From the NCBI GenBank assembly GCA_002900995.3, contig PJEW03000013.1, positions 382,208 through 446,207 of the forward strand: a stretch of 64,000 nucleotides of DNA. The letters are read 5' to 3'. Below, in pieces: positions 1-64,000 of this stretch (positions within the stretch are counted from its first letter, which is position 1; every line of letters starts with the position of its first letter). Origin of the DNA: Ganoderma boninense. Its lineage: Eukaryota > Basidiomycota > Agaricomycetes > Polyporales > Polyporaceae. The notes beneath the pieces are model-generated. The model was not told where the DNA came from. It searched no databases and saw only the letters and a list, made by a program, of their open reading frames with translations. A program made the translations under genes and the position numbers.

Positions 1-1
1 G

Positions 2-148
2 ATGAGCATGCATGGCAAGTTTAAGTGGACGAACCCGTGCCCGAACCAGCAGCCTGCGGGGCAGGACTCGGCGTACCAGTTGCTGCCGTCGAAAAACAAA
101 CGGAGGTTGCTCAATCGCGACCGCCCGTCGGATCGCAAGCCTGTGTAA
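2..148 (+). CDS. possible C-terminal end of a gene cut by the window edge
   Basis: A frame that is open from the left edge ends at TAA 146-148. It reads as a Lys/Arg/Asn-rich polar tail of about 48 residues, ending in DRPSDRKPV, with a basic cluster KNKRRLLNRDR that could be a nuclear localisation signal. The ATG at position 2 is probably internal. The residue mix looks protein-like, but nothing else supports it, no domain is recognisable and a chance open frame cannot be excluded. Confidence 0.25.
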   Translation: MSMHGKFKWTNPCPNQQPAGQDSAYQLLPSKNKRRLLNRDRPSDRKPV

Positions 149-1520
149 ACAGCTGTAAGGATGGCTTGACGGCTTTAGGGTTCACACATATATTCCGTCG
201 CATAGCCATAGACGATTATTCCGTGCTTTGCTACAAACAGAAGGTGGGAGATAGACAGCTAACCCGTCATGAACCTGACACAGCGGTGGGGGAAAGCTGT
301 AAGCTCCGTGGAGGAGGGACTGTGGGAAGCTCTCCCAGGACGCAATAAGCTACGAGAATAATACGTAAGTCCTAGGACAAAAGCTTGTGTCCAAAGGATA
401 TGAGACGTGCTTGCTTCTATCGTTTGATCATGCCGTTGAGGAATGCTTCAAGGGGGTTCTTGAAGTCCTCGATACGCTCCTCCTCAAAGCGCGCGACCTC
501 CGACGGCTTCACGAGGCGCGAGAACGATCAAACTCCTGCTTTGCCTCCAGCGCACGTCGCTCTGTTTCTCCAACGATGTTGAGCGGCTGGGCTGGTCTCA
601 AGCTGCAGGAAGTATGCGGAAGTGATCGTGCATTGTAGAATCAAATCCACTGACCCAACCAGTTGATTAGGCGTACTCATCCACTATCGAAGACGTCTAT
701 CAGTCTGCGCAAGTCCAATCCGATGCAGGAAAACGAACCAGTAGTACCTTAGATGATCATCACGTCTCGGATGCTCTGCAGCTCCTGCGCCTTCTACTCG
801 ATCTCTGCTAGACCAGTTAATGAGACACCAGCTGCCCACTGACACCACAGCCTGCAAGCTCTGTAATACATTGGGTGAACTCACCTGCCGCGGTCGCGAC
901 TCCGTATCCAAGGCGCCTTGGAACAGCAAAGCCGTATGCAACGAAGCAGCCCTTCCATCCCTCGAAGTCATGGTCTGAGCAATGACTCGATTGTCGTCGT
1001 TAAACCCCGGCCGAAACGCTCCCGTCCTCGGTGTGCGGCGGAAACGGCACGACGTGTGCCGTCTGCATCTGACACCCTTGAATGCTCGCGGTCATGTGCG
1101 GTCGCGCCTCCTTTCAACAGCCCGGAGATGGGCGTGTTGAGAGACTGGTGGTCGAGGCGATTGACGGACGTGTACGGCTGGCGAGACGTACATGGATGAA
1201 ATGAAAAATGGTGCCACCGCATCGCCGTCCGATCCCGTTGACGTCTATGTCCGAGGCGCTCGGAGGTTCACCCGCATCGGGCTCCTCAGTCGCGCTCCGT
1301 CTCCCAATCGGCCTCCTATCCTTTGACAACGGTACATTTATATCTCGAAGTAAATACTAGTATTTTTTTCACTCAAAATGGTCCCCAACGTTGGGGGGAG
1401 ACCAAGGGGGATCAATGAGATAGATGCTCACGTCATACAAATGCCGTACTAGGCGCTCACGGGCCGGGACAGAGTCGGCTTGATATTGGCCCCTGCACGA
1501 AAACACTGCCCTGGCCGGGA
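149..1520. other. stretch without a recognisable gene
   Basis: Short open frames occur on both strands but none shows a domain, a convincing splice pattern or a biased composition. The only structure I see is a perfect 14-bp palindrome, CCCCAACGTTGGGG, at 1383-1396. Confidence 0.5.
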
Positions 1521-1576
1521 TCGGCTATTATGTAAGGACGCGGTCTTGGTTCATAAAAGGAAACGATACCATACTC
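1521..1576 (+). promoter_or_regulatory. promoter block of small membrane protein copy 1
   Basis: The block holds GGCTATTATGTAA followed after about 18 nt by TTCATAAAAGGAAACGATACCATAC. Near-identical blocks lie at 20473-20535 and, inverted, at 40558-40619, each about 185-215 bp upstream of the ATG of a related small protein. The ATA-rich end may serve as the TATA element. That a non-coding block is kept at fixed distance from three related ORFs is what suggests a promoter; transcription itself is inferred. Confidence 0.6.
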
Positions 1577-1753
1577 CCAAAGGTTTCTTGAGATACTTGC
1601 GGGATCAGTCTGTGAGCGCGCATTGTACACGCATCTGCTCGATTATCTAATCAATCACGATTCGGAGTGCTGTGTTCGACTTCTTCGACAGCGTCCGAGA
1701 GAACCATCTTCTTGCCACCACCATCCCATCCCATACTGCTCACTCTGTGCACA

Positions 1754-2086
1754 ATGTCGTCCACAACTCTGTCTTCTCTTAGCTATGAAAGTTTCACAGG
1801 TGCTTTGACCGCTTTTATTCTCGTCTGTGGGGCGTACAAGCTCGCCCTGGAGCGCGCGCATGAAAGAGCGTTAGCTCGTCGCCGCCCGGCCATCAGCAAA
1901 AGTGTAAAAGTGTCGGCTAACTTCGCCTGTACGCGCCGGACCAGGGAAGCGCGAAAAGCTCACGCAATCTCCCTGGAGAATGGTTTGCGTAACGGCTCGA
2001 TGGCCTGCCCACGGGATCTCGCCCCAGAGAGGTGGGAGGGTGGGCCGCCCCATCCGATCCCATGCAATCCTCACAAGATCTCGTGA
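1754..2086 (+). CDS. small single-pass membrane protein, copy 1
   Basis: The start ATG follows a pyrimidine-rich leader. The first 43 residues align with two other small proteins in this window (20747 plus, 40366 minus): a short polar N-terminus, a hydrophobic segment (residues about 15-32, FTGALTAFILVCGAYKLAL), then a basic stretch RAHERALARRR. This pattern suggests one transmembrane helix with a basic flank, or a tail-in membrane peptide. The region after about residue 45 overlaps a dispersed repeat core (1886-1920) and ends in a palindrome, so the original C-terminus may have been replaced by repeat insertion, and the 110-residue length is uncertain (copies 2 and 3 are 62 and 71 residues). 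Function unknown. Confidence 0.5.
   Translation: MSSTTLSSLSYESFTGALTAFILVCGAYKLALERAHERALARRRPAISKSVKVSANFACTRRTREARKAHAISLENGLRNGSMACPRDLAPERWEGGPPHPIPCNPHKIS
1886..1920 (+). repeat. dispersed repeat core, copy 1
   Basis: The core CATCAGCAAAAGTGTAAAAG followed by TGTCGGC is also found inverted at 3939-3974 with a few changes. Downstream of both cores the sequence is rich in short inverted and CG-rich words, suggesting two diverged members of a short interspersed element. Ends and target duplications are not visible. Confidence 0.4.
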
Positions 2087-2102
2087 GGATTGCATGGGAT
2101 CG
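2055..2102. repeat. perfect palindrome with 20-bp arms
   Basis: The left arm 2055-2074 is the exact reverse complement of the right arm 2083-2102, with an 8-nt loop AAGATCTC. The arm starts CGATCCCATGCAATCC. It sits across the 3' end of small membrane protein copy 1 and could be a transcription end hairpin, the terminus of a small fold-back element or a protein-binding site. I see no second copy in the window. Confidence 0.85.
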
Positions 2103-2352
2103 TGGTGGTGGCAGTGTAGTACCGTGTCGATATTCCAATGCTAACCTGTATGGGATGGTCAGGGCTTTTGCATATTGCGCGCTGAGGCAATATTACGAAG
2201 CCCATGCAGTTAGAGGTTGAGGTGGAGAGGGTGTGTAGCATGCGTCCGGGGTGGTCTCGGCTCCGCCATCTTGTTCGGGATGGCAGTAAGTCATGTACAA
2301 TCTTAAATATAATATGAAATACGGTTTCGCTCTCGCCCACAGATGTCCCGAG
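2103..2352. other. no gene seen
   Basis: No supported coding sequence; AT-rich words only. Confidence 0.4.
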
Positions 2353-3056
2353 TCAGGCTGGGAAACAGGCGGGTGTACAAAACAACCAACAGTAATATGA
2401 CATACATATACAAGTGAAATATAGGAGCATAATAACGACGGCGTGCGCAAGCAGGTTGCTCCCGGCCGAGAACATACAGAGGGGATATAACGAAGCCACC
2501 GGCGGCCTGACCTTCCGGTCCTGATAACCCAAAGCATGCACCGTAGTCAGCAACTCACCTGTTCGCAAATAGAGTATAGTGTTATGCGCGCACCTTCGCA
2601 AGCTGCTAACTGAAGGGCCGACTCGGATTTGCGCGAAGAAAATAATAGCGTTGCCTGTCAGATAGTCTTCAGCAATCAAAAATGGATCTGTTACGTCCGC
2701 CACAAGACGGTCCTGCTCACCATCAGCGAAGTACAGGTACTCAGGAGTTCCAGTGAGTGTATGCGCATATATGGTACGTCTCAGTACGTATATGCGGGTG
2801 TCAAGACTCAAGGCGGACTTACGTGAAATAGTTTCGCGGGCACCCGGACCCTGGAGCTCAGTGAAGACAGCGGCGGGCCTTGAGCAGTCGAAGAGGGGGC
2901 ACGGAGGTACTTCTTCTCGGACTTGAGATGAGATGGATGGCGAGTGTGGGTAGAGGACTTGGGGGGACCAGATGGTGGGAGGAAGGAAACCAAGGGTGTT
3001 CGCGTTTTTTCTCTGGCAGGTCCATTTATCGGACTGTCAAAACCGGATGATGTCAT
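2353..3056 (-). CDS. putative two-exon gene of unknown function
   Basis: The first open stretch starts at ATG 3056 and is Ser/Pro/Lys-rich, ending in RVRVPAKLFH just before a consensus donor GTAAGT (near 2822). A second open stretch continues with YLYFADGEQDRLVADVTDP and FLIAEDYLTGNAIIFFAQI and ends with a hydrophobic, Cys-rich tail (LLYFTCICMSYYCWLFC). Joining them keeps phase 0 if an unusual GAG acceptor is used (about 84-nt intron), so the junction is uncertain. The second exon has the look of real protein: alternating hydrophobic strands and an acidic turn. The hydrophobic tail could be read-through beyond a missed donor (GTGAGT near 2558). I do not recognise the family. Confidence 0.35.
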
Positions 3057-4664
3057 CCGACGCGACGCGTCCTGTTTAAGTACGGTAGCTGCTTATCACG
3101 TGGGCGCGCACGGAGCTCACAAGCGGGACTAACCTACTCGGCCGAGACCGTCCTTTCTCCACCACGTCTCTTGCATCTGGCCCTTCTGATCCTCCGGATT
3201 CTTTTCATCGTTGTCTTCACAAGGAGCAACATCACCTCTGACCAGCCTCCAAGTTTCCAACCATCTAGCCAACAGTAGATTGTGTCAACAGTGGTCTGAG
3301 CTCTGACCGGGTACGTGTATCGACCAGCAGACGGGAAAAAGGACTTCAGGAGACCAGGGAGCGGCGCAGATTTAAGAACAAGAATGATGACAAGGCTATG
3401 AAGCACAGGAGGGTTAGTGGCTCCGAACGAGCCGCCAGCTCACGGTACGTCGCAGTAGATTCCACCATCCATTTCGATTAGCATATATGCATGGAACGTG
3501 ATTTTCGTGACATTGAGGATCCCTCGTCGGCCCCCGTTGTTGTGAGTGTCGTGTGTCGAGAGATGTTCTCAGCATATGAGAACGTAGTTGGGTGGCCCAC
3601 ATTCGAGTTTTCCTGGCATCTTAAAGTCTCTTGTCGTAGTTTACAGTAAATATATCATTTGAACTGTTGCAACGCGGCTTAAGTAGTAGGCATCGTATGC
3701 CGTCTCCTGGCTACTCTCATTTCAAGTTGTATACTTACTATTGACACCTATAAATATTGCACGGCGTGATGTCTATGCGCAACTGTGCCATAACAGAGTG
3801 AGTTAGTATGGGGGCGTATTTCCGCCCTCAAAGTGCGCGGGATTGCGAGGATTGCGCGATGATGCCCTCCTGTCGCTGAAATCGGACAGCCTCGTGTTCC
3901 CGCGCGCTTATGAGCGGTGGAGGCAGGGTCCGCATGCCCGGCCGACATTTTTTCACTTTTGCTGATGGCCCGCCGAGGCACTTCGCAGGTGGAGCAAGGC
4001 ATTCTCCGCGACGGCTCTTCAGGTATGTAACGTCGATCTATCTAGATCGTTGCTGATCTGATACATTGTGGTGTTGTTAGATGCCTAGACGCTAACCAAG
4101 TACAGCGTCCCACTCCTCCTTGATGCACCACCTCTTACGCTTCTTACTAGTTTCTCCTCCAAAAGTTCTTGGATCTGCCGTGGCATTTATAATGTCCGTC
4201 GCCTGTACGCTTGGGTTTGGTAAGTCTCACTTATTCTCTTCCATGCGTCATCGGTGCCAACCATTCGTTCAGGCACGTCGGAGACCGGCGCGAAGGCATT
4301 CGGTAGTCGGCTTTGTCTCAACATGTAATCAACGTCTCTGTGCACCGTTCAGTATGCGTATCATAGGTTGAAGTCTGCGCTCTTATCCTTGAGATTCAGT
4401 TACAATGTTGCAATCTGAAAAGATCCCGTTAGTCCAGCGTAGTGCGGATGGGGGTACCATGGCATGATTTACTGCTACAACTAGGTCCATACCTTACTCC
4501 AGTGTACACAGCTGCGGCTCAGCTCAGATGTCACACTACTTTGTATATACCAATAGACAACGTAATATATTTTTACGACACATTCTAACATTATAGCTCA
4601 TGTCATGACGAAGAGAACACTGTTTCGAATGCTCTCAGGTCGTCGAAGTTTCTATCATAATTAA
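3057..4664. other. no supported gene; one repeat copy inside
   Basis: Short unrelated frames only. The inverted repeat core at 3939-3974 lies here, and a small hairpin CGATCTATCTAGATCG at about 4031-4046. AT-rich around 4500-4660. Confidence 0.4.
3939..3974 (-). repeat. dispersed repeat core, copy 2 (inverted)
   Basis: On the minus strand this reads GGCCATCAGCAAAAGTG then AAAAAATGTCGGCC, matching the core at 1886-1920 with a small length change in the A-run. Flanks are only weakly alike, so the copies are old or only the core is shared. Confidence 0.4.
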
Positions 4665-7304
4665 TCAATGCATGGAGACCATCTGTGAACCGTACGAAGT
4701 GGGTAGGGTGCCCCCTCTTCTCGGGTGCTGTGTGAGAGGGGGAGAGCCGATCGGACTTCCTGCTTCCCGAGCGCTTCGACTGGGCGGGACACAGACCGCT
4801 CGGTCATTGTGCCATTTACGCGGACAGACAGCCACTACTTGTGGACCTGGAAATAGAGGGATCAAGGGCGTTCATCGCAGTGGCAGCGGCGATGCCAAAT
4901 TATGGCGGCTGGTGTGGTTGGAGAGGAGACGCCCTCGGCGGTATCCCCCAAACACGTTGTGTAGCGTATACGTCCAGGTGTATCCGGGAGGATGTGAGGA
5001 CTACAACGAGGTCTGCAGACCGAAGGGCGCCCTGCCTTTGAGGGTCGTCGCAGGTACATCTGCAGAATGCAGATGTATCCGTTACTCACGTACCATATTC
5101 TCTTGGGTACTTGTTATATCTCTGCTCCACGCCCTCCAGATTGTGGGAAACGACTTCCCGAATCTAACGCGAACCTCTGAGGGAGAATCGACCGCCGGGC
5201 AGGGTTATCCCCCTGCGACTTGAAGTCCGAAGTTTAGGTTCAACTTAGTAGCATGAGATCACTGTGCGCAAAACTTGCCGAAGGATGACACTGTGAGATC
5301 GGCGAGGGATCATGGTGAAAGGGGCCAGAAAAACTGACAACAGTGGTGCAACGGAGGATGTAGTCCCGGAAGGCCGAGCTGTCGTGTAGAATGAGGCCCG
5401 GGATGGACAAGTGTGAAGTAGTATGCCAGTGCCAGTGGTCCTGCGAGCCACACCAAAGCATCGCCAACGCCCGTGCTCGGGGCGCCGACCCGCTGAAGAG
5501 CCTATGCGGTACCTGTCAAGTAAATGTGAGCGTAAATCCAATAAACCTGTTAGAATAATACCTACGTTATGCAAACATCTGATAGGACAGACCAGGGACA
5601 GACATTGTACGGCCCGTCACGCGTCACGGCCGTACTGCAGGAGCAGAAAGCACTTCTTTCCAAATCTGGAAGTATACGCGCCCGAAAAATCCTCGCCATT
5701 GCGGACCGCCGAGTTGGGCATAGGCCCTCTCGTGAATCCGAAGGCACCTCGCCAATGCAGATCCGTGAGCAATTTCTCAGCTTGATCGCATTGCAAAGTC
5801 TTACTTTCTCACTCTGAGTCTCTCGCGTTTCGGCTCGCTCTAACTTCGGGGACTCCCCCCATACGACCCCTTGCCCTATGTGCCGCCTTGAATCTACTCG
5901 ATTGTCGAACATCGTGAGAGACGAGAACAGAGTGGAGTTTGGGCGGATGGATGAAGAGGAGGACAGGAGGATAGGCGGGCGAGGCATATTTCAGGCTGGG
6001 GGTCCATGTAAGTCCTGATTTTGGCTCATTTCTCTCGTATCAATTTTTTCCTTCAGCCAGGACGTGCAAACCATGTTCTGCCACCTGTAGATCACATATC
6101 ACACGGCATTCTACTATCCTCGATCAACCTCGGGTCCTTCTCCACATCTCATCCGCGACGCACACCCTCTAGGTCTCTTCCCTCACCTGTCCCGCTCCAA
6201 GGAGCTCTGCCGGGACTCCTTCAGTTCCTCACTCGACACCCTTCTCCGCTATCCACCTCATTGCCCCCTGCGATCCCCCCTTCCCCCAGACGTGCCCATG
6301 GCTGTCACCTCATCTTCCTTACTTCCCAGACACGTTAACCAGTGCATTGTCTTCTCCACTACCGCGCTGTCTGCCAGCGCGCGCCCTCTCCTCCTCTCCG
6401 CGAAGCGTCGCTCGCTGTCGTGTGTCGTTCCCCGCGACGGGCCCAACGCCTCGCTGCCGCCTCCCGTTCTCCACGCAATATTCTATGGCGCGTCGCCTTT
6501 GCATCCCCTGTGACCAAGAGGTCGCGCTCCTACCTCATTCCACTCCCTGCACACCCTGTGCCGAATGTGTCCATCGACCTCGTGGAAGCTATAGACCGCT
6601 GTCTCCTCATCACCTGCAAGCGCGTCAAGTGCCCCCTTTCCTCCACCGCCCACATTGCCTCTGAGCCTCTGACGACTCCGTGGTCGACGGTGTCGGCTTC
6701 TACACCTCCCTCACTCGTGTCCGTTTGGCGGTTTGAAGAGCACCGCCGGTATTCCTTATGCTCCATCTCCACCCGCACTTGCTTTATTGTCCATCGCCAT
6801 ACCTTCCCGCCTTCCGGCTCATGCCACCCCCCACGGCCGTCCTGCGCCAGCAACGAGCGCGTTCCTCACCCCGATGGAAATTATGTGCCGCTATTTTTTT
6901 ATCACCTGCAAGTGTGCCAACCCGGCCCTTCTCCGTCTTCGTAGTCTCAACCAGCTCATCTGCATTCCCCTCTCCAACTTAGCCTCACTCACTGGGAAGT
7001 CGCTGGTCACTACTACGTGCCGCTGTCTGAGCTCTCTATCCTCGCGCTCTTCGAGCGGGGGCCTCACGAGCTCTATTCTTGCCGACTTTTCCTCTGACCT
7101 CGGTCTTAGGCCACGTCATTATCCATCCGTTCTATCGTCTCATGCATCCAGCTTCTCCCAATCTCTCGTGCACAATTTTCATTGCTATCGTCCCATCGCG
7201 TTTCGCAGTCCCGCGACCTTCGGTTTCGTCCGCTTCCATCTCGCGTTTCTTTGTCTCGCCTCCTGCATCCTCGTTGGCGTCGCGTTCTGCAGTAGCGCGG
7301 CACA
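4665..7304. other. no supported gene; 183-codon frame of doubtful meaning
   Basis: A frame at 4672-5223 is open for 183 codons but is Arg/Gly-rich with no domain, and the two overlapping frames are also open, which points to composition rather than selection. A hairpin with perfect 10-bp arms (TACATCTGCA, GAA loop) lies at about 5055-5077. From about 6100 to 7290 the plus strand is strongly pyrimidine-rich (CT tracts), as often seen upstream of basidiomycete genes or in decayed retroelements. Confidence 0.4.
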
Positions 7305-9145
7305 ATGTCGATGTTCTATATGCCCCCGCGCAGCGCCCCAAGCTCCCCCGTTTTCGATCCCAACAATGTTCATTCGCTCTACAGATTTTTCGACGACCTA
7401 GAGTACTGTTTTGCCGCCGCAGGAGTTGAAGATGACACCGCGAAGAAGCAACACAAGCACGCGCTACGCTTCCGATTTCGAGAAGACAATCTTGCATGCT
7501 TCCCCCGAGTTCACGGTCCGCGACAGCGACTACGACGCATTTATTGAAGAGGGCGATAATCAAGGACTACATCGGCGGCTCCCTGTTTTCCATCCACGGC
7601 CTCGCGTCCCCTCGTCGAAGCAACCACCAACACCGGCATCTCGTCTCTCAAGGCGTTCAGCGAATACTCACGTCAGTCGTCCTCGTCTTGAGCAGCTACC
7701 GCAACCACGAGGGCGCGGTTATTTGTTTTTGCAAGGCATTGAAGACAGTCTCGCCCAAGCGGTTATTCAACGTTGATGCGGAACTCACCCCTTTGTCCCT
7801 TATCCTAGACAATCGTATTCGCTTGATCAGCTTACAGCAGCGGCACACCACGTCCCCGACTCCACAATTAACAGTGACCATGGCGCCTTCTCGGCCTGAC
7901 AACTATACTGAGCTCCTCGAAGCCAGTGAGGCTCTTGCGGTGGCGAAGTTCGCATTTGCGCAGCTCCAACATCAGCAGTAGTTCCTGTCCCAGCCCATCT
8001 CGCGCCTCTCGACCGTCCTGACACCCGCGTACTTGACGGAGAAAACGACTGGCAGAGGAAGGCGCGGAGAGGAGGGCCGAACGGCAGAAGAGAGCTGATC
8101 AGCTTGCAGAGTGAGAGCGGGAGGAGGCTCTGGCTGCATTGGTGAGTACATATATGCACCTTCGGAGGGCTGTGTCTGACATGATGCAAGGCCACCGTGG
8201 AGCCTGTACGACCACCCTCTCCTCCCTCATTGCCTGAACCCACTACAGAGCGGAGGCGCAAGGCTCTCAGGCAGCTCGAGGACTTCTTTCCCACGCCCTC
8301 AAGGCTGCTCACCCTCACATTGCGACCCCACGAGCCTTCCGCCATTCCGTCACCCCGGTTGACACCCACATTAACGCCGTTGTCGACCTCTCACCGCAGG
8401 CCCAGACACCTTCTCGCAAGCCACCCACTGTTTATCGCACCGAGCCTGACGCATTCGGCTTCTGCTGCATGTTTCGCGTCCAACCAAAGCGCGCCCTAGG
8501 CAATACCGAACGCTCTCAGCTGCATGCGATCCCTGCGCCTTCCCCCAGTTCGCTGCGTCCACAGTCGACCCCGCGCGGACCCCTCTCGAGACACATGTCG
8601 AGTGTCAAAGGTCTCACAGTACTACTACTAGACCCATGGGCGCCATTTCCCAACGTCTCGACATTCGATTTGCTGTCCTGGCAGAACACCGTGCTGAAGA
8701 TCTCGCAAAGTTCAACTCTGCGCATGAAGTGACGCGCCTCGGCAGTTTGCTGAAGAAGCGAAGCTCTTACCTCTTTTGGCGCGCGATGGCCGGACGAGGG
8801 CCTCCGTCAAGCTACGCGTTTCCAGGGAGAATGCTCGCCATGCATCCAAGGCAGAGTCACTCCGAAGTTCAAAGTAGAGGATTTGTATGTCCGTTCCCTC
8901 CCAGGAGTCGTTATCAGTGCGCTTCGACACCCGAACTTTTGCGACTGGCGGACCCTCCTTCCTCAGGTCTTCTGGAAGTCCCTCAGCTCTTTCCCCCATC
9001 GCTGGCCTCCTCTCCCACGTCCTCTCGCTCATCCTCGCCCTCACCATCATCAAATTCCTCGTCCTCACAGCACTCAGATTCCTCCTCTCACTCTGGCTTG
9101 GACGCATCTTCAAACTCCAGCATATACGAAGGTCTCCGTGTCTAG
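7305..9145 (+). pseudogene. decayed retrotransposon gag-like gene
   Basis: The opening reads PRSAPSSPVFDPNN then SLYRFFDDLEYCFAAAGVED, followed in a shifted frame by ASDFEKTILHASPEFTVRD and SDYDAFIE, and in a third frame by IIKDYIGGSLFSIHGL. This order (Pro-rich start, helix with FxxDxE, a 'proceed to next residue' segment, then an acid-rich helix) is what I know from the gag of basidiomycete Ty3/gypsy-type elements. At least two frameshifts break it. A later open stretch (8636-9145) ends in a long Ser-rich tail. I see no protease, reverse transcriptase or integrase motif and could not identify LTRs, so this is a remnant. The assignment rests on memory of the family. Confidence 0.4.
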
Positions 9146-10329
9146 TCCGAAGTTTACAACTCAGATACGATGCTGGGGGCGGACGCGTCTTCGCCAGCGG
9201 CCACGCGAGGCGGGAGACCCATCTGAACTCGGGTACTTTGTCATAGCGATGTTCCTCTGGTCAGACTCAACCCACCCTCACGAGCTTTGGATCAGCCTCT
9301 CTGCCGCCGATTCGCATGTGATTTGCAGATCAGAGCAAGTATGTTCGAGCGCGAACATCCACGTCCTCTGCCAGCCATCTCGCCTACGTCCCATCCGTTA
9401 GTCCTCTGCGTGCTGGCGCATGCATGGCGACTTACGTGAACATCGGAGTCGCCCTCAACCGTGAATGTGGGTAACGCCTCTTGCGGCGACTGTAGTCGGG
9501 GATCTGTCTAAGGGTCGTCTCGGAGTAAGTTCGAATTTCATCGAGAATCCTGGCGCATTTGCTCAGGTTTGCGCATGATAGCTTTTCGGAAGCAGATCCC
9601 AGTCCGGACCCGCTTGTGGCAAGTCAGATAGATGTGTCCTGGTGAGTAAGGTATGAATCAACGTTTACTGACATGTGCTAAGGTAGCCTCGCCCTCTGTC
9701 AGGCAAAGACTGGTCTGAAGACCTCGAGATTCGCCTTTCCTAGGTGGGACGACCAGCAGGCGGGTAGGGTATATTTTGTGCCCACCCCGGCCGTCGTATT
9801 CATAAATCGGACTGAGAGCTTCTCGATCACCATAGCCATTGCCTTGTAATGTCATCACTTATGTCGGATCGTCTTGTCGCGCGAGCGAGGTAGTCAGCTT
9901 TGAGAGAGGCTGCCAGTCGTCCTGCCGTTCATGTTGCAGAGGGACTTCAGGCGGTCATCGGACGAGTTTGAAGCCATGCCATGGTCGCTGTTGCTGCCGC
10001 TGCGGAAGCACCGCATATTACTTACAGGGCAGGTCGCAAATGTAATCTCGCAGATGTCCTTGATCATAGCCTCTCCTGTCACGAGGTGCATACAAGGGAG
10101 ACGTGTCCGAAGCTAGACGCTAGCGGACTTCATCACCGCTTATTTCCCTGCTACCGTCTACGCTATTTTACTCTCTGCATACACACAACGGTCACTACTC
10201 TCCAGGATGCACTGGGAGTCTAAGCATTATGAACGGCGCATCGGCGTGTCTAAGCACCCTGCCGACCCGCCACCCCTCCTCTTGCACACAAGGCTACCAG
10301 ACGTACCCAGCAGAATATTCGAACTACAC
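9146..10329. other. no gene recognised
   Basis: Several short frames, none with a domain or a consistent exon structure. Confidence 0.4.
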
Positions 10330-11310
10330 AATGGCATGCGTTCCAACTCTCCTCCGTGCCCGCATGCCACTCACAACCTCAAGGTCCCTGGACGAAGACC
10401 GCCCTGTCCGTCGTTGGTAATCAGCCCTCTTACCCGAAACAAGCGTCCTTCAATTCGGAGAGAACCGCGACGTGCTCGGCCACCGCACCATGTCTGGACA
10501 ACATTGCCACACACTCGCACGACCCGCGCCACCTGCCCTCCACACCCGTATTGTCCGATCCGTCGGCCCTACTGTAATCCTACGTACCGCCTGCACGTGG
10601 AGAAGCATGCTTTTCGGACGGTTTCACAGTCCGCGGCCGTCGTGAGCTGCGCTCGACACCTATGGCAGCGTCCCAGACGCATACCGCGTCCTCGAACTCG
10701 AGGTAGTTGTGGATACTCCGAGAAGGAACCTGCCGATGGGCATGGCAGACACATCGCGTATGCATATGAGCTCGCCCATCTTGCCGCCCATGTGCGCGAG
10801 CCTGACGATGCTACCGGTCTACGGGCCGTGGCAAGGCGCGTGCATTCGCTCGTAGAGTCGAACGCAGCGATGGTACTTCATGCCTGAGGTCGCATTTGCG
10901 GGCCTTCTGAGTAGCATCATCGTGTCGGCGGGGCCGGCGTCCTCGGAGGGAGGTTTGCAGAGTGAACGACGCAGAGTGCCCGACGTGACGTTCACGATGC
11001 AGCACTCCCCGCGAGCCACGATCCGTCCGTCGAAGGAGAACGCCAAATAGACTATGGCGCGTTCAAGTGCGCATTGCGGCTATATGGCAGTGAGTGCATC
11101 CCAGAGCCTTGCGGTCTCGTCCTCGAACTCGGTCGCCATCGTGCCGCCATGGGGCGACCGTGCAATGGGCCCGGCATGGCCCTTGAGCGCCGCGATTTCG
11201 CACACGCTTGAACTGCGACTGAAGTCCCGAACCGCAACCTTCCCGTCGTTGCAGCCAAAAAGGAGACATCGGCTGTGTGGGAAGAACGTGAGCAAGCTCA
11301 CGGGCTAGTA
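10330..11310 (-). pseudogene. WD40-repeat protein fossil
   Basis: Several WD40 fragments follow one another on the minus strand. The most upstream reads LLFGCNDGKVAVRDF, then IAALKGHAGPIA and SPHGGTMATEFEDETARLWD (about 11080-11290), a nearly complete blade with the GH and WD ends. Next come LAFSFDGRIVARGE (about 11030), FEDAVCVWDAAIG (about 10680) and FSPN-stop-RTLVSG (about 10460), where a Gly codon appears to have become TGA. Frames differ between fragments. Such WD40 arrays are usually C-terminal to NACHT/NTPase domains in basidiomycetes, but I found no P-loop upstream. Non-functional remnant. Confidence 0.55.
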
Positions 11311-12855
11311 GCTATGTGGGACGCATCGCCGTACTACCGTTCCGCTGAGGCGTCCTAGAGATTGATGGTCCAGTGATGCGGATCGGATGCAACCCACTTG
11401 CAGCCCGGAGAGACGACGAGAGCTTGGAAGACGTCGTGGCCGTGGTGCGGACGAGTCAAGTGCTGGATGGATGAACAATCAATTTGGTGGTAGCACAGAT
11501 ACAACTATTCGCGCTCACCTGTGCCGTGGCTACCATCACTATACTTGGGTAACGAGCAGACGCTGCTCGGGGCGCTGTTGACAGGCGTGCATTGGCCGCG
11601 AAGTAAGGCGTCCCCGCCACCGTCAAGTTCTGCGTTGGATTTACCGCTGCCGTTAAAGCCGGGGCCGCACGCCCACGCATGTACCATAAACGCGTTGACA
11701 GGGGAGAACACCGGAAAAGCGGGGGTTGAGGGCTTGCGACCGGACTCGTCGGAGGCATCGAGGTCAGTCGGGCAGGCCAGAGGGGCCTGCCAGTGTCGCA
11801 GGCGGTGCCTCGAGGGTGGTGGGGGCGTAGCGCATCGGAGTGAGTGACTTTCGCATGGAGGAGGAGGCTGAGGCGTTGGCCGAGTGTGTGTTTCCGATCA
11901 GACCAGGATGGTTGTGGTTGACGGGTCAGGCAAGCCCAAGCTCGCTTGTTGATACCAAAATGTGAGGGACCAGCCAGGCGATGATGCTCACGATGAAACA
12001 AGACCGCCGTCATCAGAGCCCTGGAAAGACCGGACGAGAAAGCGCATACAAGCACATTCGACAATGTTTGGGCTCTTGTTCTGGAGTCAGGGGTGTTCTG
12101 GTTTGGTCCCAGACCGTGACCCAGGTTCCAACGCTGGCAAGGCATAGGAGACAAGAGGAGGAGCGGAACCTGGACGCTGGGACTCGGGCTCTGAGCCCTG
12201 GCCGTCCGAAGAAAGGCAACGGAGGTATGTTGGGATGCTCGCGGATCGTGGGTCTAACGAAGACGTCCCTGCGTTGGGTGAGATGTGGAGAGAGGGTCGC
12301 CGACTCTGTTCATGAGGGCTTTAACAGCGGGGACCAAATCGGATTCGACTCGGCATACCTGGGGACCAAGAGGGAAAGACTTCCTTGATCTCCTTCGCCT
12401 CTCCGCCTGTCTACTGGGTGATCGAAGATATCTTGACCTTGAAGCGCGAAGTGTCGAAGCCCGTGACGCGACGGCAGCGAGGCAAACCACCTGTCGGACT
12501 GGGACAAGTTTGTTAATCCACGCCACCAGATGATTTTGGAACGCGCCCAGCTGGTGTAGAAATGCCGGAAGATATCGTGATGAGGATGTTGGCAGTTGGT
12601 AACTGGGCCCAGAAAGGATACTTGATGGAGCGCACGCCTTTGAATTTCAGATTCGATACGTTGTAGTCGGCTGCAGGACGCGTGAGGAGAGAGTGATTTG
12701 TTGATTGCGCAGGGGAAAGAACGACAACGAGAGCCCTGGTGCATCGATGGGGCCAGCGTGGAGCTTCATCCCCGCAGCGTTTGCCTCGGCGCTTCCACTT
12801 CCTCACCTTGCGCCTCAACTACCATCACCTCTCACGCGCAACACTACCCTCCAGC
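11311..12855. other. no gene recognised
   Basis: A 232-codon minus frame (11456-12154) is Pro/Ala/Thr-rich and ends at a fair donor (GTGAGC near 11516), so part may be exon, but I recognise no family. Confidence 0.35.
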
Positions 12856-13673
12856 ATGTTTTCAGAAGGCTCGCCCAAAACAATCGGAGGCGGGCGTATG
12901 GGACTTGGAGAGGAAGAAAGGCACGGGTAAGTCTAGACTAGCCAATGTTATATGCGTTTGACTCGAGTCGTGAGACGGAGGCCCTGCAGTTTAATGCTCC
13001 CGCGAAACGCCGTCGCAACGGTTCAAACAAGGAGAAGTGCTCAGAGGTAGAAGGAGCCAGAGGTGCGAGACTCTGCCTGATAACGGATCTGGTCGCTAAG
13101 AAATGTCATCCAGTTTTCTACATTCGTTTAGTTCGCCACGCATCTACTTCCCAGAAGCTGCAAGTGCGAAGCTGGTTTTCCATTCCACGATCGTCAACTG
13201 CGCCAGCCCCTGAGGCCGTCGAGAAGGCAGCGGGTCAGCGTCACTATGAACTGTCGTACTCAGTACGTCAAATGATTATGTGCTGCCATCACTCTCATCG
13301 AAGACGTGCTTAGTAGACATCGCGGACGATTGCGCCAGTGTACGCTGCCTCACCGGTCACTGCTCGGAACACATTCGGTGCAACACCTACCGCTCCCCAG
13401 AGGTTTCGAGAACACGTCGAGAGCAAACGCTTCCCGTACCCCGTCGCGACACACTGGGGACACCTGCCCCGCCGTCGCCAGAATGTTTGGGCGCCTCACA
13501 ATTTTGGGCACGTTGCGGAGCAAGGTGCCAACGCCCGGCCAGCTCAGCGTCTGGTTCGAACTCAGAGTCGCTCCCCTGGTCTCTGTCATTGCTTATCGCT
13601 ACTGGTCGCACTGCTCGCGAAGCTGTCATCGGGAATAGCCTGGAGCGGGGGAGCATTGTATTGGCTCAGCTGA
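12856..13673 (+). CDS. putative multi-exon basic protein of unknown function
   Basis: Proposed exons: 12856-12926, 12968-13062, 13114-13262, then an open last exon from about 13313. The reading frame stays open through the first three exons (phases 2, 1, 0) with introns of 41 and 51 nt; the first acceptor is a GAG, which is unusual. The protein starts MFSEGSPKTIGGGRMGLGEE and then carries a basic cluster, PAKRRRNGSNKEK, a likely nuclear localisation signal. The last exon is GC-rich with two open frames, so the C-terminus is not settled. No domain recognised. The pyrimidine-rich leader just before the ATG supports the start. Confidence 0.4.
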
Positions 13674-16600
13674 CGGTTCTTTCAGATCGGTCTGGAGCGC
13701 CTTATGGTTCGCCAGAAGTCTGGTTTGTGAGCAGGCTCAGCGTCTACTGGGCTCCCAACCCAAAAACTCAACCAACTTTGCTCTAGACGACATCAAGGAC
13801 GCAGCAAGGTGCCCCTCTCAAGTCAACCCTAGCAGCCTCAAATGAGCTTCTGTTAGACGAGGGGACAGCATGGTACCCGCGCTATCGCCATGACGCGCTG
13901 CGACTGGGGCATGTTTAACATGTTTAACATCAAATTCAACACCGCCAAAGGGGCCACGATCACCGAAGGCGTGATCGACCAGTCGCCGGTGGACGACGAA
14001 CCCCGACTGGGAGCTGAAGCGCAAGGAGGCGATGGAGCTCCACGGGGGCCGAGTTCCAGTCTTCGCGTTGGCGTTGCGCGAAGTATTCAGTCCGGGCGTG
14101 CCGCGACTGCGTAGATGTCTTGCGCATACCTGCGCCTGCTCGCGGTGTTGGTGTGGACGTTCCGCAACAAGTACCGGGAACCGCACCCAGCCTAAGTGCG
14201 GAACCTGTCAAACCTGTCGTCCATATTCGAATGTACCACACTGACATTCCCTGAACGATTGAAACGTGTTGGTGGTGCTTCCGCGGCATACGGGTTGTCG
14301 TCGAGGCGCTAGACGAGATGCGTTTGGACAGATCGCAACGGGCACGCGCGGGTGTTGACATGTGGCAGGAGGAGAACTTGGGTGGCATAGGCGAGGTACG
14401 AGACATGGTCGTGCAGATCAAGCAACTCACCGCGGACTATTTGGGAGGGGAAGAACAAGTGGGAGGCTGGTAAGAGGATCGTGAGGGCGAGGGGGAACGG
14501 ACCTGCGAAGGAGAGCGGAAGAAAAACGTTCTTGATACGAATGCATGGGCACCTGGATGATCGACTGCTGAACACCGCAGAAGTCGATCTTCGTGTAAGA
14601 CGGCACATCCAGCGCCATGGCTCGAGTCCTACACCATTCTCGATAGCGGCCGCTGTCCAGATAGGTGTAGAGACACTTTCCACCATATGTTACATGCCCC
14701 ATGTGCTGCAACCTCGATACTCTTCACGCTGCGTTCCCCGACCAGCCACGACTCCTCACCACGCTCCTCACCCACGATTTCGACAATTACGAGGGAACAG
14801 GGATTGTGCAATTGTTCCCATTCTAAATTTCCGAGTATAACGCTAATCGGGCACAGGCGTCTAGTCCTTAATCCTTGATGGGACATGAAAGTGCATAAGA
14901 AACGAGGAAAATTTCTGGAGAAATTATCCTTACGAGATTTGGGATCGAGAACAGGTGTCATACCTGCGCTGGTCCATCCACGGATGTTTGAGCAGTATCA
15001 CATGGGATCCCGCGAGCTGTTCGCCGGACGGCGGACGACTTACCACAGAGCCGTAAAGGAAGATTACCGTCCATGTTATGTCGTGACAAACAGAATGCCA
15101 TTGAGGGGGGGACCGGCTGAGCTCTCATGCTTATGATATCTCTCATTTCATGATGCCTCAAGTCTCCCGTACTGGAACGGAACTCGCCCACTCGACCTCT
15201 TCCCTGGTCGTATGGGAGTGTGCTCACCCTGACCATGGTTCGCTTACCGGGGCGCTGCATGTCTGTCATTCTCGCACACGGTAAGCCATGATGTTCCGAC
15301 TTTCTTCGAAGCCGTGGTCAGCTGCCGCTCTGCGCTGTGTGCCCGCTGTCCCGCTGTCCGTACTATCGCGCCCTCCGCGCTGTATTGGCGCTGCTGCATG
15401 CGGTTTGCATTTTGCGCTGCGTGCTCGACGTCCCGTCGTCGTGGTTACACGTCTGACAAGTGTGCACACACTCTCCAGAGGACTCATCTAGTTCACCGCT
15501 CGCCGAGTGTGCCCTCTCCGTCGTCGTTTACCTCTCTCTCTAGAGACTCGCTGTACCCGGAGTCGTGCATCTATAGTCATACGCACCCATTGGCTCGAAC
15601 CCTCACCGATTCTCTTCTATACAAATTCCTACCCTAGTGCGGTGGGTGATTCCATAGCACCGCGTTTCTACTTCTCTCGGCGACTGTTATGTCTCTTCCA
15701 CGAAGGGTTATGGCCCTCCTCGTCCGGTTTGTGCATAGGCCTATTTCTCGAGTTTCTCAGTGTCGTTAGCATGAGCGCTACAATTTGTGGGCGTGACGTT
15801 GTATGTGATCCGGTGCTCCCCCGGCTGCCAGGACACACGGTTTCTTCTGAAGAGGGGCTGAGGGAGAAACATGTCAGTCGTTTCTATGCATCACTATCTA
15901 TACCGCCATCATGAGGTCCGAAGCTCATGGCCTGGACCGCGGCTAGTCGTTTCTGTAGCATTGGTCATATATCCTCCGGAGTGCCGTCCACTCTTCTGGT
16001 ACCCACGCCGGCATGTCGCCGAGTAGGACATTGACCAGAAGCCTACGTGAAGCATCATCGCACGTGGAAGGAGGAAGTGTCTCAATGGGTCGTCGTTGAC
16101 TCCGTCCATTCGTCAACTCTATGAACCACGATAATGGGCGTAACAGGATTGCATTAAATGACCATTACGAGGACAGGTTTGCCAATGCTACTAGAGAAGC
16201 GACGGGTCGACGGAAGAAGTCGGGTTGTCAATCTTGGTGGGCCGTGGTTTCATTACGGAGAGCAGTACAGTATACATTGATTTGCTTATCAAACTGCAGT
16301 TGACGTTTGCGCAACGAACGAACCTGTTTGCCTCCGTCAACCAACGTCTGCTTCCAGATCGCGCTTTTGCTTCTCCGCCACGGTTTGGTCGCAATTATCC
16401 TGCCGGGTCCTGACCTGGTCTCGGATTTTGTGGGTTGAAAGGTATCCTGATACAACCTCAACCCGACAAAAATGAAATGAGGGTCAATCTTGTCCTGAAG
16501 AGTGCCCTTTCTCCGGAATGCATCAGCTTTTCCCACCCCCAAGTTTTAGCCGGCGACGACACAGATACGAGCAAATACATAGGTTCGACGAGCGGAACGA

Positions 16601-16886
16601 TTGCAGTTTGATGTGCAAACGGCTCACATAGGGTTGTTTGCTCGTATATGCGGCGCGGTGATCTGCATACCAAGCATGTGCTGCGGCGTGTCAATTTCAA
16701 TATTGCTTTATAAGCAGCCGGGAATTCAGCTGGGAAGAGCGCCCGCGTTTTCACAGAACGCCCCCATTGCATTGCACGCTAATCTGCGACCCTTACTGTG
16801 TTCCCTTCCCTTTGTTGCCGTCTGAGGTACACGACGTTTCCACTTAAGTTTCGAGTCTTTCTGACTCGCAATGGAGACAGTTCGTG
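13674..16886. other. no supported gene
   Basis: A few short stretches look protein-like, for example WELKRKEAMELHGGRVPVFA (about 14012-14071, plus) and VVEALDEMRLDRSQRARAG (about 14297-14350, plus), but frames break quickly and I recognise no family. These may be a decayed gene. CATGTTTAA is tandemly duplicated at about 13912-13929. Confidence 0.35.
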
Positions 16887-18867
16887 ATGAGCACCCAGCG
16901 AGACTCGATCACTCTAAAAAACTGGTGCGTGTGCTGCGTGTCCCCATTGCGCTCCATGAGCCCTTGATGAGCCCTGATACTTTTGTTTCAGGCGCAATGC
17001 CTTGCACACATTTGCTGACGAAAACAAGCGAATCTTTACGGTCACCAACTGCCCACCCATCATTCATCCAATCGCCACCGCCTGCGATGGAGATGTTCTT
17101 GCCAGTTGCACCGTCGGCAGTCTTTTACGTCCCCAACTGAGCATCAACAAGTTTCCAGAATTTCCTTTTTTGCTCCACAAGGTGCCACTCGGCGACCCAC
17201 TCCTTTCCCGTCTCTGTATAGATCCGAACGGTGTCGTGGCCACACGTTATGAAGGTGGCTGGGCTCTGGAGGACAAAGTCCGGAACGCCTGGATCGCCTT
17301 AGAAAAGGGTCTTCTGCACATCTCAGAACTGCTGTTGACATCCTCCGAGCAGAGCTCTGTAGGGACGTCTGGACGGTATGCGATTCGGTCCCAGGAACAC
17401 TGGCCTCCGCCTGAGGACTACGGCTATCGGCAGCTCCACAGCTCCTCGCGAGCGGCTGAAAGTTCCATTCGGCACGCTCACGGAGCGTTCCAACTTCTTG
17501 CTGCCCGATGCTCTTTGGCCATTGCGCTTTGGCAGTTCCCGGCCCCCTTCAAGGGCAACATTCCTGCTACCTCGCCTTCCCAGTACGATTCGGTCACTGC
17601 CACCGTCGTCCCAGATTGGATCCCATTCCTTCGAGAAGCCAACGTCCCATCATCCTGGATCGATGCGCTCACGAATTCTGTACTGTCGGACTTCTCCATC
17701 AATCTTCGTGTCGGGACCGTGTATGACCCCACCGACTGTCCTTGGCTACCCATGGCCCCCGTCCTCAGAGCCGCCAATGTACCTGTCTTCGTGCTGTGGC
17801 ATTGTCTCACTAACAGCGCTCGATGCGTTGCCGCTCATCCGTATATGAAGATGTTTGCTCCCAATCCGGATGATGCTAGCCTTGCCCTCTGTAGCCTGCC
17901 AGGAGGGCGACCACGAGTTGTGACATTATGTCGAGACTTGCAGACACGACCATTACCAGATTACTCAGTCCTCGATAACAGCATCCCCCCTTTCGGGCCC
18001 TATCAGCTGCCACGCGAGTCAAGAGAAGACTTCTTCGCGCGCCGGGAACGGTATCGTCTCGATCAAATCCGTCTAGAATCCATGGTCCAGAAGGAACGCC
18101 GTCATGTCCGGGAGGCGCACGCGAACACCGGTCATCCCCCATATCGTCGCTCCCGAGTGTATCTCTGGGTCAAACCCGAGCTCGTGTTGCCGGGCCTGAA
18201 TCCGTGCTGGGCGGAATACGAATACCGGTATCCCATTCCCCCACCTGCATTCCAGAGCCTATGGCTGGTGCACCCTGCCAATCTGAGGCGATACAATTCG
18301 TTCTACGACGAGTGGGATCTCTGGTTCCCCGTCGGCTGGGGTACAACACAAGACGGTAAACTAACAACCCCTCGGCAGGTTGGATCGATCGTGCACCCAT
18401 CTCAAGCCGTTTTGGCTCCGCCAGTAACCACCAACGAACGCCTTCCTGATGAAGATGACCTCCTGAACCCAACACCAGACGATCGCGACATTCAAGATGT
18501 GGCTCACCCTAATAACTTCGTCCTCCAATACTGGTACGGGATTCGGCTAGAGAACACAAGGGTTTTCGCCGGCGTTGATTACCAGAACTTCGCACAAGAC
18601 ATGTGGCATTTGTTTGGGGAGACCAAAGTCAGGTTCCCGACCGACGAAGCCTTCAAAAAATGCCTCGCCGGATGGGTCTCGGCTGTCATGGCACGAGCCT
18701 GGAGCTCGCACGCGCTCGAATTCACTTGGGACCTCGATTCTCGACACCCATATTATCTCGGCGCCGAAAACGGACATGCCCGGTCCGCTAAAATCTCCGG
18801 GCTGCTTAGACGCCTAATCATCCGTTACGAGCGGCCGAACTCCGTGAGCCTGGCGGCGGATGAATGA
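16887..18867 (+). CDS. 637-residue Agaricomycete-family protein, function unknown
   Basis: Exon 1 16887-16924, intron 16925-16991 (67 nt, GTGCGT...TTCAG), exon 2 16992-18867. The short first exon encodes MSTQRDSITLKNW and joins in phase 2 to RNALHTFADENKRIF; an ATG 16 nt upstream would be out of frame. Exon 2 is open for 625 codons, by far the best coding signal here. Landmarks: an N-terminal mixed region, VPDWIPFLREANVPSSWIDAL and WLPMAPVLRAANVPVFVLW (hydrophobic 'NVP' motifs), then a charged segment SREDFFARRERYRLDQIRLE (about residue 360), RVYLWVKPE, and YNSFYDEWDLWFPVGW. The order FFARR...VYxW...YDxxxDEWD matches a large family I know only from Agaricomycete genomes. No catalytic motif, signal peptide or membrane span is visible. 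Intact. Confidence 0.85.
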
Positions 18868-19740
18868 GGCCGCTCGAGCGCTCAAGTCGAATAGGCATAA
18901 ATAGAGCGCAACATGGTCAAAGAGGACCAAACACGACGGGCACGGGCCAGAAAACGACGCGGGAAAAACGGTAGGATTTTCCCGGATAACCCTACCTTTT
19001 CGTAATAAATACCATCCGATTCCTGTCCATTGAAAGGATAAACTCACCACATAAACAACCCCAATTTCCCGAGCAGGGAAAGGAAGGCTTTTACCTTGAC
19101 ATATCGTGGGAAGACGAGGAGATGTTTTCCTTTGGCTGAAAGAACCAGGTGCGGGAAGGGGAAGGGAAAGGAAGACTTTCCCCCAATTTTGCCGCCGTCT
19201 TGCCATATCGGGATAGGAGAACTTCGCCACTCATTTCCCATCGTACGAAAACAATGGCGTTGGAATGAATATTCCTGACTGGGAATGTCGTGCGAAAGTC
19301 TTCCTACAGCCAAAAGGGGAAACATCAGGAAAGTTTACCTTTGCCGCCCCTTTCGCCGCTTGGTAACCTCGTGGTGAACTTCACCCTTGCGGCACATATA
19401 CCAATTAATGAATGTGTGCTGTCAAAGTTTAACTTTCCCCAACCGCGAATGTGTCAGAAATTCGAAGGGGAAGTTTACAGATCCTGGAAAAAACACGGCC
19501 AGGAAAATCGACAGACAAGTCAAGGCTATCCGGGTATTGGAAAGCACGGGCGCGACGACGGCGTGGGCAGGCTGTAATGGGCCTCAGTGTGCGGAGCAAG
19601 ACTGTATTTAATATAAGTAATGTACCTGTAATGGGCTACAAGTACATAAGTCAGCGACTGGCGCAGGGAAGCAGAAAGAATGACAACATACCCTCAGTGT
19701 GCGGAGCAAGACTGAGGGCAGCAAGATGGGCGAAGGCAAG
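18868..19740. repeat. AAGG/TTCC-rich low-complexity tract with direct repeats
   Basis: From about 18950 to 19520 words such as GGGAAAA, TTTTCCC, GGAAAGG and CTTTCCCC recur on both strands, giving many weak hairpins (for example GGGAAAA/TTTTCCC at about 18962-18982). A 22-nt direct repeat, CTCAGTGTGCGGAGCAAGAC with TG after it, is present at 19585 and 19694, about 109 bp apart. The composition differs from the neighbouring gene. Probably a non-coding repeat or a decayed element. Confidence 0.5.
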
Positions 19741-20472
19741 TATATGTGGATGAGGATGTACGCAGCACGGAAAGCGGCGGAACGTCGAAAAGTACGCAAA
19801 AGGAAGCAGTGCGGACCCGGTGACTCAACGTCCACGCGGTCACGTCACGTCCGAGACGGGCGAGACTCAAACCCGACGACTCGAGCACGATTGCGTGCTC
19901 CAACACCGGGAAAATACCACCGTTTTCCCTGCGTCATTTTCTGGCCCGTGCCCGTCGTGAAACGAATTCACCGGATTTCAGATATACAGGGCAGAGAAAT
20001 AGTGTTACAGGAGTGAAGCTGAGGACGAGAGATGGACAACCTCTAGACGGGATTTCGCGCCATACGCACCGCTCGTCATTTCCTATGACGCCCTATTCGT
20101 CTTCTACATGGCTCCGCTTCGGTGGGTGTTCGTGAAAGAGAGCTTGTTGAAGGCGCGGAAGTTCATGAACTACGAGAGAGTTTGGGGCCATGAACTATGA
20201 TAATAGAGACAGGGAGCAAGGAAAACCCAGTAGAGGCTGAATCGCAACGAAAGGTCTAAGTGCGCAGTGCATGGGCAGCGGGAGAGGTCGAGACCGCATT
20301 TGAGTCGGCGACAAAAGCGGGCGGGAAGCGTTCGCGGAGGCTTGCAGCGGCGATTGACGTCACAGGCCAAACATGCGCCAATAAGATGTACATGATAAGC
20401 GCTCTAATCAGCTCTAGCCAGCGATGACTCGGCATTCACCGGTACCGCTGATCGCATCCATTTCGCTACCAA
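19741..20472. other. no gene recognised
   Basis: No domain or consistent exon structure on either strand. Confidence 0.4.
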
Positions 20473-20535
20473 GGCGACGATTGGCTATTATGTAACCGAA
20501 GACTGACTCATTCAAAAAAGGAAACTATATCATAC
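20473..20535 (+). promoter_or_regulatory. promoter block of small membrane protein copy 2
   Basis: GCGACGATTGGCTATTATG with TAA following, then TTCAAAAAAGGAAACTATATCATAC. It shares the GGCTATTATGTAA box and the GGAAACNATANCATAC box with the block at 1521-1576, and the GCGACGATTG lead-in with the inverted block at 40558-40619. The last box reads as a TATA element. The ATG of the gene lies about 210 bp downstream. Confidence 0.65.
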
Positions 20536-20746
20536 ATCTGCTGGGTTGTTTGAATCCATAGCCAATTGCCTGCAAATGCACTCTACATTGTTTTCAGCGC
20601 TAATATAATCAACAAGGTTCGGCGGAGATCGAAAGCGATGCTGTACGTGCCTGCCAGCGCTCGAGAGACGATGCATCCTCTCTCTCCCTCTACCGCCATC
20701 TCCATCCAGCCCCCCCTTTACGATCTCTCCCTCACCACTGCTCAGA

Positions 20747-20935
20747 ATGACTGTCAGCCTCAACCTTCACGAATCAATTACCGCCCTCGTATTCCTCCTC
20801 GTTTGTGGCAAAGGCGTCATCAAGTTGGCCTCGCAACTGAGGCAGCCCTCGTTGGATGCCGGCCAAGACGACATTGAACTGGGGGATGCTGGAGGAGCAG
20901 GTGCTAGTGGGGCGGATACCGACGAGGACTGCTGA
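20747..20935 (+). CDS. small single-pass membrane protein, copy 2 (62 residues)
   Basis: The ATG follows a long CT-rich leader. Residues 7-29, LHESITALVFLLVCGKGVIKLA, form one hydrophobic segment closed by a basic patch; LHESIT is shared with copy 3 and the FxLVCG core with copies 1 and 2. The tail (residues 38-62) is acidic and Gly-rich, DAGQDDIELGDAGGAG, ending DTDEDC. This is the most compact and probably least damaged copy. No signal-peptide cleavage site stands out, so a type III or tail-anchored topology is possible. Family and function unknown. Confidence 0.6.
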   Translation: MTVSLNLHESITALVFLLVCGKGVIKLASQLRQPSLDAGQDDIELGDAGGAGASGADTDEDC

Positions 20936-22027
20936 GCGGTGGCGTAGAGGAGTATGCTAGCTCAGTTCTTCTTGATCACGGTGAGTGTCATCATCTTGCA
21001 TGCCCTTCGGTCTTTCGGCCCCGCACAATGGGTAAACAGTATGCGCCCGTCGCTGCGTTTCAAGGTGTTGAATCTATCCCCATCTCCTAGATTCTTCATA
21101 CACTCCGTTACATCGAAGAAAATTGACCACCCTGTCGTCCTCAACTTGTGCGTGTGCTTCGCGTGGCGTCGTGACCCCCGTGCTGACCGCCTCACTTTCT
21201 CAGGCCCAGTGAACGCTTGGAGTGCCTTTCGCGAGAATATTCACGCTGGCTGTATATCGCAGTATGTAATAACCGAGCGTTACTACCTTCCTTTGTAGTT
21301 GCATTCGTTGTGTCTAGGATTTGCTACAGTCATTGCCTTTGGTGCCATTCCTTTCATCGCCAATGAAGCCCCGCTACTTATTGGTTAGAGAGGGCAGCTG
21401 CAACGTTGTCGCATTCTTTCCTCAACGATGCTGTGTAGACTTTATAATACGCGCAAACAGTAGTACACTCTACTCCATAATTCCTGTGATCCACCTATAT
21501 GCCACTCTTGACTTCCTGGGATATTCAACTGGTCGCATATGTACAGTAGTTAAAGATAATATATTTTTATTGTCCCACCACTGATTAAATCTTGGAGCGG
21601 TGGCTCGGGATCACTGAGTCTAGTTGAGGAACTAGGTTACTGAAAACTGATTGACAGAACCAACTACACAAGAAGCGTGCAGCTACCGTGAATCAAGCTT
21701 CTCGGAAGTCTGATCCGCGGGTGGCGTTATTCTTCCGAGGTAGCTGACTCGGGGAAGGGCGATCCCCGTGTCAGATATGGATCAATCAACTTTCTGAGTT
21801 CGGCCCCCGCAATAACCTCACGATCTTGAAGGGGTACTGATGTCCGGAGTAATGCTGCCCAGACTGTTGACGTCGCGAGCCTTTGGTTCATATGATGTAC
21901 CAAGAAATAGCACAGTACGGAATACAGAGAGACTGGTATGAACATGGTTCGGACGGGCGAAAGGACGTTCTACTTGGCAAACCTGTGTGTATAGAGCACG
22001 AGAAGGACCACCCACTAGCAAGATACA
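20936..22027. other. no gene recognised
   Basis: A plus frame 20954-21298 follows directly after copy 2, but its content is not distinctive and may be 3' untranslated sequence or a decayed gene. The rest is AT-rich. Confidence 0.35.
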
Positions 22028-23821
22028 TCAAACCCTACGGACTCCTATGTCCATATCCTCCTTCCAATCCACGTACTTGTGAACGAGTACTTCCCCCAAA
22101 TGTTTGATAACCTTCAACAGTGTCTCACGATACTCTTTTGTGAGCGGAATCCGCAGATGGTCGCCTTCTAGGACACGGTTGCTGCCGACGTGGAATAGCT
22201 TCATTTTGTTGGAGATCATGCGCATGAAGTACTCGAGGCGCTTGTTTCTCAGCTGTATGAGTCTGATTCGTCCCCCGATCGTTTGCACCTTCACGAGCTC
22301 GAGAGCGATGAGATCTTGAACCGAAGGAGACCGTGATTCACTTGGCGCGTATGTGCGAGGGCCACCGGAGGCGCTCCCGAGTTCCGGACGGACATTGTGA
22401 CTATCCAGATCCGGGAGATTCACGACGGAAGGTAGAGTCGCATTGGAAGATACAGAATTGCCGAGAAAGGGGGTAGTCCCATGCAGGATGCTCAAGGTCG
22501 CCTGAGGAGCCAAGCCCGCAGGAGCGCCTTCGACTCCTGCCGTGAGATTGGAAGGCTGAGGGTCACGGCGGAGGTCGTTATACGCAGAGGTATGCGGTCC
22601 CGAAGAAGGGTCGGAGCCCAACCAGGCCCCGTCCAGTCCATCAGTCGGAATGGCCTGACTGGTATCTTCGAAGGAGAAGTTCGGGAGGGAGTGGAACGAA
22701 CCAATGTCGCCACGGTACGCACTCCAAGTGCCGTTCGGGAGCGGTAAATGAGGGACGGAGTGCGACGAACCGAAACTCCCTCCATATCCGGCGTCCACAA
22801 GGTCTGAGAGCATCTCAGGAGGGAAGGTAGGGAAGGAGTCGATGGCGTCGTATGCCTCGCCCATAAGAGAGTCGGGCCCTTGTGGATGGGTGGTGAAATT
22901 GGACGAGCCGGCGCCGGCTTGATATGGTGAGAAGGGATTGACGACCGCAGAGAGAGGCTGGGAGGAACTCCCGACCCCAGTATACATCGTCGGAGGACTG
23001 GAAGGAACTAGCATCGACGGAGGCGATGTCTGTTGTGTCGGGAACGACTGGTAGTCGGAGATGGACGTATGCATGTCGACATCCTCCGAGAAATCGGAAC
23101 GACCTCGGACGGAGTTGATGTGCGACGCGACTCTAGTCCACAGCTCCGGAATGTCCCCGAATACCGTAATGAAGAGATCAAGCCAGTAGACTTCCTCGTA
23201 GGGCGAACAAGACAGATTGTCCACTACCAATACGGGGTGAGCGAACACAGCAATAGAACGGGGGCAGTCACTCACCAGCAAGCTGTTTCCATTGCTCAGT
23301 AGAAAGCCCGGACGCGATACAGTCGCTCGTGAAGAGCCAAGATAGACACCAGACGATGAAATTATCTAACGTTCTAAGAATACAGACATTCAACGTAGTG
23401 TGAAATACGAGTTGAATAGCGACATACCTTTGCATGAGGCTATTCAGCAGAGATACTGCGAGAGCGAGATCCAAGGGGCATAGGAAGACCGAGAACGCAA
23501 TCATAGGAACCATTTCATGGTCGTTGTTGCATTCGAAGACGAAAAGTCGAACGATCTCCTCGTGCCCTGTGAGCTCGAGGCAGAGGCCGCGAGATAGCTT
23601 CTTCTCTTCGGTGGAGTTCTTTGGGGGGAGGGTTTCAATCGGCGATAACAGGGTTTCAGGCTGATCAGCTAAGAGTATTTTGACTCTCTTCTCGTAGCTT
23701 TCAAGGTCGACATCGAGGATGCCTGGGCTGGATACGAAAGGCGGAACTGTCGACATTGAATGTCAACTCATCGACAAGTCGCGAGGCACGACAAGGGGGA
23801 CGTACCTGAGACTGGCGACAT
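22028..23821 (-). CDS. paralog 1 of a three-member family (542 residues, unknown function)
   Basis: Four exons: 23821-23806 (16 nt, MSPVS), 23746-23428, 23373-23276, 23223-22028. Introns are 59, 54 and 52 nt, with GTACGT, GTATGT and GTGAGT donors and phases 1, 2 and 1; the frame stays open throughout. Paralog 2 (38020-39767) has the same exon layout and the same phases. Residues about 10-35 (DVDLESYEKRVKILL) and the stretch ending VSLLNSLMQR align with paralog 2. Exon 3 ends STEQWKQLA (paralog 2: IARLKQLA). Exon 4 opens with YWLDLFITVFGDIPELW; the FGxxPELW motif is common to all three. A long Ser/Pro/Gly-rich linker carries repeated SHSLPH and HSLPN units. The C-terminus is a helical, Leu-rich region with Lys/Arg (RLIQLRNKRLEYFMR). 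No enzyme motif seen. Confidence 0.8.
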
Positions 23822-24700
23822 GGGGTTATGATGGGACACTGATGACTTCCGGGGCGACGTCGGAGCGTTCCTGGTCGTCTTTGACAAGGCTCAAAGCTTG
23901 GGGCGGTAGATGGGCCGAAGATGCTCCCATTTATTCACCCTGTCACGTTGCAGTCAATGCCACGGTACATCAGACGTAACGTGCGGCCTTCGTCTCAGAC
24001 CCTCTGAGGGGTTGTGTCCCCCAGAAAAAGGGGCAGCGCCATGGTCGTCCATCTGGCACCGCACTCGTCAAGTGCCTGCCCTATCTTGGTAAGAAAGAGA
24101 ACAGCCCCAACGTCTTGTTACTACCCAGTGCACCTGGAGGGCATCGTATCGACAGTTTGACGTGTCACGAACTGTGAACTGTGACACCTGCGCCGCCGAA
24201 CACTTCGGTCGAGTATGGAAGCAGATGCAAAGGGTCTCGGACAACAAAGTTTGTCGGGTGCCTGCGGGCTGCGGCGCGTGAGAACAGTCGACCCAAACTT
24301 TGAACAGGACATACCCAGATGGACGTCAACGGGATATGTCATTCACCTCATACAGACCGCTTACCACACACCTGCACATGGGGGACAATGCTTCGTTGAG
24401 GAAAGAGACTGGGAATCTCCCAAGTCTGTTGTCACGCACTTGGCTGTGACGCCTTCTTGTGTGGTCTCGAACACCCTGACGACTGCTTGGCAACCATGCC
24501 ACTGCCACGGGTTCGGCCGCATGGAACGCTCCGAACTACCTCGGAATTATGGACGCCCTCGAAGGGCACGCCGCGAGGCCCCAGCCTCGAGTTCGCGATC
24601 CCGCGCCGAGTTCGGCTCCGTGATCCAACCCCGGCTGCGGTCACTAACACGCTTCCCAGACGGTTTCCACGTATTCTCTTCGGGTTCTTTGATCCCAGTA
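23822..24700 (-). promoter_or_regulatory. 5' flank of paralog 1, duplicated upstream of paralog 3
   Basis: This block is nearly identical over about 0.8 kb to 57238-58075, in the same position relative to the gene. A shorter, diverged part is also found upstream of paralog 2 (37540-37910). On the gene strand it contains GGGTGAATAAATGGG (about 23926-23940), a TATA-like box about 110 nt before the ATG, and further up ACGTTACGTCTGATGTACCG and GTTCGTGACACGTCAAACTG, both kept in all three genes. The sequence also holds a plus-strand frame of about 60 codons conserved in the two long copies, but its changes are mostly amino-acid altering, so I regard it as non-coding. Confidence 0.65.
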
Positions 24701-25721
24701 GGAGCCACCGCAGTCATTGACGGCGACTTACAGAAGTGTCCCCAAAGCCCGACCCGCGGCCCATCGCTGCGCGTTAAGGTCTGTTCCACAGTTTTTGCCT
24801 GCCGGACTCACGCCGGTCCCTGGCTTTTGCGATCACCACATGTCCGCGAACCGGAGAACAGCCGCACGAGCTCCGCACCTCGCTCGCTCGCCCGGCTAGC
24901 CCGCCTCGCCTGCTTGTGCATACGCCACACGCGCCCCGCCCCTTCAAGTCATCCGTACGCATCAAGTTCTCGTCGCTCAACGTGGACGTAGGTGGACGTG
25001 CGCATCACTGGCGTCCCTATCCGTGCAGGACTATACGCACGGGATCGTGCTACTGTGTCCGACGACGGGCACCACATATTCCTGCATCTACGTTGGGTGG
25101 CAGCTGGTCAAAGATTCGCCCCCTCAGGTAGGCGCCAGAGTATGAGTGATCGAACGATCAGACTTGGTGTATATTCCGACCTCAGCTGAGGCCGAGTGAG
25201 TAGTGGGTCGAATGCGCGAAGGTGACGCGCTTCGCGCGCCCTTCCTGCTTCGACCTCGCCCACTTCCTCTAGCATAGCGCGAGCGACGCCAAACGTCAGT
25301 TGACGAAACAGGCAAGAGCGCACCTTCCCGATTGTTTATCCGCCGCCGGACTATGGAGCACTAGCTGGGGCGAGCACATTGGTTACATGCCTTGTATTTC
25401 AAGACTTGTTGCAAAACTCGATAACGAGAGCCTTGATGGACAGAGCGGCGACAGGGCAACTCGGGGCAAGGGGAGGGCGACCACACTGGATATCTTATGT
25501 TCTGAAGTGATCGCGATGATTAAATTCTCTCAAATCAGAAATATCGCAGCGTTCACAATCTGCACTGTATATATGTGACGCACATGCTCTCTTTAACGCT
25601 CCTTCTCTGCGTTCTCTTACTTTAATGGCCATACCAAGACGGTCCGCGTATTAGCGTCGTGGACGGGCACTCTGTGTGACCTGGCTGTCCGCCAATTTCG
25701 GTCGTCTTCCTTCCCGTCGAT
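24701..25721. other. no gene recognised
   Basis: Nothing supported beyond the end of the duplicated flank. Confidence 0.4.
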
Positions 25722-26830
25722 TTATATAGGTAATACATCTACAGTTGACTGTGCTGGGTGCTCCTCCAAATTCCGATAGATGAACTCCAAGGACCGGTGG
25801 TCAACTACCGCCGCCAACTTTCCCGCCTTTTGCTGTCTCTTCATCTTCATCTTCCATTGACCAGCATTTAGCGGCCCTTCTCTTCCCTCGAGGATGTCTT
25901 TGAGGCGGCGTTGGAACCAGCGCTCGTCGGCAGGCGACCATATGCCGGTGTACCCTGCCGCCCTGACCCACATGGAGTGCTTCGGCCACCAAGAGGCGTC
26001 TTCTGTCTGGTCTCCACGCCCTGACATTAAGAACGTTAATTTAGAACTACACATGTGTGATTTTCTACTCACCTGTGTATACCCTGACTACGCCAGCTAT
26101 TATATCGAGCTCCGGCCTGGACAACCAGTCGTCATAGTACCCTCCCTGTTGAGAATCCACGGTAACAGCTTCGTGGTGATCCGTCAGACCACTGGGTCCC
26201 TTCTGTAGTCCATCCATATCCCGCATGCCGAGATCGTCTTTTGGGTGCTTCCCCGTGACCTCGATCATGATGCGCCATACGATCCCGCCCTTCAGCCAGG
26301 CGGCACGCGAGTGTGGACTGTGACAGAACTCAAGGACGCGCTGGTAATACGCGTCGTAATCCTGGATGGTAGGTCGCTCCCCCTTCTTGCGCCAAGGTGC
26401 CTGCAGGCGTCGTAGAGAAAGGCGTGGTTTGCTGAGCACTGCCCGTGCAGGCGGGTGTTCCATATATGTCCCCGTGCGAGCAGGAATTCCCGCGCAAAGC
26501 AATGAATGCAGCGCGTCGCAACTCGTATTAACTTCTGGAATGCGGCGGATGAGCAGCAGTGCTCCCATGGGGGTCGTAATGAGCGACCATTTCTGGTCTT
26601 CTGGATCTCCAATGAACATCATCTTCACCCATCGAAGGGTATTGTCAGGATCGTCCTTCCGATTCGGAGATCGGAGGCGCTCGATGGAAACGGATAGGCG
26701 GTCGCTCCCCCACTGCGCTAACGTACTTGCCAGCCTTCAAAGCTTCAAGCTCGGTCTCGAAGTGGGTAGTCCTTGGTTCATCACTGTCACTCTTCCCGCG
26801 ATCATCATGCACTTACCTCCACGGATGCAT
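25722..26830 (-). CDS. WWPK-family Agaricomycete protein, possibly frameshifted
   Basis: Core exons: about 26700-26073 and 26020-25722, with a 52-nt intron (GTGAGT...GTCAG, phase 1). Landmarks in order: LRWVKMMFIGDPEDQKWSLI, MGALLLIRRIPEV, QDYDAYYQRVLEF, RAAWLKGGIVWRIMIEV, YYDDWLSRPELDIIAGVVRV, then across the intron SWWPKHSMW, GIWSPADERWFQRRLKDI and a basic end. This order (GD.D..WS, GAL.L, YDAY, GGIVWR, EELD.I.G, WWPK.S.W, WFQ.RL) matches a large Agaricomycete-only family known to me without a function. Upstream, ELEALKAGKYVSAVGERP is in another frame, so a 1-nt shift near 26680 breaks the N-terminus, or an intron is missed. The proposed start MHPWSDEP at 26830 needs a 33-nt intron, which is doubtful. 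It diverges from the gene at 27191 with about 360 bp between. Confidence 0.6.
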
Positions 26831-27190
26831 ATGTAGTTTCGGACTAGGAACGATGCCGGAGTGGCGGCTCAAGCTTCGTGGAAAGTTGCCGATCAGCTTC
26901 ATTAGGTCCCTCTCAAGACATCTCACCAGTATGTTGACAGTGTCTTAAATGTCTTACTATCAATGTCCTATAATGATGCCACGTTCTGGTTCCTGTATAT
27001 TATAATCACCAGGGTACGTATCATCTTCTGCCATCTCGGACGTCCCATTTCGCATCTTGATTTCCTTCTCTGTGTTGCTTTAGACTTTCAACCCTATCGT
27101 GCCTACAACGTGGCTAAGGGTAGGCTTCGTTATCAGGTAGCGTCGGAGAGTCGATATCGTACCATCTCCTGCTTTCCCTCCCCACTCATC

Positions 27191-28487
27191 ATGTCAACAG
27201 ATCCACCAACACCTTCCTTTAGTTTCGGCGATTGCGACCTGACACCGAAAGGCATCAGGGCGACGACTGACCACTTGCGCACTCTGCCATCTCTTCAAAC
27301 CATCCCCGAGCCTCGGGTGCGAGCGGCCGCAATGGCGTTCATCGCGTCCGGAGGGTCCGCAGATGGTCTCTATCCTGCCCGCCCCGGATCTACCTATGCT
27401 GTTGTTCCTCATGCAGAAAATATACCACCGGTCTGGCCACAAGGGCTGCAGGATGAGTATATGAGACTAATCATGGATCTGGTACGTTATTCGTCGACAT
27501 TTCCGTGAAACTCCATACCTACATTTGTTGCAGCTCACCTGGCACGACCGGGTCACTGGTGGAGTAAGTTTTCTGGTTTCGATACCGGCAATTCGCCCCG
27601 CTACCCTTCCTACGATTAACGCGGTCCGTATGAACGTATTTCTGCCTACCATCCCGCAAGAACAACCAAAGACCACCATTTTCTTCGCTCGCATGGTGCA
27701 GAGTTTTGCGGAGGAGATTGGCCTCCCTACTATCCAGCGTATGTACAAGGCGACGTCAACCATGACCCAGAGACCTCTTGTTGCCGCAGCAAAGACCACT
27801 TCCCCGATCGACATTCAACCTCTCATACCCCCCTCGGAGACCCCGTGGCACAGGTTCTTTGGCCGGGACGTTGGTGTTCTCGAGCGTCTTATTGCCGAAC
27901 AGATTCCAGGCGTTGGTGCCGTTCACGCGTTACCATCCATGGGCCCCCGAACCTTCCTTCCTCCGCTAGTCCCGGGGGATTCCGCCCCTCGTGCCACTGT
28001 ACGCAACTGTGGTCTCCAGGATGGGAGTCCCTGGACCGTGGGCGATGTCCTGCACTTTGCGCAGCAGTTCGAGCGCTGTGGTGAACGCGATGAGGCTGGC
28101 CAGCGAGCTATCGCAGAACAAGGTTCAATCAGATTGTCGGATATTTTCAGGGCCATCACCGACCTTCAACGCAGTGTGGAGACCCTCGAGACCGTCAATC
28201 AAACCCAGCTAATGGAACTTGAGTTGCTCCGACAGGCGCTCCAAGAATCCTTCGATCGTGCGTGTTCTACAGCGGTTTGCAAAACGATAGACGTCCTCCG
28301 AAAAAACTCGTTCAGGTCGGCTAGCTTGCCGACGCTGATGCCACCTCCAGAAGCTCGGCATAACCCGTGCCGAGGAAGGCCGAGGAGCATGGCAGCGAGA
28401 GCGCGACGCGTCGCGCCATCCGCGCGAGTGGACCTTCCACCTTTGCAGGTGGATTGGTGTGGTGCGCGAGTGTCAAAAATGCGATAG
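27191..28487 (+). CDS. 414-residue protein with C-terminal coiled coil, unknown function
   Basis: Exon 1 27191-27481 (MSTDPPTPSFSFGDCDL...), intron 27482-27533 (52 nt, GTACGT...TTGCAG, phase 0), exon 2 27534-28487. A CT-rich leader precedes the ATG. The N-terminal half has no recognisable domain; there is a Pro-rich middle and, at about residues 290-335, a heptad-rich segment ITDLQRSVETLETVNQTQ then LMELELLRQALQESF that should form a coiled coil. The last 75 codons cross an inverted repeat arm (about 28258-28335) and become Arg/Pro/Ser-rich, which suggests that the original C-terminus was replaced by an insertion. The ORF at 28790-29335 may be the displaced end. Confidence 0.7.
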
Positions 28488-28735
28488 TTTGCCATAGCGC
28501 AACTATTTCTACTCTACGCGCAGTGATAGCAGTGTCGCGCGAGCCGCCAGTCTTGCGTCGCTCCTCCTCGGCGTCGAGCCTCGCGCGCGAGGGAGACCCC
28601 GCTCCATGAGGCGCCATGACCTGAAGAAGACAGCTTCTGGGCGTCTCGGGGTCTTCCCAGCGTCGGCTACGTAGCCGACCTCAACGAGTTTTTTTTCGAA
28701 CGCGACTATCGTTCTGCAAACAGCTGTAATTCGCC
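28258..28735. repeat. inverted repeat pair around a 330-bp spacer
   Basis: The left arm (about 28258-28336) and the right arm (about 28655-28735) are inverted copies: GGTCGGCTAGCTTGCCGACG on the left matches GGTCGGCTACGTAGCCGACG on the minus strand at the right, and AAAAAACTCGTT and AACGATAGACG continue outward on both sides. Total matching length is about 75 bp with scattered mismatches. The left arm is part of the coiled-coil gene's coding exon. It may be a small terminal-inverted-repeat element or a local inverted duplication of exon sequence. Confidence 0.6.
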
Positions 28736-28789
28736 GATGGTTGTAAACAGTGCTGACTGTGCTTTTGTCCAGAGCGCCGTGGGGAGCTC

Positions 28790-29335
28790 ATGCGAATTAA
28801 CGCAGAATTGTCTGCACCCTCTGTGCCCCCAGTTCCGCGCCCTTCACTTACGTTGGCACGCCCCCGGCACATTCGGGCGCGGGCAGCCAGCAACTCAATT
28901 GCCCCTGGCCCTTCATTTTCTGGCTCTCCACCGCTGCCTTCTATGCACCATGTTCGGTTTGAGGAGCGCACACCTGTCTCCGTCCACATTGCCACTTCTC
29001 TTCCTCAGAACAGAGGCGCTCCGAATAACTCTAACCTTCCGTCTGAGTCCCGTTCCGCGTCCTCCAATGCCCTGAATACGTTCCACGCGGAGAATATTCT
29101 GTCGAAGGGGCGGATTTATGGGCCGAACACCGATCAAGTCCTCACGCATCATCAGTTGCCGCGTCGGACCCATACAATCCTCCGCATGATAGAGAAGACG
29201 CATTCGCGGGAGAGCTGGGTACAAGCTGTGTGTGCTATGATTCCGAATTGCTCGCAGGACTTGGCGCGTGAGCTTGTTGATGCGATGAAGGGTGATCGAG
29301 ACTTGTCGAGTAGGGCTCAACCGGAGGATTACTGA
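28790..29335 (+). CDS. 181-codon frame, probably a gene or the displaced 3' end of the preceding one
   Basis: The frame starts MRINAELSAPSVPPVPRP, has a Ser/Pro-rich first half, then a structured-looking C-terminal half: LPRRTHTILRMIEKTHSR, ESWVQAVCAMIPNCSQDLA, RELVDAMKGDRDLSSR, with helix-like spacing of hydrophobics. The ATG is not preceded by the CT-rich leader seen at the other starts, and the frame is separated from the 414-residue gene only by the inverted-repeat insert, so both may once have been one gene. No family recognised. Confidence 0.45.
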   Translation: MRINAELSAPSVPPVPRPSLTLARPRHIRARAASNSIAPGPSFSGSPPLPSMHHVRFEERTPVSVHIATSLPQNRGAPNNSNLPSESRSASSNALNTFHAENILSKGRIYGPNTDQVLTHHQLPRRTHTILRMIEKTHSRESWVQAVCAMIPNCSQDLARELVDAMKGDRDLSSRAQPEDY

Positions 29336-29699
29336 ATCACCACCACATGAACCTTAGTTTTACTACCATAACATCTTCCTTGCCGCCTTGTCTTGTATTT
29401 TTCATCATATTCACCTCGATGCTTGCGCACTTGATTGAATATCACGCATGTCCCAATTTTACCCTTATCCTGGACACGGACGAGCCTTCTAACCTCAACA
29501 GTTGAAGCTCAATGCAAATTTCGTGGACCCAGGGGGTTGGGCCGTACGTTGCTTGCTGCAACGAGGATGCATCACAAATGAGGAATGTCATCCAGGGCTT
29601 CGTCGCAGACGGGCGCAAATGGGTAACAGAAGAGAACAATAGATGTGGAGTCTCGGGAACATTGACACGTGGGGAATGCATCACCAATACAAATCGACG
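29336..29699. other. no gene seen
   Basis: AT-richer intergenic sequence between converging genes. Confidence 0.4.
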
Positions 29700-30285
29700 A
29701 TGCAGGGGGCATGATTCACGAAGACGCAAGGTATAAGAAGATTCGGTTGAGCTGTTGTGAAGTTCCAGAAGTGCGGCTGGATACGAATGCGAGAAGTGGA
29801 GGGTTGCGATGCAGCAGAGATGTCGCTGGGTAGAGGAGAGGTGTGCCGAGGATAAAGTGGGACGGGACGTCCGAGTCTCCGAAGGTTACATAGATGTGAG
29901 GATAGTTGACCACTGAAGCGTCGTAGGGGGGAATATACGAGTACAACGGAGGAGGGATATAAGACAGCCTTACAGCAGCAAGAACTGCGGACTCGGCATT
30001 TCCTGGCGCATTGGAGGGGAAAGAGCGGGTATCCCCTGGTCGTCGTTGAGATCACAGCCCAGGGACGTCGCCACCAGAGTTCCCGAAACCATCTTGCGGT
30101 CGGTGGTTAGCGGGGATGTCTCTATGTAGAGTTTGTAGGACTCGGAGCAACGTTGCCACCAGAGCTCCCGGATCATGAGTGGTACCACTGCCGCCGGAAG
30201 AGCCCGACGTGCGTAACCAGCCACCACATCGGCGGTGACAGGCAAGGCGGAAATGTTGAGCCAGTGGACCACACTCACCTGGAGA
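29700..30285 (-). CDS. possible gene fragment, unknown function
   Basis: Two adjoining open stretches look like real protein. The upstream one reads VVHWLNISALPVTADVVAGY, ARRALPAAVVPLMIRELWWQR, YKLYIETSPLTTDRKMVSG; the downstream one reads YSYIPPYDASVVNYPHIYVTF then GDSDVPSHFILGTPLLYP. They are in different frames and I could not find a splice that joins them cleanly. The upstream end is near GTGAGTGTGG at about 30270-30280. Unknown family. Confidence 0.35.
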
Positions 30286-31394
30286 CAGTAGCAGCACAAT
30301 GGAGCCCGGGACACAGTGCGCGATGGGGGCGCGAGGACATGCGACCTCATCGCGGCCCAGGGCGGGTTAGGGAGGGAGTGCGGGAGGAGGCGCGGGGGGA
30401 GATGGCGGGGGGCGCAAGAGCGCCCGAGGGGACCAGGAATCGGATCAAGGGACTGTAAGTCTGTAAATCGGAGGGATCGCAGCTATCTGCGGATGGGGTC
30501 AAATCCCGCAGGGGACACAGCGAAACGTGCGTCCGAAGCCTTCCGTGGTCCTCCGGTTTATAGTCCTGATGTGATCGGATTTCTGGTCCCTCGGGAGGAA
30601 GGGAACCGAACAAGGAGGGGGGGAAGGGGGGAAGTCTTCGCGAGCGCGTGCGCGAGCGACGGTCTTCTCGCGGCCTCGCGCGAGACTCGACCTTCGTCCT
30701 CGCGCCCGGCGGAGGAGGCGGCCGGGGTCCGGACCCGTCACAGTGGGGCGGGTGAGCCGTGACCTTCCATTTATGGCAACGAGACCCCAAATTGGCGCCC
30801 TAGAGACCGTAAATCTAAGACAAGAAGTTTTCCTTGCCTCACGCCATCACCTCGCACCAGTGATTTTCGAGCCTGTCGACCTTCCAGCTCTGCAGCCTTC
30901 CTTCTCTCGCGCTACAATAGCAGCTGTCTTTACCCACCCGTCCACCCTTATACACCTATATTTGTTACTGGAATAGAATTGCGCTTCGAAAAGTCAAACA
31001 CAAATCGCGTCGCTCCGACGGAGCCCGCCCACCCAGCGGCTCCTCGAGCCCCGCGTCCGCCCGGCTTCGCCGCCGCCTAGCCCAACCCCCACGTCGACTT
31101 CTCACCGTCAGAATCGTGCGCGCGAGACGAAGCTGGACCCCTGGGAATCGGAGCTTCGGCGTGTCATACAAGGAGCAGACGGGGATATACAGATCCACTT
31201 CTCAGATCTCAATGCCGAGGGCTCACGACGTGACAGAACACGGTGACTGATTTGTATGTTCCCTCAAACCAGTGCATGTCACGAAGTTCCAGCGAACTCG
31301 GTCGAAGGCAGTCACCTTCTCAGCACCGTTGTGATATATAGCGGTACGCCCGTCGTGGTCGTCTGAGCCGGACACCCTCCCTCAAGTCCCTGCC
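30286..31394. other. GC-rich stretch without a supported gene; TATA-like box near its end
   Basis: 30310-30770 is extremely GC-rich with all frames open by composition. A TATA-like GATATATAG lies at about 31332-31340, some 60 nt before the ATG of the next gene. Confidence 0.4.
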
Positions 31395-32504
31395 ATGCCT
31401 CGCGACACTGCCGCTCTTGATGAAGGGTCCTCTAATTTATACTCCTTGGAGGACCTTCGACGCTTTGCCCCCAGCACTCCCAGCGGCCTGTACACGTTGA
31501 ACGACTTTGGCCACATGTTCTGGTGCCTCACGGTCCTTGATGGCGGTTAGTCCCTTCCCCATTCCTTTGCATGGCGCTTCTGATAAACGAACAGGGAAAT
31601 TTTTCTGCACGGAGTGCTTCCCCATGGGTACTCTCAGCGAGTTGTTTTCTCTTCTGTGTACAGCGGTATCTTACTCCTGAAATGATATAGAAAAGACCTG
31701 CCCGCATGGCACTTTTACTGCGGACACCTGCTCTACGCCTATCCTTGTCAGGCCTGCCGTCCTTGCCTGGCCGGCAGAACTGTCACCAGCCCACGCGCAG
31801 GCAGACAACTCCCAGACTGCCCTGTTCCATGATAGCTTGCAGCACTGGGTCTCCACCGGAGAGGCACGTACGCTTCTTACTGCCCTGGTATCGCGACTGA
31901 CGGCACTACACAGACCATCAGTGACGACTCAGCTCTTATTCCCTTTAATCCTGCCCCATATGGTCCACCAACTTACCCACAAGAGGTCGAGATAGCGCCG
32001 TTGCCATCGGCAAATGCCGCCTCTTCAAGTTCGTCGATTTTGCTACACGAAGCGTATTCTTCAATAGCGCCCACCGCCGCAGTCGCACCCTGTTTCGCAT
32101 TCCCATCCCCTCCGTCACTCCCATCCATGAATTCCCCACAGGCGGCCTCCTATATTTCACAACCCGCCCACGCCGGCATCGATGTCGAGCAGCAGCTTCG
32201 GTCCCGATCCGCATCTGCATGGCAACTTGCAGCCTATCCTGTCGTCCAACAGACGTTTCAGTCTTCGTATTACCTTCACCACCACGCGCAGCACCCCGTT
32301 GTACCTCCGCTTGGCTCGCTAGAATCTTTGCGAGGGCATCTGACTTGTTACCCAATTATCGATGGGCATGATTCTGGCGCTAGGCCGGGGGATGGAGGCA
32401 CGGTCGAGAGAGCCATCGGCTTTTATAAAAACACGTATGTCTCATCATATTTGCACAGTCATCCAGATACTAATCACATGTTTGTAGTTTGTAGTGTCAG
32501 CTAG
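31395..32504 (+). CDS. multi-exon protein with small Cys/His motif, unknown function
   Basis: The start MPRDTAALDEGSSNLYSLED is followed by LRRFAPSTPSGLYTLNDFGH and a first intron with donor GTTAGT at about 31545. The next exon reads KFFCTECFPM and is followed by a second intron (GTACTC...ATATAG); exon 3 begins with KTCPHGTFTADTC. The frame stays open over both junctions (phase 1 each). Together FCTEC...TCPHGTFTADTC gives a C-x2-C...C-x-H...C pattern that might bind zinc; too short to name. The downstream frame to 32504 is Ser/Ala/Pro-rich with a His-rich patch YYLHHHAQHP; its link to exon 3 needs a third intron that I could not fix (a phase-0 GTCTCC donor near 31848 would fit). Confidence 0.5.
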
Positions 32505-33839
32505 CGGTGTAGATGGCCAGACCTTGGAGCGGCGAGAGGTCTACGCGGGGTTCAGGGAGAGCAAGAGTAGAACGCCCTCTCGCCGATACGTGGATAATTT
32601 TGGAATGCCTTGTGTCGGCCGAGTTTTGTACCCTTCTTGCAACAGTGACATGTTCATCAATTCGTTCCCGTCGTGTCGGTCTCTCTAGTTCTCTTCATGT
32701 TATATCTGTCATGTAATGGAATCAATCCAGCGACATGGACTTCTTGCATCCTTGCATCCGTGAATCAGCTACCTAGCGGCGTTGATCACTCAGAGCTATA
32801 CCAAACGCTAAAGCCGCTGAAGAACCCAATGCATGCATGACAAGGTAAAACAGCAGCATTTGATCCTTGCCCTGGTAATCGCAGGGAGGATGAGCCGCCG
32901 TTTAGTCCCCACCACTGCCTTGAAAGACGACTAAATCCATATTTGCCTGACTTTAAAGCGTAGAGTTGATAACATGAGCTGGAAAAATGTCCAATCTACG
33001 CCTAGAATAGCTCGGGTTGGGAGGCCTCCTTTTAGAGTCGCTCTAGGACGGGGTTCTCCGCCCTGACGCCTTCGCCGTGTGTATGGCTGTCGTCGTTGCT
33101 ATGGCGTATAGGTTGTTCCTGAGAGCGCCCATCCATTCTAAAGGTCTCGCTCCTTGCCCGCCGTTCTGATCGGTAGGTCCGAGGGACATGGTATCGTGGC
33201 TTCAATTTTCCGAGGCACCCTCACTATAACGAGAGACCTCTTTCCCCGTTTCACGCCATATCCCTCCCGCCACAGCTTATCCTTCACATTGGCTGCATTG
33301 CTGTCTCACGAGCATATTCTCAGCGCATTACCACCAACTGCGACGACTACCCTCGCTCCCACCTTCATATAATCATCATAATGCCCCCCCCCCTCAGTTG
33401 AAGCTCAAGTCTGTGTTTCGTTCCCTTTGCAGACGGTTCAGATCCACGTGGTGCCGACATACAGACTCATCTATCTTCTTTTTTCCCCGGTAGCGTGAAT
33501 GAAAAAGAAGCGGAGACTCCAGGTCTGCTTCCCTCTGAGGCCATTGTGCCCGGGAAGTGCCATCACATTCACTGATCCTGTGCCGATTCGCACGACAAGG
33601 TGCCAAGACCCAGCCACACTTATTGTTCTCTCATCGCCACCGAAGGATCCTCCCTGTACCGCATCATCCATGGTCACAAAGATGACCGAGGTTCGCGCCA
33701 CGTCGTTCACTGATGAAGGCCTTGGGAGTGTGCATTACCGCGAGCTCGAATGTGTGGAACCAGGTTTCGTGCCATGCATGCGAGCAGCTGAGGTATATCG
33801 CCCTGCCGGTAGTGACATCCCTGATATAATGTGCTGACT
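32505..33839. other. no firm gene; may contain the decayed 5' part of the KDZ element
   Basis: CT-rich tract at 33230-33400 and a 112-codon frame (33499-33837) without recognisable domain. In KDZ elements a variable N-terminal region precedes the CxC domain, so the last few hundred bases could belong to it. Confidence 0.35.
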
Positions 33840-35650
33840 GGTAGTGTATAATCATTCGCTGCTTCAGTGGCTCTCCCAAGGTGACAGCTACGTCGCCGAA
33901 TTCATGTGGCGGGAGGGGCGTGGGTCGCACACCAGGGGTATTTGCTTTGGATCTCAAAATGATTTGGCTGGAGGCGGTCATCGATGCATGGACTGCTTTG
34001 ACGACGTGTTGTATTGTATGTCATGTGTCCAAACACGCTCGTCAGTGCCTCCATCACATTCGGCATCGCAGTGTCATATATTCACTTCTCTTTCTAACCA
34101 CCCGCATATTCCCTCTGTCAGACATGGAATGGCTGTTATTTCAGCAATTCCGTCACACTCCTGGAGTTAGGTGTTCGCGTCCAACTTGGCCATCTCGTTG
34201 GCGAGCGCTGCCACAACGCTGTTGCCGCGCTGGAAGGCAATTTCGCCGTCCTTCACATAACGGGAATTCACACAGTCGGCTTCGACTTCTGTGGTTGCGA
34301 CAAAACCATTCAACCTCATTCTCAACGCCTTCGCCATGGATGGTTCCCCGCAATGTCTGCAAACCCGAATGCGGCTGCTACCTTCTCTCTTTTGGCCCAT
34401 TTTCAGCTACTGTCGACGCGGTCGAATGTTTCGGCGTCTGAATTCTACCCGTGCTTGACCAGTAGAACGGAGAATACTGGCGTGTCCCAAACTCAGGTAA
34501 GAACTCGTTCCATCGCCGGGCCATGTCTCGCACTTTTGTCTATGTTCAGTTCTGATGCACCCTTTCCAGGACCTTTATCCCTCCTCGTGGTGAAGACGTG
34601 GCGGAATATCAAGGTGATGAAGCGTGCTGGACGTGGCAATGACCCCGGAGGTATCCCCGCGACACCTGCAGGTGCATGTGTGTTCGAATGCCCTGCATGC
34701 TCGCACCTGGACGCGAATTTATCTGAGCCCCAGTACTGGGAGAGCCTGTTACGTTCATATAGGTAAGTCTTCTTCCACTTCGCTGGTCAAACATGGCCAC
34801 GGCATAGGCTAACTATGTTCCTTATATAGCCCACAGGTTGCGGATATCTTCTGAGTCGACAACAAACAACGTCCATCCCCTTGCGTCCACTCCTTCCAAA
34901 CCTGTCTCAGCCGAGCTGATGCCGAAGGTCCTGAGCTTCGCGTGGCGATGTTGGACTCGTTTGCTACGTCCAGCAAGGAAACAGGACCCGGACGGCGACC
35001 CATTCGTCGGACGACATCTTCAGTGACAGGATGTGGCACAGGATCACCACCATGCGTACGTAAATAATGCCCCGGATCACTGGCACTCCTCATGCCTTCA
35101 GGCTGCACTCGCGTCGGATTCACATCGGCAATGTTCCTATCTCAGATCGAAATTGCCGTTCACGAGCGCACATTCCACAGAGAAACGTTCAAGAAATTCA
35201 ACGATTCTGTCGATTCAAAGCAGGCAGCTGTGTGGTCCAAGCTGATAGCCGCATGGGAGGTCGGCCCGAAGCATGCACCCAACCCGTATGAGGCTGAAAC
35301 AGAACGTAGCGTGGCTCTTACCTACGATAGCAGTCAACTTGCGGGGCTGATTCCCGCAGCTCGACTTGTCGAATGGTGCACAGCCTGTGCTTACGTGAAG
35401 CGGTGGGATGAGCGAATCCGGCTTCTGCTGGAGGAGATGTGTCGGGTAGTCATGTTCCATACGCGGAAGGTTCAATGGTGGGATGATCGACCTGGTCGAC
35501 ATTCATGGACCAACGGCAGTATGTCGAAGGTGCGGATGCACATGCCTATCGCCAGGCAGCCATTCGCCGGGCTATGGCAAGCTGTTGCTGCCGCTCATGG
35601 GGATTTGTCGCGTCATATCTGGATTCTGATGGTGATGTTTCGGGGGTGAC
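33840..35650 (+). mobile_element. truncated KDZ (Kyakuja-Dileera-Zisupton) transposase remnant with CxC2 domain
   Basis: The CxC2 zinc-binding domain is clear: GHRCMDCFDDVLYCMSC (about 33976-34030), then WNGCYFSNSVTLLELGVRVQ LGH, AVLHITGIHTVGFDFCGCDK T, RLRHGWFPAMSANPNAAATF, and EFYPCLTSRTENTG (34125-34490). Next is the linker MKRAGRGNDPGGIPAT and CVFECPACSH (about 34618-34700). All are hallmarks of KDZ transposases. The C-terminal helical part follows at 35100-35640: HERTFHRETFKKFND, WSKLIAAWEVGPKHAPNPYE, RIRLLLEEMCRVV, AYRQAAIRR. Only about 330 bp separate these halves, where the family normally has some 300 residues including the DANF.LK segment and other acidic catalytic residues; these are absent, so the enzyme cannot be active. 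Frames shift at several points, some through introns, some through decay. Confidence 0.8.
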
Positions 35651-37539
35651 AACGGCCTTGACGCAGATCTCAGCGTGACAAGCCCACTTGTGTTCAGATC
35701 CTGACGTACTGTATTCTGTTCGTCTTACAATTAGTCGGCATACCACCATCTTCTGCCAGTGGCTTGTATCCTCATTCCGGCCATTACGCATCCGTTTCCT
35801 CGACTCTCCATACCTCGTTTTGTCAAGTTTCGCCACCCGTTCCCGTATTCATCGTTCGCAATTTCTGTTCCTCGCTCGTTCTGTCCACTGGCCATGTAGC
35901 GGTGAGGTGCGGCGAATTGAAAGAACCCTTACCAAGCACCCTTGCCATCGAAAGCCGGGTCCTCCGTTCGTGGAGAAGATGGTGGCGCGTATCTGCGATC
36001 GACGCGCAGTGAAGTGAACATGGTGATGGCATTCTCCACTCGAATCCCCACGCATGTGAACGATGCCATGAGCATATTCGCTGACTCTGCGCCCTAACCC
36101 ACCTACCCTCTAATACTATCGATCACTTCACGCTACTGTTTAAGCTCAACTATGTGAGCGGTGGCTTGATCTAAGAGCAGCTGTCGATGATCTTGTGCAG
36201 GTGTGTTTCCTGCGGTAAAATATTTATGAGTCATGTTTCTTCGCATACCATTCGCATTGTTGCCCCGAGCTCACGTAGATTGTGATTCGCTGCAAGATAG
36301 GGTATCACGTACGTGACCATTGAGCTAGACACCCATCACCCAATACAACATCGTCCGGCCGCGGATACGCTCTCACTGTGCCGCCTCCTCCGCAAGAGAG
36401 ATCTTCAGCGCAATGCTCATCTTCCCAGTCGCGTTGTGCTAAACAGTTGACTGCACCCTGCCCAACCACGCGCCGGTCGAGCTTATTCACATCGCCACTG
36501 CGCCGTCTCCGCGAGAGATTCTGCCCCTCGCCGCAGGCGAAACCCCCATCGTGGCTACCCGGAGTCGCGCTCAACCTCCCTGTCGATGCTCTAGTCATCG
36601 CGCATCTGTGTTCAACCTGCCAGGAGAGAGGCCGCGCTTTCCGGTTCGCAGGTGTCACACGCGCGGAGTGTAGGTAGGGACGCGAGCGCCCCCAGTCGGG
36701 CCGGCGCGGTGGCGCTGGGGCGCCCCAAAGCTTGGATCCCCGAGCGGACCTGCAGGCAGCGTGAGGGGGAGGGCGGCGATGCGGCTCCTAGAGGGTCCCG
36801 CTTTCTACGTGTTGCTCGAGCTTCTGGAGATCGTGCGGACCAGCGGCAGCCACCGGGGATGTTCGTCACCGGGCGCGGTGGAGTCTCAATGGCTTGGGCG
36901 GATGTGCGCGCTGGATCTTCCCAGGCGCCCGGCGCATGAATGCAGGCACCAGCGACCGGGCATGCAACTCCCCGTGGACTCCCGCAACCAAGATGATAGG
37001 AAGAACCCACCTAGGTCCGGCGGGCAAAACGTGCGGGGTAAGTCCCTGCCCCACGGGGATGGTCCGGGGAGGTACGACCAGTCATGGCACCTTCGGTCCA
37101 CGTCACGTCCATGGGAGTGTATCGCTTTGGGGATAAGGTAGAAAGTCGCCACGACCGCGATGGGAATGTATTGAACGCTCCGTTCATTGCCACGCTCTGT
37201 CCTGAATCGCGGAGCCGAAACTTGGCGCACGATCGCGAACTGGAGGACGTAGCGCTAAAGATCCTGGCTGAGTGCCGCAGAGAGCCGTTTGGCGGTGTTC
37301 ATGGCTCCGAGCGAACTCAGAGCCGTGCCTGGTCTTGGCTGAACCGCACAGTGGCACCCCAAACTGACCTCTCAGGGTGTTCCAGGTCACGAGGCAGCTG
37401 TCACAAGGAATTCGTGACGAAGAACATCATCGGAGATCCTCCTCCTCCTCGGCGAAGCCCTGACGGTGCCACCCGCCCGAAGGCATGGTAGTCAGGGTGC
37501 ATGCCGCGTGTTCCACTGACGTACGTCCAGGCATGCAAA
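35651..37539. other. no gene recognised
   Basis: 36600-37000 is GC-rich with open frames on both strands that look compositional. Nothing supported. Confidence 0.4.
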
Positions 37540-37910
37540 ATTCAGAATTGGGTCGGTCGGCCTTGCGCCACAGCCTGCACGCAACCGACGAGCTTCGACC
37601 GTTGGGCCCTTTCGCATCGACTTCCAGGACTCAACAAAGTTCGGCGGCGCATTTGTCACGGTTCGCAAGTTGTGACATGTCAAACGGCCAAAACGATGCC
37701 TTGCGGTAAGCTAATCGCTAGAACTTAGAGGGCTCCCACTTCCTTACCGGGACAGGGCGGACCGTTGACGAGTATGGCGTCAGACGGACGACCGCCGTCG
37801 CAGTGCCACTTATTCTAGTAAGCCGACCCCCCCTTGAGAGCTCTGAGACGAGAACACACGTTACGTCTGCTACACCGTGACTGCGGCGCAGTCAGATAAA
37901 TAAAGGTAAG
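37540..37910 (+). promoter_or_regulatory. 5' flank of paralog 2, diverged copy of the shared promoter
   Basis: Reading toward the gene: CCTTTCGCATCGACTTCCAG, AACAAAGTTCGGCGGCGCA, GTTGTGACATGTCAAACGG, TTGACGAGTATGGCGTCAGA, CTGAGACGAGAACACACGTT ACGTCTG and GATAAATAAAGG (37895-37906). Each has a counterpart in the same order in the 5' flanks of paralogs 1 and 3. The TATA-like box is about 115 nt before the ATG, the same distance as in the other two genes. Conservation is lower than between paralogs 1 and 3. Confidence 0.6.
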
Positions 37911-38019
37911 CACCCTCGCTCCATCTGCGGTCCCCGGTCTCTGACCTGCGCCTAGGGCGTCGACGCCCGACAACATTTCGGCCTCGCACAGGAACCTCGC
38001 CAGCATCCCAACAAATACC

Positions 38020-39767
38020 ATGTCATCGCAGTCAGGTACGCCTTTCTTGTCTACTTTCGCCACTTGTTTACGAATCGACGCGGGGTCCGTCTCAGGGGCC
38101 GACAACATTGACTTGGAAGCGTTCAGGCTTAGACTGACCATTCTGTTCGGTTTTCAAACTATTCCCTCTGAACCCCCCATTGTCAACCTCCCAGACGAGG
38201 GTTCCACCGAGGAGGCCACGTTGCTTCGTTTCACTTGTCTGGAGGCCACCGCTCACGATGAGGACTTTCGATCTTCCGTTATTACGGGGAATGAGCATCC
38301 AATGACTGCCATCCTTGCGATCTCGGTCTTTCGCTGCCCCCCCGATCTCAGAGTCGCTATATATATGCTCAGGATCCTTGTGAACAGGTATATATGTCGC
38401 TGCCTTCCTCGTATTTCCACTTGATGCTGAATATCTCTGGATCGTCAGGATGTTACACGCGTTCATTTTGTGGCGCACCTCTTTGGGTCTCGATGAACCT
38501 GCTATTGCTGAGACCCCCATCGCACGTTTGAAGCAGCTGGCTAGTGAGTAATTGCCTGCTTCCCGTAGCTGCGTTGGCTGATTGTGTAATGGCAGTGGAA
38601 AACCTCCAATGTTTGCACCCCTTGAGGGTTTACTGGATGGAACTTTTCGTTCGGACCTTTGGGGACACTCCGGAGCTGTGGAGGAAGCAGCTCTCCGACA
38701 TTCGCGCAATCCGGGAACAGCACGAGACGACCGCATCTATGCTAGGTGTTTCCGGTTCATATAATGTCGAACGGCACGGTAGCGACTCTGGGGGCCCTTC
38801 GCAACCCTTCGAGTCCATCCCCAACCCCACCTCAGCTACCTTTCAAGCCAGCTCCGGTCCGTCCGACTCCTTCCCCGTTCCAGTGCACTCCGAGGGACCC
38901 ACCACGACCGCGATGTACGACCATTCGGTCCCTTCCCACTCCCTCCCTTATCCAGCCCTCGTTGATCCTCCGCAGGGCATGTACGGAGTGGATGTTGGAT
39001 CGTCGCATTCCCTCCCTCATACACTCTTCTCCAACGCAGCGCTGGAGCTGCGCCAACGCGACAATATGTCATCACTCTCCCTCCCAAACCCGCCCGTCGG
39101 GGCGATCGGCGAGGGGATATCCACTGGCAGACTTGACCTGGGTTGGTCCGGAAGCAACCCGTTCTCCCAGGGACGTCGTGGACAAGGTGTTGGATCCGAT
39201 TCTACTCAGAACGAGACCTCCCGCCGTGGCCCTCAACCGTCCAACCCCACGACGGCACCCCATCCCATCTTCGCGGAGGCTCACGAATTTGCGACCCCTC
39301 ACGCGGCCTCCGCTACCATGAATGGGTCAAATTCGTTCCTTGGAAACACTATGGCTTCCTATACGCCTCTTCCGTCCGGGTATACACCCGTTGCTAGCCC
39401 AGACCTTCGCCAGGGGTCTGGGGGTATTACCACTCGCCGTTATGCGGCTTCGACGTCGGGCAAGGGAAGGCCTTCGTTGCTGGAGAGCATCGCTTTCGAG
39501 AATGCTAGAGTGGCAACACTCGCGTACCGGAACAACAATTTCCAGCAGCAAAACAACCGCCTCGGCGAGTTCTCCTACCTTCTCAACACAAATATCAGGT
39601 TCTTCTTCGATAGTTTGCATCACATTATGTGCAGCGATTTCTTGGGGACTCCGGTCCCGATGGAACATTGCTTCGCTCTACGAGGTGGGGCGCAGGCTGT
39701 TGGTCGGCTCATGGCTCTTCTGTTGCGTGAGTGGAAGGCTGACATAGAGGCCCGTCCGCGAATGTAG
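38020..39767 (+). CDS. paralog 2 of the three-member family (524 residues, unknown function)
   Basis: Four exons: 38020-38035 (16 nt, MSSQS), 38096-38387, 38449-38543, 38596-39767, with introns of 60, 61 and 52 nt and phases 1, 2, 1, the same pattern as paralog 1. Exon 2 reads GADNIDLEAFRLRLTILFG, ..STEEATLLRFTCLEATAHDE.. and ISVFRCPPDLRVAIYMLRIL; exon 3 ends IARLKQLA. Exon 4 carries YWMELFVRTFGDTPELW, then a long Ser/Pro/Gly/Asn linker with repeated SHSLP and SLSLPN units, and a helical end with NNNFQQQNNRLGEFSYLLN. Without the 16-nt first exon one could start at the same ATG and read through the first intron, because it has no stop in that frame; the paralog comparison favours splicing. No catalytic motif recognised. 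Confidence 0.8.
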
Positions 39768-40150
39768 TGTTTATATGTCTGGTTGGTGGCTGATGCATCT
39801 TGTCTTCGACAGTGTGAGAAAAACGCTTCCCGAGTAGTGCTTGTTTGTAAATCGTCATCGTCCAGCTCTTGTTTCACGCGTTTGTACTCCCTCCGCCGCC
39901 TGCCGTTAGTCTACCACACATTATCTTGCCTAGTTTAATCCAGCCTGCCAGCACTCTTGCATTGCGTGCCATGAAATTTCTCGATACATCCACAGATGAA
40001 TTGCGTACTGTCTGAGTGAAAGACATCAACCTTGCGAGAGCAAAGACCCGAACGTCCAGGCTCAGAGAATATTCCAAGTTCAATCTAAATTCGGCAAATT
40101 CAACATTCCATGTCTAGCTATCCACACTGTATCTGGCATGAGAATCACCT
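39768..40150. other. 3' flank, no gene seen
   Basis: Converging intergenic region between paralog 2 and small membrane protein copy 3. Confidence 0.5.
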
Positions 40151-40366
40151 TTACCCGACCGGATGTCGCGGCAGAGTATTGTCAACGAGAAAGCGAGCTT
40201 GGAAGCCACTTCGCGATAAACGGCCCAGTTTCCGTCTTTTGAATGTAGTCTGCCAATTAGCATTGAATCGTGTCGCCAGCTTGAGGGCCCGCTTGCCGCC
40301 AACAAGGAACATCACAAGAATTGTAATAGATTCATGGAGGCTGAGATCGAGCCTGTTGAAAGTCAT
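40151..40366 (-). CDS. small single-pass membrane protein, copy 3 (71 residues)
   Basis: The start chosen is the internal ATG at 40366 (MTFNRLDLSLHESITIL), because it aligns with copy 2 (MTVSLNLHESITALVF); an in-frame ATG 24 nt upstream exists. One hydrophobic segment, SITILVMFLVGG (residues 12-23), is followed by a basic stretch KRALKLATRF, then KRRKLGRLSRS. The conserved Cys of the VCG core is Gly here. A CT-rich leader precedes the start. The tail is basic rather than acidic as in copy 2, so tails are not conserved. Confidence 0.55.
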   Translation of the reverse strand: MTFNRLDLSLHESITILVMFLVGGKRALKLATRFNANWQTTFKRRKLGRLSRSGFQARFLVDNTLPRHPVG

Positions 40367-40557
40367 TGGACTGGGAGCAAGAGTTCGCAAGAGGTGAAAA
40401 GGTAGGGAGAGATGGTGGTGGTGGAGAAAGTGAACGCGTCGTCTCGCGCGAACCGTCAGATACCCACAGCATTGACTTCAATCTCCGCCGATCGGATGCG
40501 CTTATATAAGCGTCAAGGAGAGCTTAAGGTGGATCCGGCGAAGGTAACAGTAGAAGT

Positions 40558-40619
40558 ACGGTATAGTTTCCTTTTTAGAACAAGTAAAGGTACCTTACAT
40601 AATAGTCAATCGTCGCCTG
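40558..40619 (-). promoter_or_regulatory. promoter block of small membrane protein copy 3
   Basis: On the minus strand: GCGACGATTGACTATTATG, TAAGG, then AAAAAGGAAACTATACCGTAC. It matches the block of copy 2 in both boxes and in the GCGACGATTG lead-in. The ATG is about 190 nt downstream. Confidence 0.65.
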
Positions 40620-43499
40620 GGCAACAGAATGAATTATTACATCAGGGGTACCGGTAAATGCCGAGTCGAGATTGAATCAGCGCTTATTGCAGCGCGAAGC
40701 CTTTCGCCACTCTTCCACCCACCCAATTGCTCTGTCAATTTCGTGTTCCGACCTCCGCTATGCATCTTGCCATTTTGCCGAGGCTATCGCTTCCTCTCTC
40801 GAACGCCACCTCCCAGACGACGAAGCAAATGATCTGTCGAAGATTCGCTCGCCCGACTGACGCAAGCCGGGTCAGACGAACTGGGGCCGCCACTGTCGAC
40901 CGGAACACCAGCATCAACTATGGTGCAGCAGCTCCCCAGACCCGAGCACGTGCAGAAGCGGATTGTGAGAGTTCCACAAGTTCGTCGTCTACTACGTTGT
41001 CATTCGCGAGTTCGGAGTCTGTGTGCTCACAACCTGTTCCCCCAAGACGCATTTGGGCTACCTCCGTCTCGCGGCCAAGACCGTCCTTCTCCCGCCTCCC
41101 CCGGAAACCGACAGCGCTCCCGTCGTGCTGGATGGCGCCGCGTCCGATGTCCGCCCCGACGCAGGTGAAGCCGATGAAGACCGCGCCCTACTTCGATAGT
41201 GCGGGGGGGAGGGCTCTGGAAGGGGCGAATCGTCATCCTGGGACCAGAACTTGCGCTGCGAAGCTGTTCCAGGATCTCAGTGAGTGTTCTCGGAATTCGT
41301 TTGCACGCTTATACGAGCCGTTGACTCGGATCGCTCGTGTCTGTCCTAGCAGGGAGCTGTCAAACGGGCACTTTCTAGTGACAACCAGGAAATGTTTACG
41401 GGACTGGACGTCGAGATGCCCATCTACGAGGCGAAGATGACGGGCGACATGGTTGCTTGTGAGTGTATCCGGTTTCCTGAAATTCGGCATGTATTCATGT
41501 TCGTAACAGTGACTGTATACCGATCGCAGCGCCTGATGCTGCTTTGTACAACCTTCTCGCCTATGCCCGGTCGCTCCATCATCTACACATCAACAGTGCA
41601 CTCACGCCTTTGGTCATCGGGTGTTCAACGACCTGAATGCTGGCCAGCACGTCACCTTCATACGTCAAAAATCGGCAAGGAACGCCTCTAACCACGGCTT
41701 TGCAGCCCGCGTTCTTGGCCCTGGTTTTCGCATTGTCCTTAGGGACTTTCTCAAGCGTTCGTTCCCATGCGCTGTATCAATTGCGAGCAGTGGAAGAGTG
41801 TGCGAGTAAGTCCGCCCTCATCCCATTGGCTTTTTGCACACCTCATCTCAAGCTGTCCACAGTCCATGTCTGTGCGACGAAGCCGATGTTCAAAGCTGCC
41901 GACATTTGGAACGTGTTGTACTACGTTGGGACTTACTGATGATGGTGCACAGAGACGTCTACGCGAACCACACTGCGACATGGAATCCCATCCCAAATCA
42001 GCTCATCATCTCAAGGCGGGGAGCTCTGTCGGCAGCGAAAAAGCGGTCGTGCGCGTGCTGACCAAGGAGGGCTCTATGTCGCAGAAGGACGAGATTGTCT
42101 GCGAAGCAGGACAGACCAGATAACACGCATCAAAGACGTGTGTGTATTTTGCTGCACGCTAGAGCTGTCTCACTCTCTGTTCCGCTGATGCTCCTATATC
42201 AACAGATCCTCAGCGCCATCACGCCATACTACTCGGATGAGCACACTCACGCGAAGTGTCGTCAAGTACGCGATGCTGTTCGTGCGTGTGGCGTTCAGTT
42301 ACGAGGAGATGATAGGTTGAACGACCATTGGGTAACCCTCGCATATGTCCACGGAACGACCGCTGCAGAGGTGCCGCGTGTACTTCTCGTGCGACGCAGC
42401 GCTGCCGCAGGATCTCGCTGTCAACGTGGGAAGGATAGAGGGCCGGCGCAGAACAGTGCCATCACTGCCGCAAACGGTCCGTGTCCTTCGTTCCGTTGCT
42501 TTGGCCAGCCGCTGACGGGCTCGATCCACGGAACACTCATCAACCGAACGCGACATCTTGGTCTCTGTATAGCTGTCTTGCAAGTTGCGTGGGCGGGTTC
42601 TGTTGCCCTTGGACGGTGTGCGTATAAGTCGTATTATGAAAGAAATCCGGTGAATTCGTTTGGTCTTATTTGGCCGCATTTCGATCTGTTTGCATAGAGC
42701 ACTTAATCATCCTCTAGAGATCCTCGCTCGAGTGCCAGTGGTCCTCGCCACTCCCCTTCCGCCAGCTGCCTGCCTTCAACGGAATGTTTAACCCCAGACC
42801 GCCATCAGCTTCGTCAAGTCCCCCACACGCGCGCAGCGCTTCTGAATAATCTTACTTAGTGACAGGTCGTCATCGGTCAACCTGCCATCCTCACGCCTCA
42901 ACGTCCGGTCACTATGTACTTAGTCTTCATCCACCGCCGCTCTCCATCTGAGCCCTCCGCTCATATAAGTCTTTGAGTGTGGATGTACAAACGATAGACC
43001 ATTGATGAATGTCAGCCTTGAATAAGTCTGCCGGAGCGACGCGAGGGCGTCTCTTGTTTGATATTCAAGTCATGGACAGCGTGTGCGGTAGCGGCCTCGA
43101 ATTATAGCAGCAGCCTCCATTTTGTTAGAGTCTTGAATTACAGAAGAAGAGGTGGAGAGACCCCAGGATTCCAAACTGCAGGGATTGTGCTAGGGATGCG
43201 CATTGTGCAGTGATCATCATTCACGGATTGCGAGGCCCCCAACCTTGGTATTTGGAGCCTCCCCCAAGGGAGGTCGAAATACTAACCTGACAACTTGGGG
43301 GCCGATCTTCATATAGACCTTCAAAAGCGATGGAGAAGCCATCGGCATCGAAGGAAGAGGAGATGTTAGCAACTTCGAGATCTCTGCAAGGTCTCGCTAG
43401 ACCTGATCGAGTTCAGGGATGCCATGAGCAGTGGCGAATATCCATGAGCATTCCAAAGCGATACATTGCATGTCTACCAAAACAAAATCCATCCGAGTA
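40620..43499. other. no supported gene; weak plus-strand frames
   Basis: Frames of 100-240 codons exist on the plus strand (40727-41440, 41767-42123, 42095-42697) without recognisable domains and with competing frames. A GC-rich hairpin with GGCCCCCAA and TTGGGGGCC arms lies at about 43234-43303 just downstream of the methyltransferase pseudogene. Confidence 0.35.
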
Positions 43500-46400
43500 C
43501 ATGGCAGAATAGATTATTCATTCTTCGCTGCTCGTAGATCTCGACATCGATGGTGTTCAAGCTGATGGAGCGCCATATATTGACGTGCTTCAGCTGGTCA
43601 TAGTGCCGCAGACGTCTGATCGCCTGCGTCTCGCACGCGTGATAGATCTCCTGGGTCAGCGCACGCAGGGGCTAGAGGAAGATGGCACACCGCTCGCGCT
43701 CTCGTCCATCGCATTCAGCAAGAGTACTCGCTCCTTGCTGTTGTTCTAGAACTTCTCGAGGGTTTTACTCTTCAGCGACGCGGAGCCCTTGATCTCGAGG
43801 AACGTGATCTTGTTCGCGGGAAAGGCCTCAGCGACCTTGGCGGTGAGAGCAGGGAACTGGAGGAAGATGAGGACACGCTCGTCTTTGGAGATGGTTTGTT
43901 TGCCTGCCCACAAGTGGGGTTAGCCTGTGCAGTCTATGGACACGGTATCGAAAACGTACCTGATGAGATGCGTAACCTTCTCAAGCTTGAGACCATAGTG
44001 CTTGCTGCACCCGTCTCATGCCTCATCGCCCACACCGAGTGTATCGCCCTTGACCACATTGAGCACACGAGCGGCCGCCCGGCAGGCACCCGACGCGGCG
44101 TAAACACGCTCCTCCCGTTCTGCACACGCCATGACGCAAGTGAAGCAGCCCATATGGCCGCAAGACGAGAGCGTTGCGATCTCCTCGACGGGAACACCGC
44201 CGCGATCGCAGCTAGGACAGGGGGCGCGACTGGCGGCCTTGCTTTTGAAGATCACGGAAAACGGTGAAGTAGCGGGGGGACCGCACGCGACCCACGAGCT
44301 CTTTCGTCAAGCGACAGATTTCGTGGGTTTGCTCGCGAAGATCCAACGTCAGGTCCCTTATGGCCTTCGAGATATCGGAGTCGTCCTCCTTGGCGCCCCG
44401 CTTGATGTTGTCGCTAACCCTGTCTGTCACGGGCTTGAGAGGCCCGCCGATGCCCGCCTCGTCGATCTCGGTCGCTTCCTTGTCGCCGACACCTGCCCTC
44501 CAGGTTGCCGAGGTACACCGCGCTCTTGAACACATTCCACGCGACGATGACGATGTCCGTATTAACAACGTCCTGGATCTTAATTAAGGGTGCTCGCCGT
44601 GTGGAGCGTGACAATCTCAAACCGGGTCTTCGTACGTCGTCCGCCGCGCAGTCAATTAAACCAAGCGAGATGGCAGTCTTGCCGTACCCGACTTCATCAG
44701 CGAGTACGCCACCACGGACATAGTGAGCGCGTTGCGCGTGGCCTTCTGCTCACCGGCCGAGAGGCTCCAGGATGGCTTCCGAGATCTCCTCCTTAATGAA
44801 CGGCGGAGCGGTCTTCTTCTCCTGCTCAAGCATCCACGTCAGGGAGCGGAGCTGCTCTGAACGGAGGGGCAGCTTAAAGCTCAGGGGTTGCTGGTGCACC
44901 CTGTCGGGGCGGTTACTGACGAGGTTGACTTTGGGGAGCGACAACTTGACGTGGGCGTGAAGTTGGTGCTGAGCTGACATGGGAGGATAGGAGTATCTGT
45001 ACGCCCAAGGGTGGGACGGCGCGAGAGGGCACGGTGCACGAACGACGTGATATTGACACCGATACGGACGATTGCGACTCCGTCCTCATCGACCTTCAGT
45101 TGGGTGATGAATGGCGCAGGACGGCACTTGAGGTTCTTCTCAAACTCACCAGCCTGGACGGTATCCTCGACGGTGGTGATCCTGGCCTTCTTGCTTTGTG
45201 CCCATAGAATGGCGGGCGAGACGGGCGCGCACCGACGGCATCCAACTACTTGCCCCTTCGTCTCGTCATGCCCATGGGTGCTAACCTCCTGCCAAGCTGG
45301 GACCACTCGGGGCCAGCCTCGGCACCAAGGGGAACCTTGCAAACGAAGAGCGCGCTGGCGCTCTTGCATGTATCTTGCGAAACGCTGATAGAGATGCCGT
45401 TGGAAGGGGTCGCGAAAACAGCATCCCGATCGGACGCAGGCTACAAAATATGAAATTTAGCCCCAAAGCCGCAATTGAAGAGAATGCAGGAAAACCAACC
45501 GTCAGCTTGGCGTCCTCAGCTTCCACCCACCGAAATGGCAAGACATAGTTCACATTCTTTACGCCCACAGTGTTGCTCTGCCTCCACTTCGACTCCAGGG
45601 TCGCGATAATTAGCCTGCTCTCTCCATACTCATAACTCCTCGTGCTGGTCGAGAACACGAATCCGTCCGCGCCGGGCTCTCCCGCACCTTGTCGGGTCCA
45701 GCAACAAGATCGGGGGCAAGTTCCCGTCACCCTCTGCCGGCGCTCGTTTATGCAATGCCGCGTTCGCCGTCCCGCACTTATCAATGTGCGTATGCGTGCC
45801 CGACACGTCGCGGTCGAACAGCTCCTCCACCGCCCCAGCGGGAACACGCACCTCGAGCTGCGCGTGCACCATGCGATGCTTGAACACCTCGCCCTGCAGG
45901 CCCAACTTCTGCTCCTACACGGGCACGAGCTCCCCTCCGCCCTCGATCCCGACGTCAACCCTCGCAACGCTCAGCAGTGCTCACTCCCACCTGCCCTCAA
46001 ACAGGCTCGCCACGCACACAAAGCGGCCGACAGGGAGCTGGAGCACGCGCCAGATGTCCGCGTTCGCAGGCGCACATTCCTTGGGGATCGCGAAGAGCCG
46101 TCGCTGTTGGGCTGCAGGGAGAGCTTGAGGCGCGCGGCGGGCGCGTCCTGGTACACGACCCACGTCTCCTGGCGCTTCGCCTCGACGAAGCGCATCTCCT
46201 TCGATGGCGCGCGGAGGACCGCCGCGCGCTACTCGTAAAAGCGGGCCGTAAAAGCGTCGACGTTGTGCGCAGCCGCGGCGGCGTTAATGCCTTTGGATAA
46301 GGGGAGTATCGCTTGAGGACTTTCTCGAACGTCGAAGGTGGTAGCGCAGATGTCCGCGTAAGTACGCATCTCGGAGCTGTCCTTCAGCAGTTTCTGGCCG

Positions 46401-47667
46401 ATGACGAGCGCCGCAAGCATACGCCCACGACGGTCGTCGACATGGCATTGCCTGCGAGGTCCGCGAGCTGGTCTTCGGTCTTGTGCGTGAGCAGCAGCTC
46501 CTCCACGGGGAGACCCTGCATAGAGAGCACCTCAAGGACGACCATGGGTCCGCCACGATTCATAGTGTACGACGATGCGGGCCGCTTGAGCTCGCCCATC
46601 TTCGCCACCCACATGTCGGGCATGCGGGAGCCCTTGTTGTTGACCGCGAGGTACACGCGCGTCCGTGTATGCGGGATGTAAAATGTCTTCGTATCGAGGC
46701 GGAGGAAGGCCGCAGAGTAGTCATTGCGCTCGAAGTAGTCGGCGACGTGGTCCCAGGGGTACACCGCAGACGTTCTCAAGGACGATGAGTCGGGGGCGGT
46801 GCTTCTTCACACAGGACATCATGCCGCGGAAGGTGCGGCCAGACTCGCCGTACGCGTCGATGTCCTGTTTCTCGCTATTCAGGTTGAGTAGTCGACGCAG
46901 GACGTTCCGGCGATGAGGAGGTCCACGTCGCCGGAGACTGAGGCGAGAGGGCCGTATGTATGCGTGCTGGTCCTGTTGTCAGCGCGCCGAGCATGAAGAC
47001 GAAAAAATAGGTTGCTCACGCTTCGTCCTCGCCAAGCTCGCAAACATCTCCGAAGTGGAAGTTTCGTTCGATGTATGCCTGTTTGACGGGCTTGATTTCG
47101 AGAAACATGATCGTAATCAAAAGTTGCATCAAAATGTTCAAGCACATATCGTTGGATGAGGTTGAGCGCAAGAAGCGGGGACTCAGTGCCGGAACACATG
47201 GTCACAACTCGCATCCTCCTCCATTCAAGTGCTCGACGACTTTCTCGATGTCGGGGATGGGGAGCCGAGGTCGGAGAAAATGGCAGGTATATCATGGATG
47301 GGAGGGAGACTATAGTTCTCCATCGCGTTGCGCTTTACAACCCCCGCCTTGCCATCGCTGTCCGACGACTCCTCGTCCAAGGCGTTGTCTGCGGGCTGGT
47401 CGTCGGATGGCGCATCGTTGTCTGTCTTGTCGGCCTTGGCCTTGCTAAATCGCCAAATTTCTTGAATTTAGCGAAGAGAGAGATGCTGGCCTTGCCTGCC
47501 TTTCGCGTGAGATGCTTTCGAGGCGGGTAGCACAGCGGAGGGACTAGCAAGCGAGGTGAGGACTCAGAGGAGAGAAGGAAGGGTTCGTGGGAAAACGGCT
47601 CGACCACGCGAGGCCGCACACGCTCTTCGTCGATGCCGGCGGCCCGTGAGCGCTTAGTATTGAACAT
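43500..47667 (-). pseudogene. DNMT5/Rad8-type DNA methyltransferase-RING-SNF2 fusion, inactivated
   Basis: Motifs occur in order on the minus strand. Methyltransferase: VTMCSGTESPLLALNL (motif I, about 47165-47215), AGTSCVDYST (motif IV, about 46885-46917), RPRLIVLENV (motif VI, about 46770-46800), HTRTRVYLAV (motif VIII, about 46650) and GNAMSTTVVG (motif X, about 46435). Helicase: LRSEQLRSLTWMLEQE (about 44850), GGVLADEVGYGKTAISL (Walker A, about 44660-44715), TDIVIVAWNVFKS (about 44540). RING: CPSC...CGHMGCFTC (44130-44220). Helicase C: DERVLIFLQFP (about 43880), QEIYHACETQAIRRLRHYD (about 43590-43650), ending EIYEQRRMNN. GTSCVDYS in place of PCQ and the fusion to SNF2/RING mark the DNMT5/Rad8 class of maintenance-type enzymes. 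Damage: frameshifts after motif IV, between motifs VI and VIII, before motif I and in the helicase; in-frame TAG at two likely CAG codons and TGA at a likely CGA codon in the SNF2 part; and missing helicase segments. The N-terminus (MFNTKRSRAAG, 47667) is a guess. Confidence 0.85.
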
Positions 47668-48512
47668 GACGTGCCCAGCTGAGTCACATTAATAGCGCAA
47701 ACCTTGGGCGCGCTACACCTTGCGTCCCTACGCCTCAACCACCATTTCTACCCCAGACCTCTACCTGTTCCCCGTTTCGTAAGTGGCGGTACTAGCTGCG
47801 TGCTAATTCCGCATTGCCCTCGTGCGCCCTGTGGAAACGTCCAGGAACAAGTGGCTATTATATACAATGGTAAGTACACCACTGGCCCGCATGACTATGC
47901 TATGTGCGTCCTATCGCCATGGAGTTCAACAGCTGATCAGGATCCCGCTATGCTCCGCGGACCAGTGTACAACGCGGCAAGTGCGCCTGCGACGTGAATC
48001 ATAGAGAACAAGTTAAGATCTCACCCATCCCCCACCACCTAGCAGACCTCCTGCCACTCGAAGGCGAAGGGTGAGTCGACCCAATCACTTTCCCGGATGC
48101 CTCTTTGCCTTCCGCCCCGCCCTGGAACACTGAATAATCTCGCCAGCCTGGCAAGTCAGTGGACGACAAGACCGATTCAGCAGCATAACTCCCCCACCAA
48201 ACTGGCAGACCGGCCAACCACTGGAAGGGGCCCTCCATCGATGGCGACCACCGACACATGGCAACGTACACGCGTACTCTCGGATGGCCACCATGTCCTG
48301 GCGACCGTCCTCGACAGCGCAGGCGCAGGACACCCATCCCTCGCGAGCTTTTCTGGCACCTCCGAGTCCTATGTCTACACCTCCACCTCCTCCTGACGCC
48401 TCCGCAGGACGTCCCATATCTCCTCCCCGAACGCTTTCTAGCCTTCCACCGTGCCATGGAACATTGGTGTAACCTCGGCGGCCTTGCACAAAGGGGACGA
48501 GACGGAGTCGAC
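47668..48512. other. no gene recognised
   Basis: Open frames on both strands at 48000-48500 compete with each other; none shows a domain. Confidence 0.35.
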
Positions 48513-50214
48513 TCACCCGGCCCTCACGCCCACCAGTACGTCGCTTACCACTGGAAGGGAGACTCCACCCAATAGATGTCCGTCACTGCGATCTCCATCG
48601 ATGACGAGCACGAGCGCCGACAGACGACGACGTCCATGACGTGTTCCCAGAGTGTCGCAATCTCCATGTCGTCGTCTCGCAAGGTCCCGCAACAATGCAT
48701 GACCATCCTTGCGAGCGTCGGTGCGGGACTTATACTCCCACGAGCCTCGCCAGCATCCCCGCATCCTCGCCCCACGTCTCCACCTACTCGAGTCCCGGAC
48801 ATCTGCCCAAGACCTTCGTGATTGCCTCCCCGAGCCCTTCTCATCATGGTTCTGGCCGTGGTGCTCACATGCGCCCTCGACGGTGCGGAACGTCCTTAGT
48901 GCATCCAAAGTGACATCGTCGCCCCTGACGATATGTATGGGTTCCTTCTGGTATCCGTAGACGTGGTCGTGCACGTCGACGAGCCCCTCGAGCGGGACGA
49001 GCGCGCGCATTAGGCCCCGCATTAACTCCCATTCGGCGGGGGTCCCGCGGTACGTCGGGAAGTGGAACAGCAGCACCGGCCGCCTTCCACTCTCGCCCAT
49101 GGGCCCAGACGCGCGGATCACGATGCCTCCGCCTCCGGTGTGTATATGGGAGGGCGTGTACGTATGCGGGGCGAAATCGACGCAGAGGATGTCGAGGGCC
49201 CGGGAAAACGCGAGGTGAGGGAAGGGCACGAGGTGCGAGAGCGTGTGGAACAGTTTGCTCCCGACCACGCGCACGGTGGAGGAGGAGGAGGAACTCGACG
49301 TGCGCGAGCACGCGCCACATGTTGAGCAGCGCGCCCGCGACGCCCAGCGTGCACCGGCTCAGCCTTGGCAGGGCGACGCGGTGCTCGGACGTGGGCGGGA
49401 GCGGCGTGTGTGTGCCGGCGACTTGGACGTTGACATCGGCGAGGACGAATTTCTCGAGCGCGGCCAGCGAGGGGGGAAGGAGCGCAGCCAAGGGAGCGGG
49501 ACGGAGTCAGGAAGAGGTGCGTGAGCTGGGAGAGCGGCGCCTGCGTGACACATGTTCCGGAGCAGGAGGCGGCGCAGACGGGGCATCCCCCTGTTGTCCC
49601 CCTCTTCGTCTTCTGCAGGTTCATGTTCACCGAGCGAGAGCAAGAAGAGTGCGCAAGGCGCGTGCAGGTCGAGCCCCGGCTGGCGGCCGTTGAAGGGATC
49701 GCACTCGGTCGTGAGCGCGAGAGAGTCCACGTTCGGGAGGGCAAAGGGCAGTGCGAGCTCGGAGGCACTCTTATCGGGGATCAATGAGCTCTCCTCAGCA
49801 GGGACAGTGAGGGCGAGAGAACGAACTCGTCCCCCGTGCGGAGCGAGCGCCGTTCCAAAGAATGGCAACCTTGAGAACGGCCTTGAATCGCGCAAGGAAT
49901 GCGGCCGCGCAGGCGGAGTCGGAGTTCAAGGTGGGCTCAGTCTTGGATTGTGCGGGCGTGCTGTGGCCACCACCGCCGGGGGCGTGCGTGGCGAACGGGA
50001 CGCGTGTCCAGAGGGCGGCAGTATCCAGCGCGACGGTCCGCCAGCGGCGGCAGACGTGGATGAGGGCGAGGGTGCGCAAGGCCTTCGCGCGGACGTCCGC
50101 TGTAGCGCCGTCCGCGTCGAATGGGAGGAAGGCCGCGGGGGGTGCGAGGCTGTGGGCGAAGACGAGCTGGAGGATCTCGGTGGGGAGCGTGTGGGTAGGC
50201 GCATGGACATTCAT
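48513..50214 (-). CDS. F-box protein, C-terminus frame-interrupted
   Basis: From ATG 50214 the protein reads MNVHAPTHTLPTEILQLVFA, then ALRTLALIHVCRRWRTVALD TAALWTRV: the F-box as found in many basidiomycete proteins (LP.EIL..IF ... L..VCR.WR..A..TP.LW). Such proteins recruit targets to SCF ubiquitin ligases through Skp1. After the F-box comes a leucine-rich, LRR-like region: RVRSLALTVPAEESS, ALPNVDSLALTTECD, MPRLRRLLLRNM, ALEKFVLADVNVQV, ALPRLSRCTLGVAGALLNMW. Near 49260 the frame moves from MWRVLAHVEFLLLL to VVGSKLFHTLSHLVPFPHLA; a GGA microsatellite sits right there, so slippage, error or a missed intron could explain it. The end at about 48513-48870 is uncertain. An upstream exon (MGSSTNLSES, 50465) does not join in phase. 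Confidence 0.65.
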
Positions 50215-51082
50215 TTGGTGCCGCACGAAGGCCAGGATGAGGGCCTGGGATCAATCCCGGTGTCGGTCGGTCCGGTCAGCGAAAGGGAAAGAAATGAGTA
50301 TCTTTCCAGGAGCTCGGGGAGGAGGACGTACCGTTTCATGTCTGTAGAACCCGAGGGCAGTATTGCATTAGTGTCAGGCCGACTCGCATTCAGTCCTCCT
50401 CGTGGGAGGGGGGTAACGTGAGGATGATTCCGACAAGACTCACTCAAGTTTGTACTACTGCCCATGCTATGGAGGCGCCGGAAGGCAGGAGCTTAGGTAG
50501 CAACCTCCCTCCATGTGGTAGCGTGGGTTCGTTTGGCACTGCGACTGTGTCGCGCCTCTCAAGACAGCGGCCGCTGTCCTGACAGGAAGTGTACACTGGT
50601 GGCGGCTCCTATCATACGTCATGAGTGATTCCTATTAGCATATTCGTAGTCCACATATGTCTTGCAATATATACACACATTGAGCAATATTTCAGGTCGT
50701 TAGCCTGGTGTTCGAATGCCTAACTATATAGATGGCGGATTCCGTCTTCTCCTTCCCCTGGGTATTTATCTACCTGCTGGCCACCCGTGGATGTTCCCGT
50801 GCATTATGCTGGCATGGGCGATGGGTGACCACCTTGCGCGTTCTGTACGTATCCACGTTTGCGTATCACCCTTGCCCGAGCGTGGCAGAGCAGTTCCCAC
50901 TCCTGTGACCGATGCCTCCCTTTGCCAATGGTGCACTCACCTGTTGTGGGTGTCTGATCACTCGGGACCATTGTACACTCACCTGCGTTGCCTCTGGCAC
51001 CACATATCTTCCCTCAATTGACCCTCCCGTCGAGTGGCTGACCACTCCGATGGCGGGTCTTTCTCGGCGGAAGTCGCTTGCT
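50215..51082. other. no gene recognised
   Basis: Upstream region of the F-box gene and unrelated sequence; no supported feature. Confidence 0.4.
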
Positions 51083-51178
51083 CCTCACGCACCCATAGCT
51101 TACCCCTCACGCACCCATAGCTTACCCCTCACGCACCCATAGCTTACCCCTCACGCACCCATAGCTTACCCCTCACGC
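51083..51178 (+). repeat. 22-bp tandem repeat, four copies
   Basis: The unit CCTCACGCACCCATAGCTTA CC is repeated four times without a mismatch, followed by a partial fifth unit (CCTCACGC). The upstream edge begins CTCCTCACGC. Perfect copies suggest recent expansion; a length that differs between strains is likely. Confidence 0.9.
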
Positions 51179-51748
51179 GTCCGTCATACACTTATCCATT
51201 CCGCCAGGCTAGGTGCATGCACGACTAATTTTTTGGGCCTTGCGCGATGGGTCTTCTCACCCGTCTTAAGGGTGCACTCGGATGGTCAGTACTTACTCAG
51301 TGGGCTGGGCCACGCGCGGGACACCTAGGCAGCTGCCCCTGATGTATCGGCCCGATGATTTGGTCTCATGATCACGGCTGATCTGGAACGCAGTGGGCCT
51401 GGCCTCGTCTTCGGGACCATTGGGCACACTTATTGCGATGAGCATCAACTGAACTGAAGCACAGTCTATTGACGATATAGATGTTAAACGAATGTCATTC
51501 GCCACCGCAAGTCTGATGAATAAACTGTGGGCCCTGTGTGAGAAGGGGGCCAACAACGATCATAGTGGTGCATCCTCGGAACGGAATGGTCTGGATGTGG
51601 TGGTTCAAGGAGTATGGGAGCGAAAGCTGAGGAGCGCATACGGAGCTGGAGATCGGCGGGAATTGATGTGGGGTGGAGATAGAGAACGAATGCAACGTGG
51701 AGTGGGAAGAAACGCATGTCGGATGGTGGACATATTGGAGTGCGAAAA
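51179..51748. other. no gene recognised
   Basis: Short frames only between the tandem repeat and the 3' end of the H3-mimic gene. Confidence 0.4.
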
Positions 51749-53799
51749 CTAGGTGGGGATAGCCTTAGGCTCTTCGAACGCACAAGCGGTCCAGCCGCCC
51801 TTCTTCCCAGTCTTGAGGTCCTCGACCTCTTTGGAAATCGTGTACGTCTCCTCCCATTTACAATCGGTTATCTTGCACCAGACAACCACCTCCCGCTCAT
51901 CCTTGCTGATGATGTTCTTCTTCTCCTCCCTTGACGACAGCACGCCACACGCAGGGCACTGGATGCCGATGTCCAGTCCAACTGGACGCATTGTATTGTG
52001 GGTCCACTTGTACTCGATAATGCGTAGCACGGGTGGTGAATCCTCTTGCGCTTCGTGATAAAAGTGGAAAGCGGCGTGTGACGGGCGATGAAAACAGCGT
52101 GATCGAGACGAGTGGCCATGGTGTGGTGTGTCAAAGGCATATCTTCAATGAAGACTTGGTGGACGAAGTTGTAGAACAACAGAGATGGAAGTGAGGGCTG
52201 CAGTTCCTTTGTGAAGAAACCAAAAATATAGGTTACACATATACTATCCATAAACATTGTTACGCTTCGCAGACATTCCAGATACCATAACTTACCCCGT
52301 TAATGCAGCCTTAAGCTCGTTGCGCGTTGTGTGGTGGATGATCAGGGAGCCGCATGCAAGCAGCCCCACGTACAGCTGGTCATCGCTCGTAGGTGCAATC
52401 TGACCCAGGTCCACCACTAGGGAGCAAGCGTAAGCAACGTGTCATGTGTGTCCTCTAAACACTGACTTCTCCGACACTGCTGAATGAGTAGTTCTCCCCG
52501 AGAAACAAGTCGCCGTAGTCATCGTGGGAATGCATGTATATGAACACAAAGATACGTGAGTTCTTGAGTCTGCGCGAGCCTGTCATTGCATGCACGTTAC
52601 GGTGATGAAATAGTTCACATAATCTCACAAGGCGTTGAGATGCTTGTTTGTGCGAGAGCGGAATTGCGCTTCGGGACTTGGAGTGCGCGATAGAGGTTGG
52701 GCTTCGGGGTTGGGCTGGGGGATGTTGAATGGCAGGTCGATGTAATCGGACCACGGCGTGAGTAGGAGTCACGCTGGCGAGCTGCATTCTCGGAGTGTTG
52801 CAAGGCGTATGTTCAATATGATGACTGGGCTCGTGTTTACTCGGCTATGCTGAGGTCGAGTAGACGACATGCACCCACTCGGGAAAGTAAGGTCACTCCC
52901 TCCCCGGGTACTCTCAGCCGCCCCAGCCAGAATAGTCAGAGGACGTAACTTACAAAGTATGAGGCAGCGGGTTTGTATTTGGCCGGTTCCTTTCCCTTTT
53001 GAACATGCGCCCCCTGCCCAACGTGCGAGGAGGGCACCCTGGGGCTGCTTCGGAGCGCCATGCATAGGCTGCCTCACGCTCTGCGCCTTCACCCGGCCCT
53101 CTGTCTGGTCCTCATTCGGCTTCCCATCGGCACGTGTCTTCAACGTATGACATGGAGGACATTGAAAATGGAGAGTCTTGAGGATCTCGGGCGACAACTC
53201 CGCAATTTTGGGCGTGTGCGACAGGCACATGACACGGCTGCATGCATCGTCGTCACAGACGAGTAGATTTCCTCCGTTCTGACATATGAAACAGAACTGC
53301 ACCCACTGTCACACAGGGAGACAACATGAAAGCAGTGATATGCCTTACGATGTCTGAAGTCTCGTCGTAGTTCATGGGCCCCGTGGGTTCCTTCTCCTTG
53401 GGTTCTTTACCCTTGGTCTTCTTTGGAGAATCGCCGACAGATGCCACCGTGGTGGATTCCTCGCGCCTCTCGAGGCCATGATCTTCGTCGCTGCGCCCTT
53501 CCTCAACGTCCGGGTCACTGGCATACTCGGTCAGCTTGGGACGTTTCGTCTTCCCGACCCTCTCTGCTACGCGGAAGTAAGGTTCTCGTCATATTAAGGC
53601 AGCGAATGACTTAGTTGTCTGCGCCGGCCCCCCGGTTCATCTTCCTTTGCGGAGGATATTTCTATGGGTTCCGGAACTGTCGGGAAGCGATTCAGTTTGG
53701 CTAGGGGAGGAGAGATGTATACGTTGAGGACGTACTCGTACACTTCCGGGGCGCCTTTCCTCCAGTACTTCGACGCGCCGTCTGCTTAGTGCGGGCCAT
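51749..53799 (-). CDS. histone H3-tail mimic protein with PHD-like zinc finger
   Basis: Exons 53799-53742, 53700-53611, 53566-53349, then from 53305; the first three introns are 41, 44 and 43 nt, phases 1, 1, 0, and the frame stays open. Exon 1 encodes MARTKQTARRSTGGKAPRK: histone H3 residues 1-18 with Lys9 replaced by Arg. A charged linker follows (SPKKTKGKEPKEKEP). Residues 123-175 (exon 4) form a PHD-like finger: C127-x2-C130, C139-x4-C144, C149-x2-H152, C171-x2-C174, within QNGGNLLVCDDDACSRVMC. Later exons: TSPVIILNIRLATL, TPWSDYIDLPFNIPQPNPEA (about 52740-52640), SRRLKNSRIFVFIYMHSHDD YGDLFLGE (about 52560-52470), VDLGQIAPTSDDQLYVGLLA CGSLI (52405-52300), CVTYIFGFFTKELQPSL, and a C-terminal CPAC...WCKITDCKW motif. 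Exons after the fourth are approximate. Near 52080 two frames overlap (MATRLDHAVFIAR versus FHFYHEAQEDSPPVLRIIEY), so a frameshift or a missed intron is present. I recall Agaricomycete proteins of this layout, but no function. A nuclear role is inferred. Confidence 0.75.
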
Positions 53800-55666
53800 G
53801 GCGCCGAGGCAATGGAGAAAAGAAGTGGGATGTGGCGAGTTGATGCTCACACCGGCGGGAAGGGGAAAGGCTTGAGTGCGAGAGGAGAGCGTCGGGAGCT
53901 CGTCCGAGCGTGCGCGAAGGGGAGGAAGTGGAGAGGAAATGGTGGATAGGTCTGGAGACAGACGACTCGCTGAGAGGTAGCACGGAGTAGCCTGTAAGTC
54001 TAATAAAACCAATGGTCAGTGCGGGGTTCGACAAAGAGGGTAGGCGGACTGCGAGGGAGACGAAAGACGGCGAGAGAAGCTGATATTTTGAGTACGGCAT
54101 TCGGTCTAGAATACAAATATCAACTGCCGATGACTGCGTAGGCGAGTCCGCTAGGCTGGAGGTCTGAAACACAACGGGTGAGCATTAAAGACGGGAGGGT
54201 CCTGCAAGGTGCTAGACGGCGAGGAGCACTGGTCTTGCGACAGAGGCAGCGGGGGTCCGGGTGCGGTACGATAGAGGCGTTGTCGGGGCCTGACGGCGGG
54301 GGTCCTACGGGTATGCGAAGGAGTCGCGACGGGGCGTGCGCTAGGATGGCGTAACGGAGGGGGAGGTCGCGGACGGCGAGAGACGGGGTCACGGTTCGAG
54401 GTTAACGAGCGGGCGCCGAATTGGACGCGTCGCGCGATGGGCTACCCGTGCACGTGCACGCGATGCACATCAGCGGGGACGTGCAAGAAGAACAGCGAGT
54501 GCCGGTTGCACGAGAACTGAGAACTGATTTGATGGAACCGACTACGCTATGACAAATAGCTCAGGTAAGCTAGGGATAACTAGGTACCTCGCCGGCCCAA
54601 TAAGATCGTGAGAGAGCGGCTTCGCAGAGATTATTGTAGGTGTGCAAGATGTGGCGGAAGAATCAATGGAGATGGAAGGCGAGACGGAAACGAGAGCTTA
54701 TGCCAGCTCAGACGAGCGCCTGTCGCCATGCACGCGGAGATGCAAGCGCGGGCTTCGGAGTCCGACCCATGTTCATTGTTTTGGTTCATCCCGTCCATCA
54801 ATTCTTCCAATGTTTCCGCGATTCGCTGTGAATAATCGAGGTGAGCAGTTGTTCTTTGTTGCTTCTCTTTCCTGGAGTGCGCGCCGTGAGGCGACGGTCG
54901 TCGGGCTCGACACGGTGGCGTCTTGACCTGGCGGTCCACTTCTTCTGTTGCTCGAAGTGCGCCCCGTGGCATTCCGCCACAGTTCCTACATTCAAGATTT
55001 CGATACAAGCGCATATACAGAACGTCAGATACACTTCTGCGCCGGCCCCAGAAACCTTGCTTGATTGCACGTTGTTTTTTGTGTACTGCTGGTAATTTGT
55101 CCTGCCAAAGTTGACTGCACATGTGTCAGTGATTAATCTACTGCGAGCCAATGAACTCAGTAGCATCCTAGAAATTTGGTGGTTGGGACTCGCGAGTCAG
55201 TCGGAGGCTGCCACCAGCGTTGCCGTATAATAGGCGTGGTAGTAGCCTAGTAGGTGCCCGGACGTTTGAGTTGATGTATATCTAAGCCGAATGGTGGTGC
55301 TAAGAAGTTCAGACCAGACATGGTTCGTTGAACACAGATGGGTACTGTTGTTATTGCAAGGACTTTCCGGGCGGTGGTTCTGAACGGGCTGGGTCGGGAA
55401 TGCCTTTTCCAGCGATAAAGTCCAGCGCTTGAAAAATCTATTAGGGCGTTTATTTGGTTGTATTTACGATATTGGATGAATTCGATTATGACGGTCCGAG
55501 AAACCTTGTCAAGCAAGGTAATCTAATCGGGAACGGCAAACCACGCCGCCACGATCGTACAGCCAGAATTATCGCAAGTTGGTGACTAACAACCTGAGCA
55601 CAAAAGCAAAATGAAGGTGGCGTACTAGTCACACCTCCGAAGGCAGAAACCTTGCTTGCTGACGCG
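53800..55666. other. upstream region of the H3-mimic gene; no other gene supported
   Basis: A pyrimidine-rich leader on the minus strand precedes the MARTK start. A minus frame 54631-55122 includes a helical, acidic-polar stretch (AETLEELMDGMNQNNEHGSD) that could be an exon, but I could not build a gene around it. Confidence 0.4.
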
Positions 55667-57237
55667 TCAGCTGGAAAGCAAGGACTGTGAAACCGTTGAC
55701 AAAGTCGTAAGCTTTCGCCGTTCCGAAAGATACCCGGGGGAAAGAACGACGCCGTGTCTCTCGTGGAAGTACTGCACTTCCAGCCCCCATGTCTGCCACC
55801 GTCTTGCCTGACGAACCAGTCCCCACAACCGCCCGACGAATTGTCCATGTTCCTGCGTAAATTCGTCGAGTCGGCTCCGAAGCTTCATCCTCGCGGCATC
55901 GAGGTCTCCAGAGTCCACCCCTTTGAACTCCGCCCCTGACTTCAGGGCAGCATCGTGAAGCGTAGATAGTTCGCAGCCGGGACGAAGCGCGAGGAATCCG
56001 AAGGTGGATAGGAACGTGGTTAGGTCTTGGTGGCCGAGAAGCAAGGCAACGAGGTCGGGGCGTGTAGTCGTGTCCATTGTCTGCACTTCCAAGGTGCGGG
56101 CAGCGCGGTGAGCACACATAGCGGCGCGCATAGTTCCTCCACCGGAACCGCTAGCCTGGGTGCCGGCTCCGGAACCCAGATTGGGGAGGGAGTGGGAAAA
56201 CCCGAAGTGAGCGAGAGACACGCCTCGAGCTGGGGTGGCGTACATTGTATGGGGAAGGGAGCGAGTCGAACTAAGAGCCACGTTAGCGATGGCGGGCCGC
56301 TCTTTGAGCTGAGCGACGTGTACTGTGGAGGAACTCTCAGGCGCCTTGTCCTTCCGGGATGATTGGCCTTTCCTAGGCGCCTTGCCTTTCCCAGCCGTTC
56401 TCCTCTTCCTAGGAACCTTGCCCTTCTCATCCACAGAGACACCAGAGGACACAGCTCTGGGGAGGTTGGAGCTGTCGCAAGGCTTTAAACCCCATAACTC
56501 CGGAAAAGTACCAAAGGCATAGACGAGAACGTGCCAGTCCACATTGCTCCCTAGGGGAACAGACCCTATCATTCCGATGTCAGAAGGCTCCAGGATACGA
56601 GATACGCGGTAACTCACAAGCTCGACCGCAAAGTTCCCGCGCAGCGTCGTCAGGGGATATGTTGTCATTGGGCGTGGCGTCCCAGGAGCGACCCCAGACT
56701 TTGAAGGCGTCGAGGACCCTAGATTGTATGGTTGAACAGAGTGCGTGGGGTCCAGAGACAGCGCAAAAATAACGACGTACTCTGTGAATACTTCTTTGAA
56801 CTGTTTCTTGACATTGGCTCTCTCATCGGGGTCGAATGAAAGAGAGCGAGCGAGAGTTTTCGCGGCGGTCTTATAAACCTCTTCTGTAGCGGCGAAGGAC
56901 AGAATATCTCGCCTCTGTAATGGTTGAACTTCAAGCGAAAACAAACAGAGCCTCATGACAATCTGGCCTAATCTCTCGCCAGCAGGGAGTCGGTCGAAGT
57001 CGATTGCCCGACTACCAGTCTTGAAACCGGAAGCTATCCGTTGTAGAATATCTTCGGGCGGACGGGCGGCACGTGGGTTCATCGCGGATCGAGAGCCGCG
57101 ACGGGTCGCAGTTGGGAGAGGAAAAGCAGAGGTGGCGCTTGCGATGGACACAGGGGATAGACCTGTTCATATCCCATGTCAATTCACCGGAAAGTTGCGA
57201 GGGAGGACAAGGGGGACGTACCTGAGAACGGCGACAT
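55667..57237 (-). CDS. paralog 3 of the three-member family (503 residues, unknown function)
   Basis: Exon 1 57237-57222 (16 nt, MSPFS), 59-nt intron 57221-57163 (GTACGT...GAACAG, phase 1), exon 2 57162-55667. The intron is homologous base for base to intron 1 of paralog 1. Without it the main frame has no ATG near its start (only GTG), so the 16-nt exon decides the start. The later introns of paralogs 1 and 2 are absent. The family motif reads VLVYAFGTFPELWGL (FGxxPELW). A basic patch follows, with PRKRRTAGKGKAPRKG then SSRKDKAP, and SLPHTMYATPARG and FSHSLPNLGSG repeat the SLPN/SHSLP units. The C-terminal 130 residues are helical (RMKLRSRLDEFTQEHGQFVG) and differ from the other two. No catalytic motif seen; a nuclear signal is likely in the basic patch. 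Confidence 0.75.
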
Positions 57238-58075
57238 GGGTTTATGATGGGACTCTGGTGACTTCCGGGGCGACGTCGGAGCGTTCCTGGTCGTCTTTGA
57301 CAAGGCTCAAAGCTTGGGGCGGTAGATGGGCCGAAGATGCTCCCATTTATTCACCCTGTCACGCTGCAGTCAATGCCACGGTACATCAGACGTAACGTGC
57401 GGCCTTCGTCTCAGACCCTCTGAGGGGTTGTGTCCCCCAGAAAAAGGGGCAACGCCATGGTCGTCCATCTTGCACCGCACTCGTCAGGTGCCTGCCCTGT
57501 CTCGGTAAGAACGAGAGCAGCCCCGACGTCTTGTTACCATCCAGTGCACCGGGAGGGCATCGTATCGACAGTTTGACGTGTCATGAACTGTGAACTGTGA
57601 CACCTGCGCCGCCGAACACTTCGGTCGAGTATGGAAGTAGATGCAAGGTGTTTCGGACAATAAAGTTTGTCGGGTGCCTGCGGGCTGTGGCGTGAGGCCG
57701 GCAGACCAAATTTTGAACAGGACATGCCCGCATAAACGTCCATGGAATATGACATTCATCTTCATATAAATCGTTTACCACACCACCACATGGGGGGCAC
57801 TGCTTCATTGAGGAAAGAGACTGGGTTCTTGCGTGGTCTTGAACACCGACTGCTTGGTAGCAATGCCACTGCCACGGTTTCGGCTGCATGGAACGCTCCG
57901 AGCTTGCTCGGAATTATGGACACCATCGAAGGGTATTCGACGGGCACCCCGCGAGACCGCAACCTCGAGTTCGCGATCCCACCCCGAGTTCGGCTCCGTG
58001 ATCCAACCCCGGCTGTGGTCACTGCTTGAGATGCTTCCCAGACGAATTCCACGTATTGTCTTCCGGTTCTGCAGG
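57238..58075 (-). promoter_or_regulatory. 5' flank of paralog 3, near-identical to that of paralog 1
   Basis: Aligns with 23822-24700 with about 10% changes and a few small indels, most of the first 200 bp being almost unchanged. The TATA-like GGGTGAATAAATGGG lies at about 57341-57355, about 110 nt before the ATG. Homology stops near 58075, beyond which the two loci differ, so this is a segmental duplication of promoter plus gene start. Confidence 0.65.
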
Positions 58076-59856
58076 ATGCCGGGTTGGGTGGAAGGGTCCG
58101 CCGATGTTTGCCGCTTTCCGCTTGCGCCTCGGTATGTTGCATTTGTGGCGTTACGCAACCGTTAGGGATGAGGTTCGAGAGGATATGAACAGTGTGTGCC
58201 TACGGCGATCGATACCCACCTGACTTGCAGCATAATATCATATTGCTACATCGCAGCTTCATGCTATACGTAACAATGATGAGGGCCCGCGGTGGCGTTC
58301 AACCTGATCAATCTCTCATCTTGCCTTTATGGGCACTAATTTCCGTGGCGTACCGACAATTCACAGAAGGTGGGTCCCCAGCCGTATTCTGCGCCAGACA
58401 TCGCTTTCCTCTTTGAATCCATGTGGATTGTAGCTTACTGTATGATCGGGGCAATTCTTCGCATGGACCTTCGAAGCCAATGCATCGATTGGTCGCCACC
58501 CTTACCCGCGTCAGTCCAAATACAATAGACTGCGCTGATGGGGTGCTTCTTCTTTCAACCTCGTCGAAAAGATGACCAGGCTCTGTCTGAACGGTAAGAA
58601 TATTATGCTGTCGTGCGTGGCCGGTGGACACAGATCTGACTGCACACGCGCCGGCCACGCCTCTCTCCGTGTAGCGCCATACTTCTGCGGAAGAGGTCTC
58701 AGGATACACGGGTCTTTGTCACGGTTTCTCGTTAGCAGTCATGACAACAAGTTCTTTATGATATCGAAAACGGTGACGAGTCAGTTACAATGCTATTCGA
58801 TCGAAATTATGACGTTGCCGAGCGGGATTCGGTCTAGTTTCGGGGGCCTGTCAGTGCCTGGGAGGAAACGGGGGGTGCGGCACTGCAGTGAGAGCGAACG
58901 AGGGGGAAAGAACGGTCGCGTTTGAACGCTGAATAAAACGCATGAGGGACGAGGCATCGCGACTGGATCTTAATACAGGGACGAACAAGAATCTAAATCA
59001 TAATGTACAGGACAAGACAGGACAAGACGGGAGAGACTCGGCCGCGAGCATAAGACGAGTTCGCTTACATAATGTAAACTCCAACATGCCTCAACACGTA
59101 GTCCTGAACATGTCCCAAAAGGATCGCTTCCGCATGAACCTTGATGGCGTCTTGTTGCTGGCTCCAACTTGGTTCACAGTCCTCTCGACCTCCATGGCTG
59201 GGAGAACTTAGCTGTGAATTCTCGAAGGCGTAGATGATCTTCGGAGCCGGTTATTGCCGCGCTTCGTCGTAGTAAGTTTGTAGCGGACTCACTTCCCCGG
59301 TTGTCTTACCTACTCAATCAACGCTGTGTTCGTTTTTGGAGGCAAATGAGATGGCCAACACAAAGGGGAAAAATCAATATAGAGGCATTGTGCTGTCCAA
59401 TGAGGTTTCGTATAACTCAGTTGCTTTCACGCTGTATTTGACTTGGACACTGCATTGATGCAGCCGCTCCGATGGGCCGTAGCCCTACCCTTAAGTTTCA
59501 TGCGATGGTCCCGACGCGCAGGCATGTGTTCATGAACAACAACATACGAGTCATGAAGACACAGACCATATTATATTGCATATGTAACGGCAAACTGGGG
59601 CGATAGTCCGTAGGCCGAGTGGAAAAGCTTTAACATCTCTGATCGAATATAGAATACTCGTAAAGGTTGGTGAACGATATGGCATATGGCGGAACGTGAA
59701 GAAAGATAAGCAAGGGGGAGGAGATAGGCCGATACTCTTCTATGAGAAAGACCGCAGAGCGACTGTAAGAGAAGCACAAGAACGCATATTAGCAACAGGT
59801 GTTCAAGTTGAGGCGGCGACAAATAACACACCACAGCTCTGCCTCTTCAGATTAGG
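58076..59856. other. no gene recognised
   Basis: AT-richer sequence. Frames are short and unsupported. Confidence 0.4.
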
Positions 59857-60312
59857 CTACTGGCCCCAATTCAGGCCGTAGACCCCGCGACTATGCCTCG
59901 GAGTGAGACCGATGACTCCTGTCGGCAGGGACTCACTTTGGTCCCGACTCCGTGGATGGTCACCAGTGCCCAGAGGTGTGAAGGTCGCTAGGACATGTGG
60001 GCGCAACGCGTATGCCCCTGCTCCTATCACCTGATCAAGGCGATTGATCCTCGCTCTCTCACGTTCCAACTTGCTGACGGTGATCTTCGTCCGCTCCCGT
60101 TCCAAATCGAGGAGCTTGATCCGCGTTCTCTCCCGCTCCAACTCGAGGAGATTGCTCCTCCTTCTCTCCCGTTCCAACTGCAGGTCTTCGCAATCTACTG
60201 GTAACGAGGACGAACTTAAAGGCGAATTACATTCCGACACAGGACTATACGGGGCAGTGGTCGGTCGTTGGCGGCGTGGGAATGGAGTTGATCCGTCGAA
60301 GTCGAGTGGCAT
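59857..60312 (-). CDS. coiled-coil protein with 12-residue LERER repeats
   Basis: The frame is open from at least 60520; ATG 60312 (MPLDFDGSTPF) is the first clear start, but the Ser/Pro-rich stretch upstream is in frame and may be coding through an upstream exon. The centre has four tandem 12-residue units, each with LERER: QLERERRRSNLL, ELERERTRIKLL, DLERERTKITVS, KLERERARINRL, coded by 36-nt repeats. Such highly charged units form a single alpha helix or coiled coil. The remainder is Pro/Ser/Thr-rich (PFPRRQRPTTAPYSP) and the C-terminus is loose. A repeat of this kind is prone to length change. Function unknown. Confidence 0.6.
   Translation of the reverse strand: MPLDFDGSTPFPRRQRPTTAPYSPVSECNSPLSSSSLPVDCEDLQLERERRRSNLLELERERTRIKLLDLERERTKITVSKLERERARINRLDQVIGAGAYALRPHVLATFTPLGTGDHPRSRDQSESLPTGVIGLTPRHSRGVYGLNWGQ
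60051..60194 (-). repeat. 36-bp in-frame tandem repeat, four units
   Basis: Four units of 36 bp, each with CTCCCGTTCCA or a close variant on the plus strand, code for the LERER units of the overlapping gene. Units differ by several bases, so the array is older than the 22-bp array at 51083. Confidence 0.75.
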
Positions 60313-60559
60313 CTGGGGTGCGGGTGGGGAACTAGAAGAGCGGAGAAGACTAGGCTGGTGTGTGGGAGGGACTCCAGGTGGATGGGCAAAACCCTTGTTG
60401 AAGAGGCTTGTATGGCTGCCGTGATGAGAAGTGGAGGTGATGGACGCCGATGGAGATTTGTCGTCCCCGTCCCCATTACTGGTGCTGGCGACTTTCCTCC
60501 CAGTCCTTGGGCTTCAGCGACGTTTCGATGCTCTTGATAGCCTAGATACTCACAAGCCA

Positions 60560-61462
60560 GTTCCCCCGATCCATGAGGAAGTTCGTCTGTCGAGTCGTCG
60601 GGCACTTTGGTCTTGCCCAGAATAGATCGGATTAATCTGCCCAGTCGCGTCCGCACTCTAAGAATTATGGAGCAAACCGTCGGTAAGTGACTTTCTTTAA
60701 CTACAGCTTGGCACTGTACCTCTGCATAGATACGGTTCGGGCGATTGTCACCATGATAAGCTGGGATCAATAGCGTCACATGTGTAAGAAAGGCAGGGTA
60801 GAAGCGGGAACATACCGGAAAGGACGTGATATATGGGCTTAGAGCCGTTGAGCGTTGAAAACAGCTGTAGGAGATGTGAAGGAGGAGACGAGGTAGGATT
60901 GACTCGGGAGAGGGGATGAGAGGGAGAGGAGAGTGGGGGAGAGAGTGTGGGGCGGAAGGTGGGAGAGAGAGTGAGGCGGAAGGGGAAGGACCCTCAATAA
61001 GCGACGGGAAATGCCGAGATATAACGTGGTCTCCCTGTTGACAGTTTGGAAGGAACCGAGACTTTGCTGGGTAGTAAGTTTATGGAGTTAAGATTCGTCG
61101 ACCTAAACATGTGATGCCAGTCACATACCTTCGTACCCATAATTGTGGACTGAGACCCGTGCTCTCTTTATCGAGATGAGAAAGACATCAGGAGTACTCT
61201 GAGGACATTGCACAATTTCGACCATAAACCTCAAATCTGGCCCTCCACGACTGGGAACATCCCGAACAGAAGGAGCTCAGCGCTCAGCTGCGGCGTGTCA
61301 CATCAACAGAATCATCCGAGGTCGAATTATCGGTCCTTAGCGCTCTAGCTTCGCGCACTTGGGTCAGGGGCATAGAGGGATATGTTGGAATGTCAAAACG
61401 ATCACATCGTACCAAGCAAGTATCAGTTGGTTGAAGTGCAGTGATCAAAGTCGTGGCGATGG
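60560..61462. other. no gene seen; purine-rich tract
   Basis: 60870-61000 is GA-rich on the plus strand (GAGAGGGAGAGG, GGGAGAGAGAGTG), the kind of pyrimidine tract expected upstream of a minus-strand gene. Possible upstream exon of the coiled-coil gene at 60560-60650 (minus). Confidence 0.4.
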
Positions 61463-61628
61463 TTCCTGGGCTACGAAGTAGTCCAAGGTTTAGGGGGTAA
61501 GAATCACGCCGTAAGTGACGGTAACATCACTTCCACGTGTGGTCACCCGTGACACTGTGTGCCCGCGGTTGAACCGTGACGTCCGACGTTGGACCGCAGC
61601 AACGGCGGGTTCAGCCTTCCGTTGCCAT
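61463..61628 (+). repeat. left copy of a 150-165 bp inverted repeat
   Basis: Starts TTCCTGGGCTACGAAGTAGT and is the inverted, about 90% identical copy of 62724-62870. It holds an extra 17-bp or so (GACGTCCGACGTTGGACC) that looks like an internal duplication of the TTGAACCG region. Together the pair brackets a 1.1-kb segment. Confidence 0.8.
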
Positions 61629-62723
61629 AGCAGGGCCCCTCCGGGCAGACCTGGGCTACGCCAGCTCCCAACGCATGAACCTCATGTTCCACCACTATGT
61701 AGCTAAACACCGTTCCGAAAAGACAGACAATGACGTGCCGCATTTCAGTCGCGCTTCGCGCTCCTTTAATGCAACACTCGCTCAACGTAAAACCGACGAA
61801 GATATCGCAGTTCCTGAGAAGGTTGCAAAAACAGATGACAGCAATGGTGTGGTAGGAAATATGGTCACAGCGACATTTTATGTTTCAACAATTCATTCAC
61901 GTCATATCATCGCCATTTTTATTATCATATTATCATCATCGTCATCATACACGACCACTGTTACAGCAGTCATGGATGGATAACTGGCAAGAGAGTAGTT
62001 AGCACACAGTATTGAACAATCACGGGCGAAGACTCACGAGCTGCAAGCTACCTATGGACGTAAATCCGTAACAACTAAAGGGACACGTGAGCCTAGCAAT
62101 GGCAATACACACTGCTAGGTTCAACGTCTCACCAGGATAGCGTTGGAGACCGATTGAAGGAGGGCTTGACAGCCTTGTCCCCGAGTTGCTGCTCCATACA
62201 GACGAAATGTCGCGAAAGCTGTTAGAAGGCAGCTCACCCACATCTAATGTGATGACGAAAGCAGCGGATGAATGGGATGGATGGGTAGATGAATGGGCGG
62301 CAAGGAGAGAGAAGATGGACAGCGGTGTAATGCAGCGGGGAACGAGAGGGGAGTGGGGCACATACGACGACCCGGCATGCGGATAAGTGGTGCCCTGAAG
62401 GTTGTCGACGCTCTTCTGCTACGCCACACGGAAGCTAAGACGAGGATGTTGATCAGCACAACATGAATGGAAGCATTGCATGCCACGTACCACTCGCCCA
62501 AACCGCACCAGACACTGATCCCTCTGAGACCTGGAAAAGCCATCACGACAAGACCAGCATTCAAACACTCACTGAAAGTATGATTGACAGCGAAAGCAAG
62601 GCTTGCTGGTCCTCCGGGGGGACCAGCAAACCTTGCTTCCGCGGAAAGCAGTGGGAAGGAGCCTGGAGAGGGGAGAAAAGCGGCGAGCCGCCTTGTCGTC
62701 GTCGCAGCTCTATATACCGTTGA
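61629..62723 (-). pseudogene. gene-like segment, body 1 of a fold-back duplication
   Basis: Inverted, diverged copy of 62871-63981. On the minus strand it starts with a TATA-like TATATAGAG (about 62707-62716) and contains SVWCGLGEWYVACNASIHVV then LINILVLASVWRSR, AAFVITLDVGELPSNSFRD and, after intron-like signals, TAVTVVVYDDDDD. Relative to body 2 there are deletions and frame changes in the middle, so this copy is likely inactive. A 42-nt candidate intron (GTGAGT...TTCCAG) lies at about 62532-62573. Confidence 0.45.
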
Positions 62724-62870
62724 GATGGCAACCGAAGGCCGAACCCGCCGTTGCTGCGGTTCAACACTGAGCACACAGTGTCACGAGTGACTCCACGTGG
62801 GAGTGACGTTACCGTCACTTACGGCGTGATTCTTACCCCCTAAACCTTGGACTACTTCGTAGCCCAGGAA
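62724..62870 (-). repeat. right copy of the inverted repeat, between the two bodies
   Basis: The minus strand starts TTCCTGGGCTACGAAGTAGT, as does the left copy on the plus strand. It lies exactly between body 1 and body 2, which point away from it, each with a TATA-like TATATAG within 20 bp of its edge. It therefore reads both as a terminal repeat of an element and as a shared promoter for a divergent pair. It contains GTGACGGTAACGTCAC and CCACGTGG palindromes, possible factor sites. Confidence 0.7.
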
Positions 62871-63720
62871 TATCGACGGTATATAGAGCTGCGCCTACGA
62901 CGACGCGGCTCGTCACTTTTCTCCCCCTTCCTTCCTGCTGCTTTCTGCGGAAGCACGGCTTGCTGGTCCCCCCGGAGGACCAGCAGGCCTTGCTTCCGCT
63001 GTCAATCATACCTTTTGTGAGTGTTTGAATGCTGGTCTCGTCGTTTTGGCCTTTCCGAGTCCAACCGGAATCAGTTTCTGGTGCGGTTTGAGCGAGTGGT
63101 ACGTGGCATGCCCTGCTTCCATTCATGTTTTGCTGATCGACACCGTCGCGATCGTCTTAGGTTCCGTGTGGCGTAGCAGAAAAGGGGTGACAACTGGTCA
63201 AGAACCTTCAGCGCACCCATATTCCGAGTTGTCGTATGTGCTCCACTCCCCTCTCGTTACCCGCTGCATCCCACCTCTGCCCATCTTCTCTCCCCTTGCC
63301 GCCCATTCATCTATCCATCCATCCGATTTATCCGCTGCTTTCGTCATCACATTGGATGTGAGTGAGCTGCCTCCCAACACCTTTCGCGACCTTGAGCACG
63401 CTGTCGTCCGTATTGAGCAGCGACTCGGCGACTTGGCTACTCGGCTCTCAAGCTGTGCTTCAATTTGTCTCCGACCCTATCCCGGCGAGCAGACGTTGAA
63501 CCTAACAGCACGTAAGTCCCTTCAGCTGTTGTGGATTTACACCGCAGGTAGCTCGCAGCTGGTGAGTCTTCGCCTGTGATTGCTCAACACTGTACTAACT
63601 ACTCTCTCACCAGTCACCCATCCACGACCGCTGTAACAGCGGTCGTGTATGATGACAATGATGACAATGATGATGATAAAAATGGCAATGATAGATCGTG
63701 ACATGACGTGAATGAATTGT
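62871..63720 (+). CDS. gene-like segment, body 2 of the fold-back duplication
   Basis: The open frame from 63025 reads GISFWCGLSEWYVACPASIH VL, TVAIVLGSVWRSRKG, SAAFVITLDVSELPPNTFRD and HAVVRIEQRLGDLATRLSSC. Two good introns follow: GTAAGT...CCGCAG (63511-63547) and GTGAGT...ACTAAC...CACCAG (63562-63614), separated by a 14-nt exon. The last exon, HPSTTAVTAVVYDDNDDNDD DKNGND, ends at 63702 and is coded by a GAT/GAC-rich microsatellite. The first exon and start are unclear: the acceptor used in body 1 (CAG) is GAG here. A hydrophobic segment (ASIHVLLIDTVAIVLGSVW) may span a membrane. Family unknown. Confidence 0.4.
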
Positions 63721-63981
63721 TGAAACATACAATGTCGTTGTGACCCTATTTCCTACCACACCGTCGTCTGCCAACTGTTTTTGCAACCTTCTCGGGAACT
63801 GTAGTATCTTTGTTTGTCTTACGTTGAGCCAGTGTTGCATTGAAGGAGCGCGAAGCGCGACTGAAATGCGGCATGTCACTGTCTGTCTTTCAGAACGGTG
63901 TGAAGTGTGGTGGAACATGATGCATGAGGTTCATGCGCTGGGAGCTGGTGTAGCCCTGGTCTGCCCGGAGGGGCCCTGCTA
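63721..63981 (+). repeat. distal end of body 2
   Basis: Continues the inverted match to 61629-61900, ending at GGGCCCTGCTAT (63971-63982), the counterpart of ATAGCAGGGCCC at 61627. Beyond this the sequence does not resemble the 150-bp repeat, so the outer copy expected for a symmetrical element is missing or lost within the last bases of the window. Confidence 0.6.
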
Positions 63982-64000
63982 TCCCGTATCCACAACCGTA

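Follow-up and report, generated by a model that had tools for sequence, protein, structure and literature searches.

A histone H3 tail exon heads a fungal protein family whose members carry a PHD-like finger and a core predicted to be a caspase-like protease

The window analyzed here is a stretch of 64,000 nucleotides from the genome of Ganoderma boninense (contig PJEW03000013.1). A frame on its minus strand starts at 53799 with an ATG and begins with MARTKQTARRSTGGKAPRK, which is identical to histone H3 residues 1–18 apart from a change of K9 to R (18 of 19 residues match, Met counted). A degenerate pattern for ARTKQTA has one site in the window, with a mean of 0.01 expected. The H3 tail is followed by a charged linker, a finger and an alpha/beta core, and the histone fold is absent; the sequence therefore confirms the view of an earlier note on this DNA that a non-histone protein here carries an H3 tail with Lys9 changed to Arg. 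The copy is ~2 kb overall, reaching about 51760 (Table 1), and aligns over its full length to a paralog on contig C1 (at 3128679) that has eight exons, seven GT–AG introns of 49–54 nt and 606 codons.

Comparison with this intact paralog (L009) moves several of the exon limits. The first exon had been read as ending right after K18, and the paralog puts its end two codons and one base later; the first intron, previously given as 41 nt, is 59 nt long, and in the C1, C9 and C12 copies, too, it follows 64 coding bases. A second intron of 44 nt, also proposed before, is possible but solely via a weak donor read by eye, and the downstream GTAAGT donor of the paralog's exon 2 is missing from the window copy. 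The proposed third intron of 43 nt keeps the frame by eye, but the paralog alignment gives 52 nt, ending immediately before the finger, whose exon extends to about 52954. In a splice-aware alignment to the C1 paralog, the frame of the window copy is broken five times and interrupted by three stops, though alternative splice sites could bypass some of these lesions; within the caspase/CHAT-like domain, one stop lies at about 52771 and one frame break at about 52071. Judged from its sequence, the H3 tail seen here opens a decaying copy that belongs to an Agaricomycete gene family and no longer encodes the whole protein. The damage seems recent, because substitutions in the core still look constrained (pN 0.19 and pS 0.61 against C1).

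Table 1. Features of the family gene in the window, and copies in which an intron closes the tail exon
Feature	Position	Strand	Basis or remark
Exon 1, H3-tail exon: MARTKQTARRSTGGKAPRKC, a further codon and a split codon	53736..53799	-	Alignment to C1 paralog
Intron 1, GTACGT...ACAG, 59 nt	53677..53735	-	Position common to C1, C9 and C12 copies
Exon 2, charged linker	53611..53676	-	End rests on weak GTCATT donor, by eye
Exon 3, Lys/Glu-rich charged linker	53349..53566	-	Start by eye
PHD-like zinc finger, FCFICQNGGNLLVCDDDACSRVMCLSH...CPPCH	53135..53296	-	Class from homologs; end approximate
Caspase/CHAT-like domain (predicted)	52069..52870	-	Limits approximate; fold from homologs P0010 and P0014
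Predicted catalytic His codon, MHSHDDYGD	52530..52532	-	THSHDEYGD in C1 copy
Predicted catalytic Cys codon, LLACGSL	52352..52354	-	Motif
C-terminal zinc ribbon, IQCPACG...WCKITDCKW, and gene end	51760..51990	-	Limits approximate
Intron at about residue 20–21	Window, C1, C9, C12, C1:1926043, C2:171465, C22		C22 by eye

The genome (G000; 55.6 Mb in 74 contigs) holds further copies. The C1 paralog encodes, in order, the tail, a Lys/Glu-rich linker, a FCFICQNGGNLITCDERGCGRVMCLSH...CPSCH finger and a region that contains IFIFIYTHSHDEYGDLYYG and YVAMLACGAL; its C-terminus is a zinc ribbon. The C1, C9 and C12 copies give open models from tail through ribbon; for the C12 model (581 aa), 12 linker splice pairs gave more than 500 aa, and the GTAAGT donor at the paralog's position was chosen. 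A protein search of the genome at E 0.1 returned 49 exon matches, 47 of them at 10 family places and the other two, which are weak, to the tails of H3 genes. Scanning with the tail pattern found 19 sites at one mismatch or fewer, 11 of them exact (three H3 genes and eight others), and the reversed-pattern control found no exact site and one with a mismatch. Tail and body occur together at six loci (window, C1:3128679, C9, C12:2290069, C1:1926043 and C2:171465), and an intron closes the tail exon at about residue 20–21 in seven own-genome copies. The true H3 genes lie outside the window, on C8 (two), C5 and C2. Since exon limits, read by eye from the translations, differ between these genes and the window gene, the latter is not a misread H3 gene. 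The broken state of the window copy might suggest an artefact of gene model or assembly that set an H3 first exon beside another gene by chance; these exon limits, and the joining of tail to body both at the six loci and in proteins predicted for eight named species, make this highly improbable.

The surroundings of the copies, and stray tails elsewhere in the genome, were also recorded. In the C22 copy, the tail exon is separated from the body by a retroelement (L063, C22:22500-31500) whose C-terminus looks chromodomain-like by eye. Five related dispersed repeats (L036, L041, L047, L052 and L053, on C2, C11, C1, C6 and C17) carry a degraded H3-tail exon, with neither finger nor core within 1.5 kb on each side and with the frame of some tails broken. 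They share an abrupt left end, ACCTTGGGTACCAAGGTTACTGGCGAG, which has 14 genome sites at two mismatches or fewer, and appear to be a mobile element into which the first exon was captured. A second tail at C13:457293 (MARTKQTARRSTGGK, diverging afterwards) lies 11 kb past the window's end, and another family body (C13:462700-464443) follows it about 5 kb downstream. The C12 and C9 copies have tandem repeats upstream (L054 and L055), in which three frames are open by eye. A gene on C4 (L014, C4:2063000-2065500) appears by eye to encode a CENP-A-like H3 variant whose divergent N-terminus contains ARKSTGGRPPR. A Pfam scan of 10 of the 48 listed window ORFs gave no match at E 0.01. Around the C1, C9 and C12 copies, where 20 of 56 listed flanking ORFs were scanned, the single match at the same threshold was a reverse transcriptase with a retroviral-type protease near C12; no gasdermin-like neighbor was found among these 20. 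Because the scanned neighbor ORFs gave no other Pfam match, no gene partner is proposed.

Protein database searches yielded 23 family proteins (P0001–P0023). Apart from P0015, they come from eight named species: Ganoderma sinense, G. leucocontextum, Earliella scabrosa, Dichomitus squalens, Polyporus arcularius, Suillus tomentosus, Pisolithus albus and Pleurotus djamor. Earliella belongs to the Polyporales, Pisolithus to the Boletales and Pleurotus to the Agaricales. All of the proteins but P0015 (22 of 23) are named 'hypothetical protein' at NCBI, and P0007 carries the UniRef label of a peptidase S53 protein. ARTK is present in 21 of the 23 proteins, the finger motif in 18, the His motif in 22 and the Cys motif in 22, and some of the missing motifs may reflect gaps in the gene models. 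In a tree of 20 of the database proteins and C1, six Earliella proteins group together (91/88), as do nine Ganoderma proteins with C1 (94/95), both below the program's star; very long branches lead to Pleurotus and Suillus, whose placement is unsure.

A protein-database search with the tail alone, in which 10 candidates were scored, seems to skip common H3 words, so that tails with K9 can be missed and the absence of K9 among its matches is biased. It brought up two unrelated proteins whose N-termini are likewise H3 tails, one a VWA-RING protein (P0024, a EukProt transcript, MARTKQTARVSTGGKAPRKAW...) and the other a SIMPL-domain protein (P0025, MARTKQTARQSTGGKAPRQV...). Their E-values are weak (2.3 and 3.1) because the tail alone matches, and both tails are without K9, the kind that the search favored. 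Grafting of H3 tails may be a wider phenomenon.

Within the family, 33 tails were aligned (22 from databases and 11 from the G. boninense genome), which are not independent and include decayed copies. T3, Q5 and G12 are invariant, and A1, R2 and A7 show one change each. K4 is the best-kept lysine of the tail (30 of 33); the exceptions are a change to R in two own-genome copies and AGTQQ in one Earliella protein. The earlier suggestion that the protein could carry H3K4-type marks is compatible with this retention of K4. K14 is found in 14 tails and K18 in 6, the K18–Q19 of H3 being mostly lost, and A15 is kept in 31 and R17 in 28. The K9-to-R change, on which the earlier idea of a tail unable to carry K9 methylation rested, is not fixed: position 9 can be Q, R, K, V, N, D, H or E, and is K in 5 of the 33. 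At 14 of the first 17 positions, the H3 residue is kept in more than 70% of tails, and the kept pattern, ARTKQ[TS]A[RK]xSTGxxAPRxxL, extends conservation to L20. Mean identity over 45 pairs, those that involve P0014, P0015 or P0023 among 17 proteins (one protein without the tail, one pair probably inside the Boletales), is 0.76 for the tail, 0.31 for the finger, 0.23 for the core and 0.14 for the linker, with 0.25 for the ribbon (39 pairs). Between the window copy and C1, the 19 tail codons carry 10 synonymous and no nonsynonymous differences, and linker pN is 0.41; in five other pairs of tailed copies, 1–2.5 nonsynonymous stand against 5–15 synonymous tail differences. These patterns show that the tail is under strong selection as a protein. 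The H3 tail has been kept in members from three fungal orders, whereas identity in the protease core is down to roughly a quarter. The family offers a natural experiment on the importance of single H3 residues without nucleosome packing: R2, K4, Q5 and R17 are largely retained outside the nucleosome, and K9, K14 and K18 are frequently lost.

According to PMC3471955, the PHD fingers of BHC80, AIRE-PHD1, CHD4 and TRIM24 form part of a class reading H3 unmodified at K4; TRIM66 prefers unmodified H3 according to PMC6979384. A profile of 14 family fingers, searched against the PDB, matched CHD4 (1.5e-5), TRIM33, PHF21A/BHC80, TRIM66, AIRE and TRIM24 (E 1.5e-5 to 1.4e-3), as well as SP140, several of these matches (TRIM33 and TRIM24 included) spanning the first half of the profile only. 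By sequence, then, the finger resembles the H3K4me0-reading PHD class. The PHD model PF00628 is weakly matched by 9 of 14 single fingers (best E 3.9e-4) and by 1 of 11 full-length proteins (E 0.28). The ligands in the 14 aligned fingers run C-x2-C, C-x2/4-C, C-x2-H (or C) and C-x2-C; the later ones, CxxH(C)...CxxC, depart from the canonical HxxC...CxxC, so that the C4HC3 order is not followed. In PHD fingers, the Trp of the K4me3 cage lies between the fourth and fifth ligand, and no Trp occurs there among the 17 fingers listed.

For the core, AlphaFold models of two members (P0010 and P0014, the latter a Suillus protein with a short linker) were used. Both are predicted to have a caspase-like fold with a CHAT-type protein as top match, and in P0010 the predicted catalytic H289 (strand 280–290) and C336 (strand 327–336) stand at the ends of core strands. 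Both the His and the Cys motif occur in 22 of the 23 database proteins, and the core is predicted from these models to be a caspase/CHAT-like (clan CD) protease. No CHAT or caspase family model appears among the Pfam, NCBIfam and PADLOC matches of family members. The C1 model and P0010 have no Pfam family past the cut-off, and other members have weak matches (best 0.006 in Pfam, 3.3e-4 in NCBIfam and 0.039 in PADLOC); the C1 model also has weak zinc-ribbon matches at its C-terminus. Among the best 60 of 170 matches of a whole-family profile to PDB sequences, only H3, H3-variant and H3/CENP-A chimera chains were met, and only with the first 30–56 positions. The tail is undocked in both AlphaFold models, where residues 1–11 and 1–13 are drawn as a helix with pLDDT under 50.

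The earlier proposal of a soluble decoy peptide does not fit a tail that begins a multidomain family, with a finger and a predicted protease, in several fungal orders. We consider it possible, with a probability of about 0.4, that the tail is the built-in ligand of the finger and holds the predicted protease off. This reading starts from features evident in the sequences themselves: the architecture, the selection on the tail, the conserved His–Cys pair and the likeness of the finger to K4me0 readers. Since a probably free Ala1-Arg2-Thr3-Lys4 end and a finger of the matching type share a chain, binding between the two is the simplest reading. The free end would dock into a finger, either in cis or on a partner chain, and, so docked, would keep the protease quiet; marking of the tail, in which K4 is best kept, or competition by the H3 tails of chromatin may release it and activate the protease. 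The output might be death or defense, as with other fungal CHAT proteases. Activation of gasdermin by a fungal CHAT protease (PMC12881547) suggests a death output for the family, and the multi-copy, decaying, lineage-specific pattern fits that of conflict genes. Counting against such gating are the undocked tail in the models, conservation as far as L20, the non-canonical later ligands, the weak single-sequence Pfam matches and half-profile PDB matches of the finger, the few copies without K4 and the lack of a gasdermin-like neighbor among the 20 flanking ORFs scanned.

The same features admit other roles for the tail. PHD fingers contact only a few H3 residues, and because conservation to L20 exceeds that footprint, another partner may read the tail. 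As a bait built into the protein, the tail would imitate H3 and lure an H3 modifier or binder of an invader or mobile element, whose action on the tail would set off the protease. The protein would then be a guard that carries its own decoy, and the finger would mainly hold the unmodified tail. Lineage-specific expansion and decay, the predicted death-type protease and a tail conserved while the remainder diverges would suit this reading, which is hard to separate from cis-gating by sequence; the exact tail pattern was absent in one scan of viral contigs, and we regard the bait reading as unlikely. Less likely again is a chromatin protease, brought by the finger to unmodified H3 tails to clip H3 or a neighbor. 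Its own tail would serve as pseudosubstrate or propeptide and may be cut close to the conserved A15-P16-R17. The class of the finger and the retention of A15 and R17 are in line with it, and separase, a CHAT relative, cleaves after EXXR (PMC9729208); EXXR is, however, absent around R17, and the K18–Q19 of H3 are mostly lost. A recruitment tag would explain conservation as far as L20: the tail would dock into another nuclear H3-tail binder and would set location rather than gating. The binder could be an LSD1-type demethylase, the kind of partner into which the SNAG domain docks, or else a SET1-type complex or an importin. SNAG-type H3 mimics are known, but many members pair the tail with an H3-type finger (18 of 23 have the motif) and frequent loss of K14 and K18 argues against an H3 import signal. 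Of the three, we give this role the least credence.

Returning to gating by the tail, the family makes it possible to test clearly and cheaply whether an enzyme can be controlled by a protein that reads its own histone tail. Gating of this kind would tie chromatin marks to fungal immunity or allorecognition. In its fullest form, a histone-tail-gated protease would combine in one protein a reader, a readable tail and a caspase-like executioner, switched through marks on the tail by the cell's H3K4-writing machinery or by an invader that disturbs it. This form is doubtful; if true, it would be a chromatin-state sensor wired straight to cell death.

No description of such proteins was found among the titles and abstract openings listed from the open-licence papers searched, in keeping with the earlier suggestion of an undescribed system, and we know of no family whose members unite an entire H3 tail exon with an H3-type finger and a predicted protease. 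Known histone mimicry consists mostly of short motifs: in the SNAG domain of SNAIL and GFI1, PAF15, influenza NS1 and G9a, few residues match H3. The family likewise presents an H3-like peptide on a non-histone protein, but its tail follows H3 at 14 of the first 17 positions in over 70% of cases, and the same chain holds a finger of reader-like type as well as a predicted enzyme. With the H3K4me0-type PHD fingers of BHC80, AIRE-PHD1, CHD4 and TRIM24/66, it shares the CxxCxxGGxLxxCDxC core and the best PDB profile matches, whereas its later ligands are CxxH...CxxCH instead of HxxC...CxxC and its single-sequence Pfam matches are weak. The predicted fold, with a His–Cys pair at two core-strand ends, recalls the CHAT, SAVED-CHAT and TPR-CHAT (Craspase) proteases and the fungal CHAT upstream of gasdermin; the family, however, has an H3 tail and a finger in place of TPR, SAVED or NLR parts and is without a match to CHAT or caspase family models. 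According to PMC5663869, a histone-H3-like stretch of BAZ2B itself contacts the PHD and lowers H3 binding, which gives the proposed gating a precedent in which a PHD is impeded by an H3-like part of its own protein. The Lys-rich linker stretches of BAZ2B resemble H3 without copying it, whereas residues 1–18 of the family tail are almost exactly those of H3 and stand at the very N-terminus, preceding a predicted protease.
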